Assembly: GCA_903873655.1 (NCBI GenBank)
Contig: CAIQPH010000245.1
Coordinates: forward strand, 1 to 39,193
DNA length: 39,193 nt
Origin: an uncultured Holophagaceae bacterium
GTDB lineage: Bacteria > Acidobacteriota > Holophagae > Holophagales > Holophagaceae
Direction: 5' to 3'
Numbering within the stretch: the first letter of the stretch is position 1; each line of letters begins with the position of its first letter. The notes beneath the pieces are model-generated. The model saw only the letters and a program-made list of their open reading frames with translations. It did no database searches and was not told the origin of the DNA. Made by a program: the position numbers and the translations under genes. Below, one piece after another: positions 1 through 39,193 of this stretch.

Positions 1-276
1 ATTACGGAAGCCGGCAATGGCGTGGAAGCCTTGGCCAAGGCCTGCGAGCAGAAGTTCGACTGCGTCCTGACCGACTGGAACATGCCGGAGATGGATGGCC
101 TTGAATTCGTCAAGGCCGTGCGCGCCCAGAATCCGGTCATTCCGATCCTCATGGTGACGACCAACGCCGCCAAGGAGGACATCGTGGAGGCCCTTCAGGC
201 CGGCGTGAACAACTACGTGGTGAAGCCGTTCACCCCGGAGACCCTCAAGGAAAAGATCGAGTCCCTCCTCGGGTAG
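1..276 (+). CDS. cheY: CheY-like response regulator receiver protein (5' truncated by window start)
   Basis: Receiver-domain motifs: DCVLTDWNMPEMDGLEFV (phospho-acceptor Asp), PILMVTTNA, NNYVVKPFTPETL (conserved Lys). Reading frame is open to the window edge upstream of the listed ATG at 22. Confidence 0.93.
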   Translation: MTEAGNGVEALAKACEQKFDCVLTDWNMPEMDGLEFVKAVRAQNPVIPILMVTTNAAKEDIVEALQAGVNNYVVKPFTPETLKEKIESLLG

Positions 277-286
277 GGAGCAGGCC

Positions 287-874
287 ATGGACCAGTCCGA
301 AATCGACGCCCTCCTTGCCGGAGGCGGAAAATCCCCCAAGAAGCCCAAGGCGGCCGCCGAGGCGCCACCGCCTGCCAAGCCGGTGTCCCCGTCTCAAGAA
401 GAACCCCACAAGGACGGCAGCGGCCATGTGATTTCCGAACTGGACACGGTCACGTCCGTGACGGAACGCGAGTCCAACAAGATCATGGACCAGCTGGATC
501 AGATCAGCAGCCTGGTCTCCCGCCAGCAACAGCTCGTGACCGACATGATGGGCCACGAAGGAGCCCAGTCCCCGGGCGTCCAGAAGGCCATCCATGAGGT
601 CATGAGCGCCAGCAAGGAGATTCAGGACAAGGTCTTCGAGGCGATGGACCTCATGCAGTTCCAGGACATCACCCGCCAGAAGCTCGAGCGCATCGTCCAC
701 CACCTGCGGCAGATCCATGACTACATCGTGGACCTGCTGGGCACCGGCCTGAAGAGTGATACGGAGCGGCCCTCCATCAGCCATACCATCGCTCAGACGG
801 GGACCACGCCCGACGAGAACAAGGCCCACGCGGACGCGGTGATCGAGGCCTTCAAGTCCCAGAAGAAGGGGTAA
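287..874 (+). CDS. cheZ: CheZ-family chemotaxis protein phosphatase
   Basis: Contains EIQDKVFEAMDLMQFQDITRQKLERIVHHL, matching the CheZ active-site helix (D and Q four residues apart, FQDxxxQ). Located between cheY and cheW/cheA. Confidence 0.88.
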   Translation: MDQSEIDALLAGGGKSPKKPKAAAEAPPPAKPVSPSQEEPHKDGSGHVISELDTVTSVTERESNKIMDQLDQISSLVSRQQQLVTDMMGHEGAQSPGVQKAIHEVMSASKEIQDKVFEAMDLMQFQDITRQKLERIVHHLRQIHDYIVDLLGTGLKSDTERPSISHTIAQTGTTPDENKAHADAVIEAFKSQKKG

Positions 875-877
875 GCC

Positions 878-2413
878 ATGGCCGCCGAGTCCACCCAGGC
901 CCTCCTCGCCACGGAGTTGGTGCCTTCGGGCCAGTTGGTGACCTACACCCTGGACAACGTGGAGTTCGGCCTGGACATCGACCGAGTGCAGGAGATCACC
1001 CATCGCACGGACATCACGCCCGTGCCCGGCAGCCCAAGCTTCATCCTCGGCGTCATCAATCTGCGCGGCCTCATCATTCCCGTCATCGACAGTCGCATCC
1101 GGTTTCACCTGGCCTCCCAGGAAACCACCACGAAGACCCGCATCATCGTCCTGAGGCTGGCCAGCGGCCCCACGGGGCTCCAGGTCGACTCCGTGGCGGA
1201 AGTGGTGCGCCTGGAGGACCACACCGTTCGAGAAACACCGCCCCTCGTGGCGGGCATCCGCGCCGAGTACCTGGCTGGCATGGTCACTGTGGGCACCCGG
1301 TTGATCACCCTGATCCATCTGGAGAAGCTGCTGGACAGCTCAGAACTGTCCCGGCGCACTGAGCTCGAAGACCTTGGCATGGCCGGCACGATCGGTGGCG
1401 CCGGGAATAATGACGCGGTCGAGGATCTCGAAGAGGATGGCCGCCCCTTCGTCACGTTCCGACTGGGCTCCGAGTCCTTCGGAATTGCCCTTCATGAGGT
1501 CGAAGAGATCGTCGAACTGCCCCCGGTCACCAAGGTGCCCGACGCCCCGGACTATGTGCTGGGGGTCATCTGCCTGCGGGACCAGGTGATGCCCCTGGTG
1601 GACCTTTCGGAAATCCTCTCCATCCAGCAGGGCGAGAGCGAGCGCAAGCGGGACATGGTGGTTCTGCTCTCCTTTGGCAGCGCCAAGATTGGGGTGGTGG
1701 TCGATGAGATCCAGGAGATCCTCCGCGTGCAGGATGGTCAGACTCTGCCTCCACCCCAGACGTTGTCCGAGGCGGAGATGGAACACCTAGAAGGCATCCT
1801 CCTGCTTCCCGATCGCATGGTGAGCCTCATCAACGTGCTGAAGATCATCACCGGTGACGACCAGGAGAAGATTGCCGCCATGGGTCAGGGGCTTGGTCTC
1901 ATGGACACCCGGGCCCAGGAGACGGTACCCAGCCTGGAACTGGTGGTCTTCCGTCTGGGCCCCGAGAGCTATGGCCTGCGCCTGCACGAAGTCCGCGAGA
2001 TCATCATGGTGGGGCAGATCACGCCAGTACCAAGGGCGCCCCACTTCGTGGACGGCGTGCTGAACCTGCGCGGGGAGGTCATGCCGGTGGTGGATCTTCG
2101 CACGCGGTTCGGCCTGGAGCGGGTCGAAGCGACTTCCATTTCCAGAATCCTCATCACCAGCATTGGGGGTGTGTTCACGGGTCTGGTGGTAGATGCGGTC
2201 GATGAAGTCCGGCCCGTGGATCTGCACCGCTTCGGGCCTCCGCCCGCCGTCACCGCCGTGGGTGCCAACCGCTATATCGAGAAGGTGGCCCGCCTGGACA
2301 ACGGCATGATCTTCCTCCTGGAGCTCAAGCAGCTTCTGACCGACACGGAGACCGAGCAGCTCCAGGGCCTCCAGGGACGCCGGGTACCAGCGAACAGGAC
2401 GGGTGAGCCATGA
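878..2413 (+). CDS. Chemotaxis scaffold protein with three tandem CheW domains
   Basis: Three CheW-type units, each with a (F/Y)G(L/I)xxxxVxEI...PDY/SF(I/V)LGVINLRG-like signature (starting near residues 18, 190 and 353). Confidence 0.88.
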   Translation: MAAESTQALLATELVPSGQLVTYTLDNVEFGLDIDRVQEITHRTDITPVPGSPSFILGVINLRGLIIPVIDSRIRFHLASQETTTKTRIIVLRLASGPTGLQVDSVAEVVRLEDHTVRETPPLVAGIRAEYLAGMVTVGTRLITLIHLEKLLDSSELSRRTELEDLGMAGTIGGAGNNDAVEDLEEDGRPFVTFRLGSESFGIALHEVEEIVELPPVTKVPDAPDYVLGVICLRDQVMPLVDLSEILSIQQGESERKRDMVVLLSFGSAKIGVVVDEIQEILRVQDGQTLPPPQTLSEAEMEHLEGILLLPDRMVSLINVLKIITGDDQEKIAAMGQGLGLMDTRAQETVPSLELVVFRLGPESYGLRLHEVREIIMVGQITPVPRAPHFVDGVLNLRGEVMPVVDLRTRFGLERVEATSISRILITSIGGVFTGLVVDAVDEVRPVDLHRFGPPPAVTAVGANRYIEKVARLDNGMIFLLELKQLLTDTETEQLQGLQGRRVPANRTGEP

Positions 2414-4521
2414 GCGATTTCGCCCTCGACGACCCCAGCTTCTACGAGGATTTTCTCGTCGAGGCACAGGAACATTTCGAGCAGATCGAGACCAACTTCC
2501 TGGCCCTCGAGGAGTCGCCCGGCGATCTGGACCTGCTGAACGCCATCTTCCGCAGCGTCCATACCATCAAGGGCGCCGCCGGGTTCCTCGGCCTCCAGAA
2601 GGTCCAGGCCCTCTCCCACATGGGCGAGAACGTGCTGGATGACCTGCGGAAATCCCGCATGGAGCTCAACGATCGCATCATGGAACTGCTCTTCGAGACC
2701 GTCGACATGCTCAAGGTCCTGGTCGAGGATGTGGGTGTCCAGGTGAGGAAGCAGGGTGAGGCCCAGGATCCAGATCCCAGCGAGTTGATCCGCAACCTCG
2801 AATCCTTGAAGAAAGGTGGCGCCGTCGCTGCAGCTGCGCCTGTCGTAGCCGCTACCGGCGACCTGCAGCTCCCGGCCGCGTTGTCCGGCGTGAGCGAGGC
2901 GGGTCGCAAGGCCGTTGCCGCAGCCCTAACCGAAGGCAAAACCGCGCTCGGGATCCATGCTGAATTGGGGAGCTCCATCTTTGGAACGGCCTTCAACCCT
3001 TTTTCGATGTTCCAGATGGTGGAGCTGGTGGGACGCCTCCTCCATCGGCAGCTGATTCCCCGGGAGCCCCTGGTGGATCTGGACAGTTTCGATCCCCGGG
3101 CCTTCCACCTTGATTTGGTGATGCTCATCGAGGCCACGGAGCCCATCGAGGAGGTCCGCAAGGTCTTCGGAGCGGTCTCGAATGCCACCATCACCTTCCA
3201 TCCGTTGAGCCTTGGGGCTGCACCCAGGACTGGCGCCGATGGTCCCGGAGACGGGGTCCCGGCCGCGGAGGACCGCCGCAAGAGCGGGCGGCGCAACTCG
3301 GACGACAAGGGCGCTACCGATACCATCCGGGTAAGCCAGGCCAAACTCGAACAGTTCATGAACATCGTGGCCGAACTGATCATCAGCAAGACCATGATCA
3401 GCCACTTGGTCGAGCGGCTCCTGCCCGAGGTGAAAGGACACCCGGCCGCAGCCACCGCCAAGGAGCTGGTCCACGCCTCCGTGTATCTGGATCACGTGAG
3501 CAAGGAAATCCAGGCCTCCGTGCTGGGTATCCGCATGGTGCCCGTGAAGACCATCTTCTCCAAATTCCCCCGCATGCTGCGGGACTTGGCCAAGGCTAGC
3601 GGCAAGAAGATCGACCTCCAGCTCGTGGGGGAGGACACCGAGATTGACAAGAGCATCATCGAGGAACTCGGCGACCCGATGATCCACCTCATCCGCAACA
3701 GTGCCGATCATGGCATCGAGATGCCTGCTGACCGGCTGAAATCGGGCAAACCGGAGGTTGGAACCGTGGTCCTGCGCGCCCGCCACGAAGGCGATAGCGT
3801 CGTGGTGGAGATCGAGGATGACGGGAAGGGCATCGATCCGGCGGTCATCCGTGCCAAGGCTGTCGAAAAGGGCCTGTTCTCCGTGGAGCGCATCGACGCC
3901 ATGCCCGACGATGAAGTGATCGAACTGATCTTCGCGCCCGGCTTCAGCACCGCCGCCAAGGTCACCGACATCTCGGGTCGGGGCGTGGGCATGGACGTGG
4001 TGCGGTCCAACGTGCGCAAGCTCAATGGCCGTGTGGGTGTACGCTCCACCGTCGGCAAGGGCTCGGTCTTCACCATCAAGCTACCCCTGACGCTGGCCAT
4101 CATCGATGCCTTGCTGGTGAAGAGCGGCAACCAGGTGTTCGCGCTTCCCGGGACCTCCGTCGAGGAGACCCTCATCGTCCCGCCGGAAACCATTTCCCAT
4201 CTCACCAGCCGGCAGGCCATCAACCTGCGCGGAGAGGTGCTGGGGGTCTGCCGCCTCAAGCACCTGCTGAAGTCGACCTCCCCTGCCAGCGCCGACGAGT
4301 CCGATGGGCTTTCCGTGGTGGTGGTCTCCGCTGCCGGACGGCGCATGGGCATCATCGTGGATAGCTTCGTCCGCCGCCAGGAAGTCGTCATCAAGCCCTT
4401 GGCCCCCTACCTTGCTGCCCTGCCCGGAATCAGCGGTGCTTCCATCATGGGCGACGGGGGCGTGGTGCTGATCCTGGACCCCGCTGAACTCCTGCAGCTC
4501 GCTGTCCAGGAGGCCGTGTGA
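2410..4521 (+). CDS. cheA: Chemotaxis sensor histidine kinase CheA
   Basis: N-terminal Hpt motif SVHTIKGAAGFLG; kinase motifs MIHLIRNSADHGIE, DDGKGID, GRGVGMDVV; C-terminal CheW-like domain. 4-bp overlap with the preceding gene. Confidence 0.97.
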   Translation: MSDFALDDPSFYEDFLVEAQEHFEQIETNFLALEESPGDLDLLNAIFRSVHTIKGAAGFLGLQKVQALSHMGENVLDDLRKSRMELNDRIMELLFETVDMLKVLVEDVGVQVRKQGEAQDPDPSELIRNLESLKKGGAVAAAAPVVAATGDLQLPAALSGVSEAGRKAVAAALTEGKTALGIHAELGSSIFGTAFNPFSMFQMVELVGRLLHRQLIPREPLVDLDSFDPRAFHLDLVMLIEATEPIEEVRKVFGAVSNATITFHPLSLGAAPRTGADGPGDGVPAAEDRRKSGRRNSDDKGATDTIRVSQAKLEQFMNIVAELIISKTMISHLVERLLPEVKGHPAAATAKELVHASVYLDHVSKEIQASVLGIRMVPVKTIFSKFPRMLRDLAKASGKKIDLQLVGEDTEIDKSIIEELGDPMIHLIRNSADHGIEMPADRLKSGKPEVGTVVLRARHEGDSVVVEIEDDGKGIDPAVIRAKAVEKGLFSVERIDAMPDDEVIELIFAPGFSTAAKVTDISGRGVGMDVVRSNVRKLNGRVGVRSTVGKGSVFTIKLPLTLAIIDALLVKSGNQVFALPGTSVEETLIVPPETISHLTSRQAINLRGEVLGVCRLKHLLKSTSPASADESDGLSVVVVSAAGRRMGIIVDSFVRRQEVVIKPLAPYLAALPGISGASIMGDGGVVLILDPAELLQLAVQEAV

Positions 4522-5444
4522 ACCTGGGCGCCGCACCCTCGTCCGAGGCACGGGTCCGTGCCGAGGAACGGGGGTCTGTCCTCCACCGCTTCATGACCTT
4601 CTTCCTGAATGAGCGGGCCTATGGCCTGGCGTTGCGCCATGTGGCCGAGATCACGCCCCTCCGGAGCCTGAACAAGCTGCCGCACATGCCCCGCGCCGTG
4701 GAAGGCATCCTTGACCTGCGTGGCCGCGTGGTGCCCGTGGTGAACCTGCGGGCGCGGATGTCCATGCCGCCGCTGGATCCCTCGAAAACTGGCACCATCC
4801 TGGTCCTGGATCTGGCAGGGACGGCCACGGGCCTTCTGGTGGACGCCGTCGATGCTGTCCTGACCGTCCCCGAGGAGGACATCGTCCCGGCCAGTCCCTT
4901 GTTGGCCGGACTCGAAGGCGCCTGGGTGGAGGGGTTCATCGTCCAGGGCGAGCGGGTGGTCACCCTGCTCGATGCCGTTCTGATCGCCAATCATGGCATT
5001 GGACGCACCCAGGGCAAGGCAGCCCTGGTGAGTCTCAGCCTGGAGGAGCGCCTCGATGATGGTCTGAAACGACTCATCGAGATGGCACCCTCCAAACTGG
5101 AAGGCGAGCACCGCGTGGTGCCCCAGATCGAGACCTCCATCTCCTACACTGAGCAGGAGATGGGCAAAGTGCTGGAGCGGGTGGAAGCCATGCTGGCCAG
5201 CACCGATAAGGTCTTCACCGGGCTCGGCTACCTGAAGCAGGAGGCGGGGCTGGGCAAGCTGAAGGGCCACGAGAGCGACATCGCGGAACTGGAACGCACG
5301 AACCAGGAGATGCAGGACACCGTCTTCGCCCTAATCCAGCAGATGCAGTTCCAGGACATTGCCCGGCAGAAACTCGAGCGGGTCATGGTCCATCTCCAGG
5401 GCATGCAGGGCGCGATTTCCGGCAAGCTGCGCGCCGCCAGGTAG
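4518..5444 (+). CDS. CheW domain fused to a CheZ-like C-terminal region
   Basis: N-terminal CheW domain (YGLALRHVAEITPL...AVEGILDLRGRVVPVVNLR); C-terminal MQDTVFALIQQMQFQDIARQKLERVMVHLQGM closely resembles the CheZ encoded at 287-874. GTG start overlaps the cheA stop. Confidence 0.88.
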   Translation: MNLGAAPSSEARVRAEERGSVLHRFMTFFLNERAYGLALRHVAEITPLRSLNKLPHMPRAVEGILDLRGRVVPVVNLRARMSMPPLDPSKTGTILVLDLAGTATGLLVDAVDAVLTVPEEDIVPASPLLAGLEGAWVEGFIVQGERVVTLLDAVLIANHGIGRTQGKAALVSLSLEERLDDGLKRLIEMAPSKLEGEHRVVPQIETSISYTEQEMGKVLERVEAMLASTDKVFTGLGYLKQEAGLGKLKGHESDIAELERTNQEMQDTVFALIQQMQFQDIARQKLERVMVHLQGMQGAISGKLRAAR

Positions 5445-5506
5445 CCTCAAGGCTGGAGCCAATGCCGCTCCCCGGGCACAATAGAGGATTCGGCCCAGGA
5501 GCCTCC

Positions 5507-6808
5507 GTGACCAGCCAGTCCTTTACCGAAGTCCGATTCCTCGCCAGCCAGGTCGGCGAGACCGTCCGGCTGCGGGGCTGGGTCCGCAATGCCCGCACCA
5601 GCAAGACCCGCTTCATCGAGTTGCGCGACGGCTCTGGCTTCGTGCAGTGCGTGGTGGGAGCTGCCGAGGCCGAACCCGCCAGTTACGAACTGGCCGGCAA
5701 GCTCACCCAGGAGGCTGCCATCGCCGTGACGGGAATGGTCCAGCAGCACCCGAAGACGGGTCAGCCCGAAATCCTGGTGAGGTCGCTCGATTTGATCGGG
5801 GGGAGCGCGGACTTCCCCATCACGCCCAAGGAACACGGTACCGAGTTCCTCATGGAGAACCGCCACCTCTGGTTGCGCAGCCGCCGCCAGTGGGCCATCC
5901 TCCGCATCCGGCACACCCTGGTGAAGGGCATCCGGGATTTTTTTGATGGCGACGGCTTCACCCTGCTCGACGCCCCGATCCTCACCCCCAGCGCCTGCGA
6001 GGGCACCAGCACCCTGTTCAGCACCGAGTATTTCCATGAGGGCATGGCCTTCCTCAGCCAGTCCGGGCAGCTCTATCAGGAACCAGGCATCGCTGCTTTC
6101 GGCAAGACCTACTGTTTCGGCCCTACCTTCCGCGCCGAGAAGAGCAAGACCCGCCGCCATCTCACGGAGTTCTGGATGGTGGAGCCCGAAGTGGCCTTCG
6201 CCCACCTGGATGACGTGATGGTGCTGGGCGAGCGCATGACCAAGTTCCTCATCGAGCGCGTGCTGGAAGGTCGGCAGGAGGAACTGAAGATACTGGAGCG
6301 AGACCAGGCGCCCCTGGAAACGGCCCTGAACACCACCTTCGACCGCATGACCTACACTGAGGCGGTGGACAAGCTCAAGACCCTGGGCAGCGACATCCAG
6401 TGGGGTGAGGACTTCGGCAACGATGACGAGACCATCCTCATGAACGCCACGGACCGCCCGCTCTGGGTGCACCGTTTCCCAAAGGTGTTCAAGGCCTTCT
6501 ACATGGAGCCGGATCCCGTGGATTCGCGGCTGGCCCTGGGTGCGGATCTGCTGGCCCCCGAAGGTTACGGCGAGGTCATCGGGGGCGGCGAGCGCGCCAG
6601 TGACCTGCAGTACCTCCTGGACCAGATCGAGCACCACCAGCTCAACCGGGCCGACTACGAGTGGTATCTCGATGTCCGCAAATACGGCAGCGTCCCCCAC
6701 GCCGGCTTCGGCATGGGCCTGGAGCGAGCCGTGGCGTGGATCTGCCGGTTGCCGCATGTTCGGGAGACCATTCCGTATCCCCGCATGATGGGGACGTTGA
6801 GGCCGTAG
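5507..6808 (+). CDS. asnS: Asparaginyl-tRNA synthetase
   Basis: OB-fold anticodon-binding start (VRLRGWVRNARTSKTRFIELRDGSG) and class II aaRS motifs (CFGPTFRAEKSKTRRHLTEFWMVEPE; GFGMGLERAVAWICRLPHVRETIPYPR). GTG at 5507 has AGGA at 5497-5500; the ORF track starts at 5462. Confidence 0.96.
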   Translation: MTSQSFTEVRFLASQVGETVRLRGWVRNARTSKTRFIELRDGSGFVQCVVGAAEAEPASYELAGKLTQEAAIAVTGMVQQHPKTGQPEILVRSLDLIGGSADFPITPKEHGTEFLMENRHLWLRSRRQWAILRIRHTLVKGIRDFFDGDGFTLLDAPILTPSACEGTSTLFSTEYFHEGMAFLSQSGQLYQEPGIAAFGKTYCFGPTFRAEKSKTRRHLTEFWMVEPEVAFAHLDDVMVLGERMTKFLIERVLEGRQEELKILERDQAPLETALNTTFDRMTYTEAVDKLKTLGSDIQWGEDFGNDDETILMNATDRPLWVHRFPKVFKAFYMEPDPVDSRLALGADLLAPEGYGEVIGGGERASDLQYLLDQIEHHQLNRADYEWYLDVRKYGSVPHAGFGMGLERAVAWICRLPHVRETIPYPRMMGTLRP

Positions 6809-6826
6809 TTCCGCCAATGGCCGTTC

Positions 6827-6918
6827 CCGGCGCGCGGGCTGCGCCCGCGCGTTAAGAAAATCACTGCGCGATTTTCACAGCGGTTTTTCTTACGCGAAGG
6901 CGCCAGCCTTCGCGCCGG
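6827..6918. repeat. Compound palindromic intergenic element (two GC-rich hairpins around an AT-rich inverted repeat)
   Basis: CGCGCGGGC(6831-6839)/GCCCGCGCG(6843-6851); TAAGAAAA(6853-6860)/TTTTCTTA(6885-6892), with inner AAAATC/GATTTT; CGCGAAGGC(6893-6901)/GCCTTCGCG(6906-6914); outer CCGGCGCG(6827-6834)/CGCGCCGG(6911-6918). Confidence 0.85.
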
Positions 6919-6931
6919 TGGGCCGACCAAC

Positions 6932-7201
6932 TCAAAGTTGCATCACCACACCCGGCAGCTTCTGGATGGCCTCGCGCAACGGGGTCTCCGCCTGATCGTG
7001 GGGCAGGGTGACCCAGAAGGTGTAGCTGATGAAGGCCCCCTTGCAGTTGGCCTGGTGCTGCTCATCGCCTTCAGGCTGGGGCCCCAGATGGGCGACGATC
7101 AACTCCATCACCATGTCCGGGCGCAGTTCATCCTGGCGCCCGATGATCTTCATGGGAACCCGGAAGGGGTAGGTGATATCTGGGCGGTGGGAGGATTCCA
7201 T
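6932..7201 (-). CDS. DUF493/YbeD-like small protein
   Basis: MESSHRPDITYPFRVPMKIIGRQDELRPDMVMELIVAHLG...ISYTFWVTLPHD...REAIQKLPGVVMQL resembles the YbeD/DUF493 fold pattern. Internal Met at 7201 preferred over 7288. Confidence 0.75.
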   Translation of the reverse strand: MESSHRPDITYPFRVPMKIIGRQDELRPDMVMELIVAHLGPQPEGDEQHQANCKGAFISYTFWVTLPHDQAETPLREAIQKLPGVVMQL

Positions 7202-7290
7202 CTTCTTCAGTCTACCGTTTGCTACGCTGGAAGGCCCTGGGTTCGTGGCGTCAGGTTCTGCCCACCCGCTTCGGATACCGGAGGCCACCT

Positions 7291-8727
7291 GTGCTGGATC
7301 GCCTGAACGACCTAGAAGTGCGGTCCCGTGCCTTGGAACCTGGCGCCGGAGAGCGGGCTAGGCTGTGGGAGGCCGCGCAAACCTATGCCGAGACCTTCCT
7401 CCAGGCCCTCCCGGAATCCCCTGCTTTCGTCGAGAAGGACTGCCCCGGAGCCGGTCTGGCGGGCTTCCCCATTCCTGAAGCCGGACAGGCATTTTCCGGC
7501 ATCCTGGAGACGCTTGCTGCTCAAGTGGATGGCGTGGGCGCCAATGGGGCCTCGGGCCGTCATCTGGCCTTCATTCCGCCCTCGTCACTTTTCGCGGGTG
7601 CCCTGGGGGACCTGCTGGCGGCGGTCACCAACCGTTACGCGGCCTACTATTTCGCCGGCCCCGGCGCTGTGCGCATGGAGAACCAGGTCCTCAGCTGGCT
7701 GGCCCACGAACTGGGCCTGCCCGAGGGCAGTTCGGGCAATCTGGCCGCCGGGGGCAGCATGGCTCACCTGGTGGGCCTTTGCACGGCCCGGGAGGCAGCG
7801 GGACTGAAAGCCGCGGACTATCCCAAGGCCTGCGTCTATCTCTCGGAACAGGCCCATCATTGCCTCGTGAAAGCCCTTCGTGTGGCGGGCATGGCCGAGT
7901 CCCCCGTGCGGAGCATCCCTACGGACGCGGCCTTCCGGTTGCGGCCCGAGGTCTTGGAGGCTGCCATCCAGGAGGATCGCCGCGCTGGCCTGCACCCCTG
8001 GCTGCTGGTACCCACGGCGGGCACCACCAACACCGGCGCCGTGGACCCCATGGAAGCCTGCGCCGAGCTGGCTGGACGGTTTGGCCTCTGGATGCACACG
8101 GACGGCGCCTACGGAGCCTCCTTTGCCCTCACGGAACTGGGCAAGGCGGCGCTGCTGGGTCTGGACCGCAGCGACAGTGTGGTGCTGGATCCCCACAAGG
8201 GCCTGTTCACGTCCCTGGGGCTGGGCGCTGTGCTGGTGCGGCACTTGGAGCCGCTGCGGAAGGCCCATGCGTTCCAGGCCGAGTATCTGCCCTCGCCACC
8301 GGAGGATCTGGAGGAACTGAGCCCATCCGAAACCACCCTGGAGTTCAGCAAGCATGCCCGGGCCCTGCGCCTCTGGCTCCCCCTCCAGTTGCACGGCGCT
8401 GCCGCTTTCCGGGCGGCCCTGGAGGAGAAGCTCCTCCTGGCCAGGTACGCCTACGGGCGGCTTCAGGAGATGCCAAACCTGGACCCCGGGCCCCCGCCTC
8501 AGTTGAGCGTCCTGGCCTTCCGTTTTCTGCCCCCCGGTGGGGACGCGGATGCCTTCAACCAGGCTCTGCTGCAGCGGCTCACGACCGAAGGCAGAGTCTT
8601 TCTGAGCGGCACGCGGTTGAACGGCACCTTCTACATTCGCATGGCCATCCTGGCTGCCCGCACCCACAAAGAGCAGGTGGACGAAGCCCTGGAGCGGCTC
8701 CAGTCCGCAGCCGCCAGGCTGGCCTAG
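7291..8727 (+). CDS. Group II pyridoxal-phosphate-dependent decarboxylase (aromatic amino acid / glutamate decarboxylase superfamily)
   Basis: PLP-Lys motif VVLDPHKGLFTSLGLGAVLVR, TAGTTNTGAVDPME, WMHTDGAYGAS. GTG at 7291 preceded by GGAGG at 7280-7284. Substrate not predictable from sequence. Confidence 0.88.
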   Translation: MLDRLNDLEVRSRALEPGAGERARLWEAAQTYAETFLQALPESPAFVEKDCPGAGLAGFPIPEAGQAFSGILETLAAQVDGVGANGASGRHLAFIPPSSLFAGALGDLLAAVTNRYAAYYFAGPGAVRMENQVLSWLAHELGLPEGSSGNLAAGGSMAHLVGLCTAREAAGLKAADYPKACVYLSEQAHHCLVKALRVAGMAESPVRSIPTDAAFRLRPEVLEAAIQEDRRAGLHPWLLVPTAGTTNTGAVDPMEACAELAGRFGLWMHTDGAYGASFALTELGKAALLGLDRSDSVVLDPHKGLFTSLGLGAVLVRHLEPLRKAHAFQAEYLPSPPEDLEELSPSETTLEFSKHARALRLWLPLQLHGAAAFRAALEEKLLLARYAYGRLQEMPNLDPGPPPQLSVLAFRFLPPGGDADAFNQALLQRLTTEGRVFLSGTRLNGTFYIRMAILAARTHKEQVDEALERLQSAAARLA

Positions 8728-8779
8728 TAGCATCCCCAGCCTTTCCCTATCTCTCAACGCGCCTGCGTGGAGAGCAGGG

Positions 8780-9055
8780 CTACCCGACTTCGATCTCGCG
8801 AAGATCCTTGCCTGGCTTGAACCGGATGCTCTTGCCCTTCGGGATCTGGACGGAGGCGCCCGTCTTGATGTTCCGGCCCATGCCGCGCTTGCGGGGGCGG
8901 GGCTCGAAGACGCCGAAGCCGCGGATCTCGATGCGGTGCCCGTTGAGGAGGGCGTCCTTCAGCCGCTCCGTCAGCAGGTCCACCACCTGGAGGGCAGTGG
9001 CGCGGGAGCAGGGATGAACCTTCATCAGCGAATTGGCGATGTCGATCTTGATCAT
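8780..9055 (-). CDS. HU/IHF-family DNA-binding protein
   Basis: 91 aa; RIEIRGFGVFEPRPRKRGMGRNIKTGASVQIPKGKSIRFKPGKDL matches the HU/IHF beta-arm signature. Confidence 0.95.
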   Translation of the reverse strand: MIKIDIANSLMKVHPCSRATALQVVDLLTERLKDALLNGHRIEIRGFGVFEPRPRKRGMGRNIKTGASVQIPKGKSIRFKPGKDLREIEVG

Positions 9056-9104
9056 CGGTGACCTCGGGCCTTGGGGTGGGAGAGCCAGAATAGGGGAACG
9101 GCGT

Positions 9105-10343
9105 TCAGCGCGCCAGGGTGATTTTCACGTCGGCAGTTGGGGGCATGCTCATGGGCATGCCGGGAGTCTTAGGCTGGATGGGGGGTGGCGTGGAGCCCCC
9201 GGACTCCCGGCCCATGCCCTGGGCAATGGACATGCCCCGTTCCATATTGGCCTTGGCCATGTCGCCGGATGCCATGACGCCCTCGAGGCGGAGCTTGAAC
9301 TCGCCCACATTGGTGGCCCTCATGAGGGCCTCCTCTTCGGTGATGAGACCCTGGCGCAGCAGGAAGTAGAGGCTCTGGTCGAAAGTCTGCATGCCGTACT
9401 GGGCCGTTCCGGAAGCGATGACGTCCTTCAGCATCTTGGTCTTGTCCTTGTCCTCAATGCAGGTGCGCACCGTTTCCGTGGTCACCATGACCTCCACGGC
9501 GGGCACGCGGCCCTGGCCATCTGCCCTGGGGACCAGTCGCTGGGAGATGATGCCCTTCAGCACGGCGGCTATCTGCAGGCGGACCTGCTTCTGGTGATGG
9601 GGCGGGAATACGGAGATGACGCGGTTGATGGTCTCGGTGGCGTCCAGGGTATGCAGGGTGCTGAAGACCAGGTGGCCGGTGTCGGCGGCGTGCAGGGCGG
9701 TTTCGATGGTCTCCAGATCGCGCATCTCACCCACGAGGATCACATCCGGGTCCTGGCGAAGGGCAGCGCGCAGGGCCGAGGAGAAGGTCTTGCAGTCGGC
9801 CTCGACTTCACGCTGGTTCACGATGCTGAGGTTGTCCCGGTGCAGGTATTCGATGGGATCCTCGATGGTGAGGATGTGTTCAGTGCGGGTGGCGTTGATG
9901 AGGTCGATCATCGCCGCCAGGGTGGTGGACTTGCCGGACCCCGTGGTGCCGGTCACCAGCACCATGCCGCGCTGTTCCTGGCAGATGGTCTTGAGCACCT
10001 TGGGCAGCATCAGGTCATCGATGGTGTAGATCTTCCGGGGGATCACGCGGAGCACCAGGCCCACGGTCCCGCGCTGGTTAAAGATGTTGCAGCGGAACCG
10101 GCCCAGGCTCGGCACCGAGTAGGCGATGTCGATGTCCAGGTTCTCCTTGAACTTCCCCTTCTGCTTGTCGCTGGCCATGATCGCGTAGGCCATGGCGATG
10201 GTGTCTTCCTGCACCAGCCGCTTGAACTGGGTCATGGGAGTCAGCTTGCCTTTGATGCGGGCGATGGGGTGGTTGCCGACCTTCAGATGGAGGTCGCTGG
10301 CGCCCTGCTCGCAGACCACGGTGAGCAGTTCGTTGATGTGCAT
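9105..10343 (-). CDS. pilT: Type IV pilus retraction ATPase PilT
   Basis: Walker A GTTGSGKSTTLA, Asp box TRTEHILTIEDPIEYLH, ALRQDPDVILVGEMRD, AIR-like HTLDATETINRVISVFP; N-terminal MHINELLTVVCEQGASDLHLKVG. Confidence 0.96.
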   Translation of the reverse strand: MHINELLTVVCEQGASDLHLKVGNHPIARIKGKLTPMTQFKRLVQEDTIAMAYAIMASDKQKGKFKENLDIDIAYSVPSLGRFRCNIFNQRGTVGLVLRVIPRKIYTIDDLMLPKVLKTICQEQRGMVLVTGTTGSGKSTTLAAMIDLINATRTEHILTIEDPIEYLHRDNLSIVNQREVEADCKTFSSALRAALRQDPDVILVGEMRDLETIETALHAADTGHLVFSTLHTLDATETINRVISVFPPHHQKQVRLQIAAVLKGIISQRLVPRADGQGRVPAVEVMVTTETVRTCIEDKDKTKMLKDVIASGTAQYGMQTFDQSLYFLLRQGLITEEEALMRATNVGEFKLRLEGVMASGDMAKANMERGMSIAQGMGRESGGSTPPPIQPKTPGMPMSMPPTADVKITLAR

Positions 10344-10486
10344 GACGTTCTCCGGGACCGTGGGCCTATCTTAGACCCCTCTGCCGGCAATGGAAGGGGT
10401 TGCAATCGATGCTCGGAAATAGGCCCAGAATCTGGTAAAATCGAGGGTTCTGCCCGGCCTATGCCTCGGCCCCACTGGGAATCCTG

Positions 10487-12310
10487 ATGACGCCTCTTGA
10501 AAAGATCCGCAACCTCGCCATCATCGCCCACGTCGATCATGGCAAGACCACGCTCGTCGACGCCCTCTTCAAGGGTGCCCATATGTTCCGGGACAACCAG
10601 CGGATCCAGGAACGGGCCATGGACAGCAACGACCAGGAGCGGGAGCGGGGCATCACCATCCTGGCCAAGACGACTTCCCTCCACTGGGGCGGCTATCGCT
10701 TCAACATCGTGGATACGCCCGGCCATGCCGATTTCGGCGGCGAGGTGGAGCGGGTGCTGAGCATGGTGGATTCCGTGCTGCTCGTGGTGGACGCCTTCGA
10801 CGGACCCATGCCCCAGACCAAGTTCGTCACCCGCAAGGCCCTGGCGCTGGGCCTCCGGCCCATTGTTGTGATCAACAAGATCGATCGTCCCGGCGCCCGG
10901 CCCGTGTGGTCCCAGGACCAGGTCTTCGATCTGCTCATTGAACTGGGCGCCACCGAGGAGCAACTCGATTTCCCTTGCGTGTTCGCCAGCGCCAAGCTGG
11001 GCTACGCGATGCTGGACATGAACGACGCCAGTGAAACCCTGGATCCCCTCTTCGACACCATCGTCAAGCACTGCCCCCATCCCACGGGCAGCCCAGACGC
11101 ACCCCTCCAGATGCTTGTCACCCTCATGGACTGGAGCGATTTCGTCGGGCAGATCGGCATCGGGCGCATCGTCAACGGTCGCATCCACGTGGGCGACAGC
11201 GTGGCCCTCATCAAGCGCGATGGCACCATCCAGCAGCAGAAGATCACCCAGCTCTACGGCTTCGAGGGTCTCAGCCGCATCCAGCTGCAGGAGGGGAGCG
11301 CCGGCGAGATCGTCGCCATCGCGGGCATCGAGGACATCCGCGTGGGTGAGACCATTGCCGACGCCACCAACGCTGTGGCCCTGGAATACGTGGACATCGA
11401 CGAGCCCACCATCTCCATGATGTTCATGGTGAACAATGGGCCCTTCGCCGGTCAGGACGGCAAGTACATCCAGAGCCGCCGCATCCGGGAGCGCCTCCAG
11501 AAGGAGCTCCAGCACAACGTGGCCCTGCGGGTGGAGGACACGGACAGCCCAGACTCCTTCAAGGTGAGCGGTCGCGGCGAACTGCACCTCTCTGTGCTCA
11601 TCGAGAGCATGCGTCGCGAGGGCTTCGAGCTCTGCGTGAGCCGGCCCGAAGTCATCCTCCGTTTCAACGACAAAGGGGAGAAGCTCGAACCCTACGAGGA
11701 TGTCACCATCGACATCCCCGAGGCCTATATGGGCGTCACCATGGAGCACATGGGCAACCGCAAGGCCGAGATGCAGGACATGGGCAACGAGGGCGGGCGG
11801 CTGCGCCTGCACTTCAAGATCCCCAGCCGCGGTCTCATCGGCTTCCGCAACGAGTTCATGACCGACACCCGGGGCGAAGGCATCATCCACAGCTTGTTCA
11901 GCCACTACGGCCCCCACAAGGGCGAGCTGACCAGTCGGAAGAACGGCGTGCTCATCAGCATGGAAACCTGCGAGTCCGTAGGCTTCGCGCTCATGAATCT
12001 GGAAGAGCGCGGCGTCATCTTCATCCAGCCCGGCACCAGGTGCTACGAGGGTATGGTCGTGGGCGAGCACGCCCGGGAGAACGACCTGGTGGTGAACGTG
12101 GCCAAGGCCAAGAAGCTGTCGAACATGCGCTCCAGCGGCAGCGACGAGGCCACCCGCATCACCCCGCCCCGGGAGCACACCCTGGAACAGGCCCTGGAGT
12201 ACATCGAGCCCGACGAATTGGTGGAAGTCACCCCGAACTTCATCCGCATGCGCAAGCGGGTCCTGGATACCAATGAGCGAAAGAAGTCGGAGAAGCGGGC
12301 GGAAGCTTAA
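10487..12310 (+). CDS. typA: Translational GTPase TypA/BipA
   Basis: [54 protein letters not shown]; elongation-factor C-terminal domains with EDGx[22 protein letters not shown]. Confidence 0.97.
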
Positions 12311-12313
12311 CTG

Positions 12314-12326
12314 AAGCCTGAGGCTT
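12314..12326 (+). terminator. Possible short hairpin downstream of typA
   Basis: AAGCC-TGA-GGCTT followed by ATTAT; short stem and weak T tract. Confidence 0.3.
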
Positions 12327-12358
12327 ATTATCTCGCCCTCTTCGCCTACTCTGATCCC

Positions 12359-13054
12359 ATGCCTCAGCCCTATCACGCCCCACCCCGCGCCAGTTTCCTG
12401 CAGAAGCTCGGCCCGGGCGGGGCTGCCTCCATGGTTCTGGCGGTCCTGGCCTTCCTGGGGCTTGGCGGATTGCCCTGGGCGTTCTGCCTCTGGCAGGTCC
12501 TCCGCGGGACCCATGGCGATGAACTGGCCCCAGCTGACGCCATCATCGTGCTCGGGCGGCAGCTGGTACAGGACCAGCCCACGGCGGTCTTCGAAGCCCG
12601 CCTAGACCATGCTGAGGCCCTCTGGCGGCGCGGGCTCGCGGCGCGCATCTTCGTGGCGGGCGGCACCACCGGGAAGGCCCGGCGCAGCGAGGCAGAGGTC
12701 GGCCGGGACTGGCTGCTCGCGCGGGGCATACCGATTGAAGCGGTGCTCCTGGAGGACCAGAGCCAGCACACCCTGGAGAACCTGTTCAATGTCCGGGCTG
12801 AAATGCGCAAGGGGGGGTGGCGGACGCTGCTGATGGTGTCGGATCCCCTGCATCTGGCCCGGGCCAAGGCCACGGCCCAGGGCCTGGACTTGGACGTGCG
12901 CTGCAGCCCTGCTGTAGAGGCTCCACCCGTCCGTGGTTCCCTGGCCTGGTGGCAGCGCGCCGCCCAGGAGGCCTTCCTGCTGCACTGGTACCACACGGGG
13001 ATGCTCTACAGCCGCCTGATCAAGAGCGAGCGGCAGCTGGAGCGCGTGACCTGA
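12359..13054 (+). CDS. DUF218 (SanA/YdcF/ElyC-like) membrane-anchored protein
   Basis: N-terminal hydrophobic helix then ADAIIVLGRQL...EARLDHAEALWRRGLAARIFVAGG...EAEVGRDWLLARGIP...LEDQSQHTLENLFN. Confidence 0.88.
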   Translation: MPQPYHAPPRASFLQKLGPGGAASMVLAVLAFLGLGGLPWAFCLWQVLRGTHGDELAPADAIIVLGRQLVQDQPTAVFEARLDHAEALWRRGLAARIFVAGGTTGKARRSEAEVGRDWLLARGIPIEAVLLEDQSQHTLENLFNVRAEMRKGGWRTLLMVSDPLHLARAKATAQGLDLDVRCSPAVEAPPVRGSLAWWQRAAQEAFLLHWYHTGMLYSRLIKSERQLERVT

Positions 13055-13193
13055 CAGACTGGATGGATCATGACTGGCCACCGGGGGTCCCTCTCCACGA
13101 AGCCAAGCGCTAGCGCAGGCTGAGTGGGAGGACGCGACTGAATGTCGCGTCCGATCGAGGGCTGCCAGACTGGGGGGATCATGATCGGCCACC
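13053..13193 (+). repeat. Imperfect 30-bp direct repeat, second copy covering the rsmI start codon (copies 13053-13082 and 13164-13193)
   Basis: GACAGACTGGATGGATCATGACTGGCCACC versus GCCAGACTGGGGGGATCATGATCGGCCACC (25/30 identical by eye). Confidence 0.7.
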
Positions 13194-14032
13194 TCATTCT
13201 CGTCCCCACGCCCATCGGCAACCTCGGCGATCTCACGGACCGCGCGAAGGAAGCCCTGGCCGAGGCCGATCTGGTGGCCTGTGAGGATACGCGCCGCACC
13301 GGGGGGCTCCTGAAGCATCTGGGCATCGAGAAGCCGCTGCTGCGCTTCGACGATCACGCGGGCGCCGCGGCTTTCGAGCGCCTCGGGCTGGAACTGGGCT
13401 CGGGCCGGACCGTGGCCTACTGCAGCGATGCGGGCATGCCCGGGATCAACGATCCCGGCTTTGAGATTGCGCGGGCTGCGCGGACTGCGGGCGCGAAGGT
13501 CACTGTGCTGCCCGGCGCCTCGGCCGTGCTGCTGGCGGTAGTGGCCTCGGGCCTGCCCAGCCACGCCTTCAGCTTCCGGGGCTACCTGCCAAACCGCAGC
13601 GAACCCCGGCGCACCATGCTGAAAAAACTCGGTGCCGAGGAGGAGACGGTGATCGTGTTCGAGACGCCCCACCGCATCCATGAAACGCTGTCGGATCTGG
13701 AAGAGTTGCTGCCGAACCGTGAAATAGCCCTGGGCCGCGAATTGACCAAACTGCACGAGACCTGGTACCGCGGCACTCCTGTCCAGGTGAGGGCACAGCT
13801 GGGCCGCGAGGCTCGCGGGGAGATGGTGCTGGTGCTGGCAGGGGCCAGCGCGAAGCGGCTGGTGACCGAGGTGGAGGCCGCCTTTGAAGGCGGGAAACTG
13901 CCGGACTGGGCCCAAGCCTACCTCGCCGCTGCACGGGATGGCGGCATGACGCTGCGCGAAGCCGTGAAGCCCCTGGCCAAGCATCTTGGCATGCCCGCTT
14001 CTGACCTGTACCGCTGGGCCTCCAGGGTATGA
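13181..14032 (+). CDS. rsmI: 16S rRNA (cytidine-2'-O)-methyltransferase RsmI
   Basis: LILVPTPIGNLGDLTDRAKEAL, DLVACEDTRRTGGLLKHLGI, YCSDAGMPGINDPG. ATG at 13181 with upstream GGGGGG; the ORF track starts at 13142. Confidence 0.94.
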   Translation: MIGHLILVPTPIGNLGDLTDRAKEALAEADLVACEDTRRTGGLLKHLGIEKPLLRFDDHAGAAAFERLGLELGSGRTVAYCSDAGMPGINDPGFEIARAARTAGAKVTVLPGASAVLLAVVASGLPSHAFSFRGYLPNRSEPRRTMLKKLGAEEETVIVFETPHRIHETLSDLEELLPNREIALGRELTKLHETWYRGTPVQVRAQLGREARGEMVLVLAGASAKRLVTEVEAAFEGGKLPDWAQAYLAAARDGGMTLREAVKPLAKHLGMPASDLYRWASRV

Positions 14033-14297
14033 GCAAGTTCTAGATCGCTCCAACCAACGCGCTACACCACCTGGATCAACCAGCCGGCTCCTGCTCTCCG
14101 GTCGGGTTCTTTCCCATGTAGAGGTGGGCTATCGATCTTCCATCACAACCCACCTTGGTAATTGTTGAGGCCTGGGGTCGAGGAGTGTAGATTGTCGATG
14201 CTTGAGTAATCTTTAGAAGGCTGATGCTTGCTGCCCTTGTGAGTTGGGCAGTTCCCGTCTGGGCACATTGTTCGGCGCATCCACAGGGAGATCGCCC

Positions 14298-16172
14298 ATG
14301 TTCCACGTCGATTCCGCCTCTCAAGAAGAAACCCTCCACGCCATCCTCGAGAAGCGGCAGGGCGGTCCCAGGGACCTGCTGCAGGTTCTCATCGAAATTC
14401 AGCATGCCTTCCACCATGTGCCCCCGAAGGTGCTGTCGATCCTGGCGGAGCGGCTGCAGGTCCCACTTGTGCGCGTGAAAGGCGTGGTCTCCTTCTACAG
14501 CTTCCTCAGCGTCGAGCCGCAGGGGGAGGTCGTCATTCACTTCAGCGACAACATCACTGACCAGATGCTGGGCAACCGCAAACTGGCCAGCCTCCTTTGC
14601 GCACGCCTGGGAGTTCGCCTCGGGGAGACGCGCAAGGATGGCCGGGTGAGTGTGCACCTCACCTCGTGTACGGGCATGTGTGATCAGGGACCGGCAGCAT
14701 TGGTGAACTATGTGCCGGTGACCCGTCTGGACGCACCGCGGATCGAGGGCATGGCCAATTTGATCGAGGCCGGTGTGCCTCCAGAGGATTGGCCGAAGGA
14801 GTTCTTCGCCGTGGAAACCCCAATGCGCAGGTCGGATGTCATGTTCCGCACGCCCATGGCGCCTGGTGCGGGGCTGCGCGCCAGCCTTGAGCGTGGTGGG
14901 GAGAGACTGCCCGCCTGGGCCGAGGACCTGGCACCCAGCGATGCCCGGCGCCACCATCTGGAACGGGGCGGCGCGGAGACGCTCAAGGAGATCTACCGTT
15001 CCGAGTTGCGGGGACGCGGCGGCGCCGGCTTCAAGACCGCCATCAAGTGGGAGTCCGTGCGCAGCGGGGAGATGGGCAGTCGTTATGTGCTCTGCAATGC
15101 CGACGAGGGAGAGCCGGGCACCTTCAAGGATCGCGTGCTGCTGACCGGCTACGCGGACACGGTGTTCGAAGGCATGACCATCTGCGGTCATGTGGTGGGC
15201 TCGAAGCTGGGGATCCTCTACATTCGGCAGGAATACTGGTACCTCAAGCAGCATCTGGAAGGAGTCCTGAGCCGGCGGCGTGAGGCTGGCCTGCTGGGCG
15301 ACGGGATTCTGGGCACGGATCTGGATTTCGATATCGAGATCCACTGGGGAGCAGGTGCCTATATCTGCGGCATGGAGACGGCGATGATCAAGAGCATCGA
15401 GGGCCGGCGGGGCATTCCCCGTCGGCGCTGGCCGCTGCCGGTGCACATGGGCTACATGAAGAAACCCACGGTGGTGAACAATGTGGAAACCTTCGCCGCG
15501 GCGGCCCTCATCAGCGCCAGGGGAGGAGGCTGGTTCGCCTATAACGGCACGGCCCAGTCCAGCGGCACCAAGCTCTTCTGTGTCTCGGGGGACTGCGTCA
15601 GGCCAGGAGTCTACGAGTACCCGTGGGGGGTCAGCCTCCGGGAGCTGCTCCGCGATTGCGGCGGCCTTGACGCACAGGCTGCCCAGGTGGGTGGTCCCAG
15701 CGGCATCATGGTGAGCAGGGACGAATTCGATCGCAGCATCTGTTTCGAGGATCTGGCCAGCACAGGCACGCTCATGGTCTTCGGTCCCCGGCGCGACCTG
15801 TTCAATGTCGTGAAGAATTTTGTAGGCTTCTTCCAGCACGAGAGTTGCGGCCTCTGCACCCCCTGCCGTGTAGGCACCACCCTGCTGGCCAACTACGTCA
15901 AGAAATTCGATCAGGGCTGCGGATCTCCGGTCGACCTGGGGGAGATCGAGCACATCGCCAAGGTGATGAGGACCATGGCCCATTGCGGGTTGGGGCAGAC
16001 CGCAAACCTGCACATCACCGACAGTCTGCGCAAGTTCCCCGACATCTGGAACTCGCGCATGCGCACCACTCGGTTCATTCCCGCCTTCGATTTGGATGGC
16101 GCCCTGGAAGAAGCGCGGGAACTCACCGGACGAACGGATGATGCTGCCCACCTCTCTCTCGAGGAGGCCTGA
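14298..16172 (+). CDS. hoxF: NAD-reducing [NiFe] hydrogenase diaphorase subunit HoxF (NuoE-NuoF fusion)
   Basis: NuoE-like N-terminus (LLQVLIEIQHAFHHVPPKVLSILAERLQVPLVRVKGVVSFYSFLS) fused to NuoF (RGRGGAGFKTAIKWE, NADEGEPGTFKDR, GAGAYICGMETAMIKSIEGRRGIPR, ESCGLCTPCRVGT). ATG at 14298 likely; the ORF track starts at 14244. Confidence 0.93.
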   Translation: MFHVDSASQEETLHAILEKRQGGPRDLLQVLIEIQHAFHHVPPKVLSILAERLQVPLVRVKGVVSFYSFLSVEPQGEVVIHFSDNITDQMLGNRKLASLLCARLGVRLGETRKDGRVSVHLTSCTGMCDQGPAALVNYVPVTRLDAPRIEGMANLIEAGVPPEDWPKEFFAVETPMRRSDVMFRTPMAPGAGLRASLERGGERLPAWAEDLAPSDARRHHLERGGAETLKEIYRSELRGRGGAGFKTAIKWESVRSGEMGSRYVLCNADEGEPGTFKDRVLLTGYADTVFEGMTICGHVVGSKLGILYIRQEYWYLKQHLEGVLSRRREAGLLGDGILGTDLDFDIEIHWGAGAYICGMETAMIKSIEGRRGIPRRRWPLPVHMGYMKKPTVVNNVETFAAAALISARGGGWFAYNGTAQSSGTKLFCVSGDCVRPGVYEYPWGVSLRELLRDCGGLDAQAAQVGGPSGIMVSRDEFDRSICFEDLASTGTLMVFGPRRDLFNVVKNFVGFFQHESCGLCTPCRVGTTLLANYVKKFDQGCGSPVDLGEIEHIAKVMRTMAHCGLGQTANLHITDSLRKFPDIWNSRMRTTRFIPAFDLDGALEEARELTGRTDDAAHLSLEEA

Positions 16173-16175
16173 GTC

Positions 16176-16901
16176 ATGTCCAACACCTTCTTCCTCGACG
16201 GCGCAGAGATCCCCTTCCGGGAGGGCCAGACGGTCTTGCAGGCTGCGCTGGCTGCCGGGCAGTACATCCCCCACCTGTGCTGGCGGCCCAGGCTTGAGCC
16301 CCACAGCTCCTGCCGCCTCTGCACCGTCATCATCAACGGCCGTCCCTTCTCCTCCTGTACCCAGCCGGCGATGAAGGGGCAAAGCGTGGCGTGCGACACA
16401 CCCGAGTTGCAGGCCTTGCGCAGGGCCGTGCTGCAGATGGTGTTCGTGGAAGGGAACCACTACTGCCCAGCCTGCGAAGTGAGCGGCAACTGCCGTCTGC
16501 AGGCTACCGCCTACCATCTGGGACTTCACGACAACCGCTTTCCCCAGCAGTTTCCGGTTCGGGAGCGAGACAGCAGCCATCCTGATGTGAACATGGACCG
16601 GGACCGCTGCATCCGCTGCGAGACCTGCGTGCGGGCCAGCCGGGACCTGGACGGGAAGAACGTCTTCGGGATCCACGGCCGTGGCATCCACTCGAAACTG
16701 GCGGTGAATTCGCCCTCGGGCCTGCTGAAGGACACCGATGTGGCCGCCGAGGACCAGGCCGTCGCCATGTGTCCTACGGGCTGCCTCACGGTCAAGCGCG
16801 TGGGCTTCAAGGTGCCCATCGGCGAGCGCACCTATGACATGGAATCCGTCGTCTCGGTCGCACTGAAGGAATTCCGGGAGCAGGAGGCCGCCCATGGCTG
16901 A
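16176..16901 (+). CDS. hoxU: NAD-reducing hydrogenase diaphorase subunit HoxU
   Basis: N-terminal 2Fe-2S domain (HLCWRPRLEPHSSCRLCTVIINGRPFSSC), HYCPACEVSGNCRLQATAYHLG, CIRCETCVRAS, in operon between hoxF and hoxY. Confidence 0.92.
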   Translation: MSNTFFLDGAEIPFREGQTVLQAALAAGQYIPHLCWRPRLEPHSSCRLCTVIINGRPFSSCTQPAMKGQSVACDTPELQALRRAVLQMVFVEGNHYCPACEVSGNCRLQATAYHLGLHDNRFPQQFPVRERDSSHPDVNMDRDRCIRCETCVRASRDLDGKNVFGIHGRGIHSKLAVNSPSGLLKDTDVAAEDQAVAMCPTGCLTVKRVGFKVPIGERTYDMESVVSVALKEFREQEAAHG

Positions 16902-17436
16902 GAAATTGAAAATCGCCACCTGTTCGCTGGCGGGATGTTTCGGCTGCCATATGTCGTTCCTCGATATCGATGAGCGCCTCATTGATTTGCTGGAGCTTGT
17001 CGAATTCGACCGGAGCCCCATCAACGACATCAAGCACCTCGGGCCGGCCGTTGACCTTGGCCTCATCGAAGGTGGCGTGTGCAATGCGGACAACGTCCAT
17101 GTGCTCCGCCAGTTTCGCGACAGGTGCAGAGTTCTTGTGGCCGTGGGTGAGTGCGGCATCACAGGCGGCGTCCCATCCATGCGGAACAGCTTCACCCTGA
17201 AGCAGTGCCTGGAGGAGTCCTACATCCGGGGCGCCGGGGTGGAATGCGCGCATATCCCTGATGATCCGGAACTCCCACTGCTTCTCAATAAGGTGCGTCC
17301 CCTGCACCACATCGTGAAGATCGACTATTTCCTGCCTGGCTGTCCCCCATCAGCCGACGCCTTCTGGCATTTCCTCACGGAATTGGTGGCCGGAAGGGAT
17401 CCGAGCCTGCCCCCCGCCCTTATCCACTTCGACTGA
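16894..17436 (+). CDS. hoxY: [NiFe] hydrogenase small subunit HoxY
   Basis: ATCSLAGCFGCHMSFLDIDE, VAVGECGITGGVPSMRN, DYFLPGCPPSADAFW. Confidence 0.94.
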   Translation: MAEKLKIATCSLAGCFGCHMSFLDIDERLIDLLELVEFDRSPINDIKHLGPAVDLGLIEGGVCNADNVHVLRQFRDRCRVLVAVGECGITGGVPSMRNSFTLKQCLEESYIRGAGVECAHIPDDPELPLLLNKVRPLHHIVKIDYFLPGCPPSADAFWHFLTELVAGRDPSLPPALIHFD

Positions 17437-17460
17437 AAGCCACGCAACCCAGGAACCGCC

Positions 17461-18966
17461 ATGAGCCCCGTCGCGACCCTTCACCTTGAAACCGCCAGCC
17501 ATCCAGAAACCCTGACCCGCACCGTGATCGAACCCCTCACCCGGGTGGAAGGCCATGGGAAGGTCACCCTGCTCCTGGATGAGAACAACCGGGTGAAACA
17601 GGCGAGGCTTCATATCGTCGAGTTCCGCGGGTTCGAGAAGTTCATCCAGGGGCGTCCCTACTGGGAAGCTCCTGTCATGGTGCAGCGCCTCTGCGGCATC
17701 TGCCCCGTGAGCCATCAGCTGGCCGCGGCCAAGGCCGTCGACCTGTTCGTGGGGGCGCGAAGGCTCACGCCCACCGCTGAAAAACTGCGCCGCCTCCTGC
17801 ACAACGGCCAGATGCTGCAGAGCCACGCCCTCCACTTCTACCATCTGGCGAGCCCCGATCTGCTCTTCGGCTTTGGCGCCGACGTCGCGACTCGGAATAT
17901 CATCGGTGTGATTCAAGCGCACCCGGCCCTGGCGCTCCAGGGGGTGAAGCTGCGAAAATATGGCCAGGAAGTGATTCGCGTACTCTCCGGCAAGCGGGTG
18001 CATGGCGTGTTCGCCATTCCCGGCGGCGTGAACAAGGCGCTCGGCCGCGAGGACCGTGCCTATCTCCTGGAGGACATCGACCAGATGGTGGCCTGGTCGA
18101 AGGAGGCCGTGGACATGGTGCGCAGGCTCTGCACCGATAATTGGACCAAGTTCGAGCGCTTCGGATCCTTCCGCTCCAATTTCCTCTCTCTCACCACTCC
18201 CGAGGGCGATTTCGAGCTCTACGACGGCGGACTTCGGGCCAGGGACGACCAGGGCCAGGACATCTTCGACCATGTGGACCCAGCCCACTACCTGCGCTAC
18301 CTGCACGAAGAGGTGAAATCCTGGTCCTACATGAAATTCCCTTTCATCGTTTCCAGAGGCAACGACGAAGGCTGGTACCGGGTGGGGCCGCTGGCCCGGA
18401 TCAACAATGCCCGGGCCATGGGAACGCCCCTGGCCGAAGAGGCACGCAAGGACTTCATGACCCTCGGCAAGGGCGAGCCGGTGCAAGCCACCCTCGCCTA
18501 CCACTGGGCGCGCATGATCGAAATGCTCTACGCCGCCGAAGCGATCCGGGCGCAGCTTGAGGATCCGGATATCCTCGGCACCGAATTGATCAACCAGGGG
18601 GAGCGCGCCACCGAAGGCGTCGGAATCGTCGAGGCACCTCGGGGCACGCTCATCCACCACTACAAGATCGATGAACAGGACGCCATCGTGCAGGCCAACC
18701 TCATCGTCGCCACTACCCACAACAACACGGCCATGAATGAAGCCGTGCGCCAGGTGGCCCTCGCCTACCTGGACGGGAACAAGCTGACCGAGAGCCTGCT
18801 CAACCACATCGAAGTGGCCATCCGCGCCTACGACCCCTGCCTGTCCTGCGCCACCCAGGCTCTGGGCAGAATGCCGCTCCAGGTGGAACTAGTGGACGCC
18901 GGGGGCCAGCGAGTGGACCGACTGGTGAAGGGCTCGGACGGCGCGTTCGTTGGCGAAGCCGGATAG
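17461..18966 (+). CDS. hoxH: [NiFe] hydrogenase large subunit HoxH
   Basis: IEPLTRVEGHGKV, RLCGICPVSHQLAAAKA, C-terminal YDPCLSCATQALGRMPL. Confidence 0.95.
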   Translation: MSPVATLHLETASHPETLTRTVIEPLTRVEGHGKVTLLLDENNRVKQARLHIVEFRGFEKFIQGRPYWEAPVMVQRLCGICPVSHQLAAAKAVDLFVGARRLTPTAEKLRRLLHNGQMLQSHALHFYHLASPDLLFGFGADVATRNIIGVIQAHPALALQGVKLRKYGQEVIRVLSGKRVHGVFAIPGGVNKALGREDRAYLLEDIDQMVAWSKEAVDMVRRLCTDNWTKFERFGSFRSNFLSLTTPEGDFELYDGGLRARDDQGQDIFDHVDPAHYLRYLHEEVKSWSYMKFPFIVSRGNDEGWYRVGPLARINNARAMGTPLAEEARKDFMTLGKGEPVQATLAYHWARMIEMLYAAEAIRAQLEDPDILGTELINQGERATEGVGIVEAPRGTLIHHYKIDEQDAIVQANLIVATTHNNTAMNEAVRQVALAYLDGNKLTESLLNHIEVAIRAYDPCLSCATQALGRMPLQVELVDAGGQRVDRLVKGSDGAFVGEAG

Positions 18967-18972
18967 GCCGGC

Positions 18973-19464
18973 ATGGGCCCGCGCATCGTCCTCTTCGGTT
19001 TCGGCAATCCGAGCCGCGGAGACGATGCCTTGGGACCGCTGTTGCTGGAACGCGCCGAGGCTTGGCTCACCGCACGGCCAGACTTGACCGTGGAGACGGT
19101 GGCTGATTTCCAGTTGCAGATCGAGCATGCCCTCGACCTGCAGGACAAGGATCTGGCCCTGTTCCTGGACGCCGATGCGGGATGTAGGCCGCCCTTTGTC
19201 CTGCGTCGTGTCCTGCCCGCCCAGGACGCCAGCTTCAGCACCCATGAACTGAGCCCGGAGGCCGTGCTGCAGGTGGGCCGCGAGGTGAGCGGCCGGGAAC
19301 CCCCGCCTGCCTACATCCTGAGTGTGCGTGGCGAGCGGTTCGAACTGGGTGAATCCCTCAGCGCAGCCGCGGCTCGGCACCTGGATGAGGCCTGGGCCTT
19401 GCTCCAGCAGCTGCTGCTGGACGGGCGGCTCGAGGGCTGGGAAGCGAAATCGACCGGCTCCTGA
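18973..19464 (+). CDS. Hydrogenase maturation protease (HoxW/HyaD family)
   Basis: LFGFGNPSRGDDALGPLLLERAE, FLDADAG; immediately downstream of hoxH. Confidence 0.88.
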   Translation: MGPRIVLFGFGNPSRGDDALGPLLLERAEAWLTARPDLTVETVADFQLQIEHALDLQDKDLALFLDADAGCRPPFVLRRVLPAQDASFSTHELSPEAVLQVGREVSGREPPPAYILSVRGERFELGESLSAAAARHLDEAWALLQQLLLDGRLEGWEAKSTGS

Positions 19465-19540
19465 AAAAGGACACGCAACGCTCCGGTATCCTGAACGCCC
19501 CGTCCGGAGCTGCCGTGCCTGTTCAAGACCCTCACGCCTG

Positions 19541-20704
19541 ATGGCCCGCGATCCCCTGTCACGCCTGCAGTGGCTGGTCTTCGGACTGGCGGGGGCGGTG
19601 TTCACGACGGTGTACATCCCCCAGCCTGTTCTGCCGATCCTTCGCCAGCAGTTCGGGGTGGGAGAAGGCGCGGCCTCGCTGACCGTCTCGGCGGTGGTGC
19701 TGGGCATGGCCCTGGCGAACCTGCCCTTTGGCGCCCTGGCGGACCGCCTACCCATCCGGCCCATCCTGCTCACGGGCGGGTTGGTCATCGCGGTGGCGGG
19801 CCTGGCCTCGGCCCTGGCACCCACCTTGCCCCTCCTGGTGGCGGCGCGGTTCATCCAGGGTCTCTTCATTCCTTCCCTCACCACCTGCCTGGTGGCCTAC
19901 CTGGCGCGAGTGATGCCGGCGGAGCGCCTGAACGTGGTGATGGGATCCTACGTATCGGCCACCGTGGTGGGCGGGCTGTCTGGACGGTTGATCGGGGGCT
20001 TCATCCTGCCTGCCGAACACTGGCGCTGGGCCTTCTTCGCTGCTGCGGCGCTGCTGCTGGGCGCAACTCTGGCCGCCTATGCGGGCCTGCCCCGCGAGGC
20101 CCAGCATGGCCACGCCACACAGGAGACTGTGCGGTTTCGGGACGTGCTGTTCCGCCACGACCTGTTCCGCATCTACTGCGTGGCGGCCGGCGCCTTCTTC
20201 GTATTCTCGTCCGTGTTCAACTACATGCCCTTCTATCTGCACGGCGGGCCCTTCCACTGGTCGACGCGGGCGGTGACGCTGCTCTACCTGTCTTATCTCG
20301 TGGGCGTGGTGATCGGCCCGCTAGCCGGGAAGCTGAGCAATCGCGTGGGCAATGGCACGGCCATGGTCCTGGGGGCCGTGGTGATCGGGGCAGGCCTGGC
20401 GGTGACGCTCGTGCCGCAGGGATGGGCCATGGCCGTGGCCCTGGGGCTGGTCTGCGCCGGCTTCTTCACCTTGCATGCCTCGGCGGCCGGGGCACTCAAC
20501 CGCAAACTCAGCGCCGGCCGCGGGCGGGCCAACGCCTTCTATGTGCTCTTCTACTACCTGGGCGGCGCCGCGGGCATCACCCTCAGCGGCCACGCCTACC
20601 AACTGGCCGGTTGGCACGGCGTGGTGACGCTGGCCGGCGCCGTGCTCCTGGTTCCTCTGAGTACGGGGGTGCTGGAGATGCGGTCCCGATCAAGCGCCAG
20701 CTAA
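19541..20704 (+). CDS. MFS transporter
   Basis: About 12 hydrophobic segments; FGALADRLPIRPILLTGG loop 2-3 motif; sugar/arabinose-efflux-like. Start taken at ATG 19541 (ORF track extends to 19322). Confidence 0.9.
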   Translation: MARDPLSRLQWLVFGLAGAVFTTVYIPQPVLPILRQQFGVGEGAASLTVSAVVLGMALANLPFGALADRLPIRPILLTGGLVIAVAGLASALAPTLPLLVAARFIQGLFIPSLTTCLVAYLARVMPAERLNVVMGSYVSATVVGGLSGRLIGGFILPAEHWRWAFFAAAALLLGATLAAYAGLPREAQHGHATQETVRFRDVLFRHDLFRIYCVAAGAFFVFSSVFNYMPFYLHGGPFHWSTRAVTLLYLSYLVGVVIGPLAGKLSNRVGNGTAMVLGAVVIGAGLAVTLVPQGWAMAVALGLVCAGFFTLHASAAGALNRKLSAGRGRANAFYVLFYYLGGAAGITLSGHAYQLAGWHGVVTLAGAVLLVPLSTGVLEMRSRSSAS

Positions 20705-21592
20705 TGGGATTTCAGAGTGGGGCTCCCTGGCACTCAGGCTGTACCACGCGATGGTGCCGAGGATCATCAGCCCGCCCAGCAGGGCCCAGGCAGAGGGCCG
20801 CTCACCGATGCCGAAGAAGACCCAGATGGGGTTGAGCACGGCTTCGAGGGTGCCCGTCACCACGGCGGCCGTGGCCGACAGGTGACGCATGCCCGCATTG
20901 AACAGCAGGTAGGCGATGCCGATCTGGAAGACGCCGAGGTAGAGGAGGATGCCGGCCTGCGCAGGGGTCAGGCTGAAGCCCCGTAGGGCCGAGGGGGCGC
21001 AGAGGAGCGCCAGCAGGAGGTTTCCGAGAATGATGGCGCTGATGGGGTCGGCCTCGGGCCGGCGCTGCCGCTGCAGCTTGAGGGTCAGCGTGAAGAGTGC
21101 CAGACAGAGGCCGGAGGCCACGCCCAGGAGATTCCCGGGGAGCGTACCGGGGCCGAGCCGACCCATGAAAAACAACCCCATGGCTCCCAGGCAGAGTCCC
21201 ACGGCCGCAAGGTCCCTGCCGTGCAGGGCTCGCCCAGTCACCCGGGGCTCGAGAAACACCAGATAGATGGGTGCGGAGAACTGCAGGAAGATCGCGTTGG
21301 CCGCAGTGGTGAGCTTGGTCGCGGCCACGAAGCAGATGAGCATGCCGAGATAGGAGGTCGCGCAGGCCAGCGAGAGGAGGCCCGGCCGGGGGAAGGGGTG
21401 CCCCCCCCGGAACTTCACCACCGAGGCGATGGTGAGGGTCGCCACCAGACTGCGGGCGAAGGCGATTTGCAGGGCCCCAAGCGGCAGCACCTTGATGAAG
21501 AGGCCGCTGGAACTCCAGAGGAGGGCAGCCAGGGCCACCAGAACTGCACCCCGGGTTCTGGAAGGGGACCCAATCAATCCCGGATCAGGCAT
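20690..21592 (-). CDS. DMT-family (EamA) transporter
   Basis: Two EamA-like repeats, e.g. ALLWSSSGLFIKVLPLGALQIAFARSLVA and GFSLTPAQAGILLYLGVFQIGIAYLLFNAGMRHLSATAAVVTGTLEAVLNPIWVFFGIGERP. Confidence 0.9.
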   Translation of the reverse strand: MPDPGLIGSPSRTRGAVLVALAALLWSSSGLFIKVLPLGALQIAFARSLVATLTIASVVKFRGGHPFPRPGLLSLACATSYLGMLICFVAATKLTTAANAIFLQFSAPIYLVFLEPRVTGRALHGRDLAAVGLCLGAMGLFFMGRLGPGTLPGNLLGVASGLCLALFTLTLKLQRQRRPEADPISAIILGNLLLALLCAPSALRGFSLTPAQAGILLYLGVFQIGIAYLLFNAGMRHLSATAAVVTGTLEAVLNPIWVFFGIGERPSAWALLGGLMILGTIAWYSLSAREPHSEIPLAGA

Positions 21593-22808
21593 CCTCAGGC
21601 CTGGGTATTCGCGTCAGGCGGATCGTAAAATCGGAGCCCAGGCCGAGTCCGCGGCTGGAGGCGCGCACGTCCCCCCCGTGGCGGGTCACGATCTCCTTCA
21701 CGAGGAAGAGGCCAAGGCCCGTACCGGCCACCTGGCGGGTCATCTCATCGCCCACGCGGAAGAACCGGTGGAAGATCCGAGGCAGATCCTTCGGGGCGAT
21801 CCCATGGCCCAGATCGCTCACCACGATCAGCACGTCCTCGCCGTCCCCGTCCAGGGTGATCGTGGTCTGGCGGGGTTCCGCGGCGTACTTGAAGGCATTG
21901 GAGAGCAGGTTCTCGATGACGGTGCCGAACGCCTTCGGGTCGACATTGGCCCAGAGCGGTTCGGAAGTGAACTCCATGCGCAATCCCAGGGAGCCTGCTT
22001 CCAGCCGCTGGTCCATGGCCTCGCAGACCGCCCTGAGCCAGGGCGACAGTTCCAGCGGGGCCAGGTGGAGCACGAGGCTGCCGGATTCCGACCGCGCCAC
22101 GTCGAGGAGGTTGCCGACCAGCTCGTTGAGCCGGGCGAGATCCTTGTCCATGAGGCCTCGGATCCGCAGCCGCTGCTCATCCGAGAGATTGCGGGTGAAC
22201 AGGGTCTCGGTCCAGATTCCCAACGACGCGATGGGTGTCTTCAGCTCGTGTGTCACTGCGGAGGTGAAGTTGCGCTGGCGCAGCTTGAGATCCAGTTCTT
22301 CGGCCAGCTTTCGGTAGAGGAGCACGAAGCCTGAGAGCACGGCTACCACCATGAAGGCCCCCTCGCTGGCCGCCCGGATGACGGAATGCCAGCGCTGGTT
22401 TTTCAGCGCGAGGAGGGGTTCAGGCCGCAGGGACAGGAAGGCGGACCCATCCAAGAGGGCGATGTCGTCAGGTGTGATCGGCGAGGGCACTAGAACTACG
22501 TGCGGGAATCTTTTTTGAATGGCGGCGCGGCGCTGCTCGAGGCTGGGCAGGGTGGCGAAGCGGCCCTGAAAGGACCCCGTGCGGGAGGAGGGGTCAGGGG
22601 AGGCACCGATGGCGGCGAGGAGGTGGAGACTGTCCATCTGCCAGGCCCCAGCAAGGCTGGCATTGAGCACCTCCGTGCGAGCCCGGAGCAGCCGTCCCGA
22701 TTCCCGGATCTGGACGTTGATCCACCAGCCCACCTGGACGCAGAGCACCAGTGAAACGGCCAGGAAGATGATGCGCTGGATCGAGAAGGTGGGGGCGCTG
22801 TTCGCCAT
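21585..22808 (-). CDS. Membrane sensor histidine kinase
   Basis: Two TM helices flanking a periplasmic segment; HisKA FTSAVTHELKTPIASLGIW; HATPase NLLSNAFKYA, DLGHGIAPKDLPRIFHRFFR, GTGLGLFLVKEIV. Met at 22808 preferred over 22862. Confidence 0.92.
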   Translation of the reverse strand: MANSAPTFSIQRIIFLAVSLVLCVQVGWWINVQIRESGRLLRARTEVLNASLAGAWQMDSLHLLAAIGASPDPSSRTGSFQGRFATLPSLEQRRAAIQKRFPHVVLVPSPITPDDIALLDGSAFLSLRPEPLLALKNQRWHSVIRAASEGAFMVVAVLSGFVLLYRKLAEELDLKLRQRNFTSAVTHELKTPIASLGIWTETLFTRNLSDEQRLRIRGLMDKDLARLNELVGNLLDVARSESGSLVLHLAPLELSPWLRAVCEAMDQRLEAGSLGLRMEFTSEPLWANVDPKAFGTVIENLLSNAFKYAAEPRQTTITLDGDGEDVLIVVSDLGHGIAPKDLPRIFHRFFRVGDEMTRQVAGTGLGLFLVKEIVTRHGGDVRASSRGLGLGSDFTIRLTRIPRPEDA

Positions 22809-22873
22809 CCCCCTATCTTGGGGCAAAGCAGGCCCCTTGGCAGTATTCCCGGGTGGGGCCATGCTAGTGAGGC

Positions 22874-24316
22874 ATGTCGGATCCCATTCAATCCTCCGGC
22901 CCCAAGCCGATCCCGCAGCCCACGAAGGCCAGCTCCGGGCCGAGACAGGTGCCTGTCACCCAGCCCCAGCGACCGCAGGGCGCCGAGATGTTGGCCGAGC
23001 TCATGCAGGCCCAGCGTCAGATTACCCAGGCGATGCACGAGACGCGGGACCTACGGATCAAACTGGGACGCCGTTCCCACCAGATGCAGGTGTTGCAGCA
23101 GGTGTCCGAGATCCTCGCCGCCACCTCCAAGGGTGGGCAGGTCGTCAGCGTAGTGCTCGACGTGCTGGCCCAGGAATTCCACTGTCAGCGTGCCGTGGTC
23201 TGGACCCTGGAGGATGGTGGCGTCGGTTACGTCCCCAAGGATGGGATGGGCCTGACGAGGCCCGAGTGGTCCACCCTCCGGCTGCCGGCACCGAACCCCT
23301 TTCCAGGTACTCCCCTGGTGCTCTTCCAGAGTCAATGGATCGACCCCACCTGCGATGGCACCTCGCTTGGAGCCTTGCGGGGAACCGACAAGACCCAGTT
23401 GTTCTTCATCCCCTTCGAGCACCAGCTCCTGCTGCTCGGCTTCGCCATCTTGGCCCTGCCGGCGGATCGGCGCTGGGAGGAGGAGGATCTTGATTCCATC
23501 ACCATCCTCCAGCGGCAGGCGGCCATCTCCCTCTATAACGCCTGGCTATTCCGGGACCTTTCCCAGCAGCGCGATACACTCCAGCGCCAGGCCATCGAGT
23601 TGGAGCGAGTCAATGACGCCCTGCGGGAGGCGGACCAGCTGAAGAGCGAGTTCCTGGCCCTGACCAGCCATGAACTCCGCACGCCGCTCACGGGCATCCT
23701 CGGCTTCACGCGCCTCGTCATGGACGGCCTCTACGACGATGCCGAGGAGATGCGGTCCATGCTCCAGGACAGCTACTCCTCAGGCCAGCACCTGCTTGGG
23801 CTCCTGAACGACATTCTAGATCTGGCCAAGATCGAATCGGGGAAACTCGAGGTCCAGCCTGAACCGTTCAACCTCGCCACGCTGCTGGAAGAGGTGAAGC
23901 CCATCGCCGAGGCCTATCCCCGTAAGAAGGATGTGGCGTTGTTCTGGCCTGATCTGACCGGCATTCCTGAGGTGCTGGTGGATCCGAACCGCCTCAAGCA
24001 GGTGCTGCTCAACCTGCTTTCGAACGCCCTCAAGTTCACCAAGGAAGGCAGCGTGGCCGTCCAGGTGGAACGCCACCCAGGCTTGCTTGCCCTGCTCGTC
24101 GTGGACACGGGCATCGGCGTGAGTCTGGAGGCCCAGACGCGGCTCTTCCAGAAATTCGCCCAGGCCGAAGGCGGGCACAGCCGGGAGTTTGGCGGCACCG
24201 GACTGGGCCTCGTCATCTGCAAGCACCTGATGGAGATGATGGGCGGCACCATCAGCCTGAGCAGCGAGGGCCTCGGCCAGGGGAGCACCTTGCGGATTAC
24301 CGTTCCCATCGCCTGA
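22874..24316 (+). CDS. Soluble sensor histidine kinase with GAF-like domain
   Basis: GAF-like region (ILAATSKGGQVVSVVLDVLAQEFHCQRAVVWTLEDG...), HisKA FLALTSHELRTPLTGILGFTRL, HATPase NLLSNALKFTKEG, GTGLGLVICKHLMEMMGG. Confidence 0.93.
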   Translation: MSDPIQSSGPKPIPQPTKASSGPRQVPVTQPQRPQGAEMLAELMQAQRQITQAMHETRDLRIKLGRRSHQMQVLQQVSEILAATSKGGQVVSVVLDVLAQEFHCQRAVVWTLEDGGVGYVPKDGMGLTRPEWSTLRLPAPNPFPGTPLVLFQSQWIDPTCDGTSLGALRGTDKTQLFFIPFEHQLLLLGFAILALPADRRWEEEDLDSITILQRQAAISLYNAWLFRDLSQQRDTLQRQAIELERVNDALREADQLKSEFLALTSHELRTPLTGILGFTRLVMDGLYDDAEEMRSMLQDSYSSGQHLLGLLNDILDLAKIESGKLEVQPEPFNLATLLEEVKPIAEAYPRKKDVALFWPDLTGIPEVLVDPNRLKQVLLNLLSNALKFTKEGSVAVQVERHPGLLALLVVDTGIGVSLEAQTRLFQKFAQAEGGHSREFGGTGLGLVICKHLMEMMGGTISLSSEGLGQGSTLRITVPIA

Positions 24317-24348
24317 TCGATGGGGCTCTGACGAGTGGCCGTTCTTGG

Positions 24349-24368
24349 CGCGGATCAGGCGATCCGCG
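24349..24368. repeat. Perfect inverted repeat CGCGGATC-AGGC-GATCCGCG
   Basis: 8-bp perfect stem, 4-nt loop, between the kinase stop (24316) and aminotransferase start (24404). Confidence 0.8.
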
Positions 24369-24403
24369 ATATGAAAGAATGGGAGATTGTAATTGGAGTT
24401 CCC

Positions 24404-25618
24404 GTGTCCTACGTCCGCCGCTCTGAGTTCCTGCCCTTCACGCGTCCCATGGTCGGCGAGGAGGAGATCGCGGAGATCATCGACACCATCCACAGCGGGT
24501 GGATCACCACGGGGCCGAAGTCGGCGAAGTTCGAAGAAGCACTGAAGGCCTACAACGGCGTGCCGCACTGCCTGGTCATGAACAGCGCCACCACGGCCCA
24601 GGAGATCACCATGCAGGTGCTGGGCCTCCAGCCAGGCGATGAGGTGATCACCACGCCGCTGACCTGGGTGAGCACCCTCAGCACCGTGGTGCTGCAGGGG
24701 GGAGTGCCGGTGCTGGTGGATATCGATCCAGTCACGCTCAACATCGATCCGGAGAAGCTTGAGGCCGCCATCACGCCCCGTACCAGGGGCATCATCCCCG
24801 TGCACCTCACCGGCCTGCCCTGTCCCATGGAAGCGATCTGGCGCATCGCGGAGCAGCATGGCCTCTGGGTCATCGAGGACGCGGCCCAGGCCATGGGTGC
24901 CCGTTACAAGGGCACGAAGATCGGCGGTGATCCCCGTTCGATCATGAGCGTCTACAGCTTCCACCCGAACAAGAACATGACCACGGGCGAGGGCGGCGCA
25001 ATCGTCTTCTTCAACGATGAGTTCGAAAGCCGCATCAAGCGCCTGCGCTTCCACGGCATCGACCGCGACGCCTGGAAGCGTTTCGCCAAGGAGGGCAGTC
25101 CCCACACGGAGGTCTATGAACCGGCGCGCAAGGCCAACTTCATGGATTTGCAGGCGGCCATGGGTCTCCACCAGATCGGCAAGCTGGATGGCTTCAATGC
25201 CCGGCGCGGCGTGCTGTTCCGGCGCTACCTGGACCTGCTACAGGACCTCGAAGAGGTCATGCTGCCCTGGCCTGGCGACGCCGACCACGGCCACTGCTTC
25301 CACCTCTTCGTATTGCGCATCCACCCCGAGAAGATGAACCTGGACCGGGATGCCTTCGTGGCGGCGCTCAAGGAAGAAAACATCGGCACGGGCATCCACT
25401 ACCGTCCGGCCCATGGCCATCCCTGGTATCGGGACTTCTACGCGGCCAACCCCTCCCATGTGCCGAAGGACGGCCTCCCCTATTCGGAATGGAGCGGCGA
25501 GCGCCTCCTCAGCCTGCCCCTCTGGCCCGGCCTCACCGAGGCCGATCAGGATCAAGTTGTCGCGGCCATCAAGCAGGTCATTTTCAAGGCGAAGGCGGGG
25601 GCAAGCGTCAGCCTCTGA
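24404..25618 (+). CDS. DegT/DnrJ/EryC1/StrS (ArnB-like) PLP-dependent sugar aminotransferase
   Basis: MNSATTAQEITMQVLGLQPGDEVITTPLTWVSTL, VIEDAAQAMGARYKG, YSFHPNKNMTTGEGGAIV (PLP Lys). GTG at 24404 with GGAG upstream; the ORF track starts at 24335. Confidence 0.92.
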   Translation: MSYVRRSEFLPFTRPMVGEEEIAEIIDTIHSGWITTGPKSAKFEEALKAYNGVPHCLVMNSATTAQEITMQVLGLQPGDEVITTPLTWVSTLSTVVLQGGVPVLVDIDPVTLNIDPEKLEAAITPRTRGIIPVHLTGLPCPMEAIWRIAEQHGLWVIEDAAQAMGARYKGTKIGGDPRSIMSVYSFHPNKNMTTGEGGAIVFFNDEFESRIKRLRFHGIDRDAWKRFAKEGSPHTEVYEPARKANFMDLQAAMGLHQIGKLDGFNARRGVLFRRYLDLLQDLEEVMLPWPGDADHGHCFHLFVLRIHPEKMNLDRDAFVAALKEENIGTGIHYRPAHGHPWYRDFYAANPSHVPKDGLPYSEWSGERLLSLPLWPGLTEADQDQVVAAIKQVIFKAKAGASVSL

Positions 25619-27089
25619 CCATCTCCCGCCGCTCGTGGGGAAGGGTGGGCACCGGGGCGTAGACTGTGGCCTGGGGATCCACCATGTAGAGGTTGGCGAC
25701 CCGGCCCGTGTAGGCGCAGGCGTATTGCTGGATCTGATCGGCAAACCGGGTCTGCTCGTCCCGGTCCCGGAAGATTGGGCCCCACATGGGGTTGAACGCG
25801 GCCTCCACGGCACTCAGCAGTCCCTGCGTCTCCAGGGACAGGAGTTCCACCCGCCGGTGCAGGGCTTCGACGCTGACGGCCAGCTGGGTGGCTTCGTGAT
25901 CTAGTGCTGCCATGGCCTCGGTGCTGAGGCGGGGCCCCAGCACATGGCGGCGGGCGCGGTTCCGCTTCCACTGGTCCTGGATCACCGAAGCCCTCCGCTG
26001 CGTGCGCCGGCGGGCGGTCTCCAGGCGGAACAGCTCCCGCAGATCCTGGCTCCTGGCTTCCAGCAGCTTCAGCTCCCGTTCCAGCTCGGGGACCAGCAGC
26101 AGGGTGCGCCAGGAGGCGTTCTTCTTGGAGCGAAGCACGTCCCCGTAGATATGATCTCCCACATAGAGGATCTGCTCACCTTCGGCCTGCAGCAGGGTCT
26201 CCAGCCAGGCGGTGTGGCCACCGCTGAAGACGCGGGTCTGGCCTTCGATGGGCACCGCCTCGGGCGTTTCGGTGAAGAACAGGGGTTTGTGGCTGGCGAC
26301 CACCATGAGGTCGAAGTAGTCGGTCCAGTGGGGACGGGCCTCGTCCTGACTGTTGAGCAGGTGGCCCAGCACGCCATCGGTGAAGGCCCAGTCGCTGTTG
26401 GTGAGCAGGAAGAGCTTCTTCCCCTCGCGCTTGAGCCGGTCCAGCGCCAGGGGCAGCTGGGGATCCAGCGGAATGAAGAAGTCCCGGTGCGCCAGGATCT
26501 CCGCCTTCATCTCGCCGTTGCGGTGAGCGGTATCGATGGCCCAGCGCACATCGTGGAACAGCTGGAGGTAGTTCGCGGCCTTCAGGATGCCCTGGTCCAG
26601 CCCATCCACCGCGCGGGCGTAGAGGTGGCTTTCGGGCAGTTCGAAAAGGGTATCGATGCTGCGGAAGCCCTTCGCCGCCGTGGCCAGGCGGCGGCGGCCA
26701 TAGATCGAGGCGATCTCCTCCCGGGGAAGAGGCCGGCTGCCATGGCAGGCCCGGACCACCTGCCGCTCCCGGTTGAGCTTGAGCAGGTTTCCGCGCAGGC
26801 CATCCAGGACCAGGCCCCGCACCGCGAAAGCCGGGTCGTAGTCCTGCTCCAGCAGCCAGGGCGAGTAGTGATGCTCCCGGACCAGCAGGCGCGCCGCCTT
26901 CTTGAAGGCCAGCTCGTCGATCTCCGGCGAGCGGTACCGGGCCAGGGTGTGATCCATGTCGAAGCCGATGGCCTTGATGTCGCCCATGGGCAGCGTGCGG
27001 AGCGCATAGAGCTTATGCGCCGGCGGCAACCGGTCGTCCGCGTCCGCCACGGGCGGGGTCGCGAGCAGGGCAGGATCCCAGGCAGTCAT
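25608..27089 (-). CDS. HAD-IG family 5'-nucleotidase (cN-II-like)
   Basis: IKAIGFDMDHTLARYRSPEIDELAF, LFLLTNSDWAFTDGVLGHLL, ILYVGDHIYGDVLRSKKNASWRTLLLVPELE. Confidence 0.92.
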   Translation of the reverse strand: MTAWDPALLATPPVADADDRLPPAHKLYALRTLPMGDIKAIGFDMDHTLARYRSPEIDELAFKKAARLLVREHHYSPWLLEQDYDPAFAVRGLVLDGLRGNLLKLNRERQVVRACHGSRPLPREEIASIYGRRRLATAAKGFRSIDTLFELPESHLYARAVDGLDQGILKAANYLQLFHDVRWAIDTAHRNGEMKAEILAHRDFFIPLDPQLPLALDRLKREGKKLFLLTNSDWAFTDGVLGHLLNSQDEARPHWTDYFDLMVVASHKPLFFTETPEAVPIEGQTRVFSGGHTAWLETLLQAEGEQILYVGDHIYGDVLRSKKNASWRTLLLVPELERELKLLEARSQDLRELFRLETARRRTQRRASVIQDQWKRNRARRHVLGPRLSTEAMAALDHEATQLAVSVEALHRRVELLSLETQGLLSAVEAAFNPMWGPIFRDRDEQTRFADQIQQYACAYTGRVANLYMVDPQATVYAPVPTLPHERREMVRG

Positions 27090-27121
27090 GCCAGGAGTGT
27101 ACTCGGCTGGGCCGCTCGAGT

Positions 27122-27274
27122 GGATCAGTCCGGCTCGGATCCGATGCCGTGCGTCGCGACCATGTGGGTCGTGAAGCAGGCTCCGGGGGAGCCTGCGGAG
27201 CGGGGCCCCACAGCGAGCGAATCAGGCCGAGACCGCGCGAGGGATCAGTCCGGCTCGGATCCGATGCCGTGCGT
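27122..27274. repeat. 33-bp perfect direct repeat, copies at 27122-27154 and 27242-27274
   Basis: GGATCAGTCCGGCTCGGATCCGATGCCGTGCGT occurs twice, offset by 120 bp; the right copy encodes the last codons and stop of the SprT-like gene. Confidence 0.95.
27177..27195. repeat. Hairpin CAGGCTCC-GGG-GGAGCCTG between the two 33-bp repeats
   Basis: Perfect 8-bp stem read directly from the sequence. Confidence 0.75.
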
Positions 27275-27640
27275 GATGCTCTGGTGCCCGAACACTTCCA
27301 GGGCCAGCTGGCGGAAGCGCTCGCTGTGGCCCCAGTCTTTCTCGCGTTCAGTCCACAGCTTGTAATGGAGGAGTTCGTGTTCAAGGATGCGCCGCTGGAC
27401 CTGCTCAGGATCATGGCAGTTCATCCCACAGACCTGCTGGGGCCAGGGCCAGTCCCGCCGGCGCAGCAGGGGGATGCTGAGACGGATCTCCGGGTGCCAC
27501 TTGCCCCGGGCATCCTTCTCCACCACGAAGAGTCCCGCGCACCGCACCAGGCGCGGCGACCAGATCACTGGAGGTGGCGCGATGTCCCAGCTGGCTTCTC
27601 TGAGGATCGCCCGGGCCTTCTGGCGGAGGGTGAGGTTCAT
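27245..27640 (-). CDS. SprT-like zinc metalloprotease domain protein
   Basis: RILEHELLHYKLWTEREKDWGHSERFRQLALEVFG (HExxH plus downstream GHSERF). Start taken at MNLTLRQKARAIL (27640); the ORF track starts at 27742. Confidence 0.8.
   Translation of the reverse strand: MNLTLRQKARAILREASWDIAPPPVIWSPRLVRCAGLFVVEKDARGKWHPEIRLSIPLLRRRDWPWPQQVCGMNCHDPEQVQRRILEHELLHYKLWTEREKDWGHSERFRQLALEVFGHQSITHGIGSEPD
27606..27631. repeat. 26-bp exact repeat unit, copy 1 (inside the SprT-like gene start)
   Basis: ATCGCCCGGGCCTTCTGGCGGAGGGT; identical to 39052-39077, same orientation. Confidence 0.92.
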
Positions 27641-27857
27641 TCTTTGATATTGGGGTGAATCCGGCTGGATTGGGTCACGGCCGGGCAATGTGCTGTGAGG
27701 TGAACCCACTAGTGGTATCAGTCCTATGATTTCCGTCACCATTCCGGAAATATCCGTGAAAGCCAGATCAGGCTGAATGACTTTCAGATACCTTCAGACC
27801 GCTTTAGAAATTTGCTTCACGGTCCTTCCCCCAGACCGAATCACTAAGAGGTAGAGC

Positions 27858-30800
27858 ATGCTTGCGGCCATTCACCGGCAGTGCGAGGGCCTTTGTCTTT
27901 CTGCGCCTACTCATCTGACCAAGAGGATCGGTGCTTGGATGCGCCGTGCACTAAAGAACCCCAACCCGAGGTCGCAGAGAGTCAGCTGGCTGGTTCTCCT
28001 TGCACTGACTGGGCTCTTGCTATTCGCAGCGACTGCACCCTCCATTACAACGCAACCTGCCAGCCAGACCGTGACACTAGGAACCAAGGCCACATTCAGT
28101 GTGGTGGCAAGCGGGACAGCACCGCTTACCTATCAGTGGTCAAAGAATGGGACCGCGATCACGGGGGCCACAGCCGCCTCGTACACGACACCTGCGACGG
28201 TGAGCACTGACAGCGGTTCAACCTTCAGCGTCAAGGTTAAAAATTTGGCGGGTACCAAGACGAGCAATTCCGCGCCACTCACGGTGAACCTGCCACCGAC
28301 CATTTCAACCCAACCCGCGAGCAAGAGTGTGGTGCTTGGATCCACTGCTTCATTCACGGTCGTGGCCTCCGGAACCGGGACTCTTGGTTATCAATGGTCC
28401 AGGAATGGCACAACCATCAGTGGGGCGACAGCGGCGACCTATACAACAGCGGCCACCGTTGCCGGAGATAACGGCGCAACCTTCACGGTGAAGGTGACGA
28501 ACACCTATGGAAACGTCACTAGTGCTGCGGCCACGCTGACCCTGAATCTTCCGCCATCGATCACGACGCAGCCAGTTTCCAAGACAGTAAACTTGGGTGC
28601 GGCTGCCACCTTCTCTGTGGCGGCCACAGGAACAGGAGCGCTGACCTATCAATGGTCCAAGAATGGATCCGTAATCAGTGGAGCCACGGCGGCAACCTAC
28701 ACCACGCCAGTAACCGCCGTGGTCGACAACGGGGCCACATTCACAGCGAAGGTGACCAATTCAGTTGGAACTGTGACAAGTTCTGCGGCCACTCTGACCC
28801 TGAACTTGCCCCCAACGATTACCAGCTTCACGCCAATTTCCGGTGGCGTCGGCACATCTGTAGCGCTGACGGGCACGAACTACACAGGCGTAACGGCGGT
28901 CAAATTCAACGGGATAGCCGCCAGTAGCTACACCGTGGGAGGTGCGACTTCGATTACAGTCGTGGCGCCGAATGGAGTGACCACTGGGAAGCTGAGCGTG
29001 ACGACTGCTAGTGGGACCGCGACAAGCTCGGCGAGCTTCACGGTTGTGGCGGCACCAACCATCACCAGTTTTACGCCTTCCAGTGTTGGCGCGGGGACCA
29101 CGGTGACCCTGACTGGGACAACCTTTACCGGTGCGACTTCCGTAAAATTTAATGGGTTGGCCGCTGCCAGTTATAAGGTTGTCAGCGCGACATCGATCAC
29201 CGCTGTGGTGCCCACCGGGGCAACGGCGGGGCCAATCAGCGTGACAACGCCTGGTGGAACTGGGACCAGTTCGTCCAGCTTTACTGTAGTTTTGCCACCT
29301 ACTCAGCCTGTGATCACGGCGTCCAATGCAGTGACCAGTGGACAGATGGGCTGCCTCGCTTCGGTTCCACCCCAAACGGGATGCACCTTTGCCTGGAACC
29401 TCATTGGCGGATCCATCACCGCCGGTTCCACTACAACCCAGATCTTGTACACGCCTAAATCTCTTTCCATAGTTAACGGAAGAGCCGGCCACACATCCAC
29501 TCTTCTGCCTAATGGAAAAGTCTTGGTGATTGGGGGCACCTTCGCCACGGCTGGTGCAGAGCTCTTCAATCCAGCCACAGGAACGTTTGCTCTCACAGGT
29601 TCATTGACGACACCCAGGTCGTGGCATACCGCAACGCTGCTCTCGAATGGGAAGGTCCTGGTGATCGGAGGGTACGATGTCTCCGGGAATGTCGTTTCTA
29701 GCGTGGAAATTTTTGATCCTTCTAAAGGGACATTTTCACAACTCAGTTCCATGAAAACCCCAAGGGTGAATCACACGGCGACCCTGCTCGCAGATGGAAG
29801 GTTGCTCCTAACTGGTGGTTATTCCGGGAATGGAAGTTTGGCTAGTGCAGAACTCTTTGACCCCACGACTACTACCTTTACCCCCACGACTTCCTCAATG
29901 ACGGTCCAAAGAAACTACCACTCCGCCACACTTCTTCCTAACGGTCAAGTGCTTCTGGTTGGCGGCTACAGTGATGTAGCCGCTAACGCCAGCGCCGAAT
30001 TGTTCAACCCTTCAACCGGAATTTTTACCGCGTTGCCGGGTCCCCTTCTTACTGCACGGTGCCAGCATACAGCAACGCTTCTCCAGAATGGAGATGTGCT
30101 TGTTGTCGGTGGAAGCGATAACAATTGGAACGTTCTTGCGAGCGCTGAAATATTCACTCAGGCTCAGGGAACCTTCACGTTGTCTAGCCCCATGGTAGAT
30201 GGGAGAACTGGTCATACCGCTACACCATTAGGGAATGGAAAGGTATTAGTTGTCGGTGGGTTCGGAGTTTCACCTGCGATTCTCGGCGCGGAATGCTTTG
30301 ATCCTGCCACTGGCACTTTCTCGCAGGTGGCCATGATTACAGATCGAGGCAGTCATGCCACCTCTCTCTTGGCCAGTGGTTTGGTCATCGTGACGGGCGG
30401 GACGGACAACGTAAATACGCTGACCAGTGCGGAGATCTTTGACCCTTCTTCGGCTGCATTTGGTAATGCAGTACTGAGCTGTACGGTTACTAACGCTGCG
30501 GCGTCTGTTTCGGGCACCAAGGGCTTTCTCGTGGCACCAGTGGTTATCGTGCCTGTGATTACGGCTCCAGCCCAGGTGGTTGAAAATCAAACGGGCTGCA
30601 GTGCCTCAATTCCAGCCCAGGCCGGTTGCATGTACACGTGGACCATTTCTAATGGCGCCATCACGGGCGGCAACGGAACAACCAGTCTCACCTTTACGGC
30701 AGGGACTGCAGGATCTCCTGTGAACTTATCGTGCACGGTGACGAATGTCGCGGGTTCCGCTCAAACTGGCAATGTCACGGTCAATTTGCTTTCATCCAAA

Positions 30801-33800
30801 TACATGACTATCACGCCTTCCACCGCTGTCGTGGCACCGGGCGCGTATGTAACCATCAACTCGGATAGGCCCGTGGTGTGGGTAAGTGGCGAAAATAATT
30901 ATGATATTAATATTAGTAGTACGTGGTTCTGGCCTTTTGAAATGTCTGTGCTTTGCCGCATGCCAGATCAGATTGGTACCTACGAACTTGATGCTTATAG
31001 CACTGGGAATCCGTCCCTGAAAGCCGAAGTCTACATCACTGTGGTCACTCCGGGTTCCCCTGTGATTAACAGTTTCACAGCTAGCTCCACCTCCGTTCAC
31101 GCGGGTCAGCCAGTCACATTGAGCTGGAATGTCAGTAATGCGACTTCAGTCAATCTCAGTTATTGTGATGCCACCACCAATGGATATTTCTATTCTCTTC
31201 CGATCTCAACAGGGAATACGAGCTTGGTTGTGTATCCAAAAAACATAACTAAGTATAAATTAGATGCATCCGAGAATGGGTTTGGGACAGTGAACGCATT
31301 CCTGACTGTAAATGCAGACATGGCGCCCACGATTACGAGTTTCACGGTGTCTCCCGCAAGCCTTACTCTGGGGGATAGCTCCCAATTATCAGCCACGTTC
31401 ACGAACGGGACGGGTTCCATCAGTGAGGGGGTTGGACCGGTGCAGAGCGGTGTCCCAGTCACCGAGTCTCCAACCAAATACGGGAAATACACCCTCTCGG
31501 TGACAAACCCATACGGCGCAACTGCAACGAAAGATCTAAACCTGAATGTACTCGTTTCCGGCCAATATTCGACCTTGCCAAATATGCAACAGGCTCAGGC
31601 CGCTAGCCAGCCCGCGCTCTTGCGAGATGGAAGAGTTCTGTTCGTCGGTGGCACCACGAAGAACTGGAATGGGACATGGGGCCCGACTACTGGGGCTGCT
31701 CAGGTCTTCGATTCCGCGTCAGGTACTTTCCAAAGTGTGGGTTCCTTGGTAGGGGAGAGAGTCGGGCACACGGCCACGTCATGCTCAGATGGTCAAGTGC
31801 TGGTTTGGGGGGGTATTGATGGAAATTATTCACCCGAGCGTTTTCTAAATACCTTCGAAATCTTCGACCCAAAATCGAATGCATTCAGCTCGTACGACCT
31901 TGGCGGGACATATACGCAAAATTCGATCGTGTCGAGGATTGGTCATACGGCGACCCAGCTTGCGGATGGTCGCGTGCTAATCGCTGGGGGGCAGTCAATA
32001 CCGGACGGGTTGAACCAGGTTTCTAACAGCGACCTGGTGTCCATCGGCACATCACTTCTGGTGAACCTTAGTAACCCCTTTCAGGATTACCCGACTTTCG
32101 TCGTAACGGGAGCTATGACTACGCCACGCACAGGCCATGTATCTGTCCGCCTGATGGATGGCCGTGTACTAGTGGCTGGAGGCGGCAATCAGGTGACATC
32201 CTTCACAAGCGCGGAACTCTACGACCCTGCGAAAGGAACCTGGTCACCCGCGGGAAATCTGAGTCAGGCGGCACATGCCAAAAACCCCATTCTTCTCCCG
32301 GATGGGCGAGTGCTATTTGACGGACTCGAAATCTTTGATCCGACGACGTCAACCTTTTCCCCTTTGGCGAGTCCCTACACCGGGTTCTCGGGCTTTGGGG
32401 GAAACGCCGTTCTTCTTCCGAATGGCATGATCCACATGGGGTATTTACCGTCTTCGACCAGTGTCCCTGTGCTCTATGATTTTGTACTCAATGCTTGTTA
32501 TGGCACAGTCAACCCCTCTCCGGTGGGCAGTTCCGACGACATTACATTGCTTCAGGATGGCACGCTGCTATTTGCGGGCGGTCAGGATCCGAGGGCTGTT
32601 CGTTTCGACTCCCAGTCTCCACTAAGTGTCCAGCCTGCTCTTGGCCATACCAATGTGGGACTATCTCTGACTCTGAGGGCATCAGGGCAGGATTCGGCCG
32701 GGGCAATCTGGAGTGCATCGGGCGGCACCATCCTCCAGGACGATACCTTCCAGGCCCAGACAGCAGGGACCTACGCGGTCACCGCGACAGCATCCACCGG
32801 GGCCAGGTCTACGGCCTGGGTCGAAGTCCACCCAGCCATCCAGGTGATCATCGGAACCATCATTCCTCCGGCGCCAGGGGGCTTCAACGTGGGTGTCCCT
32901 GGCGCCATTCACGCCCGCGTGCTCAACACTCCCAATCAAGGTGTGAACTGGAGCGTCCAGGAAGGGGGTGTGGCTGGGACCATCACCGGCGACGGCATCT
33001 TCACGGGGACAACCCCTGGTATCTGTCATGTGGTGGCCACCAGCATGGCCGACCCCACCCGATTCGTCAGCGCCGCAATCGTCGTGAATCCAAGCGGAGG
33101 CGGCCCCATTCAGGTCCCTGTCATATCTACATTCGCATCGGATACACCCACCGTGGAACCGGGCCGGGCCGCCAACCTTTCCTGGAATGTAATTGGGGCC
33201 TACCAGTTGGTCCTGACCGGTGGTGGTCTCAGGAACGATGTTACGGGGTTAACCGGAATGGCCGTGTTTCCCACGGCCAACACGCAGTACCAACTCACAG
33301 CTCTGAATTCCGTTGGATCCTCCTACAGCCAGACGATCACCATCCATGTCAGCACCATGCCCGTGACGATCAGCATTTCGCCAATGACGGCCACGATCTA
33401 CGCAGGGCAGTCGATGGTGTTTGGATTTTCTTTGTCTGCACCCACCAACCGGGTGACTTGGTCGGCAACAGGGGGGAGCATCACTCCGACTGGCGCCTAC
33501 ACTGCCCCGGCTCAACCTGGGACCTACACGGTGACCGTGACAAGCGTCGATGATCCTAGGCAGTCGGCCACTGCTACAGTGACCGTACAAACACAGATGG
33601 TTGTCCCAGTCAGCGTCCAGATTTCGCCAAGCACCTTGGATATCTATACCTCCAAAACCTTCATCCTCGGAACCAGCGTGTCCGCGGGTCTTGGCCGCTC
33701 GACAGACGTCACCTGGACTGCCACGGGCGGAACCATCGTGTCCTTGGATGGGAACTCTGGTTACTTCACGGCACCCAGTGCAATTGGGGCATGCACCGTG

Positions 33801-35333
33801 ACTGCCACCAGCGTGGCCGATCCCACCAAGTCCGCGAGCTGTGTGGTCAATGTCAAGTCTGCGAGTGTCACCCTCGCAATCACTCCCTTGAGTGTGGAAC
33901 TGGGCCCCGGAGGAAGTTACAAATTCGGAACCAGCATGCAGGTGACTGGGAGTTCCGATACAAACCTGACCTGGAAAACAGAAGCAGGAACCATCGTCCC
34001 CTACCCGGATGGCAGTGCGCTATACCAGGCGCCTCTTAATGCCGGGACCTACCAGGTCAGTGCCGTCAGCAACGCGGACCCCAGGGTATTCGCAACGGCC
34101 ATGGTCACGGTGAACCCGGGGAAGTCCTTCCTGACGATCACGCCATCCGAGATCCATCTATCGATGGGTGCAACCCAGTCCTTTACCGTTCAAGGCTCCA
34201 ATCTGAACGGTGCCGTCCAATGGAGCATCGCGGAGTCGGGTGGAGGGACCATTGGTTCCGGTGGGTTCTACACGGCGCCAACCACACAAGGGACCTACAC
34301 GGTGGTTGCCCAGGGAACCAGCACCTCCGGGGATTCCCTTTTTGCCTCCGCCAAGGTCACTGTGGGATCTTTGGTGATCCAAGCTCCCAGTCAGCTCACG
34401 CTTTTACCTGGGGATTCCTATGCCTTCAAGGCCAGCCAGATCAACGGTTCCACGTTTGTCCTGACCTGGTCCATAGATGAAGGACTCCTTGGGGGGACCA
34501 TTACCTCCGGTGGCGCCTACACGGCACCCCTGCAAGCGGGCTTCTACCATGTCCGGGTCAGCAACGCGGGAGGGGAATCCGTCGTTCAAGAGGTTCTGGT
34601 CACCCTCATTGATGCCATCGGAATCTCTCCAAAGGTGGAAATCCTGGAGGAAGGGGACTACCTCCTATCCGTGTCCCTCCAGGCGTCCAATGGCAAACGC
34701 ACCACAAGGAAGGCCAGCCTTCATCTCACCGTCGGCATCCAGGAACCGGAGTTGACCTTTGGGGCCGATAGCCTCAAGACCGAGCTCGGAGTGGACGGTT
34801 CCTACCAGGTGGTGGACGTACGCATTGAGAAATCAACGCCGGATGATGTGGTGCCAGCCGATTCGCCAATGGATCTTGGAGCGACAGCAGCCTACCGAAT
34901 GGATCGACTGGAGAGGCCCTGGATTACAGCAGGAGGGTTGGTGCTCGCCGAGGCCCTGGACTTGAATGGGAATGGACTCGCCGACCAACTTCGGGTGACC
35001 TTTGCTGCGACCTTGGTCTCCATGGGGAGCTACGAATGGAGCGGGGCCTTGGTGGATGCCGATGGCTTGGTCATTGGCTATGCCTATGGCGGGCCCACTC
35101 AGTTGCCAGCAGGGGCCATTCGGCTGCCATTGATCTTTAGTGGTACAGCCATCAATTCCCACGGCAAGGATGGTCCGTACTATCTAAAGAACATTTTGCT
35201 CCAAGGGCCGGTTCTTGGTGGATCTGGAGATTGGTCTGGTGCCATCACCGGCTACACGGCAAGTCAGTTCGACTCCCCCGCCGCCCCCCTTACGGCCGCG
35301 CAAAGTCAAAAGGTGAATACCGCCCTTCCTTAG
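27858..35333 (+). CDS. Giant (2491 aa) secreted/surface protein with Ig-like, IPT/TIG and Kelch-type repeats
   Basis: Hydrophobic N-terminal segment WLVLLALTGLLLFAA; three Ig-like repeats (SITTQPxSxTVxLGxxATFSVxAxGTxxLTYQWSKNG); two IPT/TIG units (PTITSFTP...GTSVALTGTNYTGVTAVKFNG); Kelch-like motifs (GHTATLLxNGKVLVxGG...AEIFDPxTGTF); C-terminal bacterial Ig-like repeats (GTYTVTxTSVxDPxxSA). Start at 27858 (AGAGG upstream) or 27939. Confidence 0.9.
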   Translation: MLAAIHRQCEGLCLSAPTHLTKRIGAWMRRALKNPNPRSQRVSWLVLLALTGLLLFAATAPSITTQPASQTVTLGTKATFSVVASGTAPLTYQWSKNGTAITGATAASYTTPATVSTDSGSTFSVKVKNLAGTKTSNSAPLTVNLPPTISTQPASKSVVLGSTASFTVVASGTGTLGYQWSRNGTTISGATAATYTTAATVAGDNGATFTVKVTNTYGNVTSAAATLTLNLPPSITTQPVSKTVNLGAAATFSVAATGTGALTYQWSKNGSVISGATAATYTTPVTAVVDNGATFTAKVTNSVGTVTSSAATLTLNLPPTITSFTPISGGVGTSVALTGTNYTGVTAVKFNGIAASSYTVGGATSITVVAPNGVTTGKLSVTTASGTATSSASFTVVAAPTITSFTPSSVGAGTTVTLTGTTFTGATSVKFNGLAAASYKVVSATSITAVVPTGATAGPISVTTPGGTGTSSSSFTVVLPPTQPVITASNAVTSGQMGCLASVPPQTGCTFAWNLIGGSITAGSTTTQILYTPKSLSIVNGRAGHTSTLLPNGKVLVIGGTFATAGAELFNPATGTFALTGSLTTPRSWHTATLLSNGKVLVIGGYDVSGNVVSSVEIFDPSKGTFSQLSSMKTPRVNHTATLLADGRLLLTGGYSGNGSLASAELFDPTTTTFTPTTSSMTVQRNYHSATLLPNGQVLLVGGYSDVAANASAELFNPSTGIFTALPGPLLTARCQHTATLLQNGDVLVVGGSDNNWNVLASAEIFTQAQGTFTLSSPMVDGRTGHTATPLGNGKVLVVGGFGVSPAILGAECFDPATGTFSQVAMITDRGSHATSLLASGLVIVTGGTDNVNTLTSAEIFDPSSAAFGNAVLSCTVTNAAASVSGTKGFLVAPVVIVPVITAPAQVVENQTGCSASIPAQAGCMYTWTISNGAITGGNGTTSLTFTAGTAGSPVNLSCTVTNVAGSAQTGNVTVNLLSSKYMTITPSTAVVAPGAYVTINSDRPVVWVSGENNYDINISSTWFWPFEMSVLCRMPDQIGTYELDAYSTGNPSLKAEVYITVVTPGSPVINSFTASSTSVHAGQPVTLSWNVSNATSVNLSYCDATTNGYFYSLPISTGNTSLVVYPKNITKYKLDASENGFGTVNAFLTVNADMAPTITSFTVSPASLTLGDSSQLSATFTNGTGSISEGVGPVQSGVPVTESPTKYGKYTLSVTNPYGATATKDLNLNVLVSGQYSTLPNMQQAQAASQPALLRDGRVLFVGGTTKNWNGTWGPTTGAAQVFDSASGTFQSVGSLVGERVGHTATSCSDGQVLVWGGIDGNYSPERFLNTFEIFDPKSNAFSSYDLGGTYTQNSIVSRIGHTATQLADGRVLIAGGQSIPDGLNQVSNSDLVSIGTSLLVNLSNPFQDYPTFVVTGAMTTPRTGHVSVRLMDGRVLVAGGGNQVTSFTSAELYDPAKGTWSPAGNLSQAAHAKNPILLPDGRVLFDGLEIFDPTTSTFSPLASPYTGFSGFGGNAVLLPNGMIHMGYLPSSTSVPVLYDFVLNACYGTVNPSPVGSSDDITLLQDGTLLFAGGQDPRAVRFDSQSPLSVQPALGHTNVGLSLTLRASGQDSAGAIWSASGGTILQDDTFQAQTAGTYAVTATASTGARSTAWVEVHPAIQVIIGTIIPPAPGGFNVGVPGAIHARVLNTPNQGVNWSVQEGGVAGTITGDGIFTGTTPGICHVVATSMADPTRFVSAAIVVNPSGGGPIQVPVISTFASDTPTVEPGRAANLSWNVIGAYQLVLTGGGLRNDVTGLTGMAVFPTANTQYQLTALNSVGSSYSQTITIHVSTMPVTISISPMTATIYAGQSMVFGFSLSAPTNRVTWSATGGSITPTGAYTAPAQPGTYTVTVTSVDDPRQSATATVTVQTQMVVPVSVQISPSTLDIYTSKTFILGTSVSAGLGRSTDVTWTATGGTIVSLDGNSGYFTAPSAIGACTVTATSVADPTKSASCVVNVKSASVTLAITPLSVELGPGGSYKFGTSMQVTGSSDTNLTWKTEAGTIVPYPDGSALYQAPLNAGTYQVSAVSNADPRVFATAMVTVNPGKSFLTITPSEIHLSMGATQSFTVQGSNLNGAVQWSIAESGGGTIGSGGFYTAPTTQGTYTVVAQGTSTSGDSLFASAKVTVGSLVIQAPSQLTLLPGDSYAFKASQINGSTFVLTWSIDEGLLGGTITSGGAYTAPLQAGFYHVRVSNAGGESVVQEVLVTLIDAIGISPKVEILEEGDYLLSVSLQASNGKRTTRKASLHLTVGIQEPELTFGADSLKTELGVDGSYQVVDVRIEKSTPDDVVPADSPMDLGATAAYRMDRLERPWITAGGLVLAEALDLNGNGLADQLRVTFAATLVSMGSYEWSGALVDADGLVIGYAYGGPTQLPAGAIRLPLIFSGTAINSHGKDGPYYLKNILLQGPVLGGSGDWSGAITGYTASQFDSPAAPLTAAQSQKVNTALP

Positions 35334-35383
35334 CCCTTGAAATCTACTGTTCAACAACCCACGAAGAAGGGGGTGAAGCCGTG

Positions 35384-37366
35384 ATGTTCCTGCAATGGTC
35401 GGCTCGGTTGTTAGTTGGTATTGCATTGAGTTCCCTTGGCACAACGGTTCCCCTTCTGGCCCAGATGAGAGGACATTCCCCGAACCGGCTCCAGCCGCTG
35501 GACCAGGTGGGCCAAGCCCTCCCAACCATGGCCAAGGGAATTCAGCAGCAAGCCATGGCCGCTGTTAGCAACACGGAATCGGACTATCTGGACCCGGCCT
35601 TTTGGAACGCGCCCCCATTTCTTGATGGCAACGTCCCTTTCAAATGGCCAAGTGATTGGGGGGTGGCAGATCGACGGGGTGATACTCGCCTCAAGAGCAG
35701 TCGGATTCTGGCGAAGTGGAACCCGCAACATGATGGAACGGGTTCGGACCACTTCTATCTTCGCTTCGACCTTCAGCGCGTCGTGACCAGCGCCGCTGAT
35801 TTCACCAGCCAGGGCCATTTAAGCGACACCACCTATGCCCGAATGCGGGATGCTGGACTCCTCTCAGCCAAAACCACCATCAAGATCGAGTTGGGCGTTG
35901 CCTACGAAAAGCCAGACTATACGGTGAACTATGTCAACTGGAGCGAGCAGGTTCATCTCCACGACTTGACCTACGACGTGATGGTGCTGGACATCAATGG
36001 AACGCCGTTGAACATCCTTTTCCCGGGACTCAAATATGGTCGCTTCGTCCCAACCATGCCACTGACAGTCCCCACCAGCGCCCTCCGTTTCCCGGTCAAG
36101 GGCGCCCCCGAGCCCACCCCTGCCTGGAACGTGATTCACTTCAAGCTGGTTCCCCCGCAAGTCACGTCACCCGATGTGTATGGGGGAGCTGGTTACTACC
36201 GGCACGCCAAAATTCCCGCCACCTTTATTCCGTACAGCTTTCTCCTGGATGCGGAGTTGTCATTTGGGGCAGTTGCACCGATCTTCCTGGTGCATGGGAC
36301 GAATGCGAAGCCGGACACATGGGATCTGCCAGGCAACGGACATAGCTTTAACGACTACTTTTCTACATTTCATGGTGTCTATTTTAATGACATCGCGCTC
36401 CTACCCAACGGAGCCGTAAATGGGAATGGCACCATGCTGGAGGGACAAATCGCAGATCGGTTAGCAAGCGTGGGGGCCAAGCGATGTCATATCGTGGCTC
36501 ACAGCAAGGGAGGCAATGACAGCCGGGCCATGATTTCGATCCACTACGGCAAGAAGTGGAATCAATCGCTAGATCAACCAAAACATTTTGAAGTCCTCTC
36601 TCTGTATACCCTTGATACGCCCCATCGAGGCACGATCATGGCGGACATTTCATGGTCCGTCCAGAATGCCAAAGGATCTGTGGTTGCGGATCCCAATTGG
36701 CCAGGACTCCAGACCCTCGTGAATTTGGATTATTGGTGGTTACACCAGTCTTGGCCTTTCCATCCCGATAGCAAGGCATGCGCACCGACAGGGGATGCTC
36801 TAGATAATAATAGAACGGAATACATGAAGAATTGGAATGATTCACATTATATTGATCTTTATAAAGCAAATTCTACCAATGATGAAATAATACCCATTAA
36901 ATTTTATAATACGGCAGCCAATGCGGATTGGAGCATCAGAAATTTGCAAATAGATAGCACAGAAAACTTTCTTGAAGGCGGTGGTCTTATTTATGGTAAT
37001 AGTTCTCAATATCCTTTGAATAACCTTGCGACATCTGCCTATCAGATTCTGTATTGGGCGAAGCGAGTCGATGCGCGAACCTCTACCCGCCCGGTGACTG
37101 TTAGAGATAAAGAAGGCAATACCTACACGATCAACAGGCTTGTGACAGAACTATTTGTACCATCTAGCAATCCTCAAGCAAATGGAACCTGGAACGATTC
37201 AGTCGTAGCCATAGATAGCGCGATTTATGACGGTAGTATCCCTTTTTGTCCTGCCTCTATCCCAAGTCTAGGCGGCGTCCTTCTTGGGAATCATTCCGGC
37301 ATTAAGACAAGAACCATGGCTTCAGAAATCGTCAATCAAATTCGATCCGATTGGGTTATTCAATAG
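35384..37366 (+). CDS. Secreted lipase-like alpha/beta hydrolase
   Basis: Signal-peptide-like MFLQWSARLLVGIALSSLGTTVPLLAQ; oxyanion-region APIFLVHGTNAKPDTWD; nucleophile elbow HIVAHSKGGNDSR; late GNHSGIKT as candidate catalytic His. ATG at 35384 preferred over 35231. Confidence 0.8.
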   Translation: MFLQWSARLLVGIALSSLGTTVPLLAQMRGHSPNRLQPLDQVGQALPTMAKGIQQQAMAAVSNTESDYLDPAFWNAPPFLDGNVPFKWPSDWGVADRRGDTRLKSSRILAKWNPQHDGTGSDHFYLRFDLQRVVTSAADFTSQGHLSDTTYARMRDAGLLSAKTTIKIELGVAYEKPDYTVNYVNWSEQVHLHDLTYDVMVLDINGTPLNILFPGLKYGRFVPTMPLTVPTSALRFPVKGAPEPTPAWNVIHFKLVPPQVTSPDVYGGAGYYRHAKIPATFIPYSFLLDAELSFGAVAPIFLVHGTNAKPDTWDLPGNGHSFNDYFSTFHGVYFNDIALLPNGAVNGNGTMLEGQIADRLASVGAKRCHIVAHSKGGNDSRAMISIHYGKKWNQSLDQPKHFEVLSLYTLDTPHRGTIMADISWSVQNAKGSVVADPNWPGLQTLVNLDYWWLHQSWPFHPDSKACAPTGDALDNNRTEYMKNWNDSHYIDLYKANSTNDEIIPIKFYNTAANADWSIRNLQIDSTENFLEGGGLIYGNSSQYPLNNLATSAYQILYWAKRVDARTSTRPVTVRDKEGNTYTINRLVTELFVPSSNPQANGTWNDSVVAIDSAIYDGSIPFCPASIPSLGGVLLGNHSGIKTRTMASEIVNQIRSDWVIQ

Positions 37367-37387
37367 TTTATTAGAGGGAGTCTTATT

Positions 37388-38092
37388 ATGGGTTTTTTAA
37401 AAAATAAAAAAACAATAATCCCATCAATTATACTTTTCTTACTTGTGGTTGGTTCTACCCTTGGACTTTTTCGAAAAGTCAGCGTTGGCTCCATGGAGGC
37501 GAATCATCCATGGATGACCTTCGAACCAACCAGAGAACAGGGGATGCCTCATCCTATGGGGGATATCCAGGATCCAAATATCGTCTATTTTGTGTTTGTC
37601 GAGAAATCAGGAGAAGCGGTAAAGGTCAATTTAAATACAAAGGAAATATCGCCATATCATTTTAAGGTTGAAAAATGGGAAGATGTTCATAAGTTCACTT
37701 TGAGATATAATCTTGGTTCTCATTTTGAAAACCCGAAGGCACCCACGTGGATTGAATTTCGCGGCAAGAAAAAAGTGGGAAATGGCCTTCACTTGTTTGG
37801 TGATCCTGTTCCCAATCGGCCTGGAATCTATGAAGATACTCGAAGAACAGGCTATTATTATATTATGGACAGCCGGAATAATGTTCCCGTTGAATTACTT
37901 AGAGTGAAAATTGCCAACGCTGAAATCGACTTCGGAGGGCTTGGGACTGCATACATTAGCCCGGATGAAAAATGGCTTATATATGTATTGGATGGTTATG
38001 TCGCGCGGACCTTCGTTTTCAATCGCGAGCAACAGAATATTCCTTCATTTCAATTAGACCATGAAGACAAAGTTACAGAAATATGGAATTAA
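37388..38092 (+). CDS. Hypothetical membrane-anchored/exported protein
   Basis: 234 aa; N-terminal TM/signal TIIPSIILFLLVVGSTLGLF; AT-rich; no recognised family. ISPDEKWLIYVLDGY is reminiscent of beta-propeller repeats. Confidence 0.75.
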   Translation: MGFLKNKKTIIPSIILFLLVVGSTLGLFRKVSVGSMEANHPWMTFEPTREQGMPHPMGDIQDPNIVYFVFVEKSGEAVKVNLNTKEISPYHFKVEKWEDVHKFTLRYNLGSHFENPKAPTWIEFRGKKKVGNGLHLFGDPVPNRPGIYEDTRRTGYYYIMDSRNNVPVELLRVKIANAEIDFGGLGTAYISPDEKWLIYVLDGYVARTFVFNREQQNIPSFQLDHEDKVTEIWN

Positions 38093-38116
38093 GGTCGAAA
38101 AACAAGGAAACCAAAT

Positions 38117-38974
38117 ATGAATAGTATTCCCAAGGTTCAACCCGGTTATAAATTTCTATCCTGGCTCCTGTTTTGCTCAATGTGGATGAGCCCGATATTG
38201 AATGCACAAGACACTAACTCGGTTTATACCCAGCCTCGTCTTCAAAATTTCCTTCAGATGGTTCCTCCAGATCAATCCGTCTCCTATCCATTTTGGGTTG
38301 ATCAAACGACATCTTGTTCCATAGCGGTTTCTAGCATCGCTAAAAATTTAGGTATCCAACTGAAGGATCCTAACGGACACCTTTTTCTCTTCGGACAGTC
38401 GGATAGCGCCTACTTCCAAAGCTCTCTCTCCCCTGACCCAGTGGCATATCCAGACGCGCCCGGCATCAACTATTACATCAATTTAGGGACACCGGCAGTA
38501 GGCAAATGGACCATGCAGATTATGGCGCCTACAGTTCCAGATCTCGTACTAACGCTTCCGGTTCAAATTGTCTTCAACAATCAAGTGGGCCCGGTGCTGT
38601 TTGGCGGAGGAGGTATTACTTCAATTGGGAGCGCTGTCTCTTTCAGCTTGGCTGTGGTGGATGGAACGGGCAAAGTGGGAAATCCCCAGATCAGTGCCAC
38701 GCTGTTTCGATTGGACGACTCCAGCGTTCCCCCCGCCCCGGTTTCATTTCTAGACGATGGGCAGGGAGCCGACTACGTTGCTGGAGATTCGATCTACAGC
38801 GTCTACCTCACGCCTTCCCAGGCGGGTAGCTACATGCTCCAGATAGACGTATCTGGCGACGCCTCCACGGGCCATTTCCAGCGCAGCATTGCCTCTGGTT
38901 TCAAGATCGTGCCAAGAACTGCCCGAATTGTTGGCACTTTCAAGGAACGCGTCATCCCGGCTATTCCGCGTTAA
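38117..38974 (+). CDS. Hypothetical secreted protein, choice-of-anchor-X-like C-terminal domain
   Basis: Signal peptide FLSWLLFCSMWMSPILNAQD; C-terminal VSFLDDGQGADYVAGDSIYSVYLTPSQAGSYMLQIDVSG resembles secreted beta-domain proteins. Confidence 0.7.
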   Translation: MNSIPKVQPGYKFLSWLLFCSMWMSPILNAQDTNSVYTQPRLQNFLQMVPPDQSVSYPFWVDQTTSCSIAVSSIAKNLGIQLKDPNGHLFLFGQSDSAYFQSSLSPDPVAYPDAPGINYYINLGTPAVGKWTMQIMAPTVPDLVLTLPVQIVFNNQVGPVLFGGGGITSIGSAVSFSLAVVDGTGKVGNPQISATLFRLDDSSVPPAPVSFLDDGQGADYVAGDSIYSVYLTPSQAGSYMLQIDVSGDASTGHFQRSIASGFKIVPRTARIVGTFKERVIPAIPR

Positions 38975-39086
38975 GACGAAAAGCAATCAAGAATGAAAGT
39001 AGCCATCCAGGCCAATCCGTTGTCCTGTTTCCTCTGCCCGCCTCCTGGAGAATCGCCCGGGCCTTCTGGCGGAGGGTCAGGAGCAT
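38961..39086 (-). pseudogene. Truncated duplicate of the SprT-like gene 5' end
   Basis: Minus-strand frame reads MLLTLRQKARAILQEAGRGNRTTDWPG...; the first ~16 residues match MNLTLRQKARAILREA of the gene at 27245-27640, then similarity ends. Confidence 0.7.
39052..39077. repeat. 26-bp exact repeat unit, copy 2
   Basis: ATCGCCCGGGCCTTCTGGCGGAGGGT; identical to 27606-27631, same orientation. Confidence 0.92.
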
Positions 39087-39139
39087 GTGTCCAGTCTGCA
39101 AAAGGATTCGGGGGGATCCGAGCCCTCCCTGGGCTACGC

Positions 39140-39193
39140 CTATTTTCGGGGCTTTTCCTGCACCTTGGCGTGCTTGAACGGGCCAATCAGGAG
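39140..39193 (-). CDS. Possible C-terminal end of a CDS entering from the right (…LLIGPFKHAKVQEKPRK*)
   Basis: Open minus-strand frame from the window edge to TAG at 39140; too short to identify. Confidence 0.3.
   Translation of the reverse strand, partial: LLIGPFKHAKVQEKPRK

Follow-up and report, generated by a model that had tools for sequence, protein, structure and literature searches.

We describe a conserved gene of the bacterial family Holophagaceae that codes for a CheW domain continued at its C-terminus by a CheZ-like helical hairpin, and propose that its product probably serves as an array-anchored CheY-P phosphatase acting via its CheZ core. The architecture of the protein, the homology of its tail to CheZ, the invariance of the catalytic residue pair, the operon setting and the phyletic distribution are directly supported, and from these we infer residence in the array, dimerisation and catalysis. 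In such an arrangement, carried by flagellated soil and sediment bacteria of the Geothrix type, one gene fusion would seem to keep the "on" and the "off" enzyme together at the receptor array.

The fusion gene occupies positions 4518-5444 on the plus strand of the window, by which we mean the whole stretch of 39,193 nucleotides that was analysed, beginning at base 1 of contig C245 of a 3.47 Mb draft genome which among named organisms is closest to Geothrix and other Holophagaceae of the phylum Acidobacteriota. Its GTG start overlaps the stop codon of cheA by 4 nt (GTGA), and an AGGAGG at 4508-4513 stands four bases 5' of this GTG. Both the reading frame and the C-terminal end of the 308 aa product (...MQDTVFALIQQMQFQDIARQKLERVMVHLQGMQGAISGKLRAAR) proved exactly as given in the original prediction. 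The first 5.4 kb of the window form a single tightly packed plus-strand operon running from cheY to the fusion gene, with a single-domain cheY (1-276; Pfam Response_reg, 7.3e-25) cut at its 5' end by the contig start, a stand-alone cheZ (287-874; 195 aa, catalytic pair D127/Q131), a gene for a triple CheW-domain protein (878-2413; 511 aa, three Pfam CheW stretches, 7.6e-99) and a cheA (2410-4521; 703 aa, with Hpt, dimerisation, ATPase and CheW/P5 regions recognised by Pfam) preceding the fusion; the next gene, from 5462, was recognised by eye as asnS-like. The order cheZ-cheWWW-cheA-cheWZ is retained across loci, and cheY precedes cheZ in both relatives that were read for its position. The triple-CheW protein, encoded between cheZ and cheA, is retained in the operon across the family. 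In the relative L012 cheY is intact (118 aa), and directly upstream of it lies a gene for a small protein that by eye appears PilZ-like (L012:803-1372). A scan for promoters and terminators gave no signal above shuffles. An assembly artefact or a frameshift is ruled out as the origin of the fusion, because it recurs in dozens of genomes.

The assignment of the N-terminal half to CheW is borne out by Pfam CheW (PF01584), which matches residues 25-157 (4590-4988, plus strand) at 2.4e-29, with 102.2 bits for the protein against a curated cut-off of 23.5, and by Foldseek, which matches this half to E. coli CheW (6s1k_C, 4.7e-14). In an alignment to 2ho9, E44 and R68 of the fusion are the counterparts of E38 and R62 of E. 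coli CheW, which are interface residues, and E44, R68 and G69 are invariant among the 46 aligned orthologues, whose identity to the window protein ranges from 42 to 87%. The CheW half would be expected to reside in the receptor-CheA-CheW array.

The tail had been read as a single CheZ-type helix; that helix is indeed homologous, but homology to the CheZ core goes further, spanning residues ~165-307 and taking in both arms of the hairpin. BLASTP of the fusion against the operon CheZ gives E=2e-13 with 32% identity over 121 aa covering both arms, so the similarity reaches well past the helix originally quoted. By Smith-Waterman the pair scores 139, whereas none of 2000 shuffles exceeds 69; when the catalytic helix is left out, the first arm by itself still reaches 54, narrowly above the best of 2000 shuffles (53). 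A comparison of the tail profile with the profile of operon CheZ orthologues by hhalign yields 99.0% probability (E 5e-18). The expectation that domain profiles would recognise both halves held for Pfam CheW and for NCBIfam Phos_CheZ, the latter being the only model to match all 47 tails (best 5.5e-7; 3.6e-5 for the fusion of the window), with profile positions 157-191 aligned to fusion residues 259-293. It failed for Pfam CheZ (PF04344), for which the tail is below threshold, with weak matches in three of the 47 tails; NCBIfam NF041271 scores the tail at 23.4 bits, under a cut-off of 350 that is set for full length. The operon CheZ likewise falls under both cut-offs (Pfam CheZ 1.6e-4, below the gathering score; NCBIfam 3.4e-14), and Pfam CheZ matches all 38 operon CheZ orthologues weakly. 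The catalytic DxxxQ is present in the fusion in an FQDxxxQ context (D280/Q284), a spacing common to both genes as had been stated, and a search for [FY]QDxxxQ in the six-frame translation of the 39-kb window has precisely two matches, one in the operon cheZ and one in the fusion. The similarity proposed at the nucleotide level is also found, one base out of register with the coordinates first quoted: 653-690 against 5343-5380 match at 34/38 positions, and 652-690 against 5343-5381 at only 11/39. No CheZ structure emerged when the PDB was searched by sequence using alignments of the tail and of CheZ, and tblastn against plasmids matched the CheW half alone and nothing with the tail. The BLASTP, shuffle, hhalign and Phos_CheZ comparisons support a CheZ relationship of the tail.

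AlphaFold2 monomer models computed with orthologue alignments draw the C-terminal half, as anticipated, as a CheZ-like two-helix hairpin. A variable linker with a short helix (residues 158-199, 4989-5114; helix at about 165-189) is followed by two long predicted helices, a first arm at residues 200-244 (5115-5249), aligned to the first arm of CheZ, and a second, catalytic arm at residues 252-307 (5271-5438), which carries the Phos_CheZ match, all on the plus strand. D280 (5355-5357) and Q284 (5367-5369), the counterparts of the catalytic Asp and Gln in the DxxxQ of CheZ, are placed in the second arm, at the end of which the protein stops without the C-terminal CheY-binding helix of CheZ. The tail-only model has a pLDDT of roughly 78-92 over most of the arms, and the full-length model a mean pLDDT of 68.5, a modest confidence. 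Foldseek of the tail against the PDB returned generic helical hairpins with no significant match, CheZ being absent from the top 50 listed. At the level of sequence, then, the profile match and the predicted fold on which the original prediction had been made to depend were both found. Across the 46 orthologues D280 and Q284 are invariant, as are Q277, Q279, I281, R283, K285, L286, E287 and H292 within the tail. The CheW domain has a mean pairwise identity of 0.62, the linker (158-178) one of 0.36 and each hairpin arm one of 0.66; the highest value among the segments compared, 0.81, falls in the block 270-292 that holds the motif. Such conservation of the enzyme core, set against the variability of the linker in front of it, is the pattern expected of a functional two-domain protein.

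A survey for CheW-CheZ fusions in other genomes, of the kind originally envisaged, detected the fusion in 51 of 77 Holophagaceae genomes, a count that includes G061, where the gene is cut by the contig end; in 396 sampled Acidobacteriota genomes, full-length and tail profiles found no fused form outside this family. Its occurrence tracks FliM and the flagellum: 49 genomes have both FliM and the fusion, 20 have neither, two have the fusion only and six have FliM only (Fisher p=3e-11, a value that overstates the evidence because related species are not independent observations). The stronger point is that whole groups, such as the genus g6, are without both. All six FliM-only genomes are less than 90% complete, and the contigs of G023, G028 and G031 that carry the operon cheZ start no more than about 1.5 kb from it; gaps in the assemblies therefore probably account for some of the missing fusions. 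In a tree of the CheZ core, built from a short alignment and weak at its deep nodes, the fused tails group together as a single clade, with support 0.99, apart from the operon CheZs; the tail profile ranks the operon CheZ above every other CheZ of the genome. The simplest history is one fusion event in the ancestor of the family, perhaps by duplication inside the operon.

The stand-alone CheZ of the operon begins MDQSEIDALLAGGG, of which the first ten residues, MDQSEIDALL (287-316, plus strand), form a putative FliM-like CheY-P-binding peptide. FliM of the same genome begins MAKILSQEEVDALL, and EIDALL is the CheY-P binding site of FliM/FliY (PMC9126983). Positions 1-9 of this peptide are conserved in 36-37 of 38 operon CheZ orthologues and position 10 in 30 of 38. 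A CheZ from another Acidobacteriota family (L107:540-1178) likewise begins MDQSEIDALL. Conserved acidic-hydrophobic stretches close the stand-alone CheZs (ADAVIEAF, VDDIIAQF, ADSVVAEF); by eye they apparently resemble the CheY-binding helix that CheZ has at its C-terminus. The fusion carries neither an N-terminal EIDALL-type nor a C-terminal CheY-binding-type peptide.

In the working that we propose, the CheW half would bring the fusion next to CheA within the array, the hairpin would pair into a dimeric CheZ-type four-helix bundle, and D280/Q284 would speed up dephosphorylation of the CheY-P that CheA, encoded just upstream, produces, the covalent link allowing one operon to fix the kinase:phosphatase ratio at the array. 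The operon CheZ, with its FliM-like peptide, would work on CheY-P that has gone from the array. The missing C-terminal helix could mean a weak affinity of the fusion for CheY-P. The protein might depend on a high local concentration of CheY-P, and could tolerate the lack of a peptide because new CheY-P is concentrated at the array; alternatively, it might make up for the lack by pairing with the operon CheZ. We also entertain, tentatively, a scheme in which CheY-P dephosphorylation is shared between two specialised products of the operon, a CheW-CheZ anchored in the array and a CheZ that imitates the motor, possibly forming a heterodimer in which the fused subunit is the anchor and the free one captures CheY-P.

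Other explanations of the tail were weighed against this proposal. Helical repeats yield spurious profile matches, and Pfam gives many unrelated coiled-coil matches at E>0.001, but a chance helical or coiled-coil similarity without kinship to CheZ has a practically negligible probability, given that none of the 2000 shuffles reaches the observed score, that Phos_CheZ alone is found in all 47 tails, that the catalytic residues are invariant and that both genes belong to the same operon. The hairpin might, alternatively, be chiefly a docking module that recruits the operon CheZ, along with its putative CheY-binding peptides, to the array through a hetero-four-helix bundle, catalysis by the fused arm being secondary. 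In CheZ the working unit is a pair of dimerised hairpins (PMC7750401); here one operon encodes both hairpins, whose kinship extends across both arms, and the fused hairpin is without a CheY-binding tail whereas the operon CheZ has the N-terminal EIDALL and a conserved C-terminal peptide. We nevertheless regard this as unlikely: full invariance of D280/Q284 down to 42% identity would be unexpected for an arm that never catalyses, and the two hairpins have diverged to about 32% identity.

The concentration of conservation in the catalytic block 270-292, including the D/Q pair and going beyond helix-packing positions, argues against a purely structural hairpin, whose dimerising tails would cross-link CheW units to rigidify or space the array and whose catalytic pair would be kept by descent. 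Such a role would accord with the dimerisation of CheZ-type hairpins (PMC7750401) and with the triple-CheW protein of the same operon, which makes an unusual adaptor geometry plausible, and we judge it highly improbable. There is, lastly, a very slender chance that the fused phosphatase targets another response regulator; this could be a further CheY, for example, or the output of a second che cluster on contig C128. In favour are the CheA-, CheW- and MCP-like genes of that contig and the at least 10 MCPs encoded in the genome. Against it, the operon of the fusion itself supplies a cheY and a cheA as evident partners, and the occurrence of the fusion follows FliM.

The tail had been counted as a second CheZ, which falls short for the genome as a whole, as this has at least four CheZ-type domains and one CheX, encoded on contig C328. 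A HAMP-CheZ of 309 aa (L104:4029-4958, contig C54), whose gene adjoins one that by eye is DUF4388-like, is the genome's only CheZ above the Pfam cut-off (Pfam CheZ, 1.5e-11). A further CheZ-like protein of 181 aa (L105:924-1469, contig C7; NCBIfam 9.6e-10) has the motif YQDVVRQ and relatives elsewhere in the family. In other Acidobacteriota families we observed two MCP signalling proteins with a C-terminal CheZ-type QFQDIxRQKIE (L109:2281-3639 and L110:1881-3053; Pfam MCPsignal 2e-27 and 4e-29, Phos_CheZ 8e-6 and 6e-3, respectively), receptors into which a phosphatase may be built.

Mutants and models have been used for years to ask why E. coli places its CheY-P phosphatase next to the kinase. 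A kinase-phosphatase tie made by gene fusion, found in several genera of one family and tracking the flagellum, amounts to a natural experiment, and the adaptor-phosphatase would be a ready-made construct to control signal lifetime at the array. CheV, which is CheW fused to a receiver domain, resembles the fusion in joining a CheW adaptor to an extra signalling domain, which in CheV is a phosphate-accepting receiver and here is of phosphatase type. The MCPsignal proteins L109 and L110 also have a CheZ-type catalytic helix on an array component; their host, however, is a receptor, they belong to other families, and the tree does not place them near the CheW-CheZ tail. The open-access literature that we searched yielded no CheW-CheZ fusion.

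E. coli CheZ is recruited to the array through CheA-short (PMC7750401), and the co-localisation of CheA and CheZ in that organism sharpens the response (PMC2673030). E. coli CheZ resembles the predicted structure of the fusion in that a long helical hairpin bears the DxxxQ pair on its second arm, and it achieves what is predicted for the fusion, the placing of a phosphatase beside CheA. In contrast to it, the fusion would be anchored by a covalent CheW domain with no need of docking to CheA-short, its hairpin arms are shorter and the C-terminal CheY-binding helix is absent. Leptospirae have CheA-CheC/CheX fusions (PMC10542144), in which, as here, a CheY-P phosphatase domain is joined to a core array protein, although there the fold is that of CheC/CheX and the host is the kinase, whereas here the predicted fold is CheZ-type and the host is the adaptor. 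The component parts are known and the fusion of a phosphatase to an array protein has a precedent in Leptospirae, with the CheW-CheZ combination being a real, conserved variant.
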